Source of the DNA: Acidimicrobiia bacterium
Lineage (GTDB): Bacteria > Actinomycetota > Acidimicrobiia > IMCC26256 > PALSA-555
Reading direction: 5' to 3'
NCBI GenBank assembly: GCA_040881685.1
Contig: JBBECS010000045.1
Location: 1 to 64,000 of the forward strand
Length of the DNA stretch: 64,000 bases
Of the stretch, positions 1 to 64,000 are shown in pieces (position 1 is the stretch's first letter; the number at the start of each line of letters is the position of its first letter). Both the position numbers and the translations under genes were made by a program. Under the pieces are notes generated by a model that saw only the letters and a program-made list of their open reading frames with translations, did no database searches and had not been told where the DNA came from.

Positions 1-655
1 GCAGTCCGCACAGCTCGCCGCGGCGGGCACCAGTCGCGGCCCCGAGGCGCAGCACTACCGCGAACACCGGATCGGTCGTCTCCGCGAGTGTGACCAGCCG
101 GGTCAACTCCGCGGTCGTCGGCGGATGGACCGAGGCGCGACGCGCCTTGGGCACTTCCGCGAACCGTGCCGGGTTGCGCTCGAGCCACTCCCACCGCACC
201 GCGGTGTCCAGCGCCGAACGCGCCACTAAGTGGTTCTTGAGCACCGTGGCCGGCGCGAGCGTGCGCAGCAGCTCGCGGTAGAGGTCGTCGAACGACTTGG
301 GCGTCAGCCGGCCGATCGGGACGTGACCCAATGCCGGGACCAAGTGCTGGTCGATGCACTGCCGATACCGGGTGATGGTGGTCGGCGACCGCTCACCGGT
401 GTCCTTGTGCTCGATCCACTGCTCCAGCAGCTCCCCGAACGTCACCCGCGCCTCGGGCACCGCCGCGGCCGATGTCGGGACCGCCGCAGCTTCGACCTCT
501 TCGATGAGCCCGCGCAGGACCCGTTGGGCCTCTGTCCTGGAACCCCGCACGCTCACGGACTTCTGGCGGTAGCGCCCGGTCAGCGGGTCGCGCCCCAGCG
601 CGACCCGGACCTCGTAACGCTTGCCCTTCTCGATGACTCGGATGCTTCCTCGCAC
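1..655 (-). CDS. Tyrosine-type site-specific integrase (C-terminus beyond window)
   Basis: The minus-strand frame opens with GTG at 655 behind a clear GGGAGGGG ribosome site and stays open to the window edge, giving about 218 residues. The N-terminus (about 1-50) has the look of the arm-binding domain of phage and ICE integrases (KGKRYEVRVALGRDPLTGR). A core-binding helical domain follows (about 65-160, TFGELLEQWIEHK). The visible part ends in TGARRGEL, which contains the box I catalytic arginine of tyrosine recombinases. The R-H-R-Y remainder would lie outside the window. It lies 95 bp past the 3' end of a tRNA-Val on the same strand, the usual layout for an integrative element using a tRNA 3' end as its attachment site, so the element should extend leftwards. 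Confidence 0.9.
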   Translation of the reverse strand, partial: MRGSIRVIEKGKRYEVRVALGRDPLTGRYRQKSVSVRGSRTEAQRVLRGLIEEVEAAAVPTSAAAVPEARVTFGELLEQWIEHKDTGERSPTTITRYRQCIDQHLVPALGHVPIGRLTPKSFDDLYRELLRTLAPATVLKNHLVARSALDTAVRWEWLERNPARFAEVPKARRASVHPPTTAELTRLVTLAETTDPVFAVVLRLGAATGARRGELCGL

Positions 656-749
656 GTCCCCTCCCGACACTTGTGGGATTTTTCTGGGACGCGAAGGACG
701 TGCCTTTTCTGGCGCTCACGCGCAGGCCACCTGACCTGCCCAAACAGGG

Positions 750-824
750 TGGGCGATACTGGATTTGAACCAGTGACCTCCGCTGTGTGAGAGCGGCGCT
801 CTAACCAGGCTGAGCCAATCGCCC
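750..824 (-). tRNA. tRNA-Val (anticodon CAC)
   Basis: A complete cloverleaf can be drawn on the minus strand. The acceptor stem GGGCGAT pairs with ATCGCCC, the D-arm has GCTC/GAGC, the anticodon stem CCGCT/AGCGG holds the loop CTCACAC, and the T-arm ACTGG/CCAGT holds TTCAAAT. The anticodon is CAC and the discriminator base is A. CCA is not encoded. An integrase gene follows on the 3' side, so the tRNA 3' end is a likely attachment site. Confidence 0.95.
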
Positions 825-898
825 GAACGACGCGGTGGGTTCCGCGAACCGCTGATCGTAGCGCCGGTCCTGTACGCGGCCACCCGACATGGAGCACG

Positions 899-1282
899 AT
901 GGCCGATCCAAACCCACAAAGCCCAATAACCACGATCAGTGCGATCACGCTCGCGGTGTCCGACGTGGCTCAGTCGGTCCGCTTTTACCGCGCGCTTGGG
1001 TTCGAGCTCTTCGCCGGTGACGAGCACTCAGCCTTCGCGACGTTCCGCGCCGGCACTGGCTTCCTCAACGTGCAACGCGACCCCGACCACGCGCCGCTTC
1101 GCTCGATCTGGGGGCGCGTGATCTTCTGGGTCGACGACGTTGACGGGGTCTACCGCCGGGCGCTCGACGCCGGGTACTCACCCGACATGGAACCGAGCGA
1201 TGCCCCGTGGGGTGAGCGGTACTTCCACATCCATGACCCCGACGGTCACGAGCTCAGCATCGCCAAGCCGCTCGAAACCTGA
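899..1282 (+). CDS. VOC-family (glyoxalase/bleomycin-resistance-like) protein
   Basis: This 127-residue protein has the single-module layout of the vicinal oxygen chelate superfamily. A first beta-alpha unit reads ISAITLAVSDVAQSVRFY, and the typical C-terminal strand reads FHIHDPDGHELSIA. The ending DPDGHEL is the usual VOC signature, with the glutamate that commonly ligates metal. GGAG lies four bases before the ATG. The substrate cannot be read from sequence; candidates include a metal-dependent lyase or isomerase and a binding protein. The gene stands alone between tRNA-Val and a membrane protein. Confidence 0.85.
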   Translation: MADPNPQSPITTISAITLAVSDVAQSVRFYRALGFELFAGDEHSAFATFRAGTGFLNVQRDPDHAPLRSIWGRVIFWVDDVDGVYRRALDAGYSPDMEPSDAPWGERYFHIHDPDGHELSIAKPLET

Positions 1283-1368
1283 TCTGGGGTCGCGCCGCTC
1301 CCCCTGGCTTCACCATCCCCTCACACAGCGCGGGTGGTGCGATCACGGGGAGCGGCGACGCTTCCAGC

Positions 1369-2526
1369 ATGACCAACGACATCCAGCAGCCCTCCCCCAC
1401 CGTCCGACCCACCGTCTCGACTGCGCTAGCGACAGCCGCTGTCGCCTCGGCCGGAGCGGGCCTCGTGCACGCCGCCGCCGCGGGCACACACAACGGCGCC
1501 GCCACGCTTGCGTGGCTCTTCGCGGCGACAGCCGTAGCGCAGCTTGCGTGGGCCTACGTGGCAATCCTCAGACCACACCGCGCGCTCATCGCAGCCGGCA
1601 TTGCGCTCAACGCTGGCGCGGTGCTCGCCTGGGTGCTCTCGCGCACGGTCGGCTTGGTTGGCCCGCTCGCCGAGGTCGAAGCCGTCGGCACGCAAGACCT
1701 GCTCGCCGCCGTGCTCGGCGGAATCGCGGTCGCCGCCGCGACCGTTGCGCTTACTCGGCGGAATGTGCTCGCGCGTCCGAACGTCATGGGCGCGGGTCTT
1801 GCCGCCGTAATGGTCCTAGCGTTGGCGATGCCCGCGATGGCCGCCGAGCACACGCACAGCGCGAGCCACGACGATGACTACGGCGAAAGCACCGCCGCGC
1901 ACGAACATGGCAGCGAGGGGACCCACGACCACGCGGAAGCCGGCGCAGGTCATGCCCACGGCACCGAATCCGAGCCCGAGGGTGGACCCTTTGTGTCGGT
2001 CGACGACCCCCGCCTCACCGACGCCGAGCGCGAGCGGGCGCTCGAGCTGATCGACGAGACCCGCGCCGCGCTCGCGGACTTCCCCGATGAGACGTCGCTG
2101 GTCGACGCCGGCTATGTCTCGATCGGCGACGGTCGCCAGGCTGGCAAGTTCGAGCACTTCGTGAACCACACCTACATGGCCGACGGGCGGGAGCTCGACG
2201 CCGACGCCATCGAGTCGATCGTGATGCAGGTGCACGCCGACGGCTCGAAGCAGGTCATGTCGGCGATGTACATCCTCTCCCCGGGCTCCACGATGGACGA
2301 CGTTCCCGACGTCGCAGGTGAGCTCTCGATCTGGCACGACCACCAAAACCTCTGCTGGGACCCGACCGGCACCCGGCTGGCCGGAGTCCTGGTGGACGGC
2401 ACCTGCCGACCCGGAGGCGTGCTGCGGGCGACCGCCCCGATGTTGCACGTGTGGCTAGAGAACACGCCGTGCGGTCCCTTCGCCGGCATCGAGGGCCATG
2501 GCGGGAGCTGCGACCACTCACACTGA
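1369..2526 (+). CDS. Membrane protein with His-rich linker and conserved extracytoplasmic domain, function unknown
   Basis: The first 160 residues form four or five hydrophobic helices (for example TLAWLFAATAVAQLAWAYV and MVLALAMPAMAA). A linker of about 45 residues rich in His, Asp and Glu follows (EHTHSASHDDDYGES, HEHGSEGTHDHAEAGAGHAHG). The C-terminal domain of about 190 residues contains KFEHFVNHTYM, WHDHQNLCWDP and MLHVWLENTPCGPFAG, and the protein ends GGSCDHSH. The many histidines and few cysteines suggest metal binding outside the membrane. I do not recognise the family. The start is ATG with only a weak ribosome site. Confidence 0.7.
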   Translation: MTNDIQQPSPTVRPTVSTALATAAVASAGAGLVHAAAAGTHNGAATLAWLFAATAVAQLAWAYVAILRPHRALIAAGIALNAGAVLAWVLSRTVGLVGPLAEVEAVGTQDLLAAVLGGIAVAAATVALTRRNVLARPNVMGAGLAAVMVLALAMPAMAAEHTHSASHDDDYGESTAAHEHGSEGTHDHAEAGAGHAHGTESEPEGGPFVSVDDPRLTDAERERALELIDETRAALADFPDETSLVDAGYVSIGDGRQAGKFEHFVNHTYMADGRELDADAIESIVMQVHADGSKQVMSAMYILSPGSTMDDVPDVAGELSIWHDHQNLCWDPTGTRLAGVLVDGTCRPGGVLRATAPMLHVWLENTPCGPFAGIEGHGGSCDHSH

Positions 2527-2619
2527 CCGCCTGAGAGCCTCCGCGATCAAGGGATGCGCGCGGCCCCCGCCCCGCGTGGGAGAATGGCTCCCTTGGATGC
2601 CTGAGAGGTAGGTGACGCC

Positions 2620-2835
2620 GTGGCCAGGAAGGGAAGGGCCCGCCGGTTCCGCGAGGCGCGTGAGCTGAAGCAGGGCTTTGACGACGGCTTGTTCACCGAA
2701 GGCGAGAAATCGCTCGCCGACAGCGGCGAAGAAGAGGATCAGCCCACGTGGCGCGACTCCGACGAGGACGAAGCGCTCGACTGGGACGAAGACGATCCCC
2801 TCCGCATCGACGAAGGCGGCCGCCAGGCTTCGTAA
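2620..2835 (+). CDS. Small hypothetical acidic protein
   Basis: This 71-residue protein begins with GTG at 2620 after GAGAGGTAGG. It has a basic N-terminus (MARKGRARRFREAR) and a very acidic C-terminal half (DSDEDEALDWDEDDPL). There is no membrane segment or known domain. The charge split and good ribosome site make a real gene likely. A palindromic repeat follows immediately and separates it from the convergent aceE. Confidence 0.5.
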   Translation: MARKGRARRFREARELKQGFDDGLFTEGEKSLADSGEEEDQPTWRDSDEDEALDWDEDDPLRIDEGGRQAS

Positions 2836-2839
2836 CCCA

Positions 2840-2888
2840 CGTTTTGGCGTCGCTGACTGTCGTATACCGACAGCTATCGACGCCAGAA
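2840..2888. repeat. 49-bp palindromic intergenic repeat, copy A
   Basis: The outer arms GTTTTGGCGTCG (2841-2852) and CGACGCCAGAAC pair with one mismatch. An inner hairpin CTGTCG-TATAC-CGACAG sits between them. It lies between two convergent genes. The reverse complement is 49 nt, the same length as a second copy at 16504-16552, with identical or near-identical ends and a diverged centre. Confidence 0.7.
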
Positions 2889-2911
2889 CCAGATCTTGGG
2901 CGGGCCGCGAG

Positions 2912-5602
2912 TCAGGCAGTGCGGGGGTCGACGCGCTCAGGGTCGATGTCGTAGCGGCGGATGGCCTCGGCCACCGCTTCTACCTTCAAGTCATCGGTGC
3001 GCGCGAGGCCCTCGAGCACACCCACCACCACGTGCGGCGCGTCGACCTCGAAGTGACGGCGCAACGCAGCGCGCGTGTCGGAGAACCCAAAGCCGTCGGT
3101 GCCCAGTGGAATGAACGGTTGGTGCACGAACCGGCCGATCTGGTCGGGCACGGCCTTCATGAAGTCCGTGACGGCGACAATCGGTCCCTCTGCGTCGGTC
3201 AGGCACTCCGACACGTAGGACACCTTCGGTGCTTCCTCCGGATGCAGCCGGTTCCACCGCTCGACCGAGAGCGCGTCTTCGCGCAGGAGCTTGTAGCTCG
3301 TGGCGCTCCACACGTCGGCAGCAACGTCGTGGTCATCGAAGAGCATCTGCTGCGCCTCGAGCGCGGCCCGCATGGCCGTCCCGCTGGCCAGGATCTGGGC
3401 CCGATGCTTCCGCTCCCCCAATGATTCCTTGTAGCGGTAGAGACCCTGCACGATGCCGTCCTGCACGCCGATGGGCATCGCGGGCATCGGGTACGTCTCG
3501 TTGTAGAGCGTGACGTAATAGAAGACGTCCTCGGGCTCCTCGCCGTACATGCGCTCGATGCCATCGCGCACGATGACCGCCACCTCGTACGCGAACGCGG
3601 GGTCGTACGAGCGGCACGACGGCACCGTTGACGCCAACACATGGCTCTGCCCGTCGCAGTGCTGAAGGCCCTCGCCCGTGAGCGTGGTACGGCCGGCCGT
3701 CGCGCCCAGCAGGAAACCGCGCCCCCGCTGGTCGCCGAACGACCAGATCAGGTCGCCCACGCGCTGGAACCCGAACATCGAATAGAAGATGAAGAACGGG
3801 ATCATGGGTTGGCCCCACGTGGCGTAGGCCGTGCCCGCGGCCGTGAGGGATGCCATCGAACCGGCTTCGGTGATGCCTTCCTCGAGCAACCGCCCGGTGC
3901 GGTCCTCCTGGTACGACAGCAGGAGGCTGGCGTCGACGGGTTCGTACTTCTGTCCGAACGGCGCGTAGATCTTCACGTCACGGAACAACGCGTCCAGTCC
4001 GAAGGTGCGCGCCTCGTCGGGGATGATCGGCACCACGCGCTTTCCGATGCCCTCGTCCCGCAGCAGGTTACGCAACAAACGGGCGAACGCGCTCGTGGTC
4101 GACGCCTGCATCTTGTCGCCGGTGCCGGCGAGGAATTCGGCGTACGCATCGGGCGGAGGAACCCGCACGGGCTTTGATCGCGCCACGCGCTCGGGCAACG
4201 GACCGTTGAGCACGTTGCGGCGCGCCATCAGGTACTCGTACTCCGGCGAGTCCTTCCCCGGGTGCCAGTACGGCGGGTCGCCGTCTTCGAGCTCGTGGTC
4301 GGGGATCGGCAGGAAGAGCCGGTCGCGGAACACCTTGAGCTCTTCCGCGTCGAGCTTCTTGATTTGGTGCGTCGCGTTCCGGGCTTCGAGGCCGGCGCCG
4401 AGCGTCCAACCTTTGACCGTCTTGGCAAGGATCACCGTGGGGCTGCCCTTGTGCTCCACGGCCATCTTGTACGCCGAGTACAGCTTTCGGTAGTCGTGAC
4501 CGCCGCGCGGCAGTCGGCGCAGATCGTCATCGGTGAGGTGCGAGACCATCTGTTGGAGTCGCGGGTCGGGCCCGAAGAAGTGCTCGCGGATGTACGCGCC
4601 GCTCTCGACCGCGTACTTCTGGAACTCGCCGTCGACGGTGGTGTTCATCTTGTTCACCAGCGCACCGTCGACGTCGCGGGCCAGGAGCTCGTCCCACCCT
4701 TGACCCCAGATCACCTTGACCACGTTCCAGCCGGCGCCGCGGAAGATCGCCTCGAGCTCCTGGATGATCTTGCCGTTGCCCCGCACGGGGCCGTCGAGTC
4801 GTTGCAGGTTGCAGTTCACGACAAAGATCAGGTTGTCGAGCTGCTCGCGGGCCGCGATCGAGAGGCCGGCCATCGCCTCGGGCTCGTCCATCTCGCCGTC
4901 GCCGACGAAGCACCAGACCTTGGCCCGGCTCGTGTCGACGATCTCGTGGTGGAGGAGGTAGCGGTTGAAGCGGGCCTGGTAGATCGCGTTCAGCGGACCG
5001 AGGCCCATCGACACCGTCGGGAACTCCCAGAACTCGGGGAGCCGCCGAGGGTGCGGATAGCTCGGCAGACCGCCGCCGAACACCTCGCGCCGGAAGCGGT
5101 CGAGGTGGTCCTCGGTGAGCCGACCCTCGAGGAACGCTCGGGCGTAGATGCCCGGCGCCGCATGACCCTGGAAGAAGATCTGGTCGCCGAACCCGCCGTC
5201 GGTCTTGCCGTGGAAGAAGTGGTTGAAGCCCACGTCGTAAAGCGCGGCCGCGGAGGCGAAGGTGGACAAGTGGCCACCGAGGCCGTCGAAGCGATGGTTG
5301 GCGCGATCCACCATCGCCATCGCGTTCCACCGGATGTAGGCGCGGATGCGCTGCTCGATGAGCTCGTCGCCCGGGAACCACGGCTCTTGCTCGGTCGGGA
5401 TCGTGTTGATGTAATCGGTGGTGACCATCGCAGGAACGCCGACGCCCTGCTCACGCGCGCGCTCCATGAGCCGAGCGAGAAGGTATCGAGCCCGAGAGCG
5501 CCCACCACGGCCATTGACGATCGCGTCGAGCGAGTCGAGCCATTCCGACGTCTCGGTGGGGTCGATGTCGGGCAGTTGGTGCACGAACCCGTCGATGAAC
5601 AT
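2912..5602 (-). CDS. aceE: Pyruvate dehydrogenase E1 component, homodimeric type
   Basis: This 896-residue protein is the full length expected for AceE, the thiamine-diphosphate enzyme that decarboxylates pyruvate and acetylates the lipoyl groups of the E2 subunit. The N-terminal part has GLGGHLSTFASAA (about 107-119) and the ThDP-Mg motif GDGEMDEPEAM starting near residue 234 and ending at NCN near 262. The middle domain has EEGITEAGSMAS and the region around HCDGQSHVLAS that are characteristic of this family. No E2 or E3 gene is adjacent. The ATG at 5602 is the first start that fits the family N-terminus (FVHQLPDIDP), though its ribosome site is weak. The leader contains an 11-bp inverted repeat. 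Long open frames antisense to it are coding shadows. Confidence 0.97.
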   Translation of the reverse strand: MFIDGFVHQLPDIDPTETSEWLDSLDAIVNGRGGRSRARYLLARLMERAREQGVGVPAMVTTDYINTIPTEQEPWFPGDELIEQRIRAYIRWNAMAMVDRANHRFDGLGGHLSTFASAAALYDVGFNHFFHGKTDGGFGDQIFFQGHAAPGIYARAFLEGRLTEDHLDRFRREVFGGGLPSYPHPRRLPEFWEFPTVSMGLGPLNAIYQARFNRYLLHHEIVDTSRAKVWCFVGDGEMDEPEAMAGLSIAAREQLDNLIFVVNCNLQRLDGPVRGNGKIIQELEAIFRGAGWNVVKVIWGQGWDELLARDVDGALVNKMNTTVDGEFQKYAVESGAYIREHFFGPDPRLQQMVSHLTDDDLRRLPRGGHDYRKLYSAYKMAVEHKGSPTVILAKTVKGWTLGAGLEARNATHQIKKLDAEELKVFRDRLFLPIPDHELEDGDPPYWHPGKDSPEYEYLMARRNVLNGPLPERVARSKPVRVPPPDAYAEFLAGTGDKMQASTTSAFARLLRNLLRDEGIGKRVVPIIPDEARTFGLDALFRDVKIYAPFGQKYEPVDASLLLSYQEDRTGRLLEEGITEAGSMASLTAAGTAYATWGQPMIPFFIFYSMFGFQRVGDLIWSFGDQRGRGFLLGATAGRTTLTGEGLQHCDGQSHVLASTVPSCRSYDPAFAYEVAVIVRDGIERMYGEEPEDVFYYVTLYNETYPMPAMPIGVQDGIVQGLYRYKESLGERKHRAQILASGTAMRAALEAQQMLFDDHDVAADVWSATSYKLLREDALSVERWNRLHPEEAPKVSYVSECLTDAEGPIVAVTDFMKAVPDQIGRFVHQPFIPLGTDGFGFSDTRAALRRHFEVDAPHVVVGVLEGLARTDDLKVEAVAEAIRRYDIDPERVDPRTA

Positions 5603-5635
5603 CGGGGTCCAGGGTAGGCCGTCGCTTCCAGGGTG

Positions 5636-5680
5636 CTCCCCTCCTTCCCTGGCCGCGTCATCGGCCCGAAAGGAGGGGAG
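5636..5680 (-). promoter_or_regulatory. 11-bp inverted repeat in the aceE leader
   Basis: CTCCCCTCCTT (5636-5646) is the exact reverse complement of AAGGAGGGGAG (5670-5680), with a 23-nt spacer. In the aceE transcript the downstream arm would lie about 35 nt before the start codon. It could form a leader stem that affects expression. There is no run of T after it, so a simple terminator is not supported. Confidence 0.45.
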
Positions 5681-5927
5681 GCGTTCGAAGAACGAAGCAC
5701 TGCGGGCGGGTTCGAAACCCTCGGGCTGGTGGGCGCCAGCCCCAGGGCGAGTGATGGTCTGACCTGTTGACCCCGGTACTTATCTGGGAGCGAGCAAGGG
5801 AGTCCGAATGGCCGATCACGTGGGACGCCGACAGCGCGGTCGCCGCACGTCACCGGCTTCTGGTGGCTGCGGCCCGCCAACGGCGAGGTCGGGATTTGTC
5901 AGTGGCCCGAACATCACATAGAGTGAC

Positions 5928-5956
5928 CCCCGCTACCACCCTTGGTGGTAGCGGGG
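5928..5956. promoter_or_regulatory. Perfect 13-bp hairpin between divergent genes
   Basis: CCCCGCTACCACC (5928-5940) and GGTGGTAGCGGGG (5944-5956) pair completely around the loop CTT. No T-run follows on either strand. Both neighbours are transcribed away from it, so it terminates neither. An operator or a processed RNA structure is possible. Confidence 0.5.
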
Positions 5957-6077
5957 CGAATGGGAGCGTTGAATCCCGACCGCGTGATCGGTCACTGGTT
6001 GGTCGGGGCGAGCAATGGTGAGACCGGCCCATTCTCAGAGTCTCGGCGCGCATGCGCTGAGGAGGAGAAGCGGGCAC

Positions 6078-7922
6078 GTGTCCCAGAGAATTCGTTCAAC
6101 AGCACGACGTCACCGCGCCGTATCGCTCGTCGGAGTCCTCTCCGTCATTGCGGCCACGTCGCTGGGTATGGCGACGTACGTGGGTGCCGAGGAACCCGCA
6201 CCCGCGGAGGCGACCGCTCAGGAGTCGACTACGACGACGACCCAGGAACCCACCACGACGACCCAGGCGCCGACTACCACCCAGCCGACAACGGCCGCGG
6301 TGCAGTCGTTGGGCCTGACGATCGGCCCGCTCGGTCACACGAACCCGCCCCAGTTCGAGGAGTGCAAGCCGACGGGCTCCGTCAACCCCTGGGAGTCCGA
6401 CGAGCGTGCCGACCCGAGCGGGGACTGCACCGACGGCAACATCGGCCAAGGCAACGATGCCGCGGTGCTCGCCCAGTGCACGGGGGTGTTCGGTAGCAGC
6501 GTGACCAACTTCTACAACTCGGGGACCGCGGCCGGGACCGGAAACGAGGACGTGTCCGGAGTAATCAGCGACCACAGCCCGGCAGGCACACAGGTCAACG
6601 TCACCCCGGACCCCGGAGTCGTGATCGACGGCGTCTTCGTGAAGGCCGGCGGCGGCTACAACGCCTACATCGGCAACGAGACCAACATGATCGGGCCCAT
6701 GGTCGGCAACTGGGATTCCAACGACAACCAGCCATCGCCGAACTTCGCCGACATCAGCCACTACGTCGTCTGCTACCACTTCAGCGAGGTCCTCGAAGAG
6801 ACCGGTGGTCTGGACGTGACCAAGTCGATCGTGGGCGACGCGCCGGCCAACACCACGTTCACGGTCAACATCGACTGTGAGACCGACGACACCGGTGACG
6901 GGACGCTGGTGTTCGACGAGGACGGCACCCTGACCAACGCCGGCACCATCGACTCGCTGCCGATCACCGGACTCCCGGTGGGCACGAGCTGCACCATCAC
7001 CGAGCCCGACAACGGCGGCGCCGACAGCGTCAACATCACCGGCAGCCCGGCGGTCATCACCGCCGACACCAACCAAGAGGTCGACGTCGAGAACACCTTC
7101 CAGGAGGAGGAGCCCGACACCGGTGGCCTCGACGTGACCAAGTCGATCGTGGGCGACGCGCCGGCCAACACCACGTTCACGGTCAACATCGACTGTGAGA
7201 CCGACGACACCGGTGACGGGACGCTGGTGTTCGACGAGGACGGCACCCTGACCAACGCCGGCACCATCGACTCGCTGCCGATCACCGGACTCCCGGTGGG
7301 CACGAGCTGCACCATCACCGAGCCCGACAACGGCGGCGCCGACAGCGTCAACATCACCGGCAGCCCGGCGGTCATCACCGCCGACACCAACCAGGACGTC
7401 GACGTCGAGAACACCTTCATCGAGGTCGGCGGTGACTTCACCGTGCGACTCGACGTCGACAAGCAGGTCGTCGGCAGCGTTGCGCCTGCCATTGGGACGC
7501 AGTTCGTCGTGCACGTGTCCTGCACCGGCGATGCGACGGTCGAGGAGGACCTCACGTTCACGTACCCGAACGGACTCGGCGTGCAGTCGATCACGGAGCA
7601 GATCCCGTCGCTCGGCGACCTGACGTGCACGGTCACCGAGACCGACCCGGGCGGCGTGATCCTCCAGGGCTACAAGATCGACGGCGGCGCCCTTCAGCAG
7701 GGTGCACCGACGATCGTGCTCGACCTGAACCGCACGAACGCCGGCGTCACCGTCGTGAACGACCCGAGCAAGGGGACCGAAGTCGGCGGAAGCAGCGTCA
7801 CCGTCCTGCCCTTCACCGGATCCACGACCGAGATCCTCCTGAAGAGCGCGGTGTGGCTGCTGATCATCGGCGCCGTCGCATGGCTGGTGACACGGCGTCG
7901 CCGGGTGACGATGCTCGGCTAG
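6078..7922 (+). CDS. Cell-wall-anchored surface protein with DUF5979-like repeats and LPFTG sorting signal
   Basis: GTG at 6078 is preferred because GAGGAGGAG lies eight bases upstream; an ATG 63 bp earlier has no such site. The 614 residues open with a basic signal peptide (to about 37), then a Thr/Pro-rich stalk (TTTTTQEPTTTTQAP). A unique domain follows (about 80-235). Then come two tandem beta-type repeats (about 242-341 and 348-447, each starting GGLDVTKSIVGDAP with paired cysteines), and a third diverged repeat. The C-terminus has LPFTG (about 577), a hydrophobic helix and RRRR, the classic sortase substrate layout. No sortase gene is in the window. The protein is probably attached to the wall as an adhesin or structural fibre. 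Confidence 0.85.
   Translation: MSQRIRSTARRHRAVSLVGVLSVIAATSLGMATYVGAEEPAPAEATAQESTTTTTQEPTTTTQAPTTTQPTTAAVQSLGLTIGPLGHTNPPQFEECKPTGSVNPWESDERADPSGDCTDGNIGQGNDAAVLAQCTGVFGSSVTNFYNSGTAAGTGNEDVSGVISDHSPAGTQVNVTPDPGVVIDGVFVKAGGGYNAYIGNETNMIGPMVGNWDSNDNQPSPNFADISHYVVCYHFSEVLEETGGLDVTKSIVGDAPANTTFTVNIDCETDDTGDGTLVFDEDGTLTNAGTIDSLPITGLPVGTSCTITEPDNGGADSVNITGSPAVITADTNQEVDVENTFQEEEPDTGGLDVTKSIVGDAPANTTFTVNIDCETDDTGDGTLVFDEDGTLTNAGTIDSLPITGLPVGTSCTITEPDNGGADSVNITGSPAVITADTNQDVDVENTFIEVGGDFTVRLDVDKQVVGSVAPAIGTQFVVHVSCTGDATVEEDLTFTYPNGLGVQSITEQIPSLGDLTCTVTETDPGGVILQGYKIDGGALQQGAPTIVLDLNRTNAGVTVVNDPSKGTEVGGSSVTVLPFTGSTTEILLKSAVWLLIIGAVAWLVTRRRRVTMLG
6801..7100 (+). repeat. First 300-bp coding repeat of the surface protein
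   Basis: This unit is repeated at 7119-7418 with a period of 318 bp (106 codons). By eye the two copies differ at four bases, two near each end, so they result from a recent duplication or gene conversion. Such repeats can change copy number by recombination or collapse in short-read assembly. Confidence 0.95.
7119..7418 (+). repeat. Second 300-bp coding repeat of the surface protein
   Basis: This is the partner of 6801-7100. The differences are GGTCTG to GGCCTC at the start and CAAGAG to CAGGAC near the end. The encoded domains are identical apart from Glu to Asp. Confidence 0.95.
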
Positions 7923-7950
7923 CCCGCCACCGGCGCGCACCGATCAGCCG

Positions 7951-7980
7951 AGAGGCCCCGGGCATACGCCCGGGGCCTCT
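7951..7980. terminator. Bidirectional hairpin terminator
   Basis: AGAGGCCCCGGGC (7951-7963) pairs perfectly with GCCCGGGGCCTCT (7968-7980) around ATAC, followed by TTCGTATT. It lies between convergent genes, the surface protein and the MFS transporter, and could serve both. Confidence 0.8.
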
Positions 7981-8023
7981 TTCGTATTCACTCCCGTTGG
8001 TGAGCAGGGTGGCTCCGCCACCC

Positions 8024-9115
8024 TCACCATTCGTCGGCCTCCGAGGCCCTGCGGGACGCCGTCGCCCCGAATGCCAGGGCCACGACCACGAGCGTGAGGC
8101 CCGCGGCGCCGGCCGCGGCAGCCGTCGACGTAACGCTCGCCACCGCGCCGAAGCCGAGGAACGTGGCAATCGCGGCGAGCTCGGTCACGAACCCCTGCAC
8201 GGACGTCACTGTCGCTCGGGCGCGCGAGGTGATCATCGTCTGGAGGCGGGCGTCGAACGCCACGTACTGGATCGCGTAGACGCCTTGGAAGAGCACCAAC
8301 GTGATCGGGACCGCTGAGGCCGACACCCGCGCCGTGGTGATCAGCGCGATGCCCATCGCCGCCGACATCGCGGCGAGTCGGAGCCATGAGACGTCTGACA
8401 CACGGTGTGCGAGCAGGTTCCCAGCGATCGCGACGAGGAAGAAGCCCGCATGCCACAAGCTGATTCCCGCCCGACTGATGTCGACGTCGCGGAGGATCAA
8501 GGCGTAGAACTCCTCCACCGCGCCCAGCCCGACGACCGCGCCCGAGAACACGACGAAGCCCAGCAGGGCGCGGCGCCCCAACACCTCGCGAACTCCAGCG
8601 CGCAGCAGCATGAGATATCGGTGGTCGACGGCCGGCTCGGCCGGCGCCGCGGCCGGGAACGACAATGCGATCGCGCCCGTCACCAGGCACGCCGCGGAGC
8701 TCGCAACCAGGATCGCACCGAAGCCGAGTGGGATCACCGCGGCCGCGATCAGGCTGCCGACGACCGCTCCACCCGAGCTCCACGCCTCGCCAGCACCCAT
8801 GATGCGGGCGTACCGGTGGTCCTCCCTCGCGGCACGCAGCTCGTCGAACACCAAGGCTTGGAAGGCGCCCGACGTAATCGCACCTTGGATCCCCCAGAGC
8901 ACGAATCCGGCCGCGAACCCCTCGAAGCTCGGTGCCAGCCACCACACGAGATATCCGGCTGCACGCACGAGCTGGGCGACGGCGAGCAGGTGGCGCCGCG
9001 AGAACCGGTCGGCGAGCACGCCGGTCGGGACTTCGAGCGCGAAGCTGACGACCGACCACACCACGAAGAGCAGGGAGATCTCGGCCGCCGACAAGCCGTG
9101 CCGCGCGAACAACAC
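8024..9115 (-). CDS. MFS transporter, N-terminal start unclear
   Basis: The protein has about 12 hydrophobic helices. The loop after helix 2 carries VPTGVLADRFSRRHLL, the major facilitator signature (GxLaDrxGRr), so it is probably a proton-coupled exporter. The first usual start is GTG at 9115. However, the same frame continues upstream as SKVYAFRFFGDLILIYPLYAV, which looks like the missing half of helix 1, until a TGA. No ATG, GTG or TTG lies in that extension; a CTG does. The true start may therefore be unusual, or a base is wrong. Substrate unknown. Confidence 0.85.
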   Translation of the reverse strand: MLFARHGLSAAEISLLFVVWSVVSFALEVPTGVLADRFSRRHLLAVAQLVRAAGYLVWWLAPSFEGFAAGFVLWGIQGAITSGAFQALVFDELRAAREDHRYARIMGAGEAWSSGGAVVGSLIAAAVIPLGFGAILVASSAACLVTGAIALSFPAAAPAEPAVDHRYLMLLRAGVREVLGRRALLGFVVFSGAVVGLGAVEEFYALILRDVDISRAGISLWHAGFFLVAIAGNLLAHRVSDVSWLRLAAMSAAMGIALITTARVSASAVPITLVLFQGVYAIQYVAFDARLQTMITSRARATVTSVQGFVTELAAIATFLGFGAVASVTSTAAAAGAAGLTLVVVALAFGATASRRASEADEW

Positions 9116-9209
9116 CGCATAGAGCGGGTAGATCAGGATGAGATCGCCGAAGAACCGGAAGGCGTAGACCTTGCTGGTCAGAGTGCGAGGTCAGCGCATG
9201 CGATGGATG

Positions 9210-9864
9210 TTACGACATGCCTGAGAAGTCGACCTGACCAGTTGTCATCGCGGCGGTGAACCCGGCGTCGACGAGAAGGTTGACGCCGTTGACGTAGTTC
9301 GTCCGCACACCTCGTCGGATCGTCGGGCGGGACGACCGCATCGTGAACACCGACACGAGCTCCTTCGAAAAGCAGTACGGCAACACGCCGAGATCGGCCA
9401 ACCGCGCGTCGATCCAGTCGAGTGTCTTCTCCCAGTCATCAAGATCGAGCACCTCGGTAATCTCAGCGAGGTGGGACTGCCACTGGCTCCCGGCGGTCGA
9501 TGCCGTGTTGAACGATCGCGCCACCGGCGGGCACCTGGTCGAGCAAGCCTTCTGACAGCCGACGCAGCGCGAGGAAGTTGACGGCCAGCACGGCGCGCGG
9601 CGGCATGGTGTCGGCCACGCCCGCGTTGTTGAACAACGCGTGCACGTCGCCGTCGATCGCAGCAATCGCGGCATCCACCGCGGCAGAATCCGAGCGATCG
9701 GTCTCGATGAACACATCGTGCGGACCGGTCGGCGCCTTCACGTCGATGACGGTGACGTGGCTGGCCTCGAGCTCCGCGAGCAACTCGATCAACGCCGCGC
9801 CGACGCCCGTTGCCGCGCCGGTCACGACGACACGCTTGTCCGCGTCTCCGAACGGATTGGTCAT
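9210..9864 (-). pseudogene. Broken short-chain dehydrogenase (coniferyl-alcohol / 3-alpha-hydroxysteroid dehydrogenase-like)
   Basis: The frame from ATG 9864 reads RVVVTGAATGVGAALIELL (Rossmann TGxxxGxG) and ALFNNAGVAD, then loses homology after GGAIV. Reading continues in another frame as NTASTAGSQW, so about one extra base lies near 9510. The second part has the YxxxK site (YCFSKE) and VFTMRSS, but jumps from RRGVRTN to YVNGVNLLVDAGF. This omits roughly 40-50 residues (the usual SPGPTDTPMM region) found in relatives. Frameshift plus internal deletion indicates a dead gene. Its ATG is only three bases past the tRNA-Val 3' end, with no ribosome site. Confidence 0.85.
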
Positions 9865-9867
9865 GTG

Positions 9868-9941
9868 TGGGCGGTACAGGACTTGAACCTGTGACCCCTT
9901 GCGTGTCGAGCAAGTGCTCTACCATGCTGAGCTAACCGCCC
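9868..9941 (-). tRNA. tRNA-Val (anticodon GAC)
   Basis: The acceptor stem is GGGCGGT/ACCGCCC, the D-stem GCTC/GAGC, the anticodon stem CTTGC/GCAAG and the T-arm ACAGG/CCTGT with loop TTCAAGT. The anticodon loop reads TCGACAC, giving anticodon GAC. Position 33 is then C rather than the nearly universal U. The discriminator base is A and CCA is not encoded. Confidence 0.9.
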
Positions 9942-9992
9942 GGTAGGACCAGCGACGTTACCAGCACGGACTACCGGACCGGCCTGTAGGAG

Positions 9993-10358
9993 TCAGTCCC
10001 CCTGCCAACGCACGCGACCGGCTTCCACGCGTGCTTCCTCGCTCTCGCGCTTCTCCAGCAACACCCGCCTGCGGCGGGCCACATCGCGGCGCACTTCGAG
10101 CACGTCTGTCCAGAGCGCGGGCTGCAACGCAGCGAACGCGCAGCACGCGGTCAGCCACACGGCAGCCACTCCGTCGCTCACCACGCCAGCCGCGGCGGGC
10201 GCGACACCGACGGCAACGGAGACCGCGATCCACGCGAACCAGAACCAACGCGAGTGCTCAGCCGAGTCCTGCCATACGAGGCGTGGTTGTGAGAAGACGA
10301 CGAACGCGACCGTCCCGGCGACCGCGATGCCCGTGACGAGAACGATCAGCAAGCCCAT
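9993..10358 (-). CDS. Small membrane protein of unknown function
   Basis: The 121 residues contain three hydrophobic segments (LLIVLVTGIAVAGTVAFVV, WFAWIAVSVAVGVAPAAAGVV, VWLTACCAFAALQPAL) and a charged C-terminal tail (RRDVARRRRVLLEKRES). It starts 10 bp after the stop of the FtsX-type permease and is probably cotranscribed with it. I do not recognise a family; it may be an accessory to the permease. Confidence 0.65.
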   Translation of the reverse strand: MGLLIVLVTGIAVAGTVAFVVFSQPRLVWQDSAEHSRWFWFAWIAVSVAVGVAPAAAGVVSDGVAAVWLTACCAFAALQPALWTDVLEVRRDVARRRRVLLEKRESEEARVEAGRVRWQGD

Positions 10359-10368
10359 CGTGTCGGTC

Positions 10369-12930
10369 CTAGTCCGCCGTCACCGCGCGCAGCACGTCGA
10401 GACGGGACGCCCGCCATGCTGGTGCCAGCGCAGCCACCACGCCGGCGACCATCGACAGGACAATGAACGCCGCGAACTCCACGCCGGGAATCCGGACCTC
10501 GGAGATCCCCTGCGTCTCGAGCGCAGTGCTGAATGCCCAACCCCACAGCACGCCGATGCCGGCACCGAGAAGACCGCCGATCACGGCGATCAGCACTGAT
10601 TCCCCGCGCACCATCCGCCGCACCTGGCGGCGTGACATCCCGACGGCGCGGAGCAGGCCGAGCTCGCGCGTGCGCTCGTAGACCGAGAGGGCGAGGGTGT
10701 TCACGATCCCGAGCACGGCGATGATCTCCGAGAGCAGAAGGAGGGCGATCGTCACCGCGAGAAACCGGTCGATCTGGGCTTCCTGGTCGGCGCGGTACTC
10801 ACTGCGCGAGAGCACCTCGATGTTCGGGAAGTCACGCCCGAGCGCGGCCTCGATCGCCGAGCGAGCGGCGCGCCGATCTCCCGCAGCCTCGGCGTAGATG
10901 AGCGCATCCTGTTCATCGTCGCCGAAGCCCTGGTCGTACGCGCGCTTGGCGACGATGAAGTCGATCGGGAAGAGCCCGAGGAAGTCGGCCTGGTCATAGA
11001 TCCCCGCGACCCGCAGCGACTGGAAGCCGAGCGGGAACTGGATCGTGATGGCGTCGCCCACGCCCACCGCGTACTCCTTGGCCGCGTCGGCATGGAGGAG
11101 CACGCCGTCGCGAGCCATCGCCGCCGTACTCCCCTCCCGCACCGAGAGGTCGACGACGCGGGCAAGCGCGCGCGCCGATACTCCGGTCACGACCTCTTCG
11201 ATGACGTTGACACGCACGTTGCCGAACCGAAAGGCAGCGACCGCGTCGAGCTCGGGCAGCGGATCGAGGCGTTCCGCCACTTGAGGAGAGAAGCCGGAGA
11301 ACTGCTGAGCCTTGAGGATGAAGTCGGCCCGGATCCCCGCATCGACCGCCGCCCGGACCGATGCCTTGGCGGAAGCGCCAAAGATCGAGACCAGACCCAC
11401 CAGTGCGAGACCGATCACCAGCGCGGACGCGGTGGCTGCGGTGCGACGCGGATTACGCATGGCATTGCCCCGCGCGAGGACACCGGTGACATCGACCGCG
11501 CGGAGCGGGAAGCCGAGGATCCCCGCGAGTGGCCGTGCCAGCGCCGCGAGGAGGACTACCGCACCGAAGAACACGAGCAGCGCGCCGAGCGCCAGGAGCC
11601 AGATCTCGTTGACGACGTCGGTGGCCTCCTGCGTGCGCTGGAGACCGATCACCAGCGCGGGGATCCCGCCCACGAGGAGTGCAGTCCCGACCAAGACGCG
11701 CCAGCGCATCGGTCGCACTCGCCCCGGCAGCACATTGCTGATGGCGGCGACTGGAGGCACACGGGCCGCGCGTAGCGCGGGCCAGACCGATGCCGCGACG
11801 GTCACTCCGACGCCCACGACGAGTGAGGCCACGATCGTTCGTTGCTCGAGCACCAGGCTTCCATCAGGGATGTCGCGCCCAAGCGCGCTTACCAACGCCA
11901 GCAAGCCCGCGGCCAGGCCGAGGCCAACGACCACTCCCGCGACCGCGGCGATCGCGCCGACGACGGTCGCTTCGATGATGACGGAGGCGATCACCTGCCG
12001 ACCGCTCGCGCCCATCGCACGCAGCAACCCGAGCTCTTGCGTCCGTTGCGCGACGAGGATCGTGAAGGTGTTGAAAATGATGAACGCGCCCACGACGAGC
12101 CCGATGAGGGCGAAGCCGAGCAGCAGCTGCGTGAGCAGCTCGAGAAAGTCGAGCACTTCGTCGCCGCGGTCAGCAGCAAACGCCTGGCCGGTCTCCACGT
12201 CGTAGGTCGGGCCGATGACAGCCGTGATGCTTGAACGCAGCTCGCGCTCGGAGACCCCGGGCTGGGCCGTCACCGAGACCCAGTCGACGAGATCAGGCGC
12301 ATCGAAGACGCTCTGCGCAGTCTCGAGATCGAAGGCGGCGAACGTGACCGCGCCCAACTCGCGCTGGTCGCCGAACGTGAACAGCCCCACGATCCGGAAC
12401 GTCTCGGCCGGACCCTCGAGCAAGACGCGCACGCGGTCACCGATGTGGAAGTCGTGCTCACGAGCGGTGCTCGAGTCCATGGCGATCTCATGTCGCCCGT
12501 TCGGTGGGTGCCCGCGCCGGTCCCCGTCACGCACGAGGCGCAGCGGTCCCTCGTTGCCCGGTTGCGACCAGGTGATGCCGTTGGTCGGCGCGCCACCCGT
12601 CTGGATGTTCTCGCCGTTGCGATCGACGAACTGCGCGTAGTCGATGAGCACGCCGTTGGCGGTGCTGACTCCGTCGACCGTGCGCACTTGGTCGAGCAGG
12701 GCACTCGAGAAGCGTTGACGGCCGCTGTCGCCTCCGAACGGTGCCTGCTGGCGGACCACGAGGTCGATGCCCGAGCCGAACTGGCGGAACAAACCCTCGA
12801 AGGAGCGATCGAGCGTGTCGGTGAGCACGAACGTGCCGCTCACGAAGCTCACGCCGAGGAGCACGGCAAACGCCGTGAGCAGTAGGCGGACCTTCCGGGC
12901 CAGGATGCCCTTGACCGTCGCCTTCCACAT
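10369..12930 (-). CDS. FtsX/MacB-type ABC transporter permease, two-repeat form
   Basis: This is a long permease of about 853 residues with the two-unit FtsX layout. Each unit has an N-terminal helix (VRLLLTAFAVLLGVSFVSG in the first), a large external domain, and a three-helix bundle. The signatures RTQELGLLRAMGASGRQV and RTRELGLLRAVGMSRRQV mark the coupling regions. Such proteins act with a LolD/MacB-like ATPase in lipoprotein or peptide export, or in mechanotransmission. No ATPase gene lies beside it. ATG 12930 (MWKATVKGI) is preferred over a TTG ten codons earlier because family members start close to this point. Confidence 0.9.
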   Translation of the reverse strand: MWKATVKGILARKVRLLLTAFAVLLGVSFVSGTFVLTDTLDRSFEGLFRQFGSGIDLVVRQQAPFGGDSGRQRFSSALLDQVRTVDGVSTANGVLIDYAQFVDRNGENIQTGGAPTNGITWSQPGNEGPLRLVRDGDRRGHPPNGRHEIAMDSSTAREHDFHIGDRVRVLLEGPAETFRIVGLFTFGDQRELGAVTFAAFDLETAQSVFDAPDLVDWVSVTAQPGVSERELRSSITAVIGPTYDVETGQAFAADRGDEVLDFLELLTQLLLGFALIGLVVGAFIIFNTFTILVAQRTQELGLLRAMGASGRQVIASVIIEATVVGAIAAVAGVVVGLGLAAGLLALVSALGRDIPDGSLVLEQRTIVASLVVGVGVTVAASVWPALRAARVPPVAAISNVLPGRVRPMRWRVLVGTALLVGGIPALVIGLQRTQEATDVVNEIWLLALGALLVFFGAVVLLAALARPLAGILGFPLRAVDVTGVLARGNAMRNPRRTAATASALVIGLALVGLVSIFGASAKASVRAAVDAGIRADFILKAQQFSGFSPQVAERLDPLPELDAVAAFRFGNVRVNVIEEVVTGVSARALARVVDLSVREGSTAAMARDGVLLHADAAKEYAVGVGDAITIQFPLGFQSLRVAGIYDQADFLGLFPIDFIVAKRAYDQGFGDDEQDALIYAEAAGDRRAARSAIEAALGRDFPNIEVLSRSEYRADQEAQIDRFLAVTIALLLLSEIIAVLGIVNTLALSVYERTRELGLLRAVGMSRRQVRRMVRGESVLIAVIGGLLGAGIGVLWGWAFSTALETQGISEVRIPGVEFAAFIVLSMVAGVVAALAPAWRASRLDVLRAVTAD

Positions 12931-13039
12931 CGGGGCCTGCGCGCTCCTCGGCGGCGCCAACCAGTGGAGCCGGCGCCCGAGGGACCATCATGGTCGCCCC
13001 GGCCCATCGATCGGGGGCACGCTCATGGGGGAGGCGAAG

Positions 13040-13834
13040 ATGGGATTGCTCGACGGACGGTGTGCGGTGATCACCGGCGGTGGTTCGGGGATCGGCGCGG
13101 CAACGGCTCGCCGCATGGCCGCTGAAGGCGCGGCCGTGACCGTAATCGACCTCGACGGCGACGCGGCGGCGATCGTTGCGCGCGAGGTGAACGGTCATGC
13201 CCACAAGGCCGACGTCACCGACTACGACGCGCTCGAAGCGGCCATCCGCGATGCGCATGTGCAGATGGGCGGGCTCACAACGCTGTTCAACAACGCCGGC
13301 AACTCGAACATGGCACAGATCCACGAGTGGGACCTCGCCGAGTGGGATCGCGTGGTACGTCTCAACCTGACTGGTGTGTTCCATGGCTTCCGCGCCGCGG
13401 TTCCGCTCATGCTCGAGGGTGGCGGCGGGAGCATCGTGAGCACGTCGTCGATCAGCGGCACGCGTCCTGCGGCCGGTGAAGCGCCGTACGCGGCCGCGAA
13501 GGCCGCCGTTGCCGCGCTGACCGCGACCGCCGCGCTGGAGTACGCACCCACCGTCCGCGTCAACGCGATCGCGCCGGGGATGATCCACACCGGCCTCACC
13601 GACATCCTCCTCACTGGCTTCGACTGGACCGTGCCGTTCATGACCGACAAGACCCCGCTCGCGCGCATCGGGGCGCCCGAAGACATCGCCGATGTGGTGT
13701 TGTTCCTGGCCTCCGACCTCGCCCGGTTCGTCACCGGCCAGAACCTCGTGGTGGACGGCGGGATGACCCTCCACGGCTCCGGTGTCGACGGCCTCTACGA
13801 CCGCTTCAAGGCGATGATCCCGCCCCGCGAGTAG
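13040..13834 (+). CDS. Short-chain dehydrogenase/reductase
   Basis: The ATG at 13040 follows GGGGAGG. The 264 residues contain the NAD(P) motif TGGGSGIG, NNAG, the catalytic serine in STSSISG and YAAAK as the Tyr-Lys pair. The C-terminus has NLVVDGGMTLHG, typical of classical SDRs. Asp rather than Arg after the second strand (VIDLDGD) suggests NAD(H) preference. It is transcribed away from the permease. Substrate not determined. Confidence 0.9.
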   Translation: MGLLDGRCAVITGGGSGIGAATARRMAAEGAAVTVIDLDGDAAAIVAREVNGHAHKADVTDYDALEAAIRDAHVQMGGLTTLFNNAGNSNMAQIHEWDLAEWDRVVRLNLTGVFHGFRAAVPLMLEGGGGSIVSTSSISGTRPAAGEAPYAAAKAAVAALTATAALEYAPTVRVNAIAPGMIHTGLTDILLTGFDWTVPFMTDKTPLARIGAPEDIADVVLFLASDLARFVTGQNLVVDGGMTLHGSGVDGLYDRFKAMIPPRE

Positions 13835-13971
13835 CCCTCTGACCGGGCCCGAGACAGGCCCTGGAGCCTCACCCACCACCCATTGTGGCGGTCTTGTCTC
13901 AAGATCGCGCTCAAAGTGGTCGATTGCCTACCCGTCAAGCACTCAGTGTGGCGGAATGCGGGAGGCAGGAC

Positions 13972-14475
13972 ATGCGAGCGATCTGGAACCGGCGAGTCAA
14001 GACCTTGGTGGGCGGCCTTGCCGTCGCCGCCCTGGTCAGCGCCTGCGGACCAAAGGCCGCACAAGGGCCTGCGCCCTGCGCAGCACCGTCGGCTCCGGCC
14101 AATCCGACCGCGTCCGCGGTCTACAACCTGGCGAACAGCGACCGCGCCGCCAACGGGCTCCCCGCGCTCGCATGGAACCGCCAGCTCACCTGCCTCGCGA
14201 GCGAGTGGAGCGCAGTGATGGGGGCGTCCGGCTACCTGAGGCATCGTGACCTCAACGTCACGATCCGCTCGGCCGGCTACGCGTCCTATCGCACACTCGG
14301 AGAGAACATCCTCCGCGGTGCCAGCTCGATGACCGGCGCCCAGATGGAGGCGGCCTGGATGGCGTCGGCGCCACACCGGGCCAACATCCTCTCCAGCTCG
14401 TTCACGTCGATCGGATTCGGCTTCGCCATGGGATCCGACGGCCGCGTCTACGCAACCCAGAACTTCGGCGGCTGA
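13972..14475 (+). CDS. CAP/SCP-domain lipoprotein
   Basis: ATG 13972 follows GGAGGCAGGAC. A lipoprotein signal (VGGLAVAALVSAC) ends in a lipobox cysteine. The mature part is a compact CAP (cysteine-rich secretory/PR-1-like) domain of about 130 residues with YNLANSDRAANGLPAL, GENIL and HRANILSSSF, the conserved positions of bacterial YkwD-type proteins. The likely place is the outer face of the membrane. The biochemical role of bacterial CAP proteins is mostly unknown. Confidence 0.9.
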   Translation: MRAIWNRRVKTLVGGLAVAALVSACGPKAAQGPAPCAAPSAPANPTASAVYNLANSDRAANGLPALAWNRQLTCLASEWSAVMGASGYLRHRDLNVTIRSAGYASYRTLGENILRGASSMTGAQMEAAWMASAPHRANILSSSFTSIGFGFAMGSDGRVYATQNFGG

Positions 14476-14501
14476 TGCGTTGGCGAGCGGGCCCGAAGGG
14501 G

Positions 14502-14621
14502 CGGGGCCGGGTACCCCGGCCCCGAGCGAGCACGATCAACAGGTAGGGGCGCACCGCGGCGGCCGGGGCGCGCGCAGAGCGCGCCCCGCTGCTGCTCTCT
14601 CACCTCACCCTTCGGGTGAGG
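14502..14621. terminator. Cluster of three strong hairpins between convergent genes
   Basis: Three perfect stems follow each other: CGGGGCCGGG/CCCGGCCCCG (14502-14524), GGGGCGCGC/GCGCGCCCC (14565-14587) and CCTCACCC/GGGTGAGG (14603-14621, overlapping the cysC stop). None has a long T-run. Lying between the convergent CAP lipoprotein and cysC, they probably act as a two-way transcription barrier. Confidence 0.6.
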
Positions 14622-15234
14622 CTCCGTCGTCGAGACGGTTCGCGATCCGCGCCGCGGCATCGTCCGGCGACTCGCGGTCGGTAGCCACCACAAGGTCAGG
14701 GTGCTCGGGTGGCTCGTACGGGTCGTCGACGCCGGTGAAGCCACTGAGCTCACCGGCGCGGGCCTTTGCATAGAGGCCCTTCGGGTCACGCGCCTCGCAC
14801 ACCTCGATGGGAGCGTCGACGAACACCTCGAGGAACGCGAGACCGGCGGCCTCGTGGAGCAGACGGGCCTGCGCGCGTCCGGCGCGATACGGGCTGATCA
14901 AGGGGACCACGGCAACGACGCCAGCGTCGGCGAACAGCCGGGCGACCTCGGCGACGCGGCGAACGTTCTCGGTCCGGTCATGCGCCGAGAAGCCCAGATC
15001 GCCGTTGAGCCCGTGCCGCAGGTTGTCTCCGTCGAGGGTGTACGTCGCGACGCCCCGGCCGACGAGCAGGCGAGTCAGCGCGGCCGCAACCGTCGACTTG
15101 CCCGAGCCCGAGAGCCCAGTGAGCCACACGGTCGCGCCGCGAAGACCGGCTGCCGTCCAACGCTCGGCGCGGGGCACGCCTTCTTCGTGCCAGACGACGT
15201 CGGGACTGCGTGGCGCGTCTGGTGTGCTGCTCAT
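14605..15234 (-). CDS. cysC: Adenylylsulfate kinase
   Basis: This 209-residue protein phosphorylates APS to PAPS with ATP. The P-loop GLSGSGKS lies at about 40-47, followed by TLDGDNLRHGLNGDLGFS and FVDAPIEVCEARDPKGLY, which are diagnostic of CysC. Its ATG overlaps the cysN stop by four bases (ATGA), so the two are translationally coupled. It is the last gene of the cysD-cysN-cysC operon. Confidence 0.95.
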   Translation of the reverse strand: MSSTPDAPRSPDVVWHEEGVPRAERWTAAGLRGATVWLTGLSGSGKSTVAAALTRLLVGRGVATYTLDGDNLRHGLNGDLGFSAHDRTENVRRVAEVARLFADAGVVAVVPLISPYRAGRAQARLLHEAAGLAFLEVFVDAPIEVCEARDPKGLYAKARAGELSGFTGVDDPYEPPEHPDLVVATDRESPDDAAARIANRLDDGASPEG

Positions 15235-16487
15235 CCCGCCGACGCGGCGAGGATCATCCCTGCGCCGACGGTCTCGAACGTGCTCTCGTCGACCAGGATG
15301 AAGCTGCCGGTGGCGCGGTTACGGCGGTATTCGTCGACGAAGAGCGGCACGGTCGATCGCATCGAGATCCGCCCGATGTCGTTCATCGCGAGCGACTGCT
15401 GCTCGTCCTCGCGGTGGAGTGTGTTGACGTCGAGTCGGTAGTTCAGCTCCTGGATCCGCGCGCGTGCCGTGCGAGTCGTGTGCTTCACGGCGTAGATCTG
15501 CCCGGCTTGGAGTGGCCGTTCGCTGAACCAGCAGATCATGGCGTCCACGTCCTGGGTGACCGTGGGCGCGTTATGTGGCCGGGCGAACATGTCACCTCGG
15601 CTCACGTCGAGATTGTCGGCGAGCCGGATGTTCACCGACATCGGCGGATAGGCCTGGTCGACCGGGCCGCCGAACTCGTCGATCCCGGCGATGGTCGTCG
15701 TGAACCCGCTCGGGAGCACGAGGACCTCGTCTCCTGGCCGGAACATGCCGCTCGCGACCTGCCCGGCGTAGCCGCGGTAGTCGTGGTGTTCGTGTGACAT
15801 CGGGCGCACCACGTACTGCACGGGGAAACGTGCGTCGATGAGGTTGCGGTCGGACCCGATGTAGACGTGTTCGAGATGATGCAACAGGGTCGGGCCCTCG
15901 TACCACGGCGTGTTCGGCGAGTGCTGCACCACGTTGTCGCCGTGCAGCGCGGACACCGGGATGAATGTGAGGTCGTCGATGTCGAGCTTCGCCGCGAAGT
16001 CGGAGAAGTCCTCGCAGATCTCGTCGAAGCGCTGCTCGTCGTAGTCGACAAGGTCCATCTTGTTCACACAGAGCACGAGGTGCTTCACCTGAAGCAAGGA
16101 GGCGATCACGGAATGACGCTTTGACTGCTCCAGGACTCCCTTGCGCGCGTCGACGAGCACGAGCGCGAGGTCGGCAGTTGATGCGCCGGTCACCATGTTG
16201 CGGGTGTACTGAGTGTGGCCGGGGGTATCGGCGATGATGAACTTGCGCCGCGGCGTGGCGAAGTAGCGGTAGGCCACGTCGATCGTGATGCCCTGCTCGC
16301 GCTCGGCGCGCAGACCATCGGTGAGTAGCGCGAGGTTCGTGTAGTCGAAGCCCTTGTCCCGGCTCGTGCGCTCCACGGCTTCGAGCTGGTCCTCGAAGAT
16401 CTGCTTGGTCTCCAGGAGAAGCCGGCCGATCAGCGTCGACTTGCCGTCGTCGACCGACCCCGCCGTCGCAAACCGCAGCAGCTCCAT
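15231..16487 (-). CDS. cysN: Sulfate adenylyltransferase subunit 1 (GTPase)
   Basis: The 418 residues form an EF-Tu-like GTPase followed by two beta-barrel domains. G1 is GSVDDGKST (10-18), G3 is DTPGHTQY and G4 is NKMD. CysN hydrolyses GTP to drive APS synthesis by CysD. The length matches stand-alone CysN, with the APS kinase as a separate gene. It lies 76 bp after cysD; that gap contains the 49-bp repeat copy B. Confidence 0.96.
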   Translation of the reverse strand: MELLRFATAGSVDDGKSTLIGRLLLETKQIFEDQLEAVERTSRDKGFDYTNLALLTDGLRAEREQGITIDVAYRYFATPRRKFIIADTPGHTQYTRNMVTGASTADLALVLVDARKGVLEQSKRHSVIASLLQVKHLVLCVNKMDLVDYDEQRFDEICEDFSDFAAKLDIDDLTFIPVSALHGDNVVQHSPNTPWYEGPTLLHHLEHVYIGSDRNLIDARFPVQYVVRPMSHEHHDYRGYAGQVASGMFRPGDEVLVLPSGFTTTIAGIDEFGGPVDQAYPPMSVNIRLADNLDVSRGDMFARPHNAPTVTQDVDAMICWFSERPLQAGQIYAVKHTTRTARARIQELNYRLDVNTLHREDEQQSLAMNDIGRISMRSTVPLFVDEYRRNRATGSFILVDESTFETVGAGMILAASAG

Positions 16488-16503
16488 CAGCCCGCAACCC
16501 CGC

Positions 16504-16552
16504 TTTTGGCGTCGATAGTGCTCGCTCTGCGATGTTCTTCGACGCCAAAACG
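16504..16552. repeat. 49-bp palindromic intergenic repeat, copy B
   Basis: TTTTGGCGTCG (16504-16514) and CGACGCCAAAA (16540-16550) pair exactly over 11 bp, separated by 25 nt. It lies between cysD and cysN. Against the reverse complement of copy A (2840-2888) the last 13 bases are identical and the first 15 differ at one position. The central 21 differ at about half. Confidence 0.7.
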
Positions 16553-16563
16553 CGCTCTGGGCA

Positions 16564-17469
16564 TCAGAAGTAGCCCTCTTTCTTGCGGTCTTCCATGCCG
16601 GCCTCGGAGATGCGGTCGTCGGCGCGGGTCTCCCCCCGTTCGGTGAGTCGGGAGGCGGCCACCTCGGCGATCACTTCCTCCACCGTGGTTGCGGTCGATT
16701 CGACCGCACCGGTGCACGACGCGTCGCCAACCGTGCGGAAGCGCACCATCAGATCTTCGGGATCTTCACCGTCCAGAAGCGTCACGTACGGCGAAACGGC
16801 GAGGAGCATGCCGTCGCGCCGGAACACCGGTCGACGATGCGCGTAGTAGATGGACGGGAGCTCCACGCCGTCGTCGGCGACGTACTGCCACACATCGAGC
16901 TCGGTCCAGTTCGACAGCGGGAACACTCGGATGTGCTCGCCCTTGCGATGGCGGCCGTTGTAGAGGTTCCACAGCTCGGGACGCTGGTTCTTCGGGTCCC
17001 ACTGCCCGAACTCGTCACGGAACGAGTACACCCGTTCCTTGGCGCGCGCCTTCTCTTCGTCGCGACGGCCACCACCGAACACGGCATCGAACCCGTTCTC
17101 GGTGATCGCGTCGAGCAGCGTGACCGTCTGGAGGCGGTTGCGGCTGGCCCGCGGTCCTGTCTCCTCGACGACCCGACCGGCGTCGATCGACGCCTGCACC
17201 GATGCGACGACCAGCGTGACGCCAAGCTCGGCGACGCGGCGATCGCGGAAGTCGATGGCCTCCTCGAAGTTGTGCCCGGTGTCGATGTGCATGACCGGAA
17301 ACGGGACCCGGGCGGGCCAGAACGCCTTCTCGGCCAGCCGGAGCATGACCGCGGAGTCCTTCCCGCCCGAGAACAGCAGCACCGGCTTCTCGAACTCGGC
17401 CGCGACCTCCCGAAAGATGTGAATGGCCTCGGCTTCGAGGGCCCGGAGGTGCGAGAGCTGGGTGGTCAT
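16564..17469 (-). CDS. cysD: Sulfate adenylyltransferase subunit 2
   Basis: This 301-residue protein catalyses the adenylyl transfer that makes APS from sulfate and ATP. The PP-loop motif FSGGKDS is at about 33-39, and the family segments HIDTGHNFEEAIDFRD, FGGGRRDEEKARAKER and FPLSNWTELDVW are present. The ATG at 17469 fits the family N-terminus (TTQLSHLRALEAEAIHI). It is the first gene of the cysDNC operon. No assimilatory reductase is nearby. Confidence 0.96.
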   Translation of the reverse strand: MTTQLSHLRALEAEAIHIFREVAAEFEKPVLLFSGGKDSAVMLRLAEKAFWPARVPFPVMHIDTGHNFEEAIDFRDRRVAELGVTLVVASVQASIDAGRVVEETGPRASRNRLQTVTLLDAITENGFDAVFGGGRRDEEKARAKERVYSFRDEFGQWDPKNQRPELWNLYNGRHRKGEHIRVFPLSNWTELDVWQYVADDGVELPSIYYAHRRPVFRRDGMLLAVSPYVTLLDGEDPEDLMVRFRTVGDASCTGAVESTATTVEEVIAEVAASRLTERGETRADDRISEAGMEDRKKEGYF

Positions 17470-17562
17470 GGCCCACCAAGGGTAGGCGCCCCGCCACGAG
17501 ACGGTCCGCACGCGTCGGGCCGATGCGTCATGCTGGAGGGGCACTGCGCGAAGGGAGACACG

Positions 17563-18702
17563 ATGACGGCCATCATCGACTGCGACCAGCACCTGTACGA
17601 GTCACGCACGCTGTGGCGCGACCACTGCGACCCGGCGTTACGAGACGAGGCGCTCAGCATCGACGATGACGAGCTCGGTTACCCGTGGATCAACTGGCGC
17701 GGCAAGCGCCTGGGGATGGCCGACGTGCAGCTTCCCGGGGAGACCGAGGTGCTGGGCGAGCGCCGCAATCGTCGCCTCGCCGGGGAGCCGCCCGACTACG
17801 CGTACGACGAAGCGCTCCCACCCGACTACTGGGACCCCACGGCGCGCCTCGAGCGCATCCAGGAGATGGGCATCGACCAAGCGATGCTGTTCCCGAACTT
17901 CGGACTTCTCTGGGAGCGGCGTCTCTCGGGATCGCTGCAGGCGCTGAAAGCGAACATGGGAGCCTGGAACCGGTGGTGCTCGACCGTCGTGACCGAGGGC
18001 GACGGCGCGCTGCACCCCGTCGCCCACCTGACGCTCCGGGACCCGGATTGGCTCGACGCACAGCTGCGCGACCTCGCGGCTGGTGGCGTGCAGCTCGCGA
18101 TGATCGCCCCCGCGCTCGTCGACGGGAAGCCGCTCTCGCACCCAGACCACGACCGCATGTGGTCCGCATTCGTCGAGCACGGCGTGACCCCGTGCTTCCA
18201 CGTGGCCGACCAGCCCCGCATCTTCGACGACGCCTGGTACACCGACGACGAAGAGATCGGCCTCGTCAACGTGGTCGAGTCGGTGTTCCTCTACACGCCC
18301 GTCGCGCTGGCCATCACGGACCTCATCGTGAACGGGACGCTGGAGAGGCACGCCGACCTTCGCCTCGGCGTGGTCGAGCTCTCCGCGATCTGGGTGCCGC
18401 TGTACTTGATGATGCTCGACGGCTCGATCCGCTTCGTGTCGAAGCTCAACGGCAAGACCATCGCGCCGCTCTCGATGGAGCCAAGCGAGTACTTCCGCCG
18501 TCAGGTGCGCGTGGCCGCCTTCTCGTACGAACAGCCGCACAAGCTGATGCACCAGTCAGGCGACCTCTTCATGGCGTGCAGCGACTACCCGCACTCCGAG
18601 GGCACCGCGACCATCCTCCAGGACTACGAGCAGCAGCGCTGCGACCCAGCCGACCAGCCGAACCTGTACGGCGGCAACGTCGAGGTGTTACTCGGGAGCT
18701 AG
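17563..18702 (+). CDS. Amidohydrolase family 2 protein
   Basis: The ATG at 17563 follows AAGGGAG. The 379 residues belong to the metal-dependent TIM-barrel amidohydrolases related to ACMS decarboxylase. DCDQHLYE near the N-terminus gives the DxH metal site, CFHVADQP supplies a central histidine, and SDYPHSEG near the end supplies the final Asp/His. Such enzymes hydrolyse or decarboxylate catabolic intermediates. The last 15 bases overlap the convergent DUF4202 gene. Confidence 0.88.
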   Translation: MTAIIDCDQHLYESRTLWRDHCDPALRDEALSIDDDELGYPWINWRGKRLGMADVQLPGETEVLGERRNRRLAGEPPDYAYDEALPPDYWDPTARLERIQEMGIDQAMLFPNFGLLWERRLSGSLQALKANMGAWNRWCSTVVTEGDGALHPVAHLTLRDPDWLDAQLRDLAAGGVQLAMIAPALVDGKPLSHPDHDRMWSAFVEHGVTPCFHVADQPRIFDDAWYTDDEEIGLVNVVESVFLYTPVALAITDLIVNGTLERHADLRLGVVELSAIWVPLYLMMLDGSIRFVSKLNGKTIAPLSMEPSEYFRRQVRVAAFSYEQPHKLMHQSGDLFMACSDYPHSEGTATILQDYEQQRCDPADQPNLYGGNVEVLLGS

Positions 18703-19281
18703 CGCGCGGGCGAGGAGAGCGCGGGACTCCTCCGAGAGGTCCAGCTCCTTCGTGAGATCGATCGCGCGGGGGCTCATCTTGACGAGCGTCTTGCGGATCA
18801 CGTCCACCATCTTCTCTGGCTCGACGCGCTGCGCGAGGTCGTGAAGCTGGGTCTCGGCGAACACCAGACACAGCGCGTCCTCGAGCACCTGGACCTCGTC
18901 GTCCTTGCCCAGTCGGCGCTTGCGTACGAGGTCCTGGACACGGGCGATCGGCGCGTCGTCGTAGCCCACCCCCACGAGGATCTCGGCCACCTCCTTGGCG
19001 TGCTGCTCGTGGAGGGCCTTGCGCCAGCGCAGGTAGCCGGAGCGCCCCTCCGGGTACGTGGCCCTCGGGATGGTCCACCGCCGGAGGTGATGGGCCCGGG
19101 CCGCCAGCAGGAGCGCCTCCCCCGCTTCTGGCTCGAGGCGCCGCACCCACTCCGTCACGAGCTCGGCGTGGGCCAGCTCCTTGGGTCGCTCCTCGCCCCG
19201 CACCATGATCCGGGCCGGGTCGGCGCCATTGGCCGCATCGATAGCCGCGAAGGCCTGGGCCAACCGCCGCTCCTCAGCCAC
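18688..19281 (-). CDS. DUF4202 domain protein
   Basis: Residues such as AAIDAANGADPARI, RAHHLRRWTIPRATYP, GRSGYLRWR and VRKRRLGKDDEVQVLEDA match the DUF4202 family, an HD-like alpha-helical family of unknown role. GTG at 19281 matches the usual beginning (AEERRLAQAF). An upstream ATG at 19368 is possible but adds residues without family resemblance. It overlaps the amidohydrolase end by 15 bp. Confidence 0.8.
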   Translation of the reverse strand: MAEERRLAQAFAAIDAANGADPARIMVRGEERPKELAHAELVTEWVRRLEPEAGEALLLAARAHHLRRWTIPRATYPEGRSGYLRWRKALHEQHAKEVAEILVGVGYDDAPIARVQDLVRKRRLGKDDEVQVLEDALCLVFAETQLHDLAQRVEPEKMVDVIRKTLVKMSPRAIDLTKELDLSEESRALLARALAPE

Positions 19282-19408
19282 GCTGCCGAGGGTAGGCCGC
19301 CCCGGCCCTGGGGTCCCGGACCACGCGGAGTGACCACTCAAGTCACGCACCGTGGCAACCGAGAACATCAGGGACCCCCGCCCGGGTGGTCAATGAGAGG
19401 GGTACCCC

Positions 19409-19498
19409 ATGAAGGCCCGTCTTGTGAGGCTCAGCATCGCGCTGACCAGCCTCATCGCGCTCGTCGCCGCTCTTGGCGCCGGGCGGAAGTGGCACTGA
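19409..19498 (+). CDS. Very small membrane protein (29 residues)
   Basis: ATG 19409 lies nine bases after GAGAGG. It encodes a basic N-terminus (MKARLVRL), one hydrophobic helix (SIALTSLIALVAALGAG) and RKWH. A GC hairpin follows the stop by about 20 bp. A ribosome site, single helix with positive-inside charge, and terminator together support a real small membrane protein. Confidence 0.5.
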   Translation: MKARLVRLSIALTSLIALVAALGAGRKWH

Positions 19499-19517
19499 TC
19501 GGACACTGAGGTGCCCC

Positions 19518-19539
19518 GGGCCCCTTGGGCTCGGGGCCC
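19518..19539. terminator. GC-rich hairpin between convergent genes
   Basis: GGGCCCC (19518-19524) pairs with GGGGCCC (19533-19539) around an 8-nt loop. It lies between the small membrane protein and the end of the convergent DUF5317 gene. No T-run follows, so confidence is moderate. Confidence 0.5.
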
Positions 19540-19552
19540 TCGTCCGTTCCCC

Positions 19553-20164
19553 TCAGCTCACCGCCATGGCGTCGCCACGCTGGGTGGGCACGGTCCGGCG
19601 CCGATGGCCGCGCACGCCGTCCCCGAGGCGGGCGAGCCGGTACGCCAGGTAGGACTCGCACTGCCGGTGGACCACCAGAAAGATGCCCAGGACGAGGAGG
19701 GCGTCCCCGACGCTGAAGACGTTGGCCAACGGCAGGTCCGCCGGGATGGCGAACACGTCACCCAGGAAGCCCAGATTCGGGTGGGCGACGGCCGCCGAGT
19801 TCTCGAATCCCTGCCGTCCGACGAGGCCAGCCGCGACCCGGGCCGCCCGTGACGCCGGCATCACGCCGTCGTTGGCGACGATCACCACGAAGTTCAGCGC
19901 GCCACCGATGACGATCGGCCAGCGCCAGAGCAGGCCGTGGTTCAGCACGACCCACACCAGGACCGCCACGTAGGTCGCCAGGTGGAGGACGCGGTGCAGA
20001 TCGACGTCGCCGCTCGGCAGGACCGAGATGATGAGGACCTGCACCACGAGTGCGAGCGCCAGCGCCCACACGGCGCGCAGCCTGAGGTCGGCGAGCCGGC
20101 TCAGCCGCCCGCCCGCGAGCGGGACCGTCGCGATCACCAGCACCGCGAGCGCTGCGAGGAGCAT
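19553..20164 (-). CDS. DUF5317 membrane protein
   Basis: ATG 20164 follows GGGAG. The 203 residues contain about five hydrophobic segments, with HRVLHLATYVAVLVWVVLNHG, a region typical of DUF5317 (ALNFVVIVANDGVMPAS), and HPNLGFLGDVFAIPADLPLANVFSVGD split across the loop before the last helix. The function is unknown. It is divergent from the GGDEF-EAL gene. Confidence 0.75.
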   Translation of the reverse strand: MLLAALAVLVIATVPLAGGRLSRLADLRLRAVWALALALVVQVLIISVLPSGDVDLHRVLHLATYVAVLVWVVLNHGLLWRWPIVIGGALNFVVIVANDGVMPASRAARVAAGLVGRQGFENSAAVAHPNLGFLGDVFAIPADLPLANVFSVGDALLVLGIFLVVHRQCESYLAYRLARLGDGVRGHRRRTVPTQRGDAMAVS

Positions 20165-20275
20165 GTCGGTCGACTCCCGGAGACGGAGGTGCGTCTCCGC
20201 CGGAATCGGCACTCCGAACCCCCCGCTTGAGGTTCTGTCCGCTTTGTCCGATTCATGGGGGCGGCTTGCCCAGGT

Positions 20276-20350
20276 CCTCCCTTCAGGAGGGCGGGGAGCG
20301 CGCCGAAACCTCCAGCGGGCCAACCCCGGGCGCGCTCCGGTCATGGGAGG
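20276..20350 (+). promoter_or_regulatory. Structured 5' leader of the GGDEF-EAL gene
   Basis: Two hairpins precede the start codon: CCTCCC-TTCA-GGAGGG (20276-20291) and GGAGCGCGCC/GGCGCGCTCC (20295-20304 with 20329-20338). The ribosome site GGGAGG is at 20345-20350. The CCTCCC arm, and a CCTCC in the second loop (20309-20313), are complementary to that ribosome site, so alternative folds could hide or expose it. It does not match the known c-di-GMP riboswitch classes as far as I can tell. Confidence 0.4.
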
Positions 20351-20356
20351 AACGGC

Positions 20357-22384
20357 GTGGCGAAGCGGCGGAACGACCGCAACCTCGTGCTCTACGTCGG
20401 AGGTGTCGTCGTCGCGGGCATCGCCACCCTGATCGGCGTCCTCATCGCCAACCGAGGCCTCGCCGACACCGAGCTCGGCACCTACGCCATGCTCACCGCG
20501 ATCATCGTGATCGGTGAGCTGTTCCCGGTCACGGTGACGTTCCGCAACGAGAAGCAAGACGTGACGACGTCGACGACGTTCGTCTTCGCGGTGCTCCTCA
20601 TGTTCGGCCCTGCCGCCGCGCTCGTGTCACAAGCATTGGCCTCGATCACCTCGGATGTGATCGGACGCAAGGTGTGGTGGAAGGCCGCGTTCAACGTGTC
20701 GCAGTACACGATCTCGTGGGCCGTGGCGGCGCTCGTGTTCACTGTGTCGGAGACACGAGCAGGTGACTTCGAGCACGCGGCCGACTTCGCCGGGAGCTCG
20801 CTCCCCTTCATCATCCTCAGTGCAATCGCGTTCTTCCTCGTCAACTCGTTCCTCATCGGTGCTGCCGTCGCGCTCGCCCAGGATCTTCCGGTGTTGCGCA
20901 ACCTGCGGCACCACATCGGCTTCTACGCATGGTCATCGACGGTGCTCTTCTCACTCTCCCCCATCGTCGTGGTCGTGGCGACCCAGGACCCGCTCCTCGT
21001 GCCGCTGCTGCTCGCGCCCATCGGCGCCGCGTACCACAGCGCGCAGGTCTCGATGGAGAAGGAGCATCAAGCTGCGCACGACCCGCTGACCGACTTGCCC
21101 AACCGCGCGTACTTCCGTGAGCGCGTGACGCAAGCGGTCGCCGAGCACCCCGAGCGAGCGCTCGCGGTGCTGATCATCGACCTCGACCACTTCAAGGAGG
21201 TCAATGACACCCTCGGTCACCAGATCGGCGACCAGCTGCTCCAGGACATCGGCCGCCGGCTCCGCGGTGCGATCCGCACCGACGACATGGTTGCGCGACT
21301 CGGCGGGGACGAGTTCGCCGTGCTCGCCCGCGTACACGGATCGGAAACCCCACGGGCCGTCGCCAGCTCGATCCACACCGCGCTGGAAGCGCCCTTCGAG
21401 CTCGGCGACCTGACCTTCGAGATCGGCGCGAGCATCGGCGCAGCCCTCTACCCCGAGCACGGCGACGACGTGGGCAGCCTCATCCGCAAGGCCGACGTCG
21501 CCATGTACGCGGCGAAGGAACAACGAGGCGGCTACGAGCCGTACGAGCCGGAGCGCGACCGCCACGACGCGCGCCGGCTCACACTGCTGTCGGAGCTGCG
21601 CCATGCGATCGAGGCGCACCACCTCGTGCTGCACTACCAGCCCAAGGCCGACCTCGCGACTGGCCGCGTGCTCGGCGTCGAAGCCCTCGTGCGTTGGCAG
21701 CACGAGGAGCACGGTCTCCTCCCGCCCGACGACTTCATCCCGCTCGCCGAACCGACCGGTCTCATCGGCCCGCTCACCCTCGCCGTGCTCACCGAGGCGT
21801 TGCGCCAATGCCGGGCCTGGGAAGACGCCGGCCTCGACCTACGGGTCGCCGTCAACGTGTCGGTACGGAACCTGTACGACGAGCGGTTCGTGCACGACGT
21901 GGACCGTCTGCTGCGTCGATTCGGTGTCGCGCCCGGCAACCTCACGCTCGAGATCACCGAGAGCACGATGATGGCCGACCCGACGAGACCGGTCGCCGCA
22001 CTGTCACAGCTCAGTATGCGGGGCGTGCACCTCTCCATCGACGACTTCGGTACCGGGTACTCGTCGCTGGCATACCTGAAGCGCCTCCCGGTGACGGAGA
22101 TCAAGATCGACAAGTCATTCGTGCTGGGGATGATCGACGACGCCGATGACGCGACCATCGTCCGCTCGACGATCGAGCTCGCCCGCAACCTCGGACTCCA
22201 GGTTGTCGCCGAAGGTGTGGAGCACGAGGACGTATGGCAAACCCTCGCCGCCCAGGGGTGTCACCGTGCCCAAGGCTTCTACCTGAGCCCGGCGCTCCCG
22301 GCCGGCGAGTTCGAAGCCTGGCTCGAGAAGTACGAAGGCCGGATCACCGACCCCGCCGAGCGCGCCACCCTCAAGGTCGTCTGA
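20357..22384 (+). CDS. Membrane GGDEF-EAL protein (c-di-GMP synthesis/degradation)
   Basis: GTG 20357 follows GGGAGG. The protein of about 675 residues starts with five or six hydrophobic helices (LYVGGVVVAGIATLIGV onward). A GGDEF domain follows (DLDHFKEVNDTLGH; intact GGDEF near 316, with RxxD inhibitory site RTDD nine residues before it). A C-terminal EAL domain comes next (VEALVRW near 442, DDFGTGYSS near 561, NLGLQVVAEGVE). Both active sites look intact, so it may both make and break c-di-GMP. The last 14 bases overlap the convergent acyl-CoA synthetase. Confidence 0.94.
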   Translation: MAKRRNDRNLVLYVGGVVVAGIATLIGVLIANRGLADTELGTYAMLTAIIVIGELFPVTVTFRNEKQDVTTSTTFVFAVLLMFGPAAALVSQALASITSDVIGRKVWWKAAFNVSQYTISWAVAALVFTVSETRAGDFEHAADFAGSSLPFIILSAIAFFLVNSFLIGAAVALAQDLPVLRNLRHHIGFYAWSSTVLFSLSPIVVVVATQDPLLVPLLLAPIGAAYHSAQVSMEKEHQAAHDPLTDLPNRAYFRERVTQAVAEHPERALAVLIIDLDHFKEVNDTLGHQIGDQLLQDIGRRLRGAIRTDDMVARLGGDEFAVLARVHGSETPRAVASSIHTALEAPFELGDLTFEIGASIGAALYPEHGDDVGSLIRKADVAMYAAKEQRGGYEPYEPERDRHDARRLTLLSELRHAIEAHHLVLHYQPKADLATGRVLGVEALVRWQHEEHGLLPPDDFIPLAEPTGLIGPLTLAVLTEALRQCRAWEDAGLDLRVAVNVSVRNLYDERFVHDVDRLLRRFGVAPGNLTLEITESTMMADPTRPVAALSQLSMRGVHLSIDDFGTGYSSLAYLKRLPVTEIKIDKSFVLGMIDDADDATIVRSTIELARNLGLQVVAEGVEHEDVWQTLAAQGCHRAQGFYLSPALPAGEFEAWLEKYEGRITDPAERATLKVV

Positions 22385-24038
22385 CCGCTACTTCCTTGGC
22401 CCAGCGGTAGTCGGGTTTGCCCGCGGGCGTGCGCTGCACCTCGTCGACGACGCAGAGCTCGCGCGGCACCTTGTACCCGGCGAGGTGACCGCGACAGTGC
22501 GCGTCGATGTCGTCGAGCCCGGGCACGTCACTCGGCGCGAGTGGGGCGACGACCGCGACGACACGCTCACCCCAGCGCTCGTCGCGCACGCCAACGACCA
22601 CCGCGTCGGCGACCTTCGGGTGCACCTTCAGCACCGCTTCGACCTCTTCGGGGTAGACCTTCTCCCCACCCGTGTTGATGCACATCGATCCACGCCCGAG
22701 CAGGTGGATCGTGCCGTCGGCATCGACAGTCGCCATGTCGCCCGGCAGCGCCCAGCGCCGGCCGTCGATCTCCACGAACGTGCGCGCGCTGCGTTCGACG
22801 TCGTTGTGGTAGCGGAGCGGGACGCGGCCGGTCGTCGCGAGGCACCCAGCCTGACCCGAACCAGGCGCGATCGGCATGAGCGAGTCATCGACCACCATCG
22901 TCTCCGGCTTCGGCGCGAACGTGAGTGACGCCGACGCCGGGCCTTCTCGCGTCGCGAGGGCGACGGCCTGTGCCGGTGACTCCGATGAGCCGATCGCTTC
23001 GAGGATCGCTTGCACGCTCGGCAATGCGGCCAGCAAACGGTCCTTCACGTCACCCGACAGGATGCTCCCACCCGAACCGAGCAGAAGCAGCGACGACGTG
23101 TCGTGCGCGCCCGAGTCGGCGTCGAGCGCGTCGAGCAGTGGTCGGGCGCTCGCGTCGCCCACGAGGGTGAGCATCCCGATGCGCTCACGTTCGACGAGGT
23201 CGAGCACTCGCACCATGTCCATGTGGCGTTCGGGATAGAGCACGAGCCGGCCGCCGCCGAGGAGCGTGCCGAACGCACCCCATTGTCCGCTCGCGTGCAC
23301 GAGCGGTCCGAGTGACATCGTGACGAACTCGCCCGGTCCTGGGTCCGCCGGCGCGAGGAACGGCGCGAGGCGTTGATTCGGGTTCTCGAGGATGCGATCA
23401 CGAAGCTCCTCCGGCTCTGCGATCGGGGGCCCACCCGGGTTCCCGCCACCGACTGCCGCGAAGAAGATGTCCTCCTGGCGCCACACCACGCCCTTCGGCA
23501 GGCCGGTCGTTCCCCCGGTGTAGAGGACGTAGAGGTCGTCGCCGGAGCGAGGCGAGAAGTCGCGTTCCACCGATCCGCCGGCGCGCACCTCGTCGAACGA
23601 GTGCTTGTCGACGACGGGTGCAACGGCGTCGGTGCTGTCGTCGACTTCCACAAACCACCGCAGACGGTCAGGGTGGACCGCGGCGGCCACCTCGCCACCG
23701 AGAGCGCGGTCGTAGCAGAGCACCACGAGATCCGCGTCGCGGAGGACAAGTCCGAGCTCGCCGGCGACATACCGGTAGTTCACGTTCACCGGCACCGCAC
23801 GGATCTTGTAGCAGCCGAACATCGCCTCGACGTACTCGATGGAGTTGTGCAGATAGCACCCAACGTGATCGCCGGGTCCGACACCGAGCGCGACAAGACC
23901 GTGCGCCACCTGGTTCGAGCGTTCGTCGAGCTCGCGATATGTGAAGCGGTGTTCGCCGCACACCAACGCCTTGCGGTCAGGGACTGTGTCCACGACCGAC
24001 TCGAAGAGATCGGCGAGGTTGAACTCCATGTTGGACAT
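22371..24038 (-). CDS. Acyl-CoA synthetase (AMP-dependent, FadD-like)
   Basis: The 555 residues form a complete adenylating enzyme that activates a carboxylic acid to its CoA thioester. The AMP-binding motif YTGGTTGLPKG is at about 173-183. Later motifs are LPGDMATVDADG, GRGSMCINTGGEKVYP and the catalytic lysine region RTPAGKPDYRW. The N-terminus resembles FadD-type enzymes of sterol and long-chain catabolism. Start at 24038 (MSNMEF) or three codons later. It is divergent from a Rieske oxygenase with only 18 bp between starts, which suggests a shared catabolic route. Confidence 0.93.
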   Translation of the reverse strand: MSNMEFNLADLFESVVDTVPDRKALVCGEHRFTYRELDERSNQVAHGLVALGVGPGDHVGCYLHNSIEYVEAMFGCYKIRAVPVNVNYRYVAGELGLVLRDADLVVLCYDRALGGEVAAAVHPDRLRWFVEVDDSTDAVAPVVDKHSFDEVRAGGSVERDFSPRSGDDLYVLYTGGTTGLPKGVVWRQEDIFFAAVGGGNPGGPPIAEPEELRDRILENPNQRLAPFLAPADPGPGEFVTMSLGPLVHASGQWGAFGTLLGGGRLVLYPERHMDMVRVLDLVERERIGMLTLVGDASARPLLDALDADSGAHDTSSLLLLGSGGSILSGDVKDRLLAALPSVQAILEAIGSSESPAQAVALATREGPASASLTFAPKPETMVVDDSLMPIAPGSGQAGCLATTGRVPLRYHNDVERSARTFVEIDGRRWALPGDMATVDADGTIHLLGRGSMCINTGGEKVYPEEVEAVLKVHPKVADAVVVGVRDERWGERVVAVVAPLAPSDVPGLDDIDAHCRGHLAGYKVPRELCVVDEVQRTPAGKPDYRWAKEVAVRRP

Positions 24039-24044
24039 GGACGC

Positions 24045-24050
24045 TACATT
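24045..24050 (+). promoter_or_regulatory. Putative -10 box of a leaderless Rieske oxygenase transcript
   Basis: TACATT matches TANNNT and lies exactly six bases before the ATG at 24057, the spacing expected when transcription starts at the A of the start codon. There is no ribosome site in the 18-bp gap. Confidence 0.5.
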
Positions 24051-24056
24051 GCATAC

Positions 24057-25340
24057 ATGTACGTGCGCGACGACGGGTTCATCCCGAAGGAGCGCTACAC
24101 GTCCCGCGAGTTTCTCGACCTTGAGATGGAGCGACTGTGGTCGCGCGTCTGGCAGGTCGCCTGTCGCGACGAAGAGCTCGCCGACGTCGGCGACTACGTG
24201 GAGTACGTGATCGGCGACCAGTCGATCCTCCTCATTCGGTCAACACCTGACACCGTCTCCGCCTCGTACAACTGCTGCTTGCACCGGGGCACGCGGCTCG
24301 CCGAAGGTCACGGTCACTTCGAGGACGGCACGATCCAGTGCCGCTTCCACGCGTGGTGCTATTCGCTCGACGGGCACCTCACACGTGTCGTTGACCGCGA
24401 GGAGTTCCCTCCGATGCCCGAAGGTCTCCGCCTGCCCGAGGTGCGCGTCGATCGGTGGGGCGGGTTCGTGTTCGTGAGCCTGGATCCCGACGCGGAACCG
24501 CTGCTCGACTTCCTCGATCCGCTCCCCGCGTTGCTCGCGCCGTACCGCATGGATGACATGCGCCTGCGCTCGTATCTGACCACGGTCTTGCCGGCCAACT
24601 GGAAGGTCGTCGTCGACGCGTTCAACGAGGCGTATCACGTGCAGGGCACGCACGCCCAGATCCTTCCGTGGACCGACGACACGACCATCGAGTACGAGCA
24701 GCTCGGGAAGCACTCGCACTACGGACGACTCCCGAACGCGCGGCGCGTGCTGCGACCGAGCCCGAGGCTTGGCCTTCCCGACGACGAATGGGACGAGGGA
24801 CAGATCCTCGCCGGGATGGTGGAGGGTCTCGGCGGCGCGTTCCTCGCCGACGAGCGCGCGGCCGTGAAGGAGTTGAGAGCTGCGGACCTGCCGCAGGGAG
24901 AGCTGCTGGCGCGGTATCAGGAACGCCGCATGGAGTTGCTTCGGTCACGCGGCTTCGACGTGTCGGGCTTCGACGTGGAGCAGATGACGAGCGCCGACGA
25001 CGTCCACTGGTTCCCGAACGTCGTCGGCCCGGTGTATCCCGGGAGCGCGATCCTGTTCCGCGTCCGACCGAACGGGCTCGACCCCGACAGCGCGATCAAG
25101 GACACCTGGGTGCTCGAGTGGCCGCGCTCAGGCGAACCGTGGCAGATGCCTGAGCAGCGCGTGTTCGACGACTGGCACGACCGCGATTGGGGTCTGATCA
25201 CGAATCAGGACTACGCCAACATGAGCGAGGTGCAGACCGGCATGAAGGCACGCGGGTTTGCCGGTCTGCGGCTCAACCCCCGCCAAGAGTCCAACGTGCT
25301 GCACATGCACCGCGTGATCGACGACTACCTCCAGCGCTGA
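24057..25340 (+). CDS. Aromatic-ring-hydroxylating (Rieske) dioxygenase alpha subunit
   Basis: The 427 residues carry a Rieske [2Fe-2S] site as C74-x-H76 and C95-x2-H98 (CLH ... CRFH). This is followed by the START-like catalytic domain with FNEAYHVQGTH, which provides the histidines for the mononuclear iron. The enzyme would insert oxygen into a ring compound or act as an oxidative demethylase, taking electrons from a reductase not encoded here. The adjacent divergent acyl-CoA synthetase suggests aromatic or sterol catabolism. The start is apparently leaderless. Confidence 0.92.
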   Translation: MYVRDDGFIPKERYTSREFLDLEMERLWSRVWQVACRDEELADVGDYVEYVIGDQSILLIRSTPDTVSASYNCCLHRGTRLAEGHGHFEDGTIQCRFHAWCYSLDGHLTRVVDREEFPPMPEGLRLPEVRVDRWGGFVFVSLDPDAEPLLDFLDPLPALLAPYRMDDMRLRSYLTTVLPANWKVVVDAFNEAYHVQGTHAQILPWTDDTTIEYEQLGKHSHYGRLPNARRVLRPSPRLGLPDDEWDEGQILAGMVEGLGGAFLADERAAVKELRAADLPQGELLARYQERRMELLRSRGFDVSGFDVEQMTSADDVHWFPNVVGPVYPGSAILFRVRPNGLDPDSAIKDTWVLEWPRSGEPWQMPEQRVFDDWHDRDWGLITNQDYANMSEVQTGMKARGFAGLRLNPRQESNVLHMHRVIDDYLQR

Positions 25341-25374
25341 GCCCCTCGAGCGCGCGCATGCTAGGGAGGACTCT

Positions 25375-26103
25375 GTGCGCATCGCCAGCTTCAACATCCG
25401 CGGCGCGCGGCTGACCCCTCGAGCCGGTCTACCCCCTCTCGTGGACGCGTGCGTGGCGCTCGATGCCGACATCCTCGGACTCGAGGAAGTCCACCGCCAC
25501 AAACGACGCTCGGGCTTTGCGGATCAGGCCGCGTTCGTCGCCCGCGGGTTGGGCTGTGACCACATCTTCGGGCCGACCCGTCGGCGCGTGATCCGAGGTC
25601 AATACGGCAATGCGTTGATCACACGCGGCCTCATCAAGGAGTCCGAGGTTCGCTTGCTTCCGGGCACCGGGACGCAGCAGCCGCGCGCGGCGATCTTGGC
25701 GGTGGTCGAGGTGCAAGGCACCGCGGTCTCCGTCGGCGTCACGCACCTTCAGCACCACCCGAAGCGACTGCGCCACCTGCCCAACGAAGCACCCGACCAG
25801 CTGCGGGCCGTGCTCGCTTGGCTCAAGGAGCTCCCGACGCCGCGGGTGCTCATCGGCGACCTCAACCTGCAACCGAAGCGGGCCGTGCCGATGATCACCG
25901 ATGCCGGCTTCGAGGTTGCCATCACCGGCCCCGCGTATCCCGCCGAGCAACCCACCGTGCAGCTCGACTACATCGCCGTCGACGGCTTCGTGATCGAGTC
26001 GGCATCCGTCCTGCCGATGGCGGATGTCAGTGACCACCGCCCGATCGTCGCCGACGTGCGATTGCCAAAAAAGCGATCGAGCGCTTCTCCTCGAATACGC
26101 TGA
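25375..26103 (+). CDS. Endonuclease/exonuclease/phosphatase family protein
   Basis: GTG 25375 is preceded by AGGGAGGA. The 242 residues have the EEP fold signatures: RIASFNIRG (Asn), LGLEEVH (metal Glu), VGVTHLQHHP, IGDLNLQP (catalytic Asp and Asn) and VSDHRPIVADV (Asp-His). The family includes phosphodiesterases acting on nucleic acids, phospholipids and inositol phosphates. There is no signal peptide, so the protein is cytoplasmic. Its substrate is unknown. Confidence 0.9.
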   Translation: MRIASFNIRGARLTPRAGLPPLVDACVALDADILGLEEVHRHKRRSGFADQAAFVARGLGCDHIFGPTRRRVIRGQYGNALITRGLIKESEVRLLPGTGTQQPRAAILAVVEVQGTAVSVGVTHLQHHPKRLRHLPNEAPDQLRAVLAWLKELPTPRVLIGDLNLQPKRAVPMITDAGFEVAITGPAYPAEQPTVQLDYIAVDGFVIESASVLPMADVSDHRPIVADVRLPKKRSSASPRIR

Positions 26104-26133
26104 GCGGGTCCGACGGCTTCTGAGGTAGTGAGA

Positions 26134-26946
26134 ATGAACGAGACCATCGCGTTGCTCGGCGTCGTCATCGCCATCGCCGCGGCCGCCCGATCCACCTGGT
26201 CGCCGTGCGGACAGTCGATGTTGTCGCAGATCACCCCGATCGCCGAAGCCGGTCGACGCCAGCGATTTGGCCGAACGGCGTGTTGGTTCATCGGCGGAGC
26301 TGTCGTCGGCGGCTTGACACTCGGCGGTCTGGTTGCGGGCTTCGCCGCCGTCGTCGCGGCCACGGACCTCGGGCAATCCACCGCCCTCGGCATCGTCGCG
26401 GCGTGTGCGTTCGCGGGCGCCGCAGTGGACGCACGAATCCTCGGTTTCGGACCCCCGTTCTTCCGGCGCCAGGTGAACGAGTACTGGCTGTCGACGTACC
26501 GCGCGTGGTTGTACGGCAGCGGGTTCGGCTGGCAGATCGGAGTCGGCTTCGCGACCTACATCATGACGGCGGCGGTCCCGCTGATCATCGTGCTCGCGGC
26601 GCTGAGCGCCAGCCCGTGGGCTGCCCTCGGGATCGGCGCGGTGTTCGGACTGGCCCGCGGCCTCGCGGTGCTGCTCGGTGCGCCCGTGCGCACGCTCCCC
26701 GCGCTCCACTCGTTCCACCGTCGCTTCGACGCCGCGGGCGAGCCGGTGCGCCAAGTCGTGATCGCAGTGCAGCTCGCAGTTGCGATCGGCACGGTCTGGG
26801 CGGTGGCACCTGCTGCAGTGGCGACGGTGGTGACGGTCGGTGCCGTCGCGATCTTCGCCTGGGCGCGCTATCGGACGTCCGGCGCCGACGCGCCGATGGT
26901 CGAACGCGCTGACGTGGACACCACCCAACGCCAGGCGGTGGCCTGA
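26134..26946 (+). CDS. Multi-spanning membrane protein with SPCG motif, CcdA/DsbD-like
   Basis: About six hydrophobic helices are visible in 270 residues. The first loop carries WSPCGQSMLSQITP, which recalls the PC-containing helix of CcdA-type thiol-disulfide transporters. Only one clear cysteine of that kind is present, so redox activity is unproven. ATG 26134 fits the GAGGT site better than GTG 26128. It converges with the NifU-like gene; the two stops lie in a short palindrome (GCCTGA-GCC-TCAGGC). Confidence 0.6.
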   Translation: MNETIALLGVVIAIAAAARSTWSPCGQSMLSQITPIAEAGRRQRFGRTACWFIGGAVVGGLTLGGLVAGFAAVVAATDLGQSTALGIVAACAFAGAAVDARILGFGPPFFRRQVNEYWLSTYRAWLYGSGFGWQIGVGFATYIMTAAVPLIIVLAALSASPWAALGIGAVFGLARGLAVLLGAPVRTLPALHSFHRRFDAAGEPVRQVVIAVQLAVAIGTVWAVAPAAVATVVTVGAVAIFAWARYRTSGADAPMVERADVDTTQRQAVA

Positions 26947-26949
26947 GCC

Positions 26950-27201
26950 TCAGGCCCGGCGGGGGTCGCGCAGCACCAGCTCGAACTCTCCCTGCACTCG
27001 GCGAGCCACCGCGTCGTTGATCATCTGCTCGAGCATCTCGGGCGGCATCACGCAGTCCTCGCACTCGACGCCGGACATGTCGAGCGCGACCTCGATGCGG
27101 GCGGTCTTGGGGTCGGCGCCGACCATCTGGAGATCGGCACCGTCCAAACGCAGCAGCGCGCCCATCTCCTCGACCGCAGCCTCGACGTCGTCGACCTTCA
27201 C
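26950..27201 (-). CDS. Small NifU-C-like CxxC protein of the CGSC operon
   Basis: The 83 residues begin VDDVEAAVEEMGALLRLDGADLQMV and continue ARIEVALDMSGVECEDCVMPP, with Cys47 and Cys50. This resembles the NifU C-terminal domain (acidic helix, DGGD-like turn, CxxC before a helix), which carries iron-sulfur clusters. The ATG overlaps the previous stop by four bases (ATGA), so it is coupled to the large CGSC-module gene. An iron-sulfur or thiol-handling role beside that protein is an inference. Confidence 0.6.
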   Translation of the reverse strand: MKVDDVEAAVEEMGALLRLDGADLQMVGADPKTARIEVALDMSGVECEDCVMPPEMLEQMINDAVARRVQGEFELVLRDPRRA

Positions 27202-28265
27202 GCGGATGTCCCGGTGACCACGGCCGCGCTCTGCATCTGACTCTCACCGAAGCTCGGGAGCGCGATCGTGTGCAAGCTTCCGAGACCTCCGCACACGATC
27301 GGCACGATCTGATCGGGTCGGCGCACCAAGTGCACGCGACCCTGATCGTCCACGCGCTCCTTGGCCCGCAGGATCTTCTGGTTGCCCTCGGGCCAGAGCT
27401 CGATCGGCTGCCACGCGTGCTCCCAGAGGAACTCCTGAACCGACTCCATCGCTGGGAACGGGACCGCGAACCGGTCAGCCCAGATCGGGTTGAACGCGAC
27501 GATCACTTCCCCGTTCACCCCCGTCCCGCCGAGGAACATGTTGCTCAATGGGTAGGCGAGGCTCTTGGCGATCAGGTACAGCAGGTCGCGGGGATCGTCG
27601 TTGTTGATGTCGGCCATCGGGAAGGTTCCCTTGCCCCCGTGGGCGGTCACGACGTTCTGGTCAGCGCGGAACCCTCGCCGGCGCGCGAGCGACGGCCACG
27701 GCGAACGCTCCTCCCACTCGCCGAAGCACATCCCGAACCGAGCGGGCTGCCCGAACACGCACCGCGAGGTCTCTCCCGCGCGCTGCCCGCCGATATTGCG
27801 CAGACACAACGCCAGCGACCGACCGATGGTCATCGAACCCCGACCACCAGCGCCGCCCATGCATCCGGCGCGGTAGTCGATCTGAAGGTCGTCACGCGCG
27901 GGACCGTTCACGATCAGCATCGGGAACACGCTGGACGTCGTCGTCGTGAGCCCGAACGCGTTCCACTCCGGCGTGAGGATCGCTTCCAACGCCGCGAGCA
28001 CGTGGGGGAAGGCGGCTGGCTCGCACCCGGCCATCGCCGCGTTCACCGCCGCGAGCTCCACGGTGGCGAGCCCGTATTGCGGCGGGAGCGCGCCGATCAC
28101 ATGGTCGGCCTCGTAGGGCGTGGCCGCGAGCAATGCGAGCACCCGATCGTCGGTGGCCGCGAGGAGCGGCACGCCATCCCCCCAGCGGCCCTCGAGCGAC
28201 AGCTCGTAGAGGGCCGCTCCATCGGCCGCGACCTCGACTTGCTCGCTCGTGAGCACCTGCGTCAT
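27198..28265 (-). CDS. Large protein of CGSC module 1 (uncharacterised family)
   Basis: The 355 residues contain GRWGDGVPL, ALPPQYGLATVELAAVNAAMAGC (in two parts), PMLIVNGPA and GSMTIGRSLALCLRNIGG. The same positions recur in the protein at 29830-30903 (GWGDGLPL, LPPRFGQAT, AINAVLAGC, LLIVHG, NATVGRAVRL), so the two are paralogues. I do not know a demonstrated function. The ATG overlaps the stop of the small CGSC gene (ATGA), and its stop overlaps the NifU-like gene. The whole order is regulator, small, large, NifU-like on one transcript. Confidence 0.75.
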   Translation of the reverse strand: MTQVLTSEQVEVAADGAALYELSLEGRWGDGVPLLAATDDRVLALLAATPYEADHVIGALPPQYGLATVELAAVNAAMAGCEPAAFPHVLAALEAILTPEWNAFGLTTTTSSVFPMLIVNGPARDDLQIDYRAGCMGGAGGRGSMTIGRSLALCLRNIGGQRAGETSRCVFGQPARFGMCFGEWEERSPWPSLARRRGFRADQNVVTAHGGKGTFPMADINNDDPRDLLYLIAKSLAYPLSNMFLGGTGVNGEVIVAFNPIWADRFAVPFPAMESVQEFLWEHAWQPIELWPEGNQKILRAKERVDDQGRVHLVRRPDQIVPIVCGGLGSLHTIALPSFGESQMQSAAVVTGTSA

Positions 28266-28825
28266 GCCTGCACCCCCAAGAGGTCGAGCGCTTGCGGGTA
28301 GTACTCCTCGGCGATCTGGAGCAGCTCGTCCTCCGGCAGTGCCTCGAGCGGGTACGGCAGCACGAGCACCTTCAGGTTGGAGTGCCCGATGAACCGCGCC
28401 ATGTTGCGCGCGTGGGTCTCGAACTCCGAGCACACAACGACCAGCGACGGCTTCTCGTGGTCCTCGAGGGTGACCGCGTCGTACACGCTGAACGATGTGC
28501 ACGATCCACACGTCCCCAGACCGACGATGCCGAAGTCGACCTGCTCCGACCACTCGTTCACGGTCACGCGGTCGTCGTGACCTTCCTTGCCGACCTGCGC
28601 ACCGGTCTCGATCTCCAGCGTCGTCGCGCCGGCGGCGTGGATCTTCTCGGCCCACTTGCTGGCGATGAGCTTCCAGGACCGCCAGGCAAGGTCGGTCCGC
28701 AAGCCAACGACCTTGCCCGCGATCGGCGCATCCAACGTGAACGCCGGTGCACCTTCGGTGTCGGGCGGGCGGGTCGTCGGCAGCCGGATCGCGATCGTTG
28801 ACTGGCTGGTGTCGGTGCTGGTCAT
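28262..28825 (-). CDS. UGSC-family protein, cysteine form (CGSC), module 1
   Basis: The 187 residues include VDFGIVGLGTCGSCTSFS, where Cys106-Gly-Ser-Cys109 occupies the place of the UGSC motif that gives this family its name. In some members the first position is selenocysteine. Neighbouring residues SVYDAVTLE are also family-typical. The motif suggests a redox or thiol-based active site. ATG 28825 has GGGGAG five to six bases upstream and nearly touches the stop of the IclR gene. It is coupled to the large subunit. Confidence 0.8.
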   Translation of the reverse strand: MTSTDTSQSTIAIRLPTTRPPDTEGAPAFTLDAPIAGKVVGLRTDLAWRSWKLIASKWAEKIHAAGATTLEIETGAQVGKEGHDDRVTVNEWSEQVDFGIVGLGTCGSCTSFSVYDAVTLEDHEKPSLVVVCSEFETHARNMARFIGHSNLKVLVLPYPLEALPEDELLQIAEEYYPQALDLLGVQA

Positions 28826-28826
28826 C

Positions 28827-29750
28827 TCAACTCCCCACGGGTTCAGGTTCAAGGACGGAGTGCGACATGTTCGGAATACGGCCGCCGATCGCATCGGTCA
28901 TCCGATCGGCCGCGCCAACGAGCGCGTGCGAGAGCCGTTCGACGGCCGAGGCGGCGAGCGCTGGCTCTGCGACATGGAGCCCCACCGCAAAAGCGACCTT
29001 GGCGTGGTGGTCGAACACCGCTGCGGTGATCGTGTTGACCGACAGCGGTTCGTCGGTGTGCAGATCGTCGCTCGTGTAGTCGAGTCGATCGATGGCGCTA
29101 AGCAGCTCGACCGTGCGGGCGCGCACGTGATCGGGCACCCCGTCGGAGGCGAGCTCGCCCAGCAGCTCGCGCAGTCGGGCTGACGCGGGCGTGTATGGCG
29201 CAACCGCGCACCGTGTGCGGCGATGGTCTTCGACCACCTCACGGAGCCGAGCAGCGGCGAACACACGGCTTGGCGCGTGGCGGATCCACTGCTCGATGTC
29301 GTGCACGCTCGACCACGCCACATGAATCGCACCGAACGGCGGCACGAACGGCACGCGCGTGCCCGGACGGATCGGATCCTCGGCCGCGGCCGCGCCGGCT
29401 ACGGCAACCACGGTGATCGCATCGTCCACGACCTTCGCAACATGGCATCGCAAGCCCGTCTCGGTCGCGAGCGCGTCGAGCTCGGCGCGGGCGAGTCGGA
29501 TCTCGGGGAACGAGCGCGCGGCCGCGTCGCCGAGACCGAGCAGCGCCGGTCCGAGGGAGTACGTCTTCGACGACGGGTCGCGCACCACGTACCCCGCATC
29601 GGTCAGCGTGGCGAGGATGGCGTGGCACGTGGCCTGGCTCACGTCGGCGGCCTGCGCGAGCTCGGCGTAGCGCAGACCCTCGTGGGCGTGGAGACGCAGC
29701 GCTTCGAGCACGCGCAGCACGCGCGCCGTGGGCGCCGAGCTTTGGGCCAT
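28827..29750 (-). CDS. IclR-type transcriptional regulator
   Basis: About 307 residues with an N-terminal winged helix-turn-helix (RVLRVLEALRLHAHEG, YAELAQAADVSQATCHAIL) and a C-terminal effector domain (ETGLRCHVAKVVDDAITVVAVAG, GTRVPFVPPFG), as in IclR-family regulators of catabolic genes. ATG 29750 is preferred over 29756 because GGAGGG lies six bases upstream. It is the first gene of the module 1 operon and diverges from module 2. It is therefore the obvious controller of both. Confidence 0.88.
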   Translation of the reverse strand: MAQSSAPTARVLRVLEALRLHAHEGLRYAELAQAADVSQATCHAILATLTDAGYVVRDPSSKTYSLGPALLGLGDAAARSFPEIRLARAELDALATETGLRCHVAKVVDDAITVVAVAGAAAAEDPIRPGTRVPFVPPFGAIHVAWSSVHDIEQWIRHAPSRVFAAARLREVVEDHRRTRCAVAPYTPASARLRELLGELASDGVPDHVRARTVELLSAIDRLDYTSDDLHTDEPLSVNTITAAVFDHHAKVAFAVGLHVAEPALAASAVERLSHALVGAADRMTDAIGGRIPNMSHSVLEPEPVGS

Positions 29751-29799
29751 CTCCATCCCTCCGGGATTCGGGCGGGCCTGGTGGACCCTGGACCCCGCG

Positions 29800-29831
29800 A
29801 TATCGAGATACTAGAGTGATCTTCTCGATAT
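29800..29831. promoter_or_regulatory. 9-bp inverted repeat between the divergent CGSC modules
   Basis: ATATCGAGA (29800-29808) and TCTCGATAT (29823-29831) are exact reverse complements separated by 14 nt. The 73-bp gap separates the IclR gene from module 2, and the right arm overlaps the module 2 ATG. A site for the IclR protein controlling both directions is the simplest reading. Confidence 0.6.
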
Positions 29832-30903
29832 GTCGATAACATTCGGAACCGGCGCCGGCACCCGCAGTCCTGAGCCCGAGCTGCTCGAGCTGCCCGAGGC
29901 CTCACCCGACGCGCTGCTCGAGCTCTACGAGGCGCGCGGCTGGGGCGATGGCCTTCCGCTCGTTCCCCCCACTCCCGAGCGGGTCGAGGCGATGCTCGCC
30001 CAGACCACCGGCGATCCTGACGAGGTTCTCGGGGTGCTCCCCCCGAGGTTCGGACAGGCGACGCGGCGACTGGTCGCGATCAACGCGGTGCTCGCCGGCT
30101 GCCGGCCCGACGTGATGCCCGTGCTCGTCACCGCGGTGCGCGCGCTTGCCCGTCCGGAGCTCAACCTGCGAGGCGTGAACGCGACCACCCACCCGGTGGC
30201 GCCGCTGCTGATCGTGCACGGCGAGGCGGTCGACCGTTGCCGGTTCAATGCCGGCATCGGCGTGTTCGGTCCGGGCACTCGCGCGAACGCCACCGTCGGA
30301 CGCGCCGTGCGTCTCGTCCTCCTGCACGTGGCTGGCGCACGACCCGGTGACGGCGACGCCGCCCAGCACGGCCAACCATCGAAGTTCTCGTACTGCATCG
30401 CCGAGAACCTGCCGGCGAGCCCGTGGGAGGCGTACCCGCGCGCTCGCGGTGTCGACACGGAGTCTGCGATCACGATCCATTGCGGCGAGAACCCACACAA
30501 CGTGCACGACATGGAGAGTGGCACGCCGGGCCCCATCCTGGACAAGTGCGCGACTGCGATGACCTCGTTCGGTCAGAACAACGCGCCGATCGCCCACGGC
30601 GAGTACTTCGTGCTGCTGGGCCCCGAGCACGCCGCGACGATTGCCGCCGCAGGCTGGAGCCGAAAGGACGTCGCGCTGTACCTCTACCAACGCGCTCGTC
30701 GTCCGGCAGGCGAGTTCCGCGCCCATTTCGAGAGCCGCGCGTGGATGCCCTGGATGGAGTCGGTGCCCGACCACGACCTCTTGCCGATGACGGGTCATCC
30801 CGACAACATCCGGGTCGTGGTCACGGGTGGTCCGGGCAAGCACAGCTGCATCGTGCCGAGTTGGGGCATGACCACCTCGGTCACCTTGCCGGTGGAGGGC
30901 TGA
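29830..30903 (+). CDS. Large protein of CGSC module 2 (uncharacterised family)
   Basis: The 357 residues are a paralogue of the protein at 27198-28265. Shared landmarks are GWGDGLPLVPPT, VLPPRFGQATRRLVAINAVLAGC, PLLIVHGEA and ANATVGRAVRLVLLH. This copy has NPHNVHDMES and extra histidines in its second half. The ATG at 29830 is embedded in an inverted repeat and has no ribosome site, so a short or absent leader is likely. The stop is one base before the small CGSC gene. In this module the gene order is large then small, opposite to module 1. Confidence 0.75.
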   Translation: MSITFGTGAGTRSPEPELLELPEASPDALLELYEARGWGDGLPLVPPTPERVEAMLAQTTGDPDEVLGVLPPRFGQATRRLVAINAVLAGCRPDVMPVLVTAVRALARPELNLRGVNATTHPVAPLLIVHGEAVDRCRFNAGIGVFGPGTRANATVGRAVRLVLLHVAGARPGDGDAAQHGQPSKFSYCIAENLPASPWEAYPRARGVDTESAITIHCGENPHNVHDMESGTPGPILDKCATAMTSFGQNNAPIAHGEYFVLLGPEHAATIAAAGWSRKDVALYLYQRARRPAGEFRAHFESRAWMPWMESVPDHDLLPMTGHPDNIRVVVTGGPGKHSCIVPSWGMTTSVTLPVEG

Positions 30904-30904
30904 G

Positions 30905-31441
30905 GTGCCCGCCGTCTACGCGCCCGACGGGGCGGTTGGCCCGGCACCCGTCTCGCTCGCGACTTCACCCAACGTCTTGACCGGCATCCGTATCGGAGTG
31001 CTCGACAACGGGAAGCCGAACGCAGGGCTGCTGCTCACCCGTGTGGGCGAGCAGCTCGCCGCGCGCACGGGCGCCACGCTCTCGCTCGTGACCGACAAGG
31101 GACCGGGCGGCAACGCGGCAACGCCATGCACCGAGGCCGTGATGGAACGGCTCGCCGCGGAGTGCGACGTTGCGCTCACCGGCTCCGCCGACTGCGGGAG
31201 CTGCACGTCGTGGAGCGTCCACGACACGATCCAGCTCGAGGACCTGGGTGTCCCAACGGTGGTCGCGACCACGACGGGGTTCGTCGACCTGACCCGCCAG
31301 GTGGCGGCTGGCTTCGGTCTGCCCGAGGCGCGGATCGCGGTCTTCCCGCACCCACTCGGCGGCACACCCGACGACACCATCCTGATGTGGGCCGACGCCG
31401 CGGTCGACGAGGTGATCGCGCTCCTGACGCACATTGGGTGA
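30905..31441 (+). CDS. UGSC-family protein, cysteine form (CGSC), module 2
   Basis: The 178-residue protein has SADCGSCTSWSVHD, with Cys97-Gly-Ser-Cys100 in the same place as in the module 1 copy. The following DTIQLEDLGVPTVVATTTGF matches DAVTLEDHEKPSLVVVCSEF there. A Gly-rich segment TDKGPGGNAATP precedes it. GTG 30905 starts one base after the large gene stop, so the pair is coupled. No in-frame TGA or selenocysteine element is needed for this cysteine form. Confidence 0.8.
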   Translation: MPAVYAPDGAVGPAPVSLATSPNVLTGIRIGVLDNGKPNAGLLLTRVGEQLAARTGATLSLVTDKGPGGNAATPCTEAVMERLAAECDVALTGSADCGSCTSWSVHDTIQLEDLGVPTVVATTTGFVDLTRQVAAGFGLPEARIAVFPHPLGGTPDDTILMWADAAVDEVIALLTHIG

Positions 31442-31472
31442 TCCCGAGTGCGATCCCGGGTAGAACCCCTGC

Positions 31473-31922
31473 ATGAGTCAGAAGGCGCCGAACCGTGAGG
31501 AGCAACGCGAGCGGTACCGGGAGCTGCTCGAAGAGCTCCGAACGGTCATGCCCGGGGCTCAGGTCCTCCTCGCGTTCCTCCTCACGGTCCCCTTCGCCAC
31601 GAAGTTCCACCGCCTCGATGATGTCGGGCGAAACACGTACGCAGGGGTGGTCTTCTGCGCCGCATTGGCGACCATCTTGTTCATGACGCCGGCGGCGTAC
31701 CACCGAGTGGCCCGCCGCCAGGACCGGGCCGAGCGGTTGGACTTCGCGATTCGCATCGTCATCCTGGGGATGGCGCTCCTCGCTCTCGCGATCGGCGGGG
31801 CCATCTTCGTGGTCGTTCGCTTCGTGTTCGACGACACCGCGCTCGGACTGGCCTTCGGCGGGATCGCTTCGCTCACGGCGGCAACGCTCTGGTACGTGCT
31901 GCCGTCTCTGCACCGAAACTGA
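31473..31922 (+). CDS. DUF6328 membrane protein
   Basis: The 149 residues begin with a polar helix (REEQRERYRELLEELRTVMPG), then four hydrophobic segments: QVLLAFLLTVPFA, YAGVVFCAALATILFMTPAAYH, IVILGMALLALAIGGAIFVVV and ALGLAFGGIASLTAATLW. This pattern, with FATKFHRL after the first helix, is that of the DUF6328 family. The function is unknown. A strong hairpin follows the stop. Confidence 0.75.
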   Translation: MSQKAPNREEQRERYRELLEELRTVMPGAQVLLAFLLTVPFATKFHRLDDVGRNTYAGVVFCAALATILFMTPAAYHRVARRQDRAERLDFAIRIVILGMALLALAIGGAIFVVVRFVFDDTALGLAFGGIASLTAATLWYVLPSLHRN

Positions 31923-31924
31923 AT

Positions 31925-31961
31925 GGGTCCGGCATCCCCGATCCAAGGGGACGCCGGACCC
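31925..31961. terminator. Hairpin terminator after the DUF6328 gene
   Basis: GGGTCCGGC (31925-31933) pairs with GCCGGACCC (31953-31961), with an inner CCCC/GGGG stem. It lies between convergent genes and can serve both strands. Confidence 0.7.
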
Positions 31962-31977
31962 ACCACGAGTGCCTGGT

Positions 31978-32418
31978 TCAGCTGTACATGAGCGAGCCGG
32001 GCGTGGTCAGCAGCTCCCCGGTCTCGAGCCACGTCTTCAAGCCCGAGAGGATCATCGGCCAACCGCCGAAGAGCTGCTCGTTGGCGCCGTCGCGCAACTG
32101 GTCGTGGAGGACGATCAATCGACACGAGTCGGCGATCGGCTCGATCTCCCACGTGACCCGTGACGAGCCTTCCGCCTTCACGTCGTCGTCCCACAGCGCG
32201 GCCATCGTGTGCACCAGCCGGAGCGGAGGATCGGCTTCGAGCACTTCCCCGTTCCCGAGCAGTCCGCCGGGGCTGGTCATCTCGAAGCGCGACCCGGCTT
32301 TCCAGTCCGTCTCGATCCGCGCACCGAAGTTGTACTTGGACCGCTGCTCGGGGTCGGTGATGGCCGCCCAGAGGCGCTCCGGCGTGGTCTTGATGAAGAT
32401 CTCGAACACCTTTTCCAT
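31978..32418 (-). CDS. SRPBCC (AHSA1-like) protein, pair 1
   Basis: The 146 residues have the START/Bet v1-like pattern EIFIKTTPERLWAAITDPEQRSKYNFGA, RFEMTSPGG and RVTWEIEPIADSCRLIVLHDQL, typical of AHSA1-domain proteins. These bind hydrophobic ligands; a specific role is unknown. The start is two bases after the stop of the ArsR regulator. Regulator and SRPBCC protein form a common actinobacterial pair. Confidence 0.85.
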   Translation of the reverse strand: MEKVFEIFIKTTPERLWAAITDPEQRSKYNFGARIETDWKAGSRFEMTSPGGLLGNGEVLEADPPLRLVHTMAALWDDDVKAEGSSRVTWEIEPIADSCRLIVLHDQLRDGANEQLFGGWPMILSGLKTWLETGELLTTPGSLMYS

Positions 32419-32420
32419 GG

Positions 32421-32723
32421 CTACTCCAGTCGTTGCTTGAGGCCGCTGAGCGCTGCGGCCCAAGGCTCCGCGTACTTGCTCACCCACCGGTCGTGGACAA
32501 GCCGGATCGGGACCGGGTTCAAGAAGTGGAGCTTCTCGCGCCCCCGCCGCCGAGTGACCACGAGGCCGGCTTCCTCGAGCTGCTTCAGGTGCTTCATCAC
32601 ACCGAAGCGACTCATCTCGAAGCGCGTCACGAGCGCACCCAACGTCTGCCCGTCCTGCCGGAACAGCTCGTCGAGCAGCTCGCGTCGGGTCGGATCGGCA
32701 AGGGCCTTGAACACCGCGTCCAC
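32421..32723 (-). CDS. ArsR-family winged-helix regulator, pair 1
   Basis: The 100 residues are a compact winged helix: AVFKALADPTRRELLDELF, then GALVTRFEMSRFGVMKHLKQLEEAGLV (recognition helix) and VTRRRGREKLHFL (wing). There is no metal-binding cysteine pair, so it does not look like a metal sensor. The start is GTG 32723, with TATCAT (TANNNT) eight bases upstream, suggesting a leaderless transcript. A perfect palindrome lies just upstream. Confidence 0.88.
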   Translation of the reverse strand: MDAVFKALADPTRRELLDELFRQDGQTLGALVTRFEMSRFGVMKHLKQLEEAGLVVTRRRGREKLHFLNPVPIRLVHDRWVSKYAEPWAAALSGLKQRLE

Positions 32724-32736
32724 ACCGCGTGATGAT

Positions 32737-32756
32737 ATGTGACTAATAGGTCACAT
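32737..32756. promoter_or_regulatory. Palindromic operator of ArsR pair 1
   Basis: ATGTGAC (32737-32743) and GTCACAT (32750-32756) form a perfect inverted repeat with a six-base centre. It touches the likely -10 box at 32732-32737 and covers the upstream promoter region. Its right part also contains the stop codon of the upstream methyltransferase. Autorepression by the ArsR protein is the likely use. Confidence 0.65.
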
Positions 32757-33518
32757 GTCAAGGGAAGCCGCGCGGCGCATCGGGCGAAGCACGAACACCC
32801 CCCAACCGAGGTACCGGCGGCCGTAGCGGAGATAGCTCCGCCGCGCGTCGTCCCGGATGGCCCGGACGTCGTCGGCATCCGGGTCGTCGGCGTGCTCGTC
32901 GAGCCAGGTCGACACGTTCAGCCACTGGCTCGTGGCATAGCGGTCCCAGGTCTCGGGGGTCGCCAGCACCATCTCGACCAGGTCGAGACCGGCGTCCTCG
33001 AAGCGGCCGAGGTTCCCGCTGAGGTCGGTGAACTCGTCGCCGAGGTGCAAGGCCGCCTTGGCCGCGTCGGGTGGCTGATCATTCCAGTACGCCTCGCCGA
33101 CGAGCAGCCATCCCGTGGCGTGCAGCGGTGCACGCATCAGCTCGAGCGTGCCGCTGAGCCCCCCTCCGATCCAGGTCGCGCCGATGCAGCTGACCACGTC
33201 GAACGAGCCGGGTTCGGCTTCGTGGAGCGCCGCGTCGCCCTCGATGAAGTGCACGAGGTGATCGACGCCGAGCTCGACCGCGCGCGCGTTCGCCATCGAC
33301 GTGTACGGCGGGAACACATCGATGCCGAGACCCGTCGTGCCATGACGATGGGCGTACTGACAGAGCATCTCGCCTTTGCCCGACGCGAGATCCAAGTGGC
33401 GCTGCGCGGGCTGCAGCTTGCAGATGTCGCCGAGCAACAACAGCTGCTCGAGCGACAGCGGGTTGAGGATCCGATGGTCGACTTCGGAGATCTGGTGAAA
33501 CCGGTGAACACTGACCAC
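32751..33518 (-). CDS. SAM-dependent methyltransferase
   Basis: The 255 residues form a class I methyltransferase. Motif I is HLDLASGKGEML, preceded by EQLLLLGDICKLQPAQ, and the acidic residue after strand 2 is in GIDVFPPY. FDVVSCIGATWIGGG is the post-motif III region. The substrate is unknown. GTG 33518 is the first start. Its last codons overlap the operator of the ArsR gene. Confidence 0.8.
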   Translation of the reverse strand: MVSVHRFHQISEVDHRILNPLSLEQLLLLGDICKLQPAQRHLDLASGKGEMLCQYAHRHGTTGLGIDVFPPYTSMANARAVELGVDHLVHFIEGDAALHEAEPGSFDVVSCIGATWIGGGLSGTLELMRAPLHATGWLLVGEAYWNDQPPDAAKAALHLGDEFTDLSGNLGRFEDAGLDLVEMVLATPETWDRYATSQWLNVSTWLDEHADDPDADDVRAIRDDARRSYLRYGRRYLGWGVFVLRPMRRAASLDM

Positions 33519-33553
33519 GACTGTTTCCTAGCCGCGGGCTCCGCGGCAGGCCG

Positions 33554-34120
33554 TCACTTTTCCTCCCCGGGCAGCACGTCACGTTCGGACTCGTGATACG
33601 CCGGGTGGTCCCCCGCGGTCTCCACGTTGAACCCGTAGCCGTAGACGAGCGAACCGCCGATGGTCCCGCCGAGCACCGTGAGCACGGCCGCGACGATCGA
33701 GAGCGCAACGACGACGGCCCCACTGTGCGAGTCACCGCCGTATGCCAGGGTGCGCAACCCGATGTTCGTCAAGACCAACACGGTGACGGTGGTCATCGTC
33801 ACGGCGTGTGCATTCGCCTCGCGCCGCACCTGCGTGCCCGGCTGGGTGGACCGTAGCCAGTCCCAGAAACCGGTGAGCGCGGTCAACAGCGAAACCGACG
33901 CGCCCGCGATCAAGACGAACGTGGCAGCGCGGAAGAAGTCGCGCGCCCACTCCTCGTCTTGTGCCACCTGGGAGATCACGTCGAGCCCCGCAACGATCAT
34001 GTAGGCACCCACCGGGATGTCGGTGAGCGGTGGATGCAGCGGCTTGCCGGCCCAGCCGCGCAAGCCCTTGAACGTGCGCCCCCGGAACGTGACCGCCGGT
34101 CGAAATGACAATCTCCTCAT
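33554..34120 (-). CDS. DUF2231 membrane protein
   Basis: The 188 residues include HPPLTDIPVGAYMIVAGLD, the hallmark of DUF2231, and four hydrophobic helices. Proteins of this family are often encoded near Rieske or cytochrome genes, and their role is unproven. ATG 34120. It lies 35 bp before the methyltransferase on the same strand. Confidence 0.8.
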   Translation of the reverse strand: MRRLSFRPAVTFRGRTFKGLRGWAGKPLHPPLTDIPVGAYMIVAGLDVISQVAQDEEWARDFFRAATFVLIAGASVSLLTALTGFWDWLRSTQPGTQVRREANAHAVTMTTVTVLVLTNIGLRTLAYGGDSHSGAVVVALSIVAAVLTVLGGTIGGSLVYGYGFNVETAGDHPAYHESERDVLPGEEK

Positions 34121-34252
34121 GCCGCGACCTCTCTTCGAGCGCTGTCATGGCCTGTCGTACCCATCTCGGCGCTCACACTCAACTCGCTCCTCTGTGTCTG
34201 GCGCCAGAGCACAGGGGGTTGGACTGCCCCATCTTGGGGTACCTCTCCCACG

Positions 34253-34624
34253 ATGAGACGAGCCCAGCAGCGCTACGAGGCATCAACCGCGGCCGCCCAG
34301 AAGGCCCGGCGGTTCGTCAACCGGGTGTTGACGCACTGGGACCGTGGCGACGTCCGGGAGGACGCCAACCTGCTCACCTCGGAGATCGTCGCCGACGCGG
34401 TACGTCAACAGTCGAGCCAGGTGACACTGCTGATCGAGCAAGCCGACGGCGTCGTCCGCGTCGAGGTGAGCGACGATCCGGGCCTCATCATGGATCCCAA
34501 GGCCGCCGCGTTCGAGCGCCGCACGGGTCGCCGGCTCGTGCACGCACTCGCGCGCCGATGGGGCTCCGATACCGATCTCTACCGCACGACGACCTGGTTC
34601 GAGCTCCCCCGCCGCCGCGACTAG
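34253..34624 (+). CDS. RsbW-like ATP-binding (HATPase) protein with altered N-box
   Basis: The 123 residues match the anti-sigma-factor kinase type of GHKL domain (RFVNRVLTHW, LLTSEIVADAV, VRVEVSDDPG, GRRLVHALARRWGSD). The N-box normally reads E(L/I)VTNAV; here the asparagine that binds magnesium is replaced in IVADAV. The Gly-rich lid is also reduced. It may no longer bind ATP normally. There is no partner sigma or anti-anti-sigma factor nearby. ATG 34253 lacks a clear ribosome site. Confidence 0.7.
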   Translation: MRRAQQRYEASTAAAQKARRFVNRVLTHWDRGDVREDANLLTSEIVADAVRQQSSQVTLLIEQADGVVRVEVSDDPGLIMDPKAAAFERRTGRRLVHALARRWGSDTDLYRTTTWFELPRRRD

Positions 34625-34648
34625 GAGCGTCGCCGGTGCGGTCCCGCG

Positions 34649-35941
34649 GTGTGCGAACATGTGTTCGTGTCCGATGGGGCGACGATCCTGCACGCCGACC
34701 TCGACTCGTTCTACGCGTCGGTCGAGCAACGTGACGATCCCCGCCTGAGGGGCCGGCCGGTCCTCGTCGGCTCTGGCGTCGTGCTCGCGGCGAGCTACGA
34801 GGCGAAGGCGTGCGGCGTGCGCACGCCGATGAACTGCCGCCAGGCACTCCGACTCTGCCCGCACGCGGTCGTGGTTGATCCGCGGATGTGGGTGTATGCC
34901 GACGCGAGCCGGGCAGTGTTCGATGTCTTCGAGCACACCACGCCGCTCGTCGAAGGGCTCTCGATCGACGAAGCGTTCCTCGACGTCGGAGGGCTGCGGC
35001 GTGTCTCCGGCACCCCTGTGGAGATCGCGCAACAGCTGCGGCGCGACGTGCTGGAGGAGGTCGGGCTGCCGATCACAGTGGGAGTCGCGCGCACGAAGTT
35101 CCTCGCGAAGGTCGCGAGCGGTGTTGCCAAGCCCGACGGTCTTCTCGTCGTCTCCCCCGACGCTGAGCTGGCGTTCCTCCACCCGCTTCCAGTCGAGCGA
35201 CTCTGGGGGGTCGGGCCCATCACCGCACAGAAGCTACGAGACCGCGCCATCACGACGGTCGGCGAGGTTGCGCAGCTCTCCGAGGACGCCCTGGTCGCGT
35301 GGCTCGGCCGGGCGTCGGGTCGGCAAATGTACGCACTCGCGCACAACCGCGATCCCCGGCCCGTGCAGGTGGGTCGCCGCCGCAAGTCGATCGGAGCGCA
35401 ACGCGCGCTCGGCCGATCATTCAAGGCCCCCGGCGCCGTCGACGCCGCGGTCGTCGAGCTCGTTGATCGGGTGACCCAGCGCATGCGGGCGGCCGACCGG
35501 GTGGGTCGCACCATCACCCTTCGCCTCCGATTCGACGACTTCACACGCGCCACGCGATCACACACGCTCGATCGGGCGACGGCCCACACGGTGACGATTC
35601 TCGAGGCCGTGCGGGGTCTGCTGGCGGCTGCTCAGCCGATGATCGACGAGCAAGGGCTGACGCTCGTGGGCATCGCGGTCGGCAATCTTGACGACGACGC
35701 CGTGCAGCTCCCGCTTCCGTTCGATCGTCAAAGTGGAAATGCATTCGACACGACGCTCGACGAGGTGCGCCATCGCTTCGGCGCGTCGGCCATCACGCGC
35801 GCGGTACAGCTCGGCCGGGAGCAGGGCATCTCGGTCCCGGTGCTGCCGGACGAAGCCTCCGGCCGGATTCGCGGCGTCGCACCTACGACGCGCCGAACAC
35901 CTCCCGCACCTGGAAGTGTGCGCGGAGCCGATCCCCGATGA
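34649..35941 (+). CDS. dinB: DNA polymerase IV (Y-family translesion polymerase)
   Basis: The protein has about 430 residues. The first catalytic Asp pair is in HADLDSFYASVEQ and the second site is in GLSIDEAFLDV. Helix-hairpin-helix and little-finger regions follow (LWGVGPITAQKL, KSIGAQRALGRSF). VQLPLPF near residue 350 fits a sliding-clamp-binding motif. It copies past damaged bases with low fidelity. The start may be GTG 34649 or one of two GTGs up to 18 bases later. Its final 59 bases overlap the convergent ABC permease gene, so the last residues are low-complexity. Confidence 0.92.
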   Translation: MCEHVFVSDGATILHADLDSFYASVEQRDDPRLRGRPVLVGSGVVLAASYEAKACGVRTPMNCRQALRLCPHAVVVDPRMWVYADASRAVFDVFEHTTPLVEGLSIDEAFLDVGGLRRVSGTPVEIAQQLRRDVLEEVGLPITVGVARTKFLAKVASGVAKPDGLLVVSPDAELAFLHPLPVERLWGVGPITAQKLRDRAITTVGEVAQLSEDALVAWLGRASGRQMYALAHNRDPRPVQVGRRRKSIGAQRALGRSFKAPGAVDAAVVELVDRVTQRMRAADRVGRTITLRLRFDDFTRATRSHTLDRATAHTVTILEAVRGLLAAAQPMIDEQGLTLVGIAVGNLDDDAVQLPLPFDRQSGNAFDTTLDEVRHRFGASAITRAVQLGREQGISVPVLPDEASGRIRGVAPTTRRTPPAPGSVRGADPR

Positions 35942-36743
35942 AGTTGATCGCGAAGATCGTGAGCAACAGCGCCGTGATCGGCACGAACGCCATGAGCGGC
36001 GTGTCGCGCAGGGTCGTGCCCGACGAGGCGGTCGAGATCAGCTTGCCCCAGGTGATCGTGTCGCCCCCCACGCTCAACCCGAGGTATGCGAGTCCGCCTT
36101 CAGCGACGATGGCCAACGCGGCGCCGAGCAGCGCGAGACCGGTCAGCGCCGTGATCACGTTCGGCAGGATCTCGCGCCAGAGGGTACGGGCTTCGGTTGC
36201 GCCGAGACCCTTGGCCGCGATCACGAACTCCCGGTTGGCGAACGCAATCGTGTTGGCACGTGCCAGCCGTCCGATCGGGGCGATCGCGAGGACACCGATG
36301 ACAAGCAGCACCCACTGAAGCTCCTTGCCGAGGAAGGTCAACAGCAGGACGGCGAGCACGACGGCCGGGAACGCGAGCTCGACGTCATAGACGGCCGAGG
36401 CGATGCGATCGAACCACCCGCGGCGGTAGCCCGCGACGATACCGGTGAGGCCGCCGACGAGGAGGCCGAGCGTGATCGACGCGAAGCCGACGAGCAACGA
36501 GACGCGCGACCCCCAGATCGTTCGCGAGAGCAGATCCCGACCTGCGTCGTCCGTGCCGAGAAGGTTGTGCCCGGAGAACAGCCCTTGGCTCAGATCCCCG
36601 TTGAAGACCTCGTTTGGGTCGGCAAGCGGCAGGATCGGCGCCAACACCGCGAGCGCGACGATCAACACCACCCACCCGACTGCGATCCAGAACGGAACGC
36701 CCAGCCGTCGCCGAGCGGCCCGGTCAGCGGGAGCGCGCGCCAC
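35883..36743 (-). CDS. Oligopeptide/dipeptide-type ABC permease (DppC-like)
   Basis: About 286 residues with the N-terminal helix (FWIAVGWVVLIVALAVLAP), the substrate-side motif HLLGTDDAGRDLLSR-like segment (HNLLGTDDAGRDLLSR), and the EAA loop region (AKGLGATEARTLWREILPN). This is the DppC/OppC family. GTG 36743 is chosen because an earlier ATG would overlap the previous gene by 53 bp; the overlap is then 20 bp. It follows the DppB-like gene. The stop lies inside the 3' end of dinB on the other strand. Confidence 0.9.
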   Translation of the reverse strand: MARAPADRAARRRLGVPFWIAVGWVVLIVALAVLAPILPLADPNEVFNGDLSQGLFSGHNLLGTDDAGRDLLSRTIWGSRVSLLVGFASITLGLLVGGLTGIVAGYRRGWFDRIASAVYDVELAFPAVVLAVLLLTFLGKELQWVLLVIGVLAIAPIGRLARANTIAFANREFVIAAKGLGATEARTLWREILPNVITALTGLALLGAALAIVAEGGLAYLGLSVGGDTITWGKLISTASSGTTLRDTPLMAFVPITALLLTIFAINFIGDRLRAHFQVREVFGAS

Positions 36744-37665
36744 GGACTCGCGGGTCGAGCACGGCATAGAGCGCATCGACGAGGAAGTTCACCAGGACGT
36801 AGATCAGGGCAAGGACCACGACGATCGACTGCACGACGACGTAATCGTGTTGGAGCACCGACCGAACGATCTGGAAGCCGAGGCCCGGGAGCGAGAAGAT
36901 CGTCTCCGCGACGAGCGCACCCCCGAGCAGCGCGCCAACCTGGATCGCGAGCACGGTGACCAGCGAGAAGGACGATGGTCGCAACGCATGGCGCACGAGG
37001 ATGCGCCACGTCGACAGGCCCTTGCTCCGGGCGAACACGATGAACTCTTCCTGGAGCGTGCGGATCATGTCGTTGCGCAGCACCCGCATGTACACCGCTC
37101 CGAGTGGCAACGCGATGCTGAAGGCGGGAAGGAACATGGAGTAGAGACGATCGAGAAACGAACCGTCGAGATATCGGGCCGGGAAGATGTCGTTCTTGAC
37201 CGAGAGGAAGTACAGCAGGATCACCCCGAGCGCGAACGGTGGCATGGCGATGGCCCCGAAGGAGACGGCGGTCGACGCCCGATCGAAGAGCCGATCGGCG
37301 CGATACGCACTCATGACTGCAATCGGTATCGCGAGCACCAAGGCAAGAATCTGCGCGTAGGCCATCAACATCAGCGACACGGGGATTCGTTCGCCGATCA
37401 CGGCGCTGACCGATTCGCCAGTGTTGTAGGACCGCCCGAAGTCGCCCTGGATCGCATCGCCGAGCCACGAGGCGTACCTGCTCGGGATCGACCCTTCGAG
37501 GTGCAGGTCCTCGCGCGCCTGCTCCCGCACTTCCTTGTCGGCGTACGCGGGCCCCAGGTTCGCCTTGAGCGGATCGCCCAACAAGTTCATCGAGAGGAAG
37601 GTCAGGAACGTGACCGCGAACATGACCGCGACGAGATGCCCGGCCCGCCGGATCAGGTAGCGCAT
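36724..37665 (-). CDS. Oligopeptide/dipeptide-type ABC permease (DppB-like)
   Basis: The 313 residues start MRYLIRRAGHLVAVMFAVTF, typical of DppB/OppB, and have the loop ARSKGLSTWRILVRHALRP (EAA motif) and six helices. It forms the inner-membrane channel with the DppC-like protein downstream. Substrate-binding protein and permeases are arranged as binding protein, DppB, DppC. No ATPase genes follow, since dinB lies there on the opposite strand. Confidence 0.9.
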   Translation of the reverse strand: MRYLIRRAGHLVAVMFAVTFLTFLSMNLLGDPLKANLGPAYADKEVREQAREDLHLEGSIPSRYASWLGDAIQGDFGRSYNTGESVSAVIGERIPVSLMLMAYAQILALVLAIPIAVMSAYRADRLFDRASTAVSFGAIAMPPFALGVILLYFLSVKNDIFPARYLDGSFLDRLYSMFLPAFSIALPLGAVYMRVLRNDMIRTLQEEFIVFARSKGLSTWRILVRHALRPSSFSLVTVLAIQVGALLGGALVAETIFSLPGLGFQIVRSVLQHDYVVVQSIVVVLALIYVLVNFLVDALYAVLDPRVRGARSR

Positions 37666-37702
37666 CGTCGCTCGCCTTCGCCCTCGGCTGCGCGCGAGGC
37701 GT

Positions 37703-39322
37703 TCAGCCCTTCAGCGAGATCTGCCAGAGGGAGTGGATTCCGTTGCCGAGCACGCTCTTTCCCTTGCCATCTGCCTGCTTCGTGAACACGGGGTTCTTCA
37801 CGTTGTCACTGGCCGCGACCTGCCAGATCGTATGGCTCAGGAAGATGTACACGTAGTTTTCGTTCAGCAACGCGCTGATCCTCTGCCAGCTCTCGGCTTG
37901 GAGGTCGGGATCGTCGGACGCCCGCTGCTCGAGGCCGAGCTCTTGGATCTCGTCGTTGCAGTAGCGCGACCACGTGATCGACAGCGAACCGGGCCCGCCC
38001 GCGTTCCTGCAGTCGATCCACGTGAAGTCACCGTCTGGGTCCTCGGCCCCGAACTGGCGCCACGCCACCACCTGGTAGTCACCGGTTGCCACGTGAAGGA
38101 CGTAGTCGTCCTGGAGCTCCTGCGCGCGGTCGACGACGAATGCCGACTTCCAGCCGTCGATGAGCACGTCAGCCGTCAGCTCGAGCACGGCGCTCGGTCC
38201 CGTGTATTTGAACGTGAACTTGATCTTGTCGCCCTCACACTGGTCCGGGCTTTCGGCGCAGTACTCCTCCGCGACTCTTTTGGCGGCAGCCGGCTTGTCG
38301 GCCTCCTGCTTGACCTTCGGGTTCGCAGACGGCAGCGATGGGTGGAACATGCTGTCGGCCGGCTCGGCAATCCCCTTGCCGATGATCTGGAGGTAGTTCT
38401 CCCTCGGCGTGGCGAGCGCCAGCGCCTTCCGGGCACGCACGTCGTCGAACGGTGGCTGCTGGGTGTTGATGAGCGCGAACCCGTCTTCGGCCGTTCCCTG
38501 CTCGATCGTCTGAACGTCCTCGGCGCGGAGGAGCTTGATCGTGCCGAAGTCGCTCGTGTGCATCATGTCGAGCTCGTCCGCGAGGAGCTGGTCGGCGCGT
38601 CGCGCCGGATCGGTCTGGATCACGAACTCGATCCCATCGAGCTTGACCTCGCCGCGCCAGTAGTCGTCGTTGCGCACGAACGTGGTCGTCGAGTCCTGGG
38701 TGCGGCTCTCGAAGACGAATGGTCCAGTCCCAACCGGCTCCTGGTTGAGGTCGGGGTTCTCCTCCGCAGCCGCGATGTACGTGGGGGACGCGATGTAGCC
38801 GATCTGCGCGACGAAGTACTGCGCGATGTGCGCATTGGGGCCTGCCATGTGGAGGCGCGCGGTGAGGTCGTCGACGATCTCAACGGGGTTGTCAGGATCG
38901 AAGAAGTCGTTGATGGCGAGGCCGATGAGGGGGTCGGCGAGCTCAGCCTCGAGGTTGGCCTTGATCGCCTCGGAGGTCAGCGGAGTGCCGTCGTGGAACT
39001 TGATGTTCGGGCGGAGCTTGATGTCCCACGCGGTGAAGTCGGCGTTCGGTGTGGCCGACTCGGCCAACCACGGGTGGAACTTCCGGTCGGTCCCGAGCCG
39101 GAACAGAGGGTCGTACACCGCGTTGGCCATCACGAAGCCGGGGGCCACGAAGCGGTTGGCCGTGGGGTTCAGCCCGTCGGCTTCGGCTTCGAGGCCGTAG
39201 CGCAGCGTGCCCCCGCCTCCCGAGCTCCCGGCGCCCACGGGACTCGCGGCACCGACCATGGTTGCCCCCGAGACCAGGACCGCGAACGTCACTGCGAGCG
39301 CGAGCTGACGGCGTTGACGCAT
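37703..39322 (-). CDS. ABC transporter substrate-binding protein, family 5
   Basis: ATG 39322 follows GAGGGGGA. A secretion signal (RQLALAVTFAVLVSGATMVG) leads a 539-residue protein. It has the family 5 features GGTLRYGLEAEADGLNP, DFTAWDIKLRPNIKFHDGTPLT and PVGTGPFVFES. It binds peptides, nickel or similar ligands outside the membrane and delivers them to the DppB/DppC pair. There is no lipobox cysteine in the signal, so anchoring is unclear. The adenosine-deaminase-like gene lies just upstream on the same strand. Confidence 0.92.
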   Translation of the reverse strand: MRQRRQLALAVTFAVLVSGATMVGAASPVGAGSSGGGGTLRYGLEAEADGLNPTANRFVAPGFVMANAVYDPLFRLGTDRKFHPWLAESATPNADFTAWDIKLRPNIKFHDGTPLTSEAIKANLEAELADPLIGLAINDFFDPDNPVEIVDDLTARLHMAGPNAHIAQYFVAQIGYIASPTYIAAAEENPDLNQEPVGTGPFVFESRTQDSTTTFVRNDDYWRGEVKLDGIEFVIQTDPARRADQLLADELDMMHTSDFGTIKLLRAEDVQTIEQGTAEDGFALINTQQPPFDDVRARKALALATPRENYLQIIGKGIAEPADSMFHPSLPSANPKVKQEADKPAAAKRVAEEYCAESPDQCEGDKIKFTFKYTGPSAVLELTADVLIDGWKSAFVVDRAQELQDDYVLHVATGDYQVVAWRQFGAEDPDGDFTWIDCRNAGGPGSLSITWSRYCNDEIQELGLEQRASDDPDLQAESWQRISALLNENYVYIFLSHTIWQVAASDNVKNPVFTKQADGKGKSVLGNGIHSLWQISLKG

Positions 39323-39399
39323 CGGTTCCCCCTCGTACCCGAAAGATCGCGGCACCGAACCGCGGGAAAACCTACCCCGCTGCCGCCTCGCCGGGATCG

Positions 39400-40434
39400 T
39401 CAGGCGTACGCCGGTTCGAGCTCCGTGGCGAGTGCGTCGAACTCGGCTGCCCACGCCCGGCGCCATTCGCGCTTGGTGGGCTCGTCGGTCCAGGTTCCGT
39501 CGATCGCGTTCATGAGGAACTGCTTGAAGTCGGCGGGGGTGAAACCCATGTGGTCGGCTGCGACGATGTAGTCGGTCGTGGGATCCGTCTTGAACATCGG
39601 GGGGTCGTCACAGTCGATCATGATCTTGAGGCCCCGGCGTGCCATCTCGCGTATCGGATGCTTGCTGTAGTCGGGTCCGAAGTACACCCATGCCGTCGAA
39701 ACCGGCGTGCAGGTGAACACGACACCCTCGTCGCGGCAACGGCCAAGGATCGCGTCGTCCTCGATCACGTGGTATCCGTGGTCGATGCGCTCACAGCCCA
39801 GGAGGTCGAGGCACGTTTCGATGTTGCGCGGCGGAGCATCCTCGGACGAGTGGGCGGTGACGTGCAGTCCGGCACGACTCGCCATCCGATACGCCTTCCA
39901 GAAGCGTTCGGGTGGGAAGTCCGCCTCGGCGTAGTCCATCCCGATCCCGATGACCTCGTCGCGTGGGTGCTCGAGCATGGTCTCGACCATCGAGACCGCG
40001 AGCTCCGGGCTCTCCATCCGGTTCACTGCCGCGATCAACCGACACTCGATGCCATGGTCGGTACGAGCGTCGTTGATGCCGTCGATCAAGCCGTCGACGC
40101 ACGTGTCGTAGCTGGGCCCGGCCGCCATGTGCGTCGTGGGGTTGAAGAACATCTCGCGGTAACGGACGTTGTGCTCCGCGGCCTCGGTCAGCGTCTCGTA
40201 GGCGATGCGCCGGAAGTCGGCGCGCTCCTGTGCAGCGAGCGCGCTGTTGTCGTACATGTGCAGGAACTTGTAGATGTCGGGATAGTCGTAGAGGTCCTCC
40301 GGCTCGTCGAACTCCGGCAGCGGGACACCATGCTTGGCCGCCAGCTCGACGACGGTGCGGGCCTGGATCGACCCCATGAGGTGTACATGGAGGCTCACCT
40401 TCGGTATCGCGCGCAGGAAGGCGTGCATCTCCAC
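39400..40434 (-). CDS. Adenosine deaminase-like enzyme
   Basis: The 344 residues are a full ADA-type TIM barrel: KVSLHVHLMGS (His16 and His18 for zinc), TAHSSEDA (His and catalytic Glu), RIDHGYH and DCDDPPMF (zinc Asp and substrate Asp). These residues are in the expected order, so deaminase activity on an adenosine-like nucleoside is likely. It precedes the ABC transporter genes, so nucleoside-related uptake is possible. ATG 40434. Confidence 0.88.
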   Translation of the reverse strand: MEMHAFLRAIPKVSLHVHLMGSIQARTVVELAAKHGVPLPEFDEPEDLYDYPDIYKFLHMYDNSALAAQERADFRRIAYETLTEAAEHNVRYREMFFNPTTHMAAGPSYDTCVDGLIDGINDARTDHGIECRLIAAVNRMESPELAVSMVETMLEHPRDEVIGIGMDYAEADFPPERFWKAYRMASRAGLHVTAHSSEDAPPRNIETCLDLLGCERIDHGYHVIEDDAILGRCRDEGVVFTCTPVSTAWVYFGPDYSKHPIREMARRGLKIMIDCDDPPMFKTDPTTDYIVAADHMGFTPADFKQFLMNAIDGTWTDEPTKREWRRAWAAEFDALATELEPAYA

Positions 40435-40511
40435 CGTGGCTCCGTTCCGTCGTCCCGTCCGCTCCGGCCTGCATTCTGCAACGCCGCGCCACGGCGCGCC
40501 ATGATCTAGCC

Positions 40512-41567
40512 GTGCCCGACAGCGATGGAATGCGTGCCTGGCGCGTGCACCGCTACGGACAGCCGCTCGAGGTGCTGCAGCTGGACCAGACGGCGCTCCC
40601 GGACCCAGGGCCGGACGAGGTGCGGGTGCGCGTCCAGGGCATCCCGTTGAACCTCAACGATCTCGAGCGCATCACTGGCGGCAACATGATGGCGCGACCC
40701 GAGTTTCCCTACAGCCCGGGCATGGAGGTCATGGGCGTGGTCGATGCCTGCGGCACGGGTGCCGAGGTGTGGGCGGGCAAGCGGGTCGTTGCCACCACCA
40801 AAGGCGCATTCGGTGGCTTCGCCGAGTTCGCCGCATGCCCCACGGCCGCGACGTTCGACATGCCCGATGACATCCCACTCCCGGGCGCCGCGGCGCTGTA
40901 CTTCCCCTTTCATCTCGCCTGGTTGGGACTGTTCGACCGCGCCGAGCTCGCCGCCGGCGAGAGCGTGCTCATCCACGCGGCTGCCGGAGGTTCGGGTTCC
41001 GCCGCGATCCAGCTCGCGCGCAACGCGGGGGCGCGGGTTTTCGCTACGGCGGGCACCGACGAGAAGGTGCAGCTGTGTCGCGAGCTCGGCGCCGACATCG
41101 CCATCAACTACACGACCGAAGACTTCGCGGAGGTGGTCCTCGCCGAGACCGGCAACGCGGGCGTCAGCGTCATCTTCGACAACGTCGGCGAAGCGGTTGT
41201 GGAGAAGTCCATGCACTGTCTCGGGTACAACGGTCGGTACTTGATGATGGGATTCGCCTCCAACAAGGTCGTGGCCGACGAGAAGTTCGTGGTCCCGCGC
41301 CGCGTCGCCCTCGGCAACTTCAAGTTGTGTGGCGTGCTCCTCAACTACCAGAGTGCCGCCATCGTGCCGACGATCAAGCAGGCCATGGGCTGGAACGTCG
41401 CACCGCGCGAGCTGGGTGAGCGCATCAGCGGCCAGATCGTCGACCTCGTGCGCAGTAAGGCCGTACGACCAGTGGTCGGCCAGACCGTGCCGTTCGACCA
41501 GCTGCCAGCTGCGATGGAGGCGATGGCCGATCGGGCGACGACCGGCCGCACAATCGTCATGGTGTGA
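40512..41567 (+). CDS. Quinone oxidoreductase-like MDR-family dehydrogenase
   Basis: About 350 residues with the GroES-like first half (VRVRVQGIPLNLNDLERITG, SPGMEVMGVV) and the NADP-binding half (VLIHAAAGGSGSAAIQLARNAGARV, the AxxGxxG motif). The structural-zinc cysteines of alcohol dehydrogenases are absent, so it fits zinc-independent quinone oxidoreductases or enoyl reductases. The start is GTG 40512 or ATG 40530. It is divergent from the adenosine-deaminase-like gene. Confidence 0.87.
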   Translation: MPDSDGMRAWRVHRYGQPLEVLQLDQTALPDPGPDEVRVRVQGIPLNLNDLERITGGNMMARPEFPYSPGMEVMGVVDACGTGAEVWAGKRVVATTKGAFGGFAEFAACPTAATFDMPDDIPLPGAAALYFPFHLAWLGLFDRAELAAGESVLIHAAAGGSGSAAIQLARNAGARVFATAGTDEKVQLCRELGADIAINYTTEDFAEVVLAETGNAGVSVIFDNVGEAVVEKSMHCLGYNGRYLMMGFASNKVVADEKFVVPRRVALGNFKLCGVLLNYQSAAIVPTIKQAMGWNVAPRELGERISGQIVDLVRSKAVRPVVGQTVPFDQLPAAMEAMADRATTGRTIVMV

Positions 41568-41574
41568 GGACGGA

Positions 41575-42120
41575 TTAGAGGTTCGCGACCGCGACCTTGC
41601 CCAAGGCGGTCATCACGTCAACGCCTTTGAGCTGGAGCGTGGCATCGGGCCCGAACGCCACGAGCCGCAAGAACACGAGCGTCTTGCCCTGCCGGAACTT
41701 GAACATGTCGCCGAACACGGTTGCGTACTTCGCCCGGTTGCCGACACCCTTGACGATGGCGCCGTTGTTTCGAAATCGCTTGAGGTCGAGCTTGGCGGCC
41801 TTCACCGTCTCTGTCTGCGACACCTCGATGCTGAAGACGGTGGTCGGCGAGAGCTGGGTGTACTCGCAGAAGGCACTGCCTTCAGCTGGTCCTCTGATCG
41901 TTCCACCGCCATGGTCACTCCATTCCCTCTTGATTTCCTCCGGGAAGGCGATGCCTAGTGTGGCCTGGAGGTCCGGCTCGGTCACGAGTGTGCAGGCATC
42001 GATGGTGACCGGGACTTGTGCGTGTGCCGGTGCACCGAGCGCGCCGAAGCCGAGCCCGCCGGCCACGAGCGTGACTACGAGGAGATGGCGAAGCGAATTC
42101 TTGCGTGCCGTACGCAACAT
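41575..42120 (-). CDS. Secreted protein of unknown function (DUF3558-like)
   Basis: The 181 residues have a cleavable signal (RHLLVVTLVAGGLGFGALGAPAHA) followed by DACTLVTEPDLQATLGI, a cysteine in AFCEY, and a mixed alpha/beta domain (VGNRAKYATVFG). The DACxLLT opening resembles actinobacterial DUF3558-type exported proteins. The role is unknown. Confidence 0.65.
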   Translation of the reverse strand: MLRTARKNSLRHLLVVTLVAGGLGFGALGAPAHAQVPVTIDACTLVTEPDLQATLGIAFPEEIKREWSDHGGGTIRGPAEGSAFCEYTQLSPTTVFSIEVSQTETVKAAKLDLKRFRNNGAIVKGVGNRAKYATVFGDMFKFRQGKTLVFLRLVAFGPDATLQLKGVDVMTALGKVAVANL

Positions 42121-42205
42121 GGCGTCCTCTCGACCAAGTCAGGAGAAACGTCGAACCTGCTGCGGGATCCCGGCCCAAGCGAGGCGTGTCTACCGAGCGA
42201 AACCG

Positions 42206-42697
42206 TCACCCTACTCGCAACAGCTCGTCGATCTGTCCGATCGCCAACGTCATGCCTTCCTCCATCCCCATCGAGATGATCTGCTCCATGGCATCGGGCG
42301 AGGGGAAGGTGGTCTCGACGGCCATGCTCGTGCCGCCGTCGGGCTGCTCGCTCAGCTCGACGCGGATGGTCATGACCGGCATGTCCGCGTTCGGGTGGCC
42401 CGCGTCGTCGGCGAACCCATCCTCGAACTCGAGACGGTGCGGAGCATCGACCGCGAGCACGCGCCACCAGCCGCGTGCCTTGTCGCCTGCGGGACCGGTC
42501 ATGAAGTAGTTGATGCTCCCGCCAGGAGATAGGTCGTGATCAACGACGGTCGCCGGGTACGTGGGTGGGCCCCACCACCGCTCGAGTTGACGCGGGTCCT
42601 CCCAGAGCTGCCACACGCGCTCGATCGGCGCATCGAACTCCGAAGTGATCGTCATGGTCATCGCCTTGGGGTCCTTGTGAACATTCGTGACCGTCAT
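42206..42697 (-). CDS. SRPBCC (AHSA1-like) protein, pair 2
   Basis: The 163 residues contain ITSEFDAPIERVWQLWEDPRQLERWWGPP, VVDHDLSPGGSINYFM and VETTFPSPDAMEQIISMGMEEGM, all typical of AHSA1-domain proteins. Its ATG overlaps the ArsR stop by four bases (ATGA), so translation is coupled. It is a second independent ArsR-SRPBCC pair, distinct in sequence from that at 31978-32723. Confidence 0.88.
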   Translation of the reverse strand: MTVTNVHKDPKAMTMTITSEFDAPIERVWQLWEDPRQLERWWGPPTYPATVVDHDLSPGGSINYFMTGPAGDKARGWWRVLAVDAPHRLEFEDGFADDAGHPNADMPVMTIRVELSEQPDGGTSMAVETTFPSPDAMEQIISMGMEEGMTLAIGQIDELLRVG

Positions 42698-43047
42698 TGA
42701 GCAACTCCCTCGCTTCGGTCGTCGGCGAGAACCTCGCCGAATCGGTCGATGCGGCTTCGCCACATCGCTTCGAACTGTTCGAGCAGGCCGTGCGCGCGGC
42801 GCACGGTGTGGACGTTGCCGCGAACGAGCTGTTCGCGCCCGTGCCTTCGCTTGGTCACGAGGTCGGCGCCTTCCAGCACGGCGACGTGCTTCTGGACCGC
42901 GGCGAAGCTCATCGGGTAGCTGCGCGCGAGCGCGGAGACGGAATGCTCGCCCTGCAGGGTGCGCATGACGATGTCTCGTCGGGTGGCATCCGCGAGCGCA
43001 TGAAACAGCCGATCTGCCTTCGCCCGAGGGCGCGTATCTACAACCAT
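42694..43047 (-). CDS. ArsR-family regulator, pair 2
   Basis: The 117 residues are a winged helix: RLFHALADATRRDIVMRTL, SVSALARSYPMSFAAVQKHVAVLEGA (recognition) and VTKRRHGREQLV (wing). The ATG at 43047 lies at the exact centre of a 24-bp palindrome and has TAATCT (TANNNT) eight bases upstream and no ribosome site. This suggests a leaderless transcript with the operator over the start. Confidence 0.9.
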   Translation of the reverse strand: MVVDTRPRAKADRLFHALADATRRDIVMRTLQGEHSVSALARSYPMSFAAVQKHVAVLEGADLVTKRRHGREQLVRGNVHTVRRAHGLLEQFEAMWRSRIDRFGEVLADDRSEGVAQ

Positions 43048-43059
43048 ATGGTTGTAGAT
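43036..43059. promoter_or_regulatory. 24-bp perfect palindrome centred on the ArsR pair 2 start codon
   Basis: ATCTACAACCAT (43036-43047) is followed directly by its reverse complement ATGGTTGTAGAT (43048-43059). Read on the minus strand, the start ATG begins right at the centre, and the palindrome spans the -10 box and the first four codons (MVVD). It is very likely the autoregulatory operator. Confidence 0.85.
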
Positions 43060-43165
43060 TATCCTCGCTTGCTCTGAGTTGCAAGCCTCACTCGCTGGTA
43101 CCCACCCGGTGCTGGGCGGCAGTCAGCAGAACGCCTAGGCGCTCAAGGACTCGAGCGTGAGGGCA

Positions 43166-43822
43166 TCACGTCTTCCTTGCCAGGAGCACCTTGGCGGGGC
43201 GGCCCGCCAGCTCGGTCTTGGCGGCTTTCTGCACATCGAAACCATGCGCCGCCAGCTTCTCGCCCACCACCGCCGGATCGATCTCGGGGAACGCCAGATG
43301 TTGCTTGTGTCGCCGAGCGTCAACGCGGTCGTGGTCCACGTGAGCCGGGTCGTCGAAGTCCTCGTCGACGAGGAGCACGCGCCCGCCGCGGCGCAGCACC
43401 CGCTCAAGCTCAGCAACCGCGGCGTCGAGGTCGCTCCAGTGGTGCATCGTATTGACAGCCCAGGCTGCATCGACACTCGCGTCGGGCAGCGGGAGGTGCT
43501 CGGCCGCGCCGTCGAGGACTTCGATCCGGTTCCGGGAGCGCTGCGCGAGCCGCCGGGCCGCGAGCACCCGCCTCAAGAACGGCGTCGGCTCGACCGCGAT
43601 CACGTGGGCACCCGCCTTCGCTGCGACGACGGCGCCGGCTCCCATCCCCGCGCCCACGTCGAGGACCCACTCACTCGCGCGGACGTCGAGCAGACCGATC
43701 ACGGCACGGTTGATCGGCGATGTCCACATCCTTCGGGAGAGGCGCACGTAACGGACGACGGCGCGCCATCCCCGGTCGTGGTGGTGCCCATGAACACTCG
43801 AGTGCTCGACATGCTCACTCAT
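43166..43822 (-). CDS. SAM-dependent methyltransferase
   Basis: The 218 residues start after a His-rich tract (HVEHSSVHGHHHDRGW). They have motif I VLDVGAGMGAGAVVAA, IAVEPTPFLRRV after strand 2, and AAWAVNTMHHWSDLDAAVAELERVLRRGG (in two parts), typical of UbiE/Methyltransf_11 enzymes. ATG 43822 with AAGGA upstream. Substrate unknown. Confidence 0.85.
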   Translation of the reverse strand: MSEHVEHSSVHGHHHDRGWRAVVRYVRLSRRMWTSPINRAVIGLLDVRASEWVLDVGAGMGAGAVVAAKAGAHVIAVEPTPFLRRVLAARRLAQRSRNRIEVLDGAAEHLPLPDASVDAAWAVNTMHHWSDLDAAVAELERVLRRGGRVLLVDEDFDDPAHVDHDRVDARRHKQHLAFPEIDPAVVGEKLAAHGFDVQKAAKTELAGRPAKVLLARKT

Positions 43823-43867
43823 CCGCGCATCCTTGCTCAGGCGTCGACCGTCCACCGGAGATTGGGG

Positions 43868-43945
43868 CGGCAGCTTGCAGGCCGACTCCTGGCACTCCTG
43901 CTGGTGCCCCAGTTGACCCAGTGGTCGCGAGACGTGTTCGCGTGA
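43868..43945 (+). pseudogene. Remnant of the C-terminus of an alpha/beta hydrolase
   Basis: The last codons read LLLVPQLTQWSRDVFA, almost the same as LLVPQLTEWSRDVFS at the end of the intact hydrolase at 58969-59832, and the DNA is also very similar up to the TGA. Nothing of the rest of the gene is seen upstream. It is probably a gene relic left by a deletion. Confidence 0.6.
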
Positions 43946-44060
43946 ACCGTACCTGGCGATCGACACCACGCCGACGAAGCGACCTGTTGCTCGACATGCG
44001 CGTCTACCCAACCTGATCGAGCACGAGAGGCTCAGGGTGAAGCCGTAGAGTCTCGAACCC

Positions 44061-44723
44061 GTGGCGTCAAAGAGACGTGGGATTCTCTCCTGGCTCGCTG
44101 GTGCATTCCCTGCCACGCGGCAGCGCAGAAGGCGGATCGTCGACTACGCCCGCGCGTGGGAAGCAGCGAACGAACGCGTCGGCACCGAGACCGGGCCCTT
44201 GTGGGTGGTCCTTGGCGACTCCACCGCACAGGCCATCGGTGCTGACAGCTACGACCACGGATACGTCGGGCAGGTACTGGACGCCCTCCGCCGCCACGAT
44301 GGGCGCGTCTGGCGCGCGGTGAACTTGTCGCAGAGCGGGGCGTTGGCCATCGACGTGGTGGAGGAGCAGCTTCCTGGCCTCGATCAGATCGGTGCTCCAG
44401 ACCTCGTGTCGTGCGCGGTCGGGAGCAACGACCTCCTCCGGCGCACGACGACCTTCGAAGCAGCGCTGGCAGAGATCGCGCGGGCCTTGCCCGTGGGAGC
44501 TCTGTTGGCCAACCTTCCCCGCGGGCTTCGGGAACGGCGCGCGCAACAAGTCAACGGCTACATCGAGCGCGTCGCCCGTGAACACCGCCTCCGGCTCGTC
44601 GACCTCTGGTCGACCACTGGCCCACCGTGGGGCGACAAGTTCTCGGCCGACCGGTTTCATCCCAACGAAGTCGGCTATCGAGATTGGACAACGGCATTCT
44701 GCGCCGCGCTGGGGATCAAGTAG
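44061..44723 (+). CDS. SGNH/GDSL-type hydrolase
   Basis: The 220 residues carry the four blocks of SGNH esterases: LGDST (nucleophile Ser), NLSQSGA (Gly), VGSNDLL (Asn) and DRFHPNEVGY (Asp-His). There is no signal peptide; an N-terminal basic stretch (KRRGILSWLAG) might associate with the membrane. It probably cleaves an acyl ester. GTG 44061. Confidence 0.9.
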   Translation: MASKRRGILSWLAGAFPATRQRRRRIVDYARAWEAANERVGTETGPLWVVLGDSTAQAIGADSYDHGYVGQVLDALRRHDGRVWRAVNLSQSGALAIDVVEEQLPGLDQIGAPDLVSCAVGSNDLLRRTTTFEAALAEIARALPVGALLANLPRGLRERRAQQVNGYIERVAREHRLRLVDLWSTTGPPWGDKFSADRFHPNEVGYRDWTTAFCAALGIK

Positions 44724-44903
44724 CGGTGCGTTTGCCGGCTCGGTAGATGGCGAAAGTGGCGAGTGGATGGACAAAGTTCAGACGTCGTATCAATGAACAG
44801 ATCGAATCCCGCACGAGGGCACGACTCCCCCTGTCGCCGCCACGGTGACAGGGTTCGCTGCGTAGCATGGAGGCCGCTTCCGACGCCTCGAGGTGCCTAC
44901 GTC

Positions 44904-47900
44904 GTGCCCGCGCTCCCTCTCGTCCTCTGCATCGACGTCGAGCCGGATCGTCGCGTCACCGAGCGTGGTGACCGGCAGCGGCCGCGTGGGGCCGACCTCC
45001 TCCTCCCACTCGTGCCGCGACTCCGTGACCACCTGGCCGCGCTCTCGGGTGGCGACGCGCACCTGACCTGGTGCCTGCGGATGGATCCGCAAATCCGCGA
45101 CACGTACGGATCGGCCGACTGGCTCGCAACGGCGTACGAGCGCGAGCTCGAGGCGCAGCAGCGGGCGGGCGACGAGCTCGGGCTTCACCCCCACAGCTGG
45201 CGGTGGCGCGACGGCGACTGGGTGTCCGACCAAGCTGATGAGTCATGGGTCGCGCACTGCGTGGACGTCGGCCTCGAGACGTTCCGATCGACCTTCGGCC
45301 GTGACACTCAGGTGTACCGCCACGGCGACGGGTACATGTCGAATGCGATCGCGCGCCAGATCGAGCATGCCGGTGTCCGGGTGGACCACACACTCGAGCC
45401 GGGAAAAGTCGCGCGGCCCGGCATCACGGCAAGCGAAGCCTCCACCGGCATGCTGCCCGACACCCGCGCGGTGCCGCACCATGCGTATCGGCCGTCGCAT
45501 GCTGACTTCCGCGTGGCCGACACTGGGAAGCAGTCGGGGACGCTGTTCCTACCGCTGACCGCCGGGATGATCGTGAAGACCGGACATCGCGGCGGACGCT
45601 TGGTGCCGACCGGCAGCTACGAGATACTCGAGCTCTGGAGCGACCCGACCCGGTTCGCGCGCATGCTGCGGGTGACGCTGCGCGATCCTGAGCTCACGCA
45701 CCTGGCGTTCGGCCTGCGCACCGACATCGGGTTGCTGCCGTCGGCCTTCGCCAACGTGGAGCGCAACGTCGAGGCGATCAGCCGCCAGCTCGATGGCAAC
45801 GAGCACCAATGGTGCACGGCAGCGGCCGCGGCCGTGCACATCGAGTCCGCGGGCGTGGCGCCGGCTCCGCTGCGTGCCGAGCCAGACCGAGCACGCGCCA
45901 CGCTCTGGCTCGAGGGCACGGCCGATGCCGGATACCGAGCGGGTGCGGAAGCCGAAGCGCTCGAGACGCTGATGGATGACGGGGGGGCCCTTGGCGAGCG
46001 CCTGCGCTCGCTGGGCGCGGACGCGCCGAGCGACGCGCTCGCGGCACCGAGGCCCGGCGCCGCCCTCCACGGAGAGCCCGTAAAGCACGAACGACCCGCC
46101 GTGCGATGGGTCGACGAACCCGGGGCGGTGTCGTGTCCGCTGTGCGGCCATGCGGGGCGAGCCCGGCGGATGGCGATGGCGCGCTGGGGTCACGAGGAGA
46201 TCGGCGTGGTGCGGTGCCCGGCATGCCGCGCGGTGGTGCCCGAGCGGGTCGGCGCGATGGTCGACATGCCGGACGAGATGATCGACGGCCACCTGGAGTT
46301 CACGGCCGGTGTCGACGCGGTGCTCGTCACCATGAGTCGCGTCGAGCCGCGCCGAGACCTGCACTTCCTCGACGTCGGCTGCGGTTACGGCTTCGCCCTC
46401 GATCTCGCGCGCTTCGCTTGGGGATGGCGTGGCGTGGGCGTCGACCCCTCCAACTGGGCGCTACGCGGTCAACGCGAGCTCGGCGTGGACATCCGCGCCG
46501 GGCAGTTCGACGCGTCGCTCGACGTCGGCGACGAGCCGTTCGATGTCGCGATCGCGTCGGAGGCCCTCGAGCACATCCATCAGCCGTTGGCCATGCTCGA
46601 AACCATCCGACTCCGCCTCGCGGACGACGGCGTGCTCGTGCTGTCGACACCGAACGCCGACTTCATCCGTCCCGGCAACTCGCTCCGCGACGTCGCCGCC
46701 GCGCTCGGCAGCGGCGGTCACGTGTTCCTCGCATCGGCTGATGGTCTCAAGCAGGTCCTGCGCCGCGCCGGCTTCGGAGCCGTGATCGTCGATGAGGACG
46801 TGCAGACGCTTCGGGCCATTGCCTCGCCGACGCAGGCCGGCCTTGACGCGTGCCGCGACGCGCCGAAGCCACTAGACCTCGGCCTCCTCGCGCGCTATTG
46901 CGACGAGCGCGCGTCGTCGGCGGCACCCGACTCCGCGCTGCGTCTGGGCATGGCCGCGCGGAACGTGCAATACGCGCTGCACGCCAACGACCTTGCCGCG
47001 GCCGAATCCGGGTACCCACGCTTGCGCCAGGCGTTGCTCGACCGGCACGGGATCGACGTCGAGACGCCCTCAGAGACGATCGAGCGCGCAGTGGACGGCG
47101 CCCTTCCTGCCGTCGCCGCCAGTGCGCACTTCAGCACCGGGTTCCTCGACCTGGTCGCGCGCGGTCAGCCGGCGCGTGCGGCGGAGCAGTTCGCCGCCGC
47201 GGCGGTGGCCGCTGGTTCAGCGTCGGCGGGGCGCGATCCCGGGATCGTCTGGCTCCAGCTCCGCGCCATCGGTCATGAAGCGCTCGCCCATGCTCGGATC
47301 ACGCCGGAACGCGTTCCCGACGCGCTCGTCCGGCTCCGGAACGCGAGCCGCGATCTGATCGGAGCCGAAGCGCGCGAGGTGGACGAGCTCTGCGCACAGG
47401 CGTTCCGCGAGCTCGTCGTTGGCGAGCAGTTCGACGCGGCCGACGCGGCTCGGATGCTCGTGAGCCTGCCCGACGCCTGGATCCATGAGGAGTCGGCTGA
47501 TGGCCGCACCGCGCTCGACACCGTGTACTCGCTGGGGATGCTCGCCCTGCAGCGCGAGCGGGCCGCGGAAGCCGCGGCGTACTTCGGGCTGTGCGCACGC
47601 CTCGCCGCTGACTTCGATGCCGACGCCGACCGCGACCTCGCCACGCGTGCGAGGGCCCACGAGATCATGGCGCTCGAGATGCTCCGGCACGTCCCGGTCG
47701 CGGAAGCGGATCCGCTCGTCCCACGCCAGGCGTCGGTCGCCACGTCGACGGTTCGGCCGCCGACGCGTGCCGCGAGAGCAGGCATGAAGCTCGGCGTGAG
47801 CGTGGTCATCCCGCTCTTCAACGGAAAGGGGTTCCTCCGCGAGGCGGTCGAGAGCGTCGTGGCCCAGACCGTGACGCCCGACGAACTCGTCGTCGTCGAC

Positions 47901-48782
47901 GACGGCTCCTCCGACGACGGCCACGAATCGATCGACGACATCGACGCGCCGTTCCCCATCCGCGTCATACGGCAGATCCATGGCGGGCAGTCGGTGGCGC
48001 GCAACCGCGGGGTGGCGGCGACGAGCGGTGAGCTCGTCGCTTTCCTCGACCAGGACGACACGTGGCACCCCGAGCATCTCGCCCGGCTGACCGCGCCGCT
48101 CATCGATGACCCCATGGTCGGCTGGGTCTACAGCGACTTCGACGAGATCGACGCCGAGGGCCGGACCGTGATCCGTTCGTTCCTGGCCGAGCACGGAGTC
48201 GCGCACCCCCGCACCACCCTCGCCGGATGCATTGCCGAGGACCTCATGGTGATCCCGTCGGCGAGCGTCGTGCGCCGTTCCATGTTCGAGACCATCGGCG
48301 GCTTCGATGTGCTGCTCCAGGGCTTCGAGGACGACGACCTCTACGTTCGTGCCTTCCGCGCCGGATGGCGGCTGGAGTTCCTTGCACGATCGCTCACGCG
48401 GTTCCGCGTGCACGCGACGAGCTCGTCCGCCCAGAGCCGATTCAACGAGAGCCGTCGCTACTTCAGCCAGAAGCTGTGCACGACCGTCGCGGACGACCGC
48501 CGTCTCAACCGCTACTACTCGCGAGACGTCATCGCGCCGCGCTTCCTGCGTGCCGCCCTCAACGACTATGTGCGAGCGGTCTCAGAAAAGGATTGGACCA
48601 ATGCCAAGCGCATTGCTGACGACATGAGGTACTTCGCGAGCTTCCATCGTGATCGCGGGTCCCTGCGCTGGAGGCTGCTGTTGCTCCGCGGCCCGCGCAT
48701 GGCACGGCGGCTTCTCCGGCTGAACGCGCTTGTACCCATCCGGTCTCGCCGCATGCGCGACCCGGTGCTCCGCCTCCGCTAA
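44904..48782 (+). CDS. Three-domain fusion: deacetylase-like, methyltransferase and GT2 glycosyltransferase
   Basis: GTG 44904 (after GAGGTG) gives about 1292 residues. Residues 1-320 resemble a NodB-type polysaccharide deacetylase: LCIDVEPD, GLHPHSW and YRHGDGYMS supply likely metal-binding Asp/His residues. A zinc ribbon (CPLCG ... CPAC, about 410-440) leads into a class I methyltransferase with DVGCGYGF near 489 and ASEALEHIHQPL. A helical, TPR-like region spans about 660-960. The C-terminus is a family 2 glycosyltransferase starting SVVIPLFNGKGFLREAVESV near 965, with VVVDDGSSDD and LDQDDTW. It is probably involved in making and modifying a surface glycan. An upstream ATG at 44763 adds residues without domain resemblance. 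Confidence 0.85.
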   Translation: MPALPLVLCIDVEPDRRVTERGDRQRPRGADLLLPLVPRLRDHLAALSGGDAHLTWCLRMDPQIRDTYGSADWLATAYERELEAQQRAGDELGLHPHSWRWRDGDWVSDQADESWVAHCVDVGLETFRSTFGRDTQVYRHGDGYMSNAIARQIEHAGVRVDHTLEPGKVARPGITASEASTGMLPDTRAVPHHAYRPSHADFRVADTGKQSGTLFLPLTAGMIVKTGHRGGRLVPTGSYEILELWSDPTRFARMLRVTLRDPELTHLAFGLRTDIGLLPSAFANVERNVEAISRQLDGNEHQWCTAAAAAVHIESAGVAPAPLRAEPDRARATLWLEGTADAGYRAGAEAEALETLMDDGGALGERLRSLGADAPSDALAAPRPGAALHGEPVKHERPAVRWVDEPGAVSCPLCGHAGRARRMAMARWGHEEIGVVRCPACRAVVPERVGAMVDMPDEMIDGHLEFTAGVDAVLVTMSRVEPRRDLHFLDVGCGYGFALDLARFAWGWRGVGVDPSNWALRGQRELGVDIRAGQFDASLDVGDEPFDVAIASEALEHIHQPLAMLETIRLRLADDGVLVLSTPNADFIRPGNSLRDVAAALGSGGHVFLASADGLKQVLRRAGFGAVIVDEDVQTLRAIASPTQAGLDACRDAPKPLDLGLLARYCDERASSAAPDSALRLGMAARNVQYALHANDLAAAESGYPRLRQALLDRHGIDVETPSETIERAVDGALPAVAASAHFSTGFLDLVARGQPARAAEQFAAAAVAAGSASAGRDPGIVWLQLRAIGHEALAHARITPERVPDALVRLRNASRDLIGAEAREVDELCAQAFRELVVGEQFDAADAARMLVSLPDAWIHEESADGRTALDTVYSLGMLALQRERAAEAAAYFGLCARLAADFDADADRDLATRARAHEIMALEMLRHVPVAEADPLVPRQASVATSTVRPPTRAARAGMKLGVSVVIPLFNGKGFLREAVESVVAQTVTPDELVVVDDGSSDDGHESIDDIDAPFPIRVIRQIHGGQSVARNRGVAATSGELVAFLDQDDTWHPEHLARLTAPLIDDPMVGWVYSDFDEIDAEGRTVIRSFLAEHGVAHPRTTLAGCIAEDLMVIPSASVVRRSMFETIGGFDVLLQGFEDDDLYVRAFRAGWRLEFLARSLTRFRVHATSSSAQSRFNESRRYFSQKLCTTVADDRRLNRYYSRDVIAPRFLRAALNDYVRAVSEKDWTNAKRIADDMRYFASFHRDRGSLRWRLLLLRGPRMARRLLRLNALVPIRSRRMRDPVLRLR

Positions 48783-48876
48783 GTGGTATGTCAAGTCTCG
48801 TGACGAGAGTGCGATCGCTTACCTTGGCAAGGAGGCGAAACCCGTCTCGTTTGCGTCCCACCGCGGGCTCGACGCG

Positions 48877-49479
48877 CTACGGCGTCGCGTTGCGACGAGT
48901 GCGCATCGCGTGCACCACTCCGAACCCAACCAGCGCCAACAGGATGGCGGAGGCGGCGAAGCTCACATACATCGCGAGCTGCGCCTCTTGGCCGAATTGC
49001 CAGAAGCCGTAGGTCGTCAGCAGGACGCCGCGCAGCGTCTCACCCTTGAAGAGCGTGTCGCGCTGTCCGGTGATCTCGTCCAGCTGCGCCTGGAGCTCGG
49101 GAAGCGCAGGGTCGTTGGTCTCCTGCGCCTTCGTCACCTGATCGCGCAGCGCGAACTGCGGACCGCCCAGTTCGGCGTAGGTCTTGCCGTCCGCGATCTC
49201 CTCGAGGTGGAGGCCGATGTACTCGTCGGCGTAGACCCGTGCCTTCTCGCCGTCGTCCACCAGCTGACCGGCGTACTTCACGACACCCGGCTGCTGAAGC
49301 TCTTCTTCGGAGAGCTGGCCCTTCTCCGTGAAGAAGATCCTTTGCTCGCTCAACTGGTCGCGTACGTTGTTGTCCGCGAACTGGTACCGGTCGTTGAAGT
49401 AGACGCCGAACACGATCAGGACGACGGCCAGCATCAGGCCGGCGCCGCTGACCATCAAGTCGATGGTGCGTCGTTGCAT
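48877..49479 (-). CDS. Two-helix membrane protein of unknown function
   Basis: The 200 residues have a hydrophobic segment near each end (GAGLMLAVVLIVFGVYF and AMYVSFAASAILLALVGFGVV). Between them is a soluble domain of about 120 residues rich in charged residues and Gln (VRDQLSEQRIFFTEKG, GKTYAELGGPQFALRDQV). The central domain is probably extracytoplasmic. I do not recognise the family. ATG 49479 follows a GAGGAGA-like site. Confidence 0.7.
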   Translation of the reverse strand: MQRRTIDLMVSGAGLMLAVVLIVFGVYFNDRYQFADNNVRDQLSEQRIFFTEKGQLSEEELQQPGVVKYAGQLVDDGEKARVYADEYIGLHLEEIADGKTYAELGGPQFALRDQVTKAQETNDPALPELQAQLDEITGQRDTLFKGETLRGVLLTTYGFWQFGQEAQLAMYVSFAASAILLALVGFGVVHAMRTRRNATP

Positions 49480-49613
49480 CTTGATGTCTCCTCAAGTCAT
49501 CAACGACGCCGTGTCGTTGCCATTCACATCGTCAACGTGAACTCGCTCGCAGAGGAGGGCCAAAGGACCCAAGGTTGAGTGCCGAAGGTCGGCAAGCGCA
49601 TCGGCGCTGCGGG

Positions 49614-50009
49614 TCACCAGCCATCGTCCATGTGCAGGGCCCTGCCAAGGCACGACAGAAAGACCCGCACGGACCCCGCAACCGCCTGCTCGGTGCCGAG
49701 GCCGCTGCGAATGCCCTCGTCGCGGAGGGTATACGTCGCTTCAAACGTCACCGCCGAACGCGAGACGCTGATCGGGGCGATCGCCAAGTCGCCTTCGAGT
49801 GACCACGACGCGGCGGTGCTCTCCAGCGCCCAGCGGATCGGGACGACGAGCGAGTCGGCCCGGCGTCGGGCGGTGCCGCGCTGGCATCGCGCCATGCCGT
49901 CTCCCGCCGCAGACGAGAGGAGTGGTTCGAGCCAGGCGGGATCCCGAAGGAAGCGGGGTGCGACCGCTTCGAAGGGGCGATCGATCTGGACGACGTCTCG
50001 GATGAACAT
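49614..50009 (-). CDS. Hypothetical SRPBCC-like small protein
   Basis: From ATG 50009 the 131 residues read FIRDVVQIDRPFEAVAPRFL and later VVPIRWALES, SWSLEGDLAIAPIS and AVTFEATYTL. This strand-helix pattern is suggestive of a START-like fold, but the match is weak. An upstream extension to 50141 seems to be noise. It lies downstream of the histidine kinase on the same strand, about 107 bp away. Confidence 0.5.
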   Translation of the reverse strand: MFIRDVVQIDRPFEAVAPRFLRDPAWLEPLLSSAAGDGMARCQRGTARRRADSLVVPIRWALESTAASWSLEGDLAIAPISVSRSAVTFEATYTLRDEGIRSGLGTEQAVAGSVRVFLSCLGRALHMDDGW

Positions 50010-50116
50010 GGTGCATCGAGTGTCGGCGGTCCCGTGCGACGCGACGAGGGACGAAGGTCCCAACTTCCATAGGTCTCCGGACCGATGCGCGCGGTGGTCT
50101 CGATTCGACGACCCGG

Positions 50117-51262
50117 TTAGCCCAGGAGCGGCACTCGCCACTCGAGCACGGTCCCGCCCGGTTCGCTCGGCCCGATCGAGAACGTGCCACCGCGCGCCTG
50201 GGCTCGGGAAGTCAGATTGGCCAACCCGTGTCCGTGCCCGCGCGCGGCGGGATCGGCAAGACCGTGACCGTCGTCCCGCACGACTACGGCGAGGTCGCGG
50301 TCGGCGCTCACCGTGACATCGATATGACGGGCTCCCGAATGACGCACCGCGTTCGCCAGCGCTTCTCGGAGCACCGCGAGCAGCTCTTCGCCGAGCTCGG
50401 GGGTTACGAGGTTGTTGAGCGCGCCGTCGATTCGCACCGCGGGCTCGATGCCGGCAGCCCGCGTGGTGTGGTCCACCAGGTCCAGGACCACCGCGCTGAT
50501 GTTGGGGCGATCGGCGGGACGCGCCTCGAGGGCGAAGATTGTGCTGCGGACCTCGGCGATGATCGCATCGAGCTCGTCCACGGCCCCGACGATTCGATCT
50601 GCCACCTCCGGCGCGGCGAGCCGCGCCGTTGCTTGCAGCGCCATCCCGGCCGCGAACACTCGCTGGATGACCTTGTCGTGCAGATCGCGCGCGATCCGTT
50701 CGCGATCCTGGAGCACCGCGAGATCCTGGAAACGCTCATGAAGCCGGACATTCTCGATGGCAACGGCCGCGACGCCGGCGACGGACACGGCCAGCCGTTC
50801 GTCCTCTTCGTCGAACTCCTCCGCCCCCTGCTTCTCACAGAGATAGAGGTTGCCGAACACGTCGTCACCAATCACGATGGGGACACCGAGAAACGAGTGC
50901 ATCGGCGGGTGGCCCTCGGGGAAGCCGTACGACGCGGGGTGCTGCGTCAGGTCGCGCACGCGCAGCGGCTTGGGTTCGACGATGAGCAATCCCAGGATGC
51001 CGAGCCCCTCGGGATAGTGGCCCACCTGGTCGAGCATGTCGTCGGGTGCGCCATGGGCGACGAACTCGATCAAGCGTTGGTCGTCACCGATGACGCCGAG
51101 TGCGCCATAGCGGGCGTCAACGAGTCGGCATGTGGACTCGACGATGTGGCGCAACACGGTTGGAAGGCTGACACCGGCCGCGACTTCGGCCAATGCCTCG
51201 ACAATCTGTTCGAAACGCTCCTCGGCGCCGGTGGCCGGCGTCGCGCGGTCGCCGCTGCCCAA
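50117..51262 (-). CDS. GAF-domain sensor histidine kinase (DevS/DosT-like)
   Basis: The 381 residues contain one GAF domain (VLRHIVESTCRLVDARYGALGVIG to AAVAIENVRL), a HisKA_3 dimerisation region with the phosphorylated histidine in ERIARDLHDKVIQRVF, and a HATPase with LREALANAVRHS and DDGHGL. The resemblance to DevS/DosT of mycobacteria is clear, but with a single GAF domain. It may sense redox state or a gas. TTG 51262 has GGAAGAGG just upstream and begins 14 bases after the response regulator stop. Confidence 0.9.
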   Translation of the reverse strand: MGSGDRATPATGAEERFEQIVEALAEVAAGVSLPTVLRHIVESTCRLVDARYGALGVIGDDQRLIEFVAHGAPDDMLDQVGHYPEGLGILGLLIVEPKPLRVRDLTQHPASYGFPEGHPPMHSFLGVPIVIGDDVFGNLYLCEKQGAEEFDEEDERLAVSVAGVAAVAIENVRLHERFQDLAVLQDRERIARDLHDKVIQRVFAAGMALQATARLAAPEVADRIVGAVDELDAIIAEVRSTIFALEARPADRPNISAVVLDLVDHTTRAAGIEPAVRIDGALNNLVTPELGEELLAVLREALANAVRHSGARHIDVTVSADRDLAVVVRDDGHGLADPAARGHGHGLANLTSRAQARGGTFSIGPSEPGGTVLEWRVPLLG

Positions 51263-51276
51263 AGGGTCCTCTTCCT

Positions 51277-51891
51277 TTAGCCGTCAGTCGCGATGCCGTC
51301 GCGCAGCCGCGCCGCGTAGACCGCGGCTTGCGTTCGGCGCTCCATCCCGAGCTTGGCCAAGAGGTTCGAGACGTAGTTCTTCACGGTCTTCTCGGCGAGA
51401 TGGATCCGCTCCGCGATCTGGCGGTTGGTCAAACCTTCGGCGATCAGGTCGAGGATCTTGCGTTCCTGCTCGGTCAACGTGTCGAGACGCTCGTCGGTCT
51501 TGGGACCGGCCCGCAAGCGTTCAAGCACTTGAGCGGTGATTGCCGGATCCAGGAGCGACTGGCCGCCCGCAACGCGTCGGACGGCATCGACGAGGTCGTT
51601 GCCCTTGATCTGCTTGAGGAGATACCCGGCCGCGCCGGCCATGATCGCTTGGAACAGGGCTTCATCATCCGAGAACGACGTCAGGATCAGGCACTGGATC
51701 TCGGGGTGCTGCGACCGCACCTCCCGACACACCTCGACGCCATCTCCATCGGGAAGGCGAATGTCGAGGACCGCGACATCCGGGCGAGTCGGTGGGATGC
51801 GCGCCAGCGCCTCCTGGGCCGTGCCGGCTTCACCGACGACTTCGAGATCGTCCTCTGACTCGAGTAGCTCACGCAGGCCGCGGCGGACCAC
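51277..51891 (-). CDS. NarL/DevR-type response regulator, N-terminus uncertain
   Basis: A receiver domain with the phosphoacceptor in AVLDIRLPDGDG and a Lys in YLLKQIKG precedes a LuxR-type helix-turn-helix (LTEQERKILDLIAEGLTNRQIAERIHL). The first usual start, GTG 51891, leaves out the acidic pair of the receiver. The same frame upstream reads IKAVRIFLLDDHEV (51930 to 51892), which supplies it, but there is no ATG, GTG or TTG there before a TAG; ATC is the first codon of that segment. So the start may be non-standard or a base may be wrong. It probably regulates itself, the kinase and neighbours. Confidence 0.88.
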   Translation of the reverse strand: MVRRGLRELLESEDDLEVVGEAGTAQEALARIPPTRPDVAVLDIRLPDGDGVEVCREVRSQHPEIQCLILTSFSDDEALFQAIMAGAAGYLLKQIKGNDLVDAVRRVAGGQSLLDPAITAQVLERLRAGPKTDERLDTLTEQERKILDLIAEGLTNRQIAERIHLAEKTVKNYVSNLLAKLGMERRTQAAVYAARLRDGIATDG

Positions 51892-51939
51892 CTCGTGGTC
51901 GTCGAGCAGGAAGATACGAACGGCCTTGATGGACCGAGT

Positions 51940-52236
51940 CTACGAACCCGTCCCTAGCTCACGGTTTTCGACGCCTCGGTTCGCCACCGCGGCGATGCAC
52001 TCCAGCTTCTGTGGACAGTCGATGCAGGAGCGGGGATCGATCAACTCGCGCCAGCCCAACGTCTCATGCCAGCACCGCATGCAGTTCTCGCAGCGGAAGT
52101 TCGTGCCCGCGCCATCACCCACCGCCACCAGCCGCGTCGAGCGGCACACCGGGCAGGACACCTCACCCGCGGAACCAACTCGATCGTCCATAGCCTCATG
52201 CGTGCCGATCGCTCTGCCGTGCAGCCAATTCCTCAT
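51940..52236 (-). CDS. Small zinc-ribbon protein
   Basis: The 98 residues hold two cysteine groups: SCPVCRSTRL with FRCENCMRCWHE, and SCIDCPQKLEC. Together these form one or two zinc ribbons of unknown role. ATG 52236 is preceded by GGGAAGG. The gene ends just before the response regulator on the same strand. It may serve as a transcription-related or structural metal site. Confidence 0.75.
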   Translation of the reverse strand: MRNWLHGRAIGTHEAMDDRVGSAGEVSCPVCRSTRLVAVGDGAGTNFRCENCMRCWHETLGWRELIDPRSCIDCPQKLECIAAVANRGVENRELGTGS

Positions 52237-52418
52237 GCGGAGCCTTCCCTCTCGGCCGGGGCGGTCATTCGCAGTTCCAGCAGACCACCCGAAGCGGCGC
52301 CGCCATAGAGCCGAACGCCCTCGTGGATATGACCTTTGGCCCTGCTCTTGCGGTCGTAGCCTGTGCGACCGTCGAGGCAAGCGAAGTGGTTCGGATCCCA
52401 GCTCGGCGGAGGCAGCAA

Positions 52419-52865
52419 ATGAGCGAGCAGTCCTGGTTGGAGGAGCTCTCCACCGAGAAATGTCTGCACCTCTTGCGTCAAAGTTCGGTTGGTCGCATCG
52501 CAGTGGTCGTCGACCACTTTCCCATCATCCTGCCGATCAACTACCGCCTCGCCGAATCGAGCGGCCGCACGTGGATCGCACTGCGCACGAGACCGGGTAA
52601 CGTCATCGACCAGGCGGCGATGAACGTGGCCTTCGAGGTCGACGGACTGGACCCGGCGCATCGGGAGGGCTGGTCAGTGCTCGTGCGCGGCACGCTGCAC
52701 CGAGTGGACGCCGACGCCGCAGACTTCAGCGAGCGGTTCGATCCCGAACCCTGGATGCTCACGGAACGAGACGCCTGGCTCGTGATCGAGCCATTCGCGA
52801 TCACCGGCCGACGCTTGCATGCAGCCGAGCGCGAGTGGGCATTCCACGTCGCCGCGTACCTCTGA
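52419..52865 (+). CDS. PPOX-family flavin-binding protein (NimA-like)
   Basis: The 148 residues match the pyridoxamine 5'-phosphate oxidase-like split barrel: LSTEKCLHLLRQSSVGRIAVV, PIILPINYRL, ALRTRPGNVIDQAAMNVAFEVDG and the closing WAFHVAAYL. Such proteins bind FMN, F420 or heme. Many are under DevR control in mycobacteria. ATG 52419 follows GGAGG. The flavodoxin gene follows after about 20 bp. Confidence 0.87.
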   Translation: MSEQSWLEELSTEKCLHLLRQSSVGRIAVVVDHFPIILPINYRLAESSGRTWIALRTRPGNVIDQAAMNVAFEVDGLDPAHREGWSVLVRGTLHRVDADAADFSERFDPEPWMLTERDAWLVIEPFAITGRRLHAAEREWAFHVAAYL

Positions 52866-52886
52866 GTCCCGATGAACGGAGTTCCC

Positions 52887-53435
52887 ATGAAAGCTGTCGT
52901 GGTGTACGAGTCGATGTATGGCAATACGCATGCGATCGCTGACGCCATCGGGCGCGGCCTGGAACACACCGCCGACGTGACGGTCGTGGCGGTGCACGAC
53001 GTCGACGCCGCGCTGATGCAGGGCGCAGATCTGGTCGTCGTGGGCGGGCCGACCCACGTGCACGGGATGAGCCGCGCCAGCACGCGCGAGGCAGCTGTCG
53101 ACGCCGCGGAGAAGCCCGAGAGCGGACTGATCATGGATCCCGGTGCAGACGGAGACGGAGTACGCGAATGGCTCGACTCGATCGGCCGGCTCGATACGCG
53201 GGCCGCCGCCTTCGACACGCGCCTCGACGCACCCGCGCCCCTCACTGGCCGCGCCTCCAAGGGCATCGCACACAAGCTTCGCCAGCACGGATGCGAGTTG
53301 GTCGCCGACCCCGAGAGCTTCCTGGTCACCAAGGAGACGCACCTCGAGCCCGACGAGGAGGCGCACGCGCGTCGGTGGGGCGCGACGCTCGCGGCCAAGC
53401 TGCGGGAGGACGCGTCCGCCACTCGCCGGTCATGA
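52887..53435 (+). CDS. Flavodoxin-domain protein
   Basis: About 182 residues. The N-terminal FMN phosphate loop is YESMYGNTHAIADAI, and VVVGGPTHVHGMSRASTR supplies the second flavin loop. This is the flavodoxin-like pattern of MioC/flavodoxin proteins. It probably transfers electrons. ATG 52887 is preferred over 52872 because GGAG lies six bases upstream. It follows the PPOX gene in the same direction. Confidence 0.88.
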   Translation: MKAVVVYESMYGNTHAIADAIGRGLEHTADVTVVAVHDVDAALMQGADLVVVGGPTHVHGMSRASTREAAVDAAEKPESGLIMDPGADGDGVREWLDSIGRLDTRAAAFDTRLDAPAPLTGRASKGIAHKLRQHGCELVADPESFLVTKETHLEPDEEAHARRWGATLAAKLREDASATRRS

Positions 53436-53548
53436 CCCCGGGTCGCAGAGTGACCGCGCGACGGACGGCGGCCCTCAGCATGGCCGCGACCCCGAGTCGC
53501 TAACGGCGAAGTCGAGATCCGGAAGATCGACGTTCAGGCCCGTGACGG

Positions 53549-53950
53549 TCAGCCGTGAAGCAGGACCCCAAGGAACAGCGCGCCGATCGCCGAGAGGCCG
53601 GCGACGCTGCCCCAGATCGCGAGGCCCAGCGTCGATTTGCTCACGGAATGGAGCCCAGCGGCGACGCCGGAAAGCCCGACCACCACGAGCTTGACGATCA
53701 AAGTGGTCCCGTACGGCCCGCTCCACGGTGCGTTCAGGGCAAGGATGTTCCACACGCCGGTGGCGATCAACACGCCGTATGCGGGCCACGCCAGCTGTGC
53801 GAATCGCCGGGCGGTCGCCTTCGGGGCATCCGGGCTCACTCCGCGCAATCCGGGGACGAGCCCGGCGAGCGTGATCTGGCCGCCAACCCAGATGGTTGTG
53901 GCCAGGACGTGGAGAAACAGGCGGATCGTCCGCTCGGTGACGTCAAGCAC
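53549..53950 (-). CDS. Copper-resistance-D-like membrane protein
   Basis: The 133 residues have four hydrophobic helices beginning RLFLHVLATTIWVGGQITLAGLV, an arrangement found in CopD and related small membrane proteins. GTG 53950 follows AGGAGG. There are no clear copper ligands beyond a few His and Met residues. The function is not known. Confidence 0.65.
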   Translation of the reverse strand: MLDVTERTIRLFLHVLATTIWVGGQITLAGLVPGLRGVSPDAPKATARRFAQLAWPAYGVLIATGVWNILALNAPWSGPYGTTLIVKLVVVGLSGVAAGLHSVSKSTLGLAIWGSVAGLSAIGALFLGVLLHG

Positions 53951-54321
53951 GGCGCCTCCTTGCTGGGGATTCAACACCCGTGTGCGAACTACTGCACGCA
54001 ACCCGCCGCGAGTAGAGCGCGTCCTTTTCGCCTCCTGGCCGACCAAGGTAGGGAGTGCCCGCTAGCAGCGGTCGCCGCGGAGCACGAGGTGATCTGCTCG
54101 CTGTACAGCTCACACCTCTGCGTGCCGGTCACGACCGGACGGACTCCTGAGCCGATCGCGATCGGTTGACTGGCAATCACGAGCATGCCACGGCCGCGCT
54201 GCACGGTTGCGAGCAGTTGCCAGGGGTGAGGTTCACTGACCAGCTCGGCCGACGCGCGCGGGGTGACCGGCGTCGCACAGGTCTTTAGGATTGGCGCTTG
54301 ATCGTCAGAAGGGACCGCGTC
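53951..54321. other. Intergenic region before the CoA-transferase operon
   Basis: No gene is supported in these 371 bp. A perfect 14-bp palindrome CCGATCGCGATCGG lies at 54152-54165, directly before TTGACT. TAGGAT at 54286-54291 fits a -10 box. The first transcribed base would then be near 54298, giving a leader of about 24 nt with AGAAGGGA in front of GTG 54322. Confidence 0.45.
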
Positions 54322-55530
54322 GTGGATCTACTCAAGGGTTTCCGCGTCTTGGACGTGTCGACGCACGGCGTGGTCCCGATCGCGGGGAGCATCTTGGCGT
54401 CGTGGGGTGCCGACGTCATCAAGGTCGAGGACCCTGAACACGGCGACCTCATGCGGGGCGGGACCGTGTGGGGCGTGCCACCACCCAAGGGCGGCTCGGG
54501 TCACCTGTACCACATCTTCAACCATGGGAAGCGGTGCGCCGCGATCAATCTGAAGCACGAGCGCGGTCGGGAAGCGCTGCTCAAGATCGTCGAGACCAGT
54601 GACGTCTTTCTGACCAGCTACCTGCCCGGCGTGCGCCAGCGTCTCGGCATCGATGTGGACGACATCAGGGCGCGCCGACCGGACATCGTCTACGGCCGCA
54701 ACACCGGGCGCGGAACCAAGGGGCCGTTCGCCGAGCTGGGCGGGTTCGACGCAACCTCGTTCTGGTCCCGGGCCGGGCTGGCGACGGCGACGTCGGCCCC
54801 GAACCAGACCAGCCCGACCTCGATGCCCGCGCCCGCCTTCGGCGACAGCCAGACCGGCTTTGCCCTCGCCTCGGGCATCGTCGCTGCCCTGCTGCACCGG
54901 GAACGCACGGGCGAGGGCATGGTGATCGACACATCGCTACTCAACTCCGGCATGTGGGCGATGCAGACCGCGATCGTGACCACCACGCTCTTGGGCACGG
55001 ACGAGCACCGCCGCCCCCCGCGCGGCGCCGCCGCGCCGCTCGTCAACTCCTACCGGACGAAGGACGGCCGGTTCATCCACCTGTGCATGGACCAACAGCA
55101 CTACTGGCCCTCCTTCTGTGACGCCGTGGGCCGACCGGAGTGGAAGGACGACCCATCGCTCGCCACCCACGAAGCGCGAGAAGAGAACGCGGACCGCTGC
55201 GTCAAGCTTGTCGAGGAGCTCTTCGCCGAGCGGACCTACGCCGAGTGGAACAAGATCCTCGCCGGTCAACGAGGCCCGTTCGATCCCGTGCAGAAGGTCG
55301 GTGAGCTGGCCTCGGATCCGCAGGTCGTCGCGAACGGCTACATGACCGACATCGAAGATGAGGTGGGCCGCACGCTCAGTCTCGTGACTCCCCCGGTGCA
55401 GTTCGACGGTGCCCAGTACGAGACGCACGCAGCGCCCGAACACGGGGCCCATACCGACGAGGTGCTCGTCGAGGTCGGGTACGACATGGGCGAGGTCATC
55501 CAGCTCAAGATCGACGGCGCGATCCATTAG
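54322..55530 (+). CDS. CaiB/BaiF family CoA-transferase
   Basis: About 402 residues of the class III CoA-transferase family, which move CoA between carboxylic acids. The N-terminus LKGFRVLDVSTHGVVPIAGSILASWGADVIKVEDP is typical. KRCAAINLKHERGREALLKIV and AFGDSQTGFALASGIVAALLHRERTGEG follow; the family's catalytic Asp lies in the region of YLPGVRQRLGID. GTG 54322 with AGAAGGGA is preferred to TTG 54298. First gene of an operon with thiolase and DUF35 genes. Confidence 0.92.
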   Translation: MDLLKGFRVLDVSTHGVVPIAGSILASWGADVIKVEDPEHGDLMRGGTVWGVPPPKGGSGHLYHIFNHGKRCAAINLKHERGREALLKIVETSDVFLTSYLPGVRQRLGIDVDDIRARRPDIVYGRNTGRGTKGPFAELGGFDATSFWSRAGLATATSAPNQTSPTSMPAPAFGDSQTGFALASGIVAALLHRERTGEGMVIDTSLLNSGMWAMQTAIVTTTLLGTDEHRRPPRGAAAPLVNSYRTKDGRFIHLCMDQQHYWPSFCDAVGRPEWKDDPSLATHEAREENADRCVKLVEELFAERTYAEWNKILAGQRGPFDPVQKVGELASDPQVVANGYMTDIEDEVGRTLSLVTPPVQFDGAQYETHAAPEHGAHTDEVLVEVGYDMGEVIQLKIDGAIH

Positions 55531-55540
55531 TAGGACGCTG

Positions 55541-56740
55541 ATGTCAAGCAACGTCCGGAACGCCGCGAGCATCGCGGGCATCGGCGAGACCGAGTACTGG
55601 AAGGTCGGTCGGGCCACGAGAGGCGAGTTCGAGCTGGCGTGCAGCGCCGTGATGCGCGCCGTCGAGGACGCCGGGCTGGAACTGTCCGACGTGGACGGGC
55701 TGTGCACGTATTCGAGCGAGCGCTCCGCGCCGATCGCGCTCGCGCCGGCGTTGGGCATGAACGACCTTCAGTTCGTGAACCTGTACCCGGGCGGAGGCAA
55801 CGCGGCCGGCGGTGTCGTCCACAACGCGGCGCTCGCAGTCGCTGCCAGCACGGCGACGACGATCGTGTGCTACCGGTCGTTGTGCCAGGGGCAGTTTCAG
55901 CGGTTCGGCCGGGCCCGGGCCGGTACCGGGCTGTCGGCGCAGCCGATGAGCACCTCCATCGGCGGGCCGCAGGCGTTCACCGCGCCGTTCGGGTTGATGT
56001 CACCGGCTCAGATGTACGCGCTCGACGCCCGGCGGCACATGCACGAGTTCGGGACCACGAGCGCGCAGTTCGGCGCGGTGGCGGTGACGGCATACGCCAA
56101 TGCGCAGAGGAACCCCCGAGCAGTCATGTACGGGCGGCCTTTGACGTTGGGACAACATCAGGAATCTCGCCTGATCGCGGACCCGTACCGTCTCTTCGAC
56201 TGCTGCCAGGAGAGTGACGGCGCCTGCGCTGTGGTCGTCACGTCGTCCGATCGGGCTGCTGGGCTTCGCCACCCGCGCGTGCTCATCACGGCCGGCGCGC
56301 AGGGCTTGGTTGCGGGTGACGGAATCGAACGGCAGTCACGGCCAGCGGACCTCTGGACGAGCGCGGGCATGACGTCGATCGCTCGCCAGCTCTACAACGA
56401 GGCCGGCATCGGGCCCCAAGACATCGATGTCGCCCAGGTCTACGAGAACTTCACGGGCCAGGTCATCATGGCGCTCGAGGACTTCGGCTTCTGCGCGCGC
56501 GGCGAAGGCGGTCCCTTCGTCGAGTCCGGAGCCATCGACTGGCCCGATGGTGACCTGCCGATGAACACCTCGGGCGGGAATCTCGCCGAGGCCTACATCC
56601 ACGGGTTGAGCCTCGTGATCGAAGCCGTCCGCCAGCTGCGGGGGACGTCAACCTCGCAGGTCGACGGCGCGGCCCACTGCCTGGTCGTGAGCGGGCCGAG
56701 CGCGCCACCGTCGAGCGCGCTCGTGTTGTCCCGTGGCTGA
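55541..56740 (+). CDS. Thiolase-family protein (lipid-transfer/SCP2 thiolase-like)
   Basis: The 399 residues resemble thiolases of the acetyl-CoA acetyltransferase/sterol carrier type: ASIAGIGETEYW at the start, and NLYPGGGNAAGGVVHNAALAVAAS. Later come YENFTGQVIMALEDFGF and MNTSGGNLAEAYIHGL. The classic catalytic cysteine is not obvious, as in many members that pair with a DUF35 partner. It starts 10 bp after the CoA-transferase and overlaps the DUF35 gene by eight bases. It probably works in retro-aldol or thiolytic side-chain cleavage. Confidence 0.9.
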   Translation: MSSNVRNAASIAGIGETEYWKVGRATRGEFELACSAVMRAVEDAGLELSDVDGLCTYSSERSAPIALAPALGMNDLQFVNLYPGGGNAAGGVVHNAALAVAASTATTIVCYRSLCQGQFQRFGRARAGTGLSAQPMSTSIGGPQAFTAPFGLMSPAQMYALDARRHMHEFGTTSAQFGAVAVTAYANAQRNPRAVMYGRPLTLGQHQESRLIADPYRLFDCCQESDGACAVVVTSSDRAAGLRHPRVLITAGAQGLVAGDGIERQSRPADLWTSAGMTSIARQLYNEAGIGPQDIDVAQVYENFTGQVIMALEDFGFCARGEGGPFVESGAIDWPDGDLPMNTSGGNLAEAYIHGLSLVIEAVRQLRGTSTSQVDGAAHCLVVSGPSAPPSSALVLSRG

Positions 56741-57167
56741 GCCCCGGTACTTCCCCGGCGGAATGCCCATGCCGCTGCCGGAACCGGCGACGGCGGGCTT
56801 CTGGGAGGGGTGCGCGGCGCACGAGCTGCGGATTCAGAAGTGCGCAAACTGTGGGATCCACCGGCACGTGCCGGCCCCGATCTGCAGAGCGTGTCAGTCG
56901 TTCGAATACACGTGGGACGTCTCGAAAGGAACCGGGTGCATCTTCAGCTACATCGTCGTGCACCACTCGGTGCACACCGCGACCGACGCGATCGTGCCGT
57001 ACAACGTGTCGGTCATCGAGCTCGATGACTGCGGAGGCGTGCTCGTGACGAGCAATGTCGTCGACTGCTCGAACGATGACCTGTACGTCGGGATGCCGGT
57101 GAGCCTCGTCTGGGAGCAGGTCGACCCGTCGTTCTCGCTCTATCGGTTCAGCCGAATGGGTGGCTGA
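56733..57167 (+). CDS. Zn-ribbon OB-fold protein (DUF35), thiolase partner
   Basis: The 144 residues have a zinc ribbon CANCGIHRHVPAPICRAC and an OB-fold (GTGCIFSYIVVHHSVH to GMPVSLVWEQVD). DUF35 proteins form complexes with thiolases of this kind, as known from sterol side-chain degradation enzymes. GTG 56733 overlaps the thiolase stop, so the pair is coupled. Confidence 0.92.
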   Translation: MAEPRYFPGGMPMPLPEPATAGFWEGCAAHELRIQKCANCGIHRHVPAPICRACQSFEYTWDVSKGTGCIFSYIVVHHSVHTATDAIVPYNVSVIELDDCGGVLVTSNVVDCSNDDLYVGMPVSLVWEQVDPSFSLYRFSRMGG

Positions 57168-57282
57168 CCCCGCGCGAGACCGTTACTCAGGCAGGGGCGT
57201 CGCCATGTACGCCAGATCGGCAGATCGGTGCGGGCGACCGGCGGAGCTCCCGTCCGACGCACACCGAGCAGGCGCGGGTGGG

Positions 57283-57624
57283 TTAGTCGAAGTCGTCGAA
57301 AATCAGCAATTGCTTGCCCCGCCGGCGCCACAAGGTGCCATGAAAGGGCAGCTGCGAGGGAGTGGAGGTCGCGATCGCGTCGCTGGCATGGTCGTGGAAG
57401 TTTGGCTCGATCTCCTCGCTCCACACCCGCTCACGCTCAACGTCTGCTATCCAGCGCAGCCTCGCCCGTCCGGCGTGCACACCGACACGAATATCGGGAT
57501 CGCCTAACAGCCGAGCAATGGCGTCGCGTCGAAGATCCTTGTTGACCCGATACCACTCATGGCCGGCGTCATCGACAAGGGAGTCGCCGGTGATGCGGTT
57601 TGGACTGCGCCTCGACCGCGGCAT
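57283..57624 (-). CDS. Hypothetical protein with atypical codon use
   Basis: The 113 residues read plausibly as protein (GDSLVDDAGHEWYRVNKDL, RARLRWIADVERERVWSEE, PFHGTLWRRRGKQLLIFDD). No family is recognised. Several codons are unusual for this window (TTA, ATA, many codons ending in T), which hints at horizontal transfer. The ATG at 57624 has no clear ribosome site. A further open frame above it is antisense noise. Confidence 0.5.
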   Translation of the reverse strand: MPRSRRSPNRITGDSLVDDAGHEWYRVNKDLRRDAIARLLGDPDIRVGVHAGRARLRWIADVERERVWSEEIEPNFHDHASDAIATSTPSQLPFHGTLWRRRGKQLLIFDDFD

Positions 57625-57775
57625 CCGCACATGATGACATTCGAACGCGCACCGAATGCCCGTTCTGGATCGCGCTCGCCACACGTGGCGGTCACGACAT
57701 CGCCCGAGATCGTCATTGCCATGCGTTGGCCGATAGCCACAGAGTGCCCGATCGCGTTGATGATTGTTTCCGACT

Positions 57776-58945
57776 TCAGAGCCGATACAGCTTGCGGGCG
57801 TTCTCGCCGTAGATCTTGTTGCGCGTCTCGGGTGCCAGCGTGGCCATCTTGGCCGCGACCGTCTGGAGCGGGTTCGGATACAGACAGGTCGGGTGCGGGA
57901 AGTCAGTCTCGAACAGGATGCTGTCCTCACCCACTGACTCGATGAGCTTGGGCAGATTGTTCTGGCCGTTCTCGAACCAGAACGTGGCGAACATGTTGCT
58001 CCCGAAGTACTCGGATGGCATCTTCCCGAGCTCGGCGAGCTCCGCCGGTGCGTTCTCCGCCATCTCGTAGTCGAGCGCTTCGAGGATGAACGGAATCCAG
58101 CCGACACCGCTCTCCACCGAGACCATCTTCAGGTTCGGATGCCGGTCGAACATCCCGGACATGATCGAGTTGATCACGACGCGCGCGTTGCCGATGAACA
58201 GCATCGTGCCCTGAATCCCGAGGGCGACGTTCAACGCTTGTGACGGCCACGGGTAGTGCTCGAACATCGACATCGCGGTGATGCTGGCTCCGATGTGGAA
58301 GTGCACCGGCAGCTGGAGATCACTGCACACCTCCCAGAACGGGTCCCAGGCGCGGTTGGCGAGATCGGGTGCGCCGAGGTCCTGGGGGTCCGACGTCATG
58401 TTCACACCGCGCCCGCCGTCGGCGGCGACGCGCTGTGCCTCCTCCACACACCGGTCGATGCTCCACGCCGGCATCACCGGGAGTGGGATGAGACGGTTGT
58501 TCGTGTCGGCCTGCACGCCGAGGTTCCGGTCGTTGTAGATCTGGAGCACCTGCATGCAGAGCGCCTCGTCCTTGCTCACGCCGAGGCCTTGGCCACCGAG
58601 GCCGAGCGAGCCGGGGAAGATGACCTGCGCGTCGATCCCGCACTCGTCGAGCACCTCGAGCCGCACTTTAGGGTCGTGGCCGCCGCGGTGCACCTGGTCG
58701 AAGTCCCACTCGCGCAGCGCTTTGTGCGCGCTCTCCTTCGAGCCGTCGCGCGCGACGACACCGCCGGCGCTGTACTCACCCGCCGGCTCGCCGTCGAAGA
58801 TCCACGTCCGTTGACCGTCGATCACCTCGACACGAGGGACGCGGTCGCGGATCGACGCCGGGGCGAGCTTCAGGAACAGGTCGGGCGGCTCGCACCAGTG
58901 GGAGTCGGCATCGACGACGTACGGGGCTTCGAGCGTTGCTGTCAT
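57776..58945 (-). CDS. Amidohydrolase family 2 protein
   Basis: The 389 residues form a metal-dependent hydrolase or decarboxylase: VVDADSHWCEPPDLFLKL (DxH metal site), LPVHFHIGAS (His), MVSVESGVGWIPFILEALD and FETDFPHPTCLYPNP (final Asp and His). It is related to the protein at 17563-18702 but diverged. The ATG at 58945 lies seven bases after TACCGT, suggesting a leaderless transcript. It is divergent from an alpha/beta hydrolase. Confidence 0.9.
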   Translation of the reverse strand: MTATLEAPYVVDADSHWCEPPDLFLKLAPASIRDRVPRVEVIDGQRTWIFDGEPAGEYSAGGVVARDGSKESAHKALREWDFDQVHRGGHDPKVRLEVLDECGIDAQVIFPGSLGLGGQGLGVSKDEALCMQVLQIYNDRNLGVQADTNNRLIPLPVMPAWSIDRCVEEAQRVAADGGRGVNMTSDPQDLGAPDLANRAWDPFWEVCSDLQLPVHFHIGASITAMSMFEHYPWPSQALNVALGIQGTMLFIGNARVVINSIMSGMFDRHPNLKMVSVESGVGWIPFILEALDYEMAENAPAELAELGKMPSEYFGSNMFATFWFENGQNNLPKLIESVGEDSILFETDFPHPTCLYPNPLQTVAAKMATLAPETRNKIYGENARKLYRL

Positions 58946-58952
58946 GTCGCGA

Positions 58953-58962
58953 ACGGTACTGT
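58953..58962. promoter_or_regulatory. Overlapping divergent -10 boxes in a 23-bp gap
   Basis: TACTGT (58957-58962, plus) lies exactly six bases before ATG 58969. TACCGT (58958-58953, minus) lies seven bases before ATG 58945. The two boxes share two bases. Both spacings fit leaderless transcription, so the two genes probably compete for one site. Confidence 0.55.
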
Positions 58963-58968
58963 ACGCCC

Positions 58969-59832
58969 ATGCCGGCGGCAACGGTCGATGGCGTGTCGAT
59001 CTCTTACGAGGTCATCGGTGAGGGACGCCCGTGGGCGATCACACCCGGCGGCCGGTTCAGCAAGGACTATCCCGGTGTCCGGGAGCTGGCCGAGGCGCTC
59101 GCGCGCGACGGCAACCAGGTCTTGATCTGGGACCGACCGAACTGCGGCAAGTCCGACGTCTGCTTCACCGGATCGTCGGAGTCCGCGATGCAGGCGGACA
59201 CGCTCGCCGCGCTGCTCACGCAGCTCGACATGACGCCAGCGGTCATCGCGGGCGGTTCGGGTGGGTCGCGGATCTCGATGCTCACGGCCGCGCGCCATAG
59301 AGAGGTCGCGTCCGGTCTCGCGCTGTGGTGGATCAGCGGAGGCGTCTATGGGCTGATGATGCTGGGCGTGCACTACTGCGGTCAGTCGCTCGTGAAGGCG
59401 TGGGAAGGTGGGATGGAGGACGTCGTCGCGCTCGAAGAGTGGGCGGAGGTCCTCGAGCGCAACCCGTCGAACCGTCAACGGTTCCTCGACCAGGACCGCG
59501 GCGAGTTCATCGCCACGATGGAACGGTGGATGCAGGCCTACTGCCCGAGCGATGAGGAGCTGGTTCCGGGACTCGCGAACGCCGACGCGTCTGCCCTCGA
59601 CATCCCCGCGTTGGTGTTCCACAGCGGCGAGAGCGACGCGTACCACACGCGCGCAACGTCAGAACAGATCGCCGCGGGGCTCCCGAACGCCCGACTCGTC
59701 GAGCCGCCGTGGGGCGACCGGGAGTGGATCGAGCGCGGCGAAGCGCGAGAAGCAAGCGGTGGAAGCCTGTTCGAGCGCTGGGCCCTGCTGGTGCCTCAGC
59801 TGACGGAGTGGTCGCGGGACGTGTTCTCGTGA
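58969..59832 (+). CDS. Alpha/beta-hydrolase fold protein
   Basis: The 287 residues show the fold order: ISYEVIGEGRPWAITPGG, the segment WDRPNCGKSD, the nucleophile elbow AGGSGGSRI (Ser), a lid, and ALVFHSGESDAYHTR with the likely acidic residue. The end LLVPQLTEWSRDVFS is repeated in a gene remnant at 43868-43945. Substrate unknown; neighbours suggest catabolism. Confidence 0.87.
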   Translation: MPAATVDGVSISYEVIGEGRPWAITPGGRFSKDYPGVRELAEALARDGNQVLIWDRPNCGKSDVCFTGSSESAMQADTLAALLTQLDMTPAVIAGGSGGSRISMLTAARHREVASGLALWWISGGVYGLMMLGVHYCGQSLVKAWEGGMEDVVALEEWAEVLERNPSNRQRFLDQDRGEFIATMERWMQAYCPSDEELVPGLANADASALDIPALVFHSGESDAYHTRATSEQIAAGLPNARLVEPPWGDREWIERGEAREASGGSLFERWALLVPQLTEWSRDVFS

Positions 59833-59864
59833 TCCGCATCCGCTGATGGGAACTGAGCGGATCG

Positions 59865-60092
59865 ATGGACCAACCAACCGCGGAGCACGCGCTACGCCGG
59901 CTCGAGCCGCTGGTCGGCGAGTGGAGCATCGAGGCGACTTGGCCCGACGGAAAGCCGTGGCCAGGTGGTGGGACGGTCACCTTCGAGTGGCACGCCTCGG
60001 GGGCGAATGACTTGCCAGATACGCCAGATAGTCATCGGGCATCGACTCCGACCGACGGACCAGCGATTTCGACCCCTCACTGGGCGCCGTGA
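59865..60092 (+). pseudogene. Truncated DUF1579-like protein
   Basis: The first 45 residues read ALRRLEPLVGEWSIEATWPD and GGTVTFEWHASG, the start of a lipocalin-like or DUF1579-type domain of usually 150 or more residues. After that the frame leaves the family and reads sequence antisense to the neighbouring lipoprotein. The 3' part is missing, so the gene is probably non-functional. Confidence 0.6.
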
Positions 60093-60444
60093 TCGGATCA
60101 TCGAGCACCACGGCGCGTGTCCGCACCGGCGACAGGATCGTGATCAGCAAACCCTGACGCTCACCTGCGACATCCCGAGACAGCACGACGACACCTTCCG
60201 TCTCGGCCAGGAGTTGCCACGCGTCTGGCACCGTGTAGGTGAACGTTGGCTCGAACAATGCGGTGTAGTACGCACCCGGCGCGAGCGACCCCGCGGCGGC
60301 AGCTACAGGTGTCGACGCGCGTCCCTGAGCCCCTGCGGCGACCTCGAGGTCGCGGACTCCACCCAACCTCGTCCCTCGACCCTGCCCACACGCCGCGAGC
60401 GTCAAGACGAACACGACGCATAGGAAGGAACGAGACCACCGCAC
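59977..60444 (-). pseudogene. Lipoprotein gene truncated at its 3' end
   Basis: A lipoprotein signal (RSFLCVVFVLTLAAC) leads a domain with GAYYTALFEPTFTYTVPDAW and DDYLAYLASH. The last ten residues (SPPRRATRR) come from sequence antisense to the truncated DUF1579-like gene, so the true C-terminus is lost. The start is GTG 60444. It may still be expressed as a short protein. Confidence 0.55.
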
Positions 60445-60627
60445 GGCGTGATCTTGTCAGGCCGCGTTCACCGGGTATCGACAGCGGCCTCCGCCGAGCA
60501 GAGCATTGAGAGCGCGAGACCAGATCGGACTGGCGACGCTCTCGGCCGCGGCAAGGCTCGTTGCGACCACGGCGAACATGGCAATCTCTCTCCTGCGACA
60601 GCATCGGTCCCGGCAGCGGAGGTTCAG

Positions 60628-60945
60628 ATGATCTTCATCGTCGTCAAGCAATGGGTGCGTGCCAAGTACGCCGATGACTGGCCGTCGCTCGTTGAGGAGT
60701 TCACAGCGTCGACCCGCGCAGAGCCGGGCAACATCTCCTTTGATTGGTACCGGAGTGCCGAAGATCCCAATCTGTGGGTGCTGATCGAGGTCTTCCGTGA
60801 CGCCGAGGCAGGACAGGCTCATGTCGAGTCCGCACATTTCAAGGACGCGAGCTCGATGATGCCCCGCTGGCTCGCCGCCGTTCCCGCGATCATCCACGTC
60901 GAGGTGCCCGCCGGCTTCGCGCCCGTGGGCGAAGCGTCCTCCTGA
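60628..60945 (+). CDS. ABM-domain (putative quinol monooxygenase) protein
   Basis: The 105 residues form a single antibiotic biosynthesis monooxygenase domain: MIFIVVKQWVRAKYADDW, EPGNISFDWYRSAEDPNLWVLIEVF and HVESAHFKD. Such small dimeric proteins oxidise quinols or similar compounds, though many have unknown activity. GGAGG lies before ATG 60628. A hairpin follows the stop. Confidence 0.87.
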   Translation: MIFIVVKQWVRAKYADDWPSLVEEFTASTRAEPGNISFDWYRSAEDPNLWVLIEVFRDAEAGQAHVESAHFKDASSMMPRWLAAVPAIIHVEVPAGFAPVGEASS

Positions 60946-61247
60946 ACAGAACGCCGGCCCCAGCGACCACGGTCTCGGGGCCGGTTCAGTCGAACGCAAC
61001 GCACATGCCGTGCACGTCGTTCACGCCGTGAGTCCGGATCTCCGAGCGAGGACCTGAGTCGTCATGCATCTAAGGTCCAGGTTCCCGCTGCGCGCGGCGT
61101 CTGATGGGACGTCGCGTTAGATACGTCGCGCGGTGATGGCGTCGTTCGGCGCCGAGAAATCTCCGCCGGCCGTGTCGAGAATTCGATTTCTGCTCCGTCC
61201 CAGTGTGAACGCGGCCAGCGGGGCCGCCGTCACACAAGGAGAACACC
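60946..61247. other. Intergenic region before the YciI-sigma operon
   Basis: This 302-bp gap holds the hairpin at 60954-60984 and no gene with support. AAGGAGAA at its right end is the ribosome site of the YciI gene. No clear promoter consensus is seen. Confidence 0.5.
60954..60984 (+). terminator. Hairpin terminator after the ABM gene
   Basis: CCGGCCCC (60954-60961) pairs with GGGGCCGG (60977-60984), with an inner GACC/GGTC stem. A T-run is absent, so this could be a weak or Rho-assisted terminator. Confidence 0.55.
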
Positions 61248-61655
61248 ATGGCCAAGTACCTGTTGCTCAAGCACTACCGAGGCGCGCCGGCGCCCGTGAA
61301 GGACATCCCGATGGACCAGTGGACGCCGGACGAGGTCGAGACGCACATCCAGTTCATGAGCGACTTCGCAACCCGGCTCGAGGGCACCGGTGAGTTCGTC
61401 GACGGGCAAGCGCTGTCGCCCGAGGGCGTCTGGGTCCGATACGACGGCGAGGGACGACCACCGGTGACCGACGGCCCGTTCGCCGAGACGAAGGACCTGA
61501 TCGCCGGCTGGATGGTGATCGACGTCGACAGCCACGAGCGAGCGATCGAGCTCGCTGGCGAGCTGTCAGCAGCGCCCGGCGCCGGCGGTGAGCCGATCCA
61601 CGAATGGCTGGAGGTCCGACCGTTCCTCGCTGCGCCGCTGACCGTCACCGAGTGA
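61248..61655 (+). CDS. YciI/DGPF-domain protein
   Basis: The 135 residues include GWMVIDVDSHERAIELAGEL and VTDGPFAETKDLIAG, the DGPF signature. Such ferredoxin-like small proteins are regularly encoded beside ECF-type sigma factors. ATG 61248 follows AAGGAG. The stop overlaps the GTG of the sigma factor gene (GTGA), so the two are coupled. Confidence 0.92.
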   Translation: MAKYLLLKHYRGAPAPVKDIPMDQWTPDEVETHIQFMSDFATRLEGTGEFVDGQALSPEGVWVRYDGEGRPPVTDGPFAETKDLIAGWMVIDVDSHERAIELAGELSAAPGAGGEPIHEWLEVRPFLAAPLTVTE

Positions 61656-62839
61656 CCGTGGACGATGTCGAGCTCCGCGAGCTCGTCCCCCAGGTCTTGA
61701 GCGTCCTCGTCCGTCGCGGTGCCGACTTCGCGACGGCCGAGGACGCGGTGCAGGAGGCGCTTATCCGGGCAGTCTCGGCGTGGGAGGAGGAGTTGCCCTC
61801 CGATCCCGAGGGCTGGCTGATCACGGTCGCCTGGCGAGCATTCGTCGACTCGGCGCGGTCGGACGCGACGCGTCGCGACCGAGAGGTCCGATTCGATACC
61901 GAGCCGCCGACCGGTGTGGTGCCGAGCGCCGACGACACGCTGCGCCTCTACTTCCTGTGCGCGCACCCCGAGATGACCCCATCATCAGCGGTGGCTCTGA
62001 CCCTGCGGGCCGTGGGCGGCCTGACTACGCGTCAGATCGCGCAGGCCTACCTCGTACCGGAGAGCACCATGGCGCAGCGCATCAGTCGCGCCAAGCGCAC
62101 GGTCGGGCGGTCTGGTCTCGATCGTCTTGGCAACGTGCGAACGGTGATGCGGGTGCTGTACCTCATCTTCAACGAGGGCTACTCGGGCGACGTCGACCTC
62201 GCGGCCGAGGCGATCCGCATCACCCGGCAGCTGGCGTCGTCGGTGAACGACCCCGAGGTCCACGGGCTGCTCGCCCTGATGTTGCTGCACTACGCGCGCC
62301 GGCGCAGCCGCACCCGACCAGACGGACGTATCGTGCCGCTCGCGGACCAGGACCGGAGCCTGTGGGACAACGAACTCATCGCCGAGGGAATCGCCATCGT
62401 GCAAGCCGCGCTCGCACGTGACCGGCTTGGCGAATACCAGACGCAAGCGGCGATCGCCGCGCTCCACGCCGATGCGACGCGTGTCGAGGACACCGACTGG
62501 GTCCAGATCGTGGAGTGGTACGACGAACTGCTGCAGTTCGCCGACACTCCAATCGTCCGTCTCAACCGTGCCGTCGCCGTCGGCGAAGCGGAGGGCGCTC
62601 CCGCGGGATTGGCGGCACTCGCTCAGGTCGACGAGCACATCCCGCGGCGCGATGCTGTCGCCGCATATCTCCACGAGAAGAACGGAGATTTCGAACTCGC
62701 TGCCCGCCTCTATGCCGACGCAGCCCACAACGCGCCCAACCTCGCTGAACGCGACCATCAGATGCGCCAAGCTGCGCGACTCAACCAGATGCTGCGCCAC
62801 CACCAACGACCGCCGCGGTCGCAGGGACGCGGCCGGTGA
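61652..62839 (+). CDS. ECF sigma factor with DUF6596/TPR extension (ECF42-like)
   Basis: About 395 residues. Region 2 is RGADFATAEDAVQEALIRAVSAW and DPEGWLITVAWRAFVDSAR; region 4 is GGLTTRQIAQAYLVPESTMAQRISRAKR. A long C-terminal extension (LYLIFNEGYSGD, AEAIRITRQL, LNRAVAVGEAEGA) is the DUF6596/TPR-like part found in the ECF42 group, which is linked to DGPF proteins. No anti-sigma factor is nearby; the extension itself may be the control element. GTG 61652 overlaps the YciI stop. Confidence 0.92.
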   Translation: MTVDDVELRELVPQVLSVLVRRGADFATAEDAVQEALIRAVSAWEEELPSDPEGWLITVAWRAFVDSARSDATRRDREVRFDTEPPTGVVPSADDTLRLYFLCAHPEMTPSSAVALTLRAVGGLTTRQIAQAYLVPESTMAQRISRAKRTVGRSGLDRLGNVRTVMRVLYLIFNEGYSGDVDLAAEAIRITRQLASSVNDPEVHGLLALMLLHYARRRSRTRPDGRIVPLADQDRSLWDNELIAEGIAIVQAALARDRLGEYQTQAAIAALHADATRVEDTDWVQIVEWYDELLQFADTPIVRLNRAVAVGEAEGAPAGLAALAQVDEHIPRRDAVAAYLHEKNGDFELAARLYADAAHNAPNLAERDHQMRQAARLNQMLRHHQRPPRSQGRGR

Positions 62840-63423
62840 TCGGCGGTACTGGGCTACGGCGTTCGCATCGCCGAGCCGGATGCGCAAGTGTCGCTCCGGT
62901 GCGGCGATCCGGGCACGACGTCAACGGAACGTCTTGCGCATCCGCACCTTGTCCCGAACGCCGCAGTGGTGCCTTGACGCTTGTGGCAGCATCTGGGGCT
63001 GCCCGCGATCGACCTAGCCGGTAAGGGTCGATCCGAGTTGGAGAGGGACGCTGCCCGTTCAAGCCGGCCGGGTCCGCCGTTGGGCGGCGCAAGGCTTCTG
63101 GCGGGTATCCCCATCGCCGGCTCGCGGTCGTCCGCTACCGGCTGCTCAAGTAGCCACTACTGCTTCTGCGCAGGCCACGCCTCTGCGTGAGTACCACTAC
63201 TAGCTGCACTACGACGCGATTGCGATCGGTTTGATCGACAGAAACGTACGGCACCGCTCGAGCCGGGACACTCAAGATCCACCTGCTGAACTTGAATCGT
63301 GCCCGCGCGGGGCCGACTATTGAAGTAGCGCCCGTCCACATTGCCGTTCGAAGAGATGCGCAACTCTCCGGCACCGACTCCGCCGCCGAGGTCCGCGCCG
63401 AAGAGGCAGCAGGGGAGAACCAC
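62840..63423. other. Intergenic region without a convincing gene
   Basis: The open frames here (for example minus strand 63157-63423, with SSNGNVDGRYFNSRP) have no ribosome site, no family resemblance and mixed codon use. The stretch looks like decayed sequence next to the VOC gene and the element boundary at the right edge. Confidence 0.4.
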
Positions 63424-63804
63424 TTAGACCGCGCCCACGCGGCCGGCGAGCAGGCAGAATTCGTTGCCCTCCGGGTCCGCGAGCACGTGCCAGGACTCGG
63501 CGCCCGTCTGGCCCACGTCGACCTTCCGCGCGCCCAGCGACAGCAGGCGCTCGAGCTCGGCGGCCTGGTCGCGGTCGGTGGCGTTCACGTCGATGTGCAG
63601 CCGCAGCTTGGCCCCCTTGGGTTCCGGGACCGGCGTGAACACGAGCGTCGGCTGCGGACCGCCGAAGCCGCCACCCGGCGGGCCGATCTCGATGTCTCCC
63701 TCCTCGCGGCCGATTTCGACGTAGCCGAGTACCGCGGACCAGAACGCGGCCTGCCTCTCGAAGTCCGCACAGTCGATGACCAGCTCGGTGATCCGGCAGC
63801 TCAT
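63424..63804 (-). CDS. VOC-family (glyoxalase-like) protein
   Basis: The 126 residues have the two-part VOC pattern: RITELVIDCADFERQAAFWSAVLGY, then KLRLHIDVNATDRDQAAELERLLSLGA and VLADPEGNEFCLLAGR. DPEGNEFCLL matches the glyoxalase_6 type group. The enzyme activity is unknown. It is transcribed toward the intergenic region with no partner gene. Confidence 0.87.
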   Translation of the reverse strand: MSCRITELVIDCADFERQAAFWSAVLGYVEIGREEGDIEIGPPGGGFGGPQPTLVFTPVPEPKGAKLRLHIDVNATDRDQAAELERLLSLGARKVDVGQTGAESWHVLADPEGNEFCLLAGRVGAV

Positions 63805-63870
63805 GTGCCGAACCGTAATTCATCTCGATGCAACAGCGGCCTCCGCAGAGGCCGCTGAACTGCGCAAACT

Positions 63871-63914
63871 TGGAGCGGACGACGGGATTCGAACCCGCGA
63901 CCCTCACCTTGGCA
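63871..63914 (-). other. 3' half of a tRNA-Gly(GCC): likely element attachment site
   Basis: On the minus strand the segment from the anticodon loop (TGCCAAGGTGAGG) through T-arm GCGGG-TTCGAAT-CCCGT, acceptor strand CGTCCGC, base T and encoded CCA is intact. The first half of the tRNA is absent; unrelated sequence ending GGCAAGGTGTTTCA replaces it. A broken half ending exactly at the anticodon is the signature of integrase-type insertion into a tRNA gene. Confidence 0.75.
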
Positions 63915-64000
63915 TGAAACACCTTGCCTTCGGTCCCGCCAGCCGCGAGCAGCCCGACCGGATTGGTGTCCGAGCTGGAAAACACGAGGTAGAGGATGCC
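63915..64000 (-). CDS. Open frame entering from the right edge (partial)
   Basis: The minus frame before the tRNA fragment reads ILYLVFSSSDTNPVGLLAAGG and TEGKVFHA, with high-G+C third positions. It runs on through the tRNA half and past it without a stop. It may be the end of a gene carried by, or cut by, the element to the right. Too short for a family call. Confidence 0.3.

Follow-up and report, generated by a model that had tools for sequence, protein, structure and literature searches.

In the window, the 64,000 nucleotides of DNA that were analysed, one uninterrupted open reading frame on the forward strand, from 44904 to 48782, codes for 1292 amino acids followed by a stop. From the N- to the C-terminus the protein is made up of a divergent NodB-like domain (D1), a single module comprising a zinc ribbon, a class I methyltransferase and a TPR-like helical tail, and a soluble family 2 glycosyltransferase (GT2). 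We lean, by a little, towards a lineage-specific gene fusion that gives one cytoplasmic multifunctional enzyme, which would extend a lipid-linked rhamnose-type glycan and tailor or cap it, with deacylation by D1 included. As a three-module protein it is a genuine but modest novelty, a new combination of known kinds of module, and, within what was searched, its precise set of modules and its D1 subfamily seem to be new. The features of the gene are as follows.

44904..48782, + strand: whole fusion gene, with a GTG start
44904..45938, + strand: D1, residues 1-345, divergent NodB-like domain of the deacetylase superfamily (profile-profile match to PF01522 relatives)
44934..44948, + strand: D1 motif D-V-E-P-D, residues 11-15, in place of the NodB TFDD (alignments, by eye; outside the local profile match)
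45186..45194, + strand: D1 motif H-P-H, residues 95-97, in place of the NodB H-(S/T)-x-x-H (alignments; aligned with deacetylase motif 2)
45315..45332, + strand: D1 motif Y-R-H-G-D-G, residues 138-143, in place of the NodB R-P-P-Y-G (alignments)
46134..46226, + strand: zinc ribbon, C-x2-C ... C-x2-C, residues 411-441 (none of its cysteines varies in an alignment of the window protein with five relatives)
46350..46775, + strand: class I SAM-dependent methyltransferase, Methyltransf_23, residues 483-624 (Pfam, E 7e-23)
46881..47723, + strand: all-helical TPR-like tail, residues about 660-940 (weak; structure prediction and fold matches)
47784..47786, + strand: in-frame ATG at the exact start of the glycosyltransferase (MKLGVSVVIPLF), which may mark where a separate gene once started, or may start translation internally
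47799..48437, + strand: family 2 glycosyltransferase of GT-A fold, residues 966-1178 (Pfam; relatives of known structure; motifs VVVDDGSSDD, DQDD and GFEDDDLYVR)
48438..48779, + strand: basic C-terminal region of the glycosyltransferase (hydropathy; 55% identity to a same-genus relative up to the end)

The gene had been placed at 44904-48782 by the sequence-only reading, with three catalytic folds, a zinc ribbon and a helical domain in one frame of about 1290 residues. The coordinates are correct, the frame being open with coding-type G+C by codon position, and the list of domains was borne out by Pfam, alignments, profile-profile comparison and structure prediction. The open stretch with a start codon begins already at 44763, upstream of the GTG. 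A GAGG, read by eye, lies about 10 bases 5′ of the GTG at 44904, stand-alone relatives start near the same point, and the third-position G+C is 0.80-0.91, as in coding DNA, from just past the GTG over both linkers to the end of the gene. Promoter and terminator scans gave no match. A GDSL-type hydrolase gene, a possible esterase partner, lies on the same strand at 44049-44720, around 180 bases 5′ of the fusion start.

No match to D1 was found in Pfam, nor any credible one for its five aligned relatives. Single-sequence structure prediction gave no usable model (pLDDT 34), and a profile search of the PDB returned weak matches only (E about 0.2), peptidoglycan deacetylases among them. When a profile of eight D1 sequences was compared with one of 25 PF01522 sequences from related genomes, the two matched with a probability of 92% and a score of 53.9 across 81 columns that take in motifs 2 and 3, against 19.1 for the best of 60 column-permuted controls, 15.3 for a reversed alignment and 18.5 for D1 with the unrelated middle module. 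In this match GhEIxxH of deacetylase motif 2 falls on GDELGLHPH of D1, and FRPPxG of motif 3 on YRHGDG. Most likely, D1 is a divergent member of the NodB-like superfamily, for which catalysis is predicted at most. The earlier description "deacetylase-like" would thus seem apt for the likely superfamily, deacetylase activity itself being putative.

The metal triad Asp-His-His, with the H-(S/T)-x-x-H of NodB and the CE4 enzymes, was not found in D1 in the alignments. In the full-length relatives the canonical H-x3-H is replaced by H-x-H and motif 1 is D-x-E. The first of these changes, along with R-H-G-D-G for R-P-P-Y-G, the absence of a Pfam match and an aspartate that varies among relatives (the first of motif 1, which is Asn in the same-family genome G011), could mean that D1 is a degenerate, non-catalytic domain for glycan binding or scaffolding, in which case the protein would be a methyltransferase-glycosyltransferase only. 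We regard this as quite possible but somewhat doubtful: the glutamate of motif 1 and both histidines of H-x-H are kept across the full-length relatives, beyond what neutral decay would leave, and stand-alone copies of D1 exist. A bolder proposal, which strikes us as rather unlikely, would have D1 found a new family of carbohydrate esterases whose metal site, D-x-E / H-x-H, is non-canonical, and would make the fusion a single assembly line for one end of the glycan, where sugar transfer is coupled to deacylation and to capping by methyl. Two relatives of D1 (L060:8366-9757 and L061:7186-8496) carry an extra domain of around 100 residues, with a motif of GWVWD / GGWAYD type, inserted after the NodB-like core and ahead of the C-terminal part.

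In the middle module, the methyltransferase matches the class I profile and its glycine-rich motif I, LDVGCGYGF, is conserved in the six-sequence alignment. The tail is predicted to be all-helical with hairpins at modest confidence (mean pLDDT 52, but about 75 for the hairpins at its end), and the structural matches that it gave, all weak, include TPR domains. Relatives align over much of this tail. Of these, Azospirillum WP_247873784.1 and Aminobacter WP_192320256.1 are homologous along the module, including much of the tail, at 29-30% identity; they differ in being unfused genes next to rhamnan-synthesis or glycosyltransferase genes. Weak profile matches to TcaB9-type antibiotic-pathway sugar methyltransferases run from inside the zinc ribbon into the methyltransferase. 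Enzymes of TcaB9 type, which are sugar C-methyltransferases, have a zinc-binding N-domain ahead of the methyltransferase and a Rossmann-like C-domain after it. A zinc-ribbon sugar C-methyltransferase of this type was considered and rejected; the ribbon and the methyltransferase are present, but the C-terminal part is predicted, with modest confidence, to be all-helical.

The glycosyltransferase matches Pfam Glycos_transf_2 over residues 966-1130 (E 3.8e-28). With a GT-A profile and intact DxD-type and ED motifs it belongs to GT2, and it resembles GT2 enzymes of known structure, such as chondroitin synthase and PglI-type relatives. A hydropathy scan found no transmembrane segment in the fusion protein, including the C-terminal region of the glycosyltransferase. 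When the whole protein was used as the query in a scan of the genome collection, only distant glycosyltransferases were recovered. The ATG at 47784 lies exactly at the start of the glycosyltransferase, in frame and after a weak purine-rich stretch (GAGAGCAGG), as would be expected if an internal start also gave a free glycosyltransferase and the locus had two products. This would seem unlikely; a same-genus fusion of D1 to the glycosyltransferase has no methionine there, and the ATG may be a mere scar.

This same-genus fusion, in genome G002, has D1 and the glycosyltransferase in one frame with a short linker and without the middle module, the two parts being 46% and 55% identical to those of the window; its N-terminus is cut by the end of the contig. 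Beside it (L021:3057-4974) are, by eye, genes for a HipA-type kinase and a MazF-type toxin, surroundings unlike those in the window. In G011, of the same family, D1 and the glycosyltransferase are adjacent, convergent and separate genes. D1 was found in eight of 395 genomes of the class, this one included, and the middle module in five; only here are the two in one frame. The middle module also stands alone in five genomes (G001, G002, G003, G011 and, as a paralogue, the window's own, G000), and in the four of these that belong to the same genus the stand-alone copy has a conserved neighbourhood. No further triple fusion was found in a wider sample of the phylum, and D1 was not found on plasmids. 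The simplest history, as far as it can be read from the sequences, would be that D1 and the glycosyltransferase fused first and that the methyltransferase module was later inserted in their linker.

The assembly is of metagenome type, and the exact three-part order occurs here only while relatives have separate genes, so a join of separate genes by assembly error has to be considered. It is highly improbable. As D1 and the glycosyltransferase are already fused in the same genus, a misjoin would have had to keep the frame on either side of the inserted middle module, which makes two independent events. A search for repeats flanking the junctions gave short imperfect matches only, with no long or exact repeat, and the third-position G+C is continuous over the junctions. 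The identity between the middle module and its paralogue is only about 40%, too low for a collapsed copy, and the flanking DNA is 72-84% identical to same-genus genomes. On balance we take the fusion to be real. Separate genes in relatives had been named beforehand as what would point to an assembly fusion; the modules do occur separately, but this is no sign of an assembly error because the same-genus two-module fusion suggests a stepwise history.

The combination had also been thought unfamiliar as a named enzyme. This holds for the exact three-part form, which was not found elsewhere among the 395 genomes of the class or in the phylum sample, and for which a literature search gave no matching protein. 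For the kind of protein it was not borne out, since fusions of a methyltransferase or of NodB to a glycosyltransferase are known and there are other three-module glycan enzymes in the same order. With a Pfam methyltransferase and a Pfam glycosyltransferase in one chain, the protein can be likened by domain make-up to WsaE of Geobacillus stearothermophilus, a methyltransferase-glycosyltransferase chain from a rhamnan pathway with Wzm/Wzt (PMC2943079), and to ORF6 of Klebsiella pneumoniae O7, in which a methyltransferase, a helical spacer and then a glycosyltransferase lie in one chain (PMC11231755). WsaE is likewise a soluble single polypeptide with both kinds of module; it differs in having two glycosyltransferases and an N-terminal methyltransferase, and no deacetylase-like domain (PMC2943079). 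ORF6 shares the order methyltransferase-spacer-glycosyltransferase, though its spacer is a coiled coil rather than TPR-like, it has two glycosyltransferases and it lacks a NodB-like domain. A TPR-like bundle is found in the Klebsiella O4 terminator (PMC11231755).

MatB of Streptomyces, an N-terminal NodB fused to a C-terminal GT2 (PMC4391728), shares with the fusion the layout of its two ends. It differs in that its NodB domain is recognisable, its glycosyltransferase is a PgaC-like synthase and no methyltransferase lies between them. A deacetylase-GT2 fusion of MatB type was ruled out for the window protein, as D1 is non-canonical and the chain has no transmembrane segment. In two genomes of the same order there are open reading frames (L090:2946-7988 and L091:3662-7084, 1681 and 1141 amino acids) in which a GH18 domain, a polysaccharide deacetylase and a GT2 follow one another. 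These also have three glycan modules in a long chain with the deacetylase before the GT2; they differ in that the deacetylase is a canonical PF01522 domain and in having a chitinase-type GH18 instead of the methyltransferase module. A different fusion, of Methyltransf_23 to GT2 in around 500 amino acids, occurs in two same-genus genomes (L024:5858-7360 and L025:9121-10623, 98% identical), in a cluster that holds the stand-alone middle module.

It had been proposed from the sequence that the protein builds and decorates a surface sugar, and the clusters in which relatives of the modules lie lend this support, being of rhamnose/ABC-exporter, rhamnan and O-antigen type. The paralogue of the middle module in the same genome lies between an rmlA-like nucleotidyltransferase gene and rmlB/rmlD-like genes, with an ABC-2 permease (Wzm) and an ATPase with a Wzt_C domain (Wzt) 6-8 kb away; the exporter genes are in this cluster and not at the fusion locus itself. 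The rml genes and Wzm/Wzt are the typical set for a rhamnose glycan exported by an ABC transporter, in which the C-terminal domain of Wzt reads the end of the glycan. The Azospirillum homologues of the middle module adjoin rhamnan-synthesis-F genes and glycosyltransferases, and the Aminobacter one is around 1.2 kb from a glycosyltransferase 39% identical to that in the window. A D1 profile had no match among the open reading frames around these methyltransferases. A conserved partner gene lies beside both (L096:6713-7810 and L098:4854-5807); it is annotated as hypothetical or as a class I methyltransferase and seems to consist of a small N-terminal domain followed by a methyltransferase. The D1 of genome G639 is in an O-antigen-type cluster that also codes for an O-antigen ligase, glycosyltransferases, a methyltransferase and a UDP-GlcNAc 2-epimerase.

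Points against the reading favoured here are the absence of canonical NodB motifs from D1 and the position of the fusion, whose neighbours in the window are the GDSL hydrolase, a methyltransferase, an adenosine deaminase and a two-component pair, with no glycan cluster. Such neighbours, together with the weak TcaB9-type matches of the methyltransferase module, might instead point to a small molecule, a secondary metabolite, as the substrate of glycosylation and methylation in place of a surface glycan. We think this distinctly improbable, as the relatives that lie in recognisable pathways are mostly in polysaccharide clusters.

In the favoured reading, a multifunctional enzyme of surface-glycan synthesis, the GT2 would work in the cytoplasm and extend by a sugar a lipid-linked glycan that probably contains rhamnose. 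The zinc-ribbon methyltransferase would methylate the added sugar, most likely as a decoration or as a cap that ends the chain, while the TPR-like tail might serve as a spacer or a docking surface. D1 may strip this glycan of an acetyl group or of a related N- or O-linked acyl group. The continuity of the gene, the identity of its domains, the separate or partly fused forms in relatives and the sugar clusters around those relatives were observed; the substrates, the order of the reactions, the capping and the catalysis by D1 are what we infer from the modules and their relatives.

Within one bacterial family, a tailoring enzyme is seen as separate genes, as a two-module fusion and as a three-module fusion, and these stepwise forms are useful for studying how glycan assembly lines arise. 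D1 is a small, rare family with unusual motifs and no Pfam model, and it could define a new kind of deacetylase.
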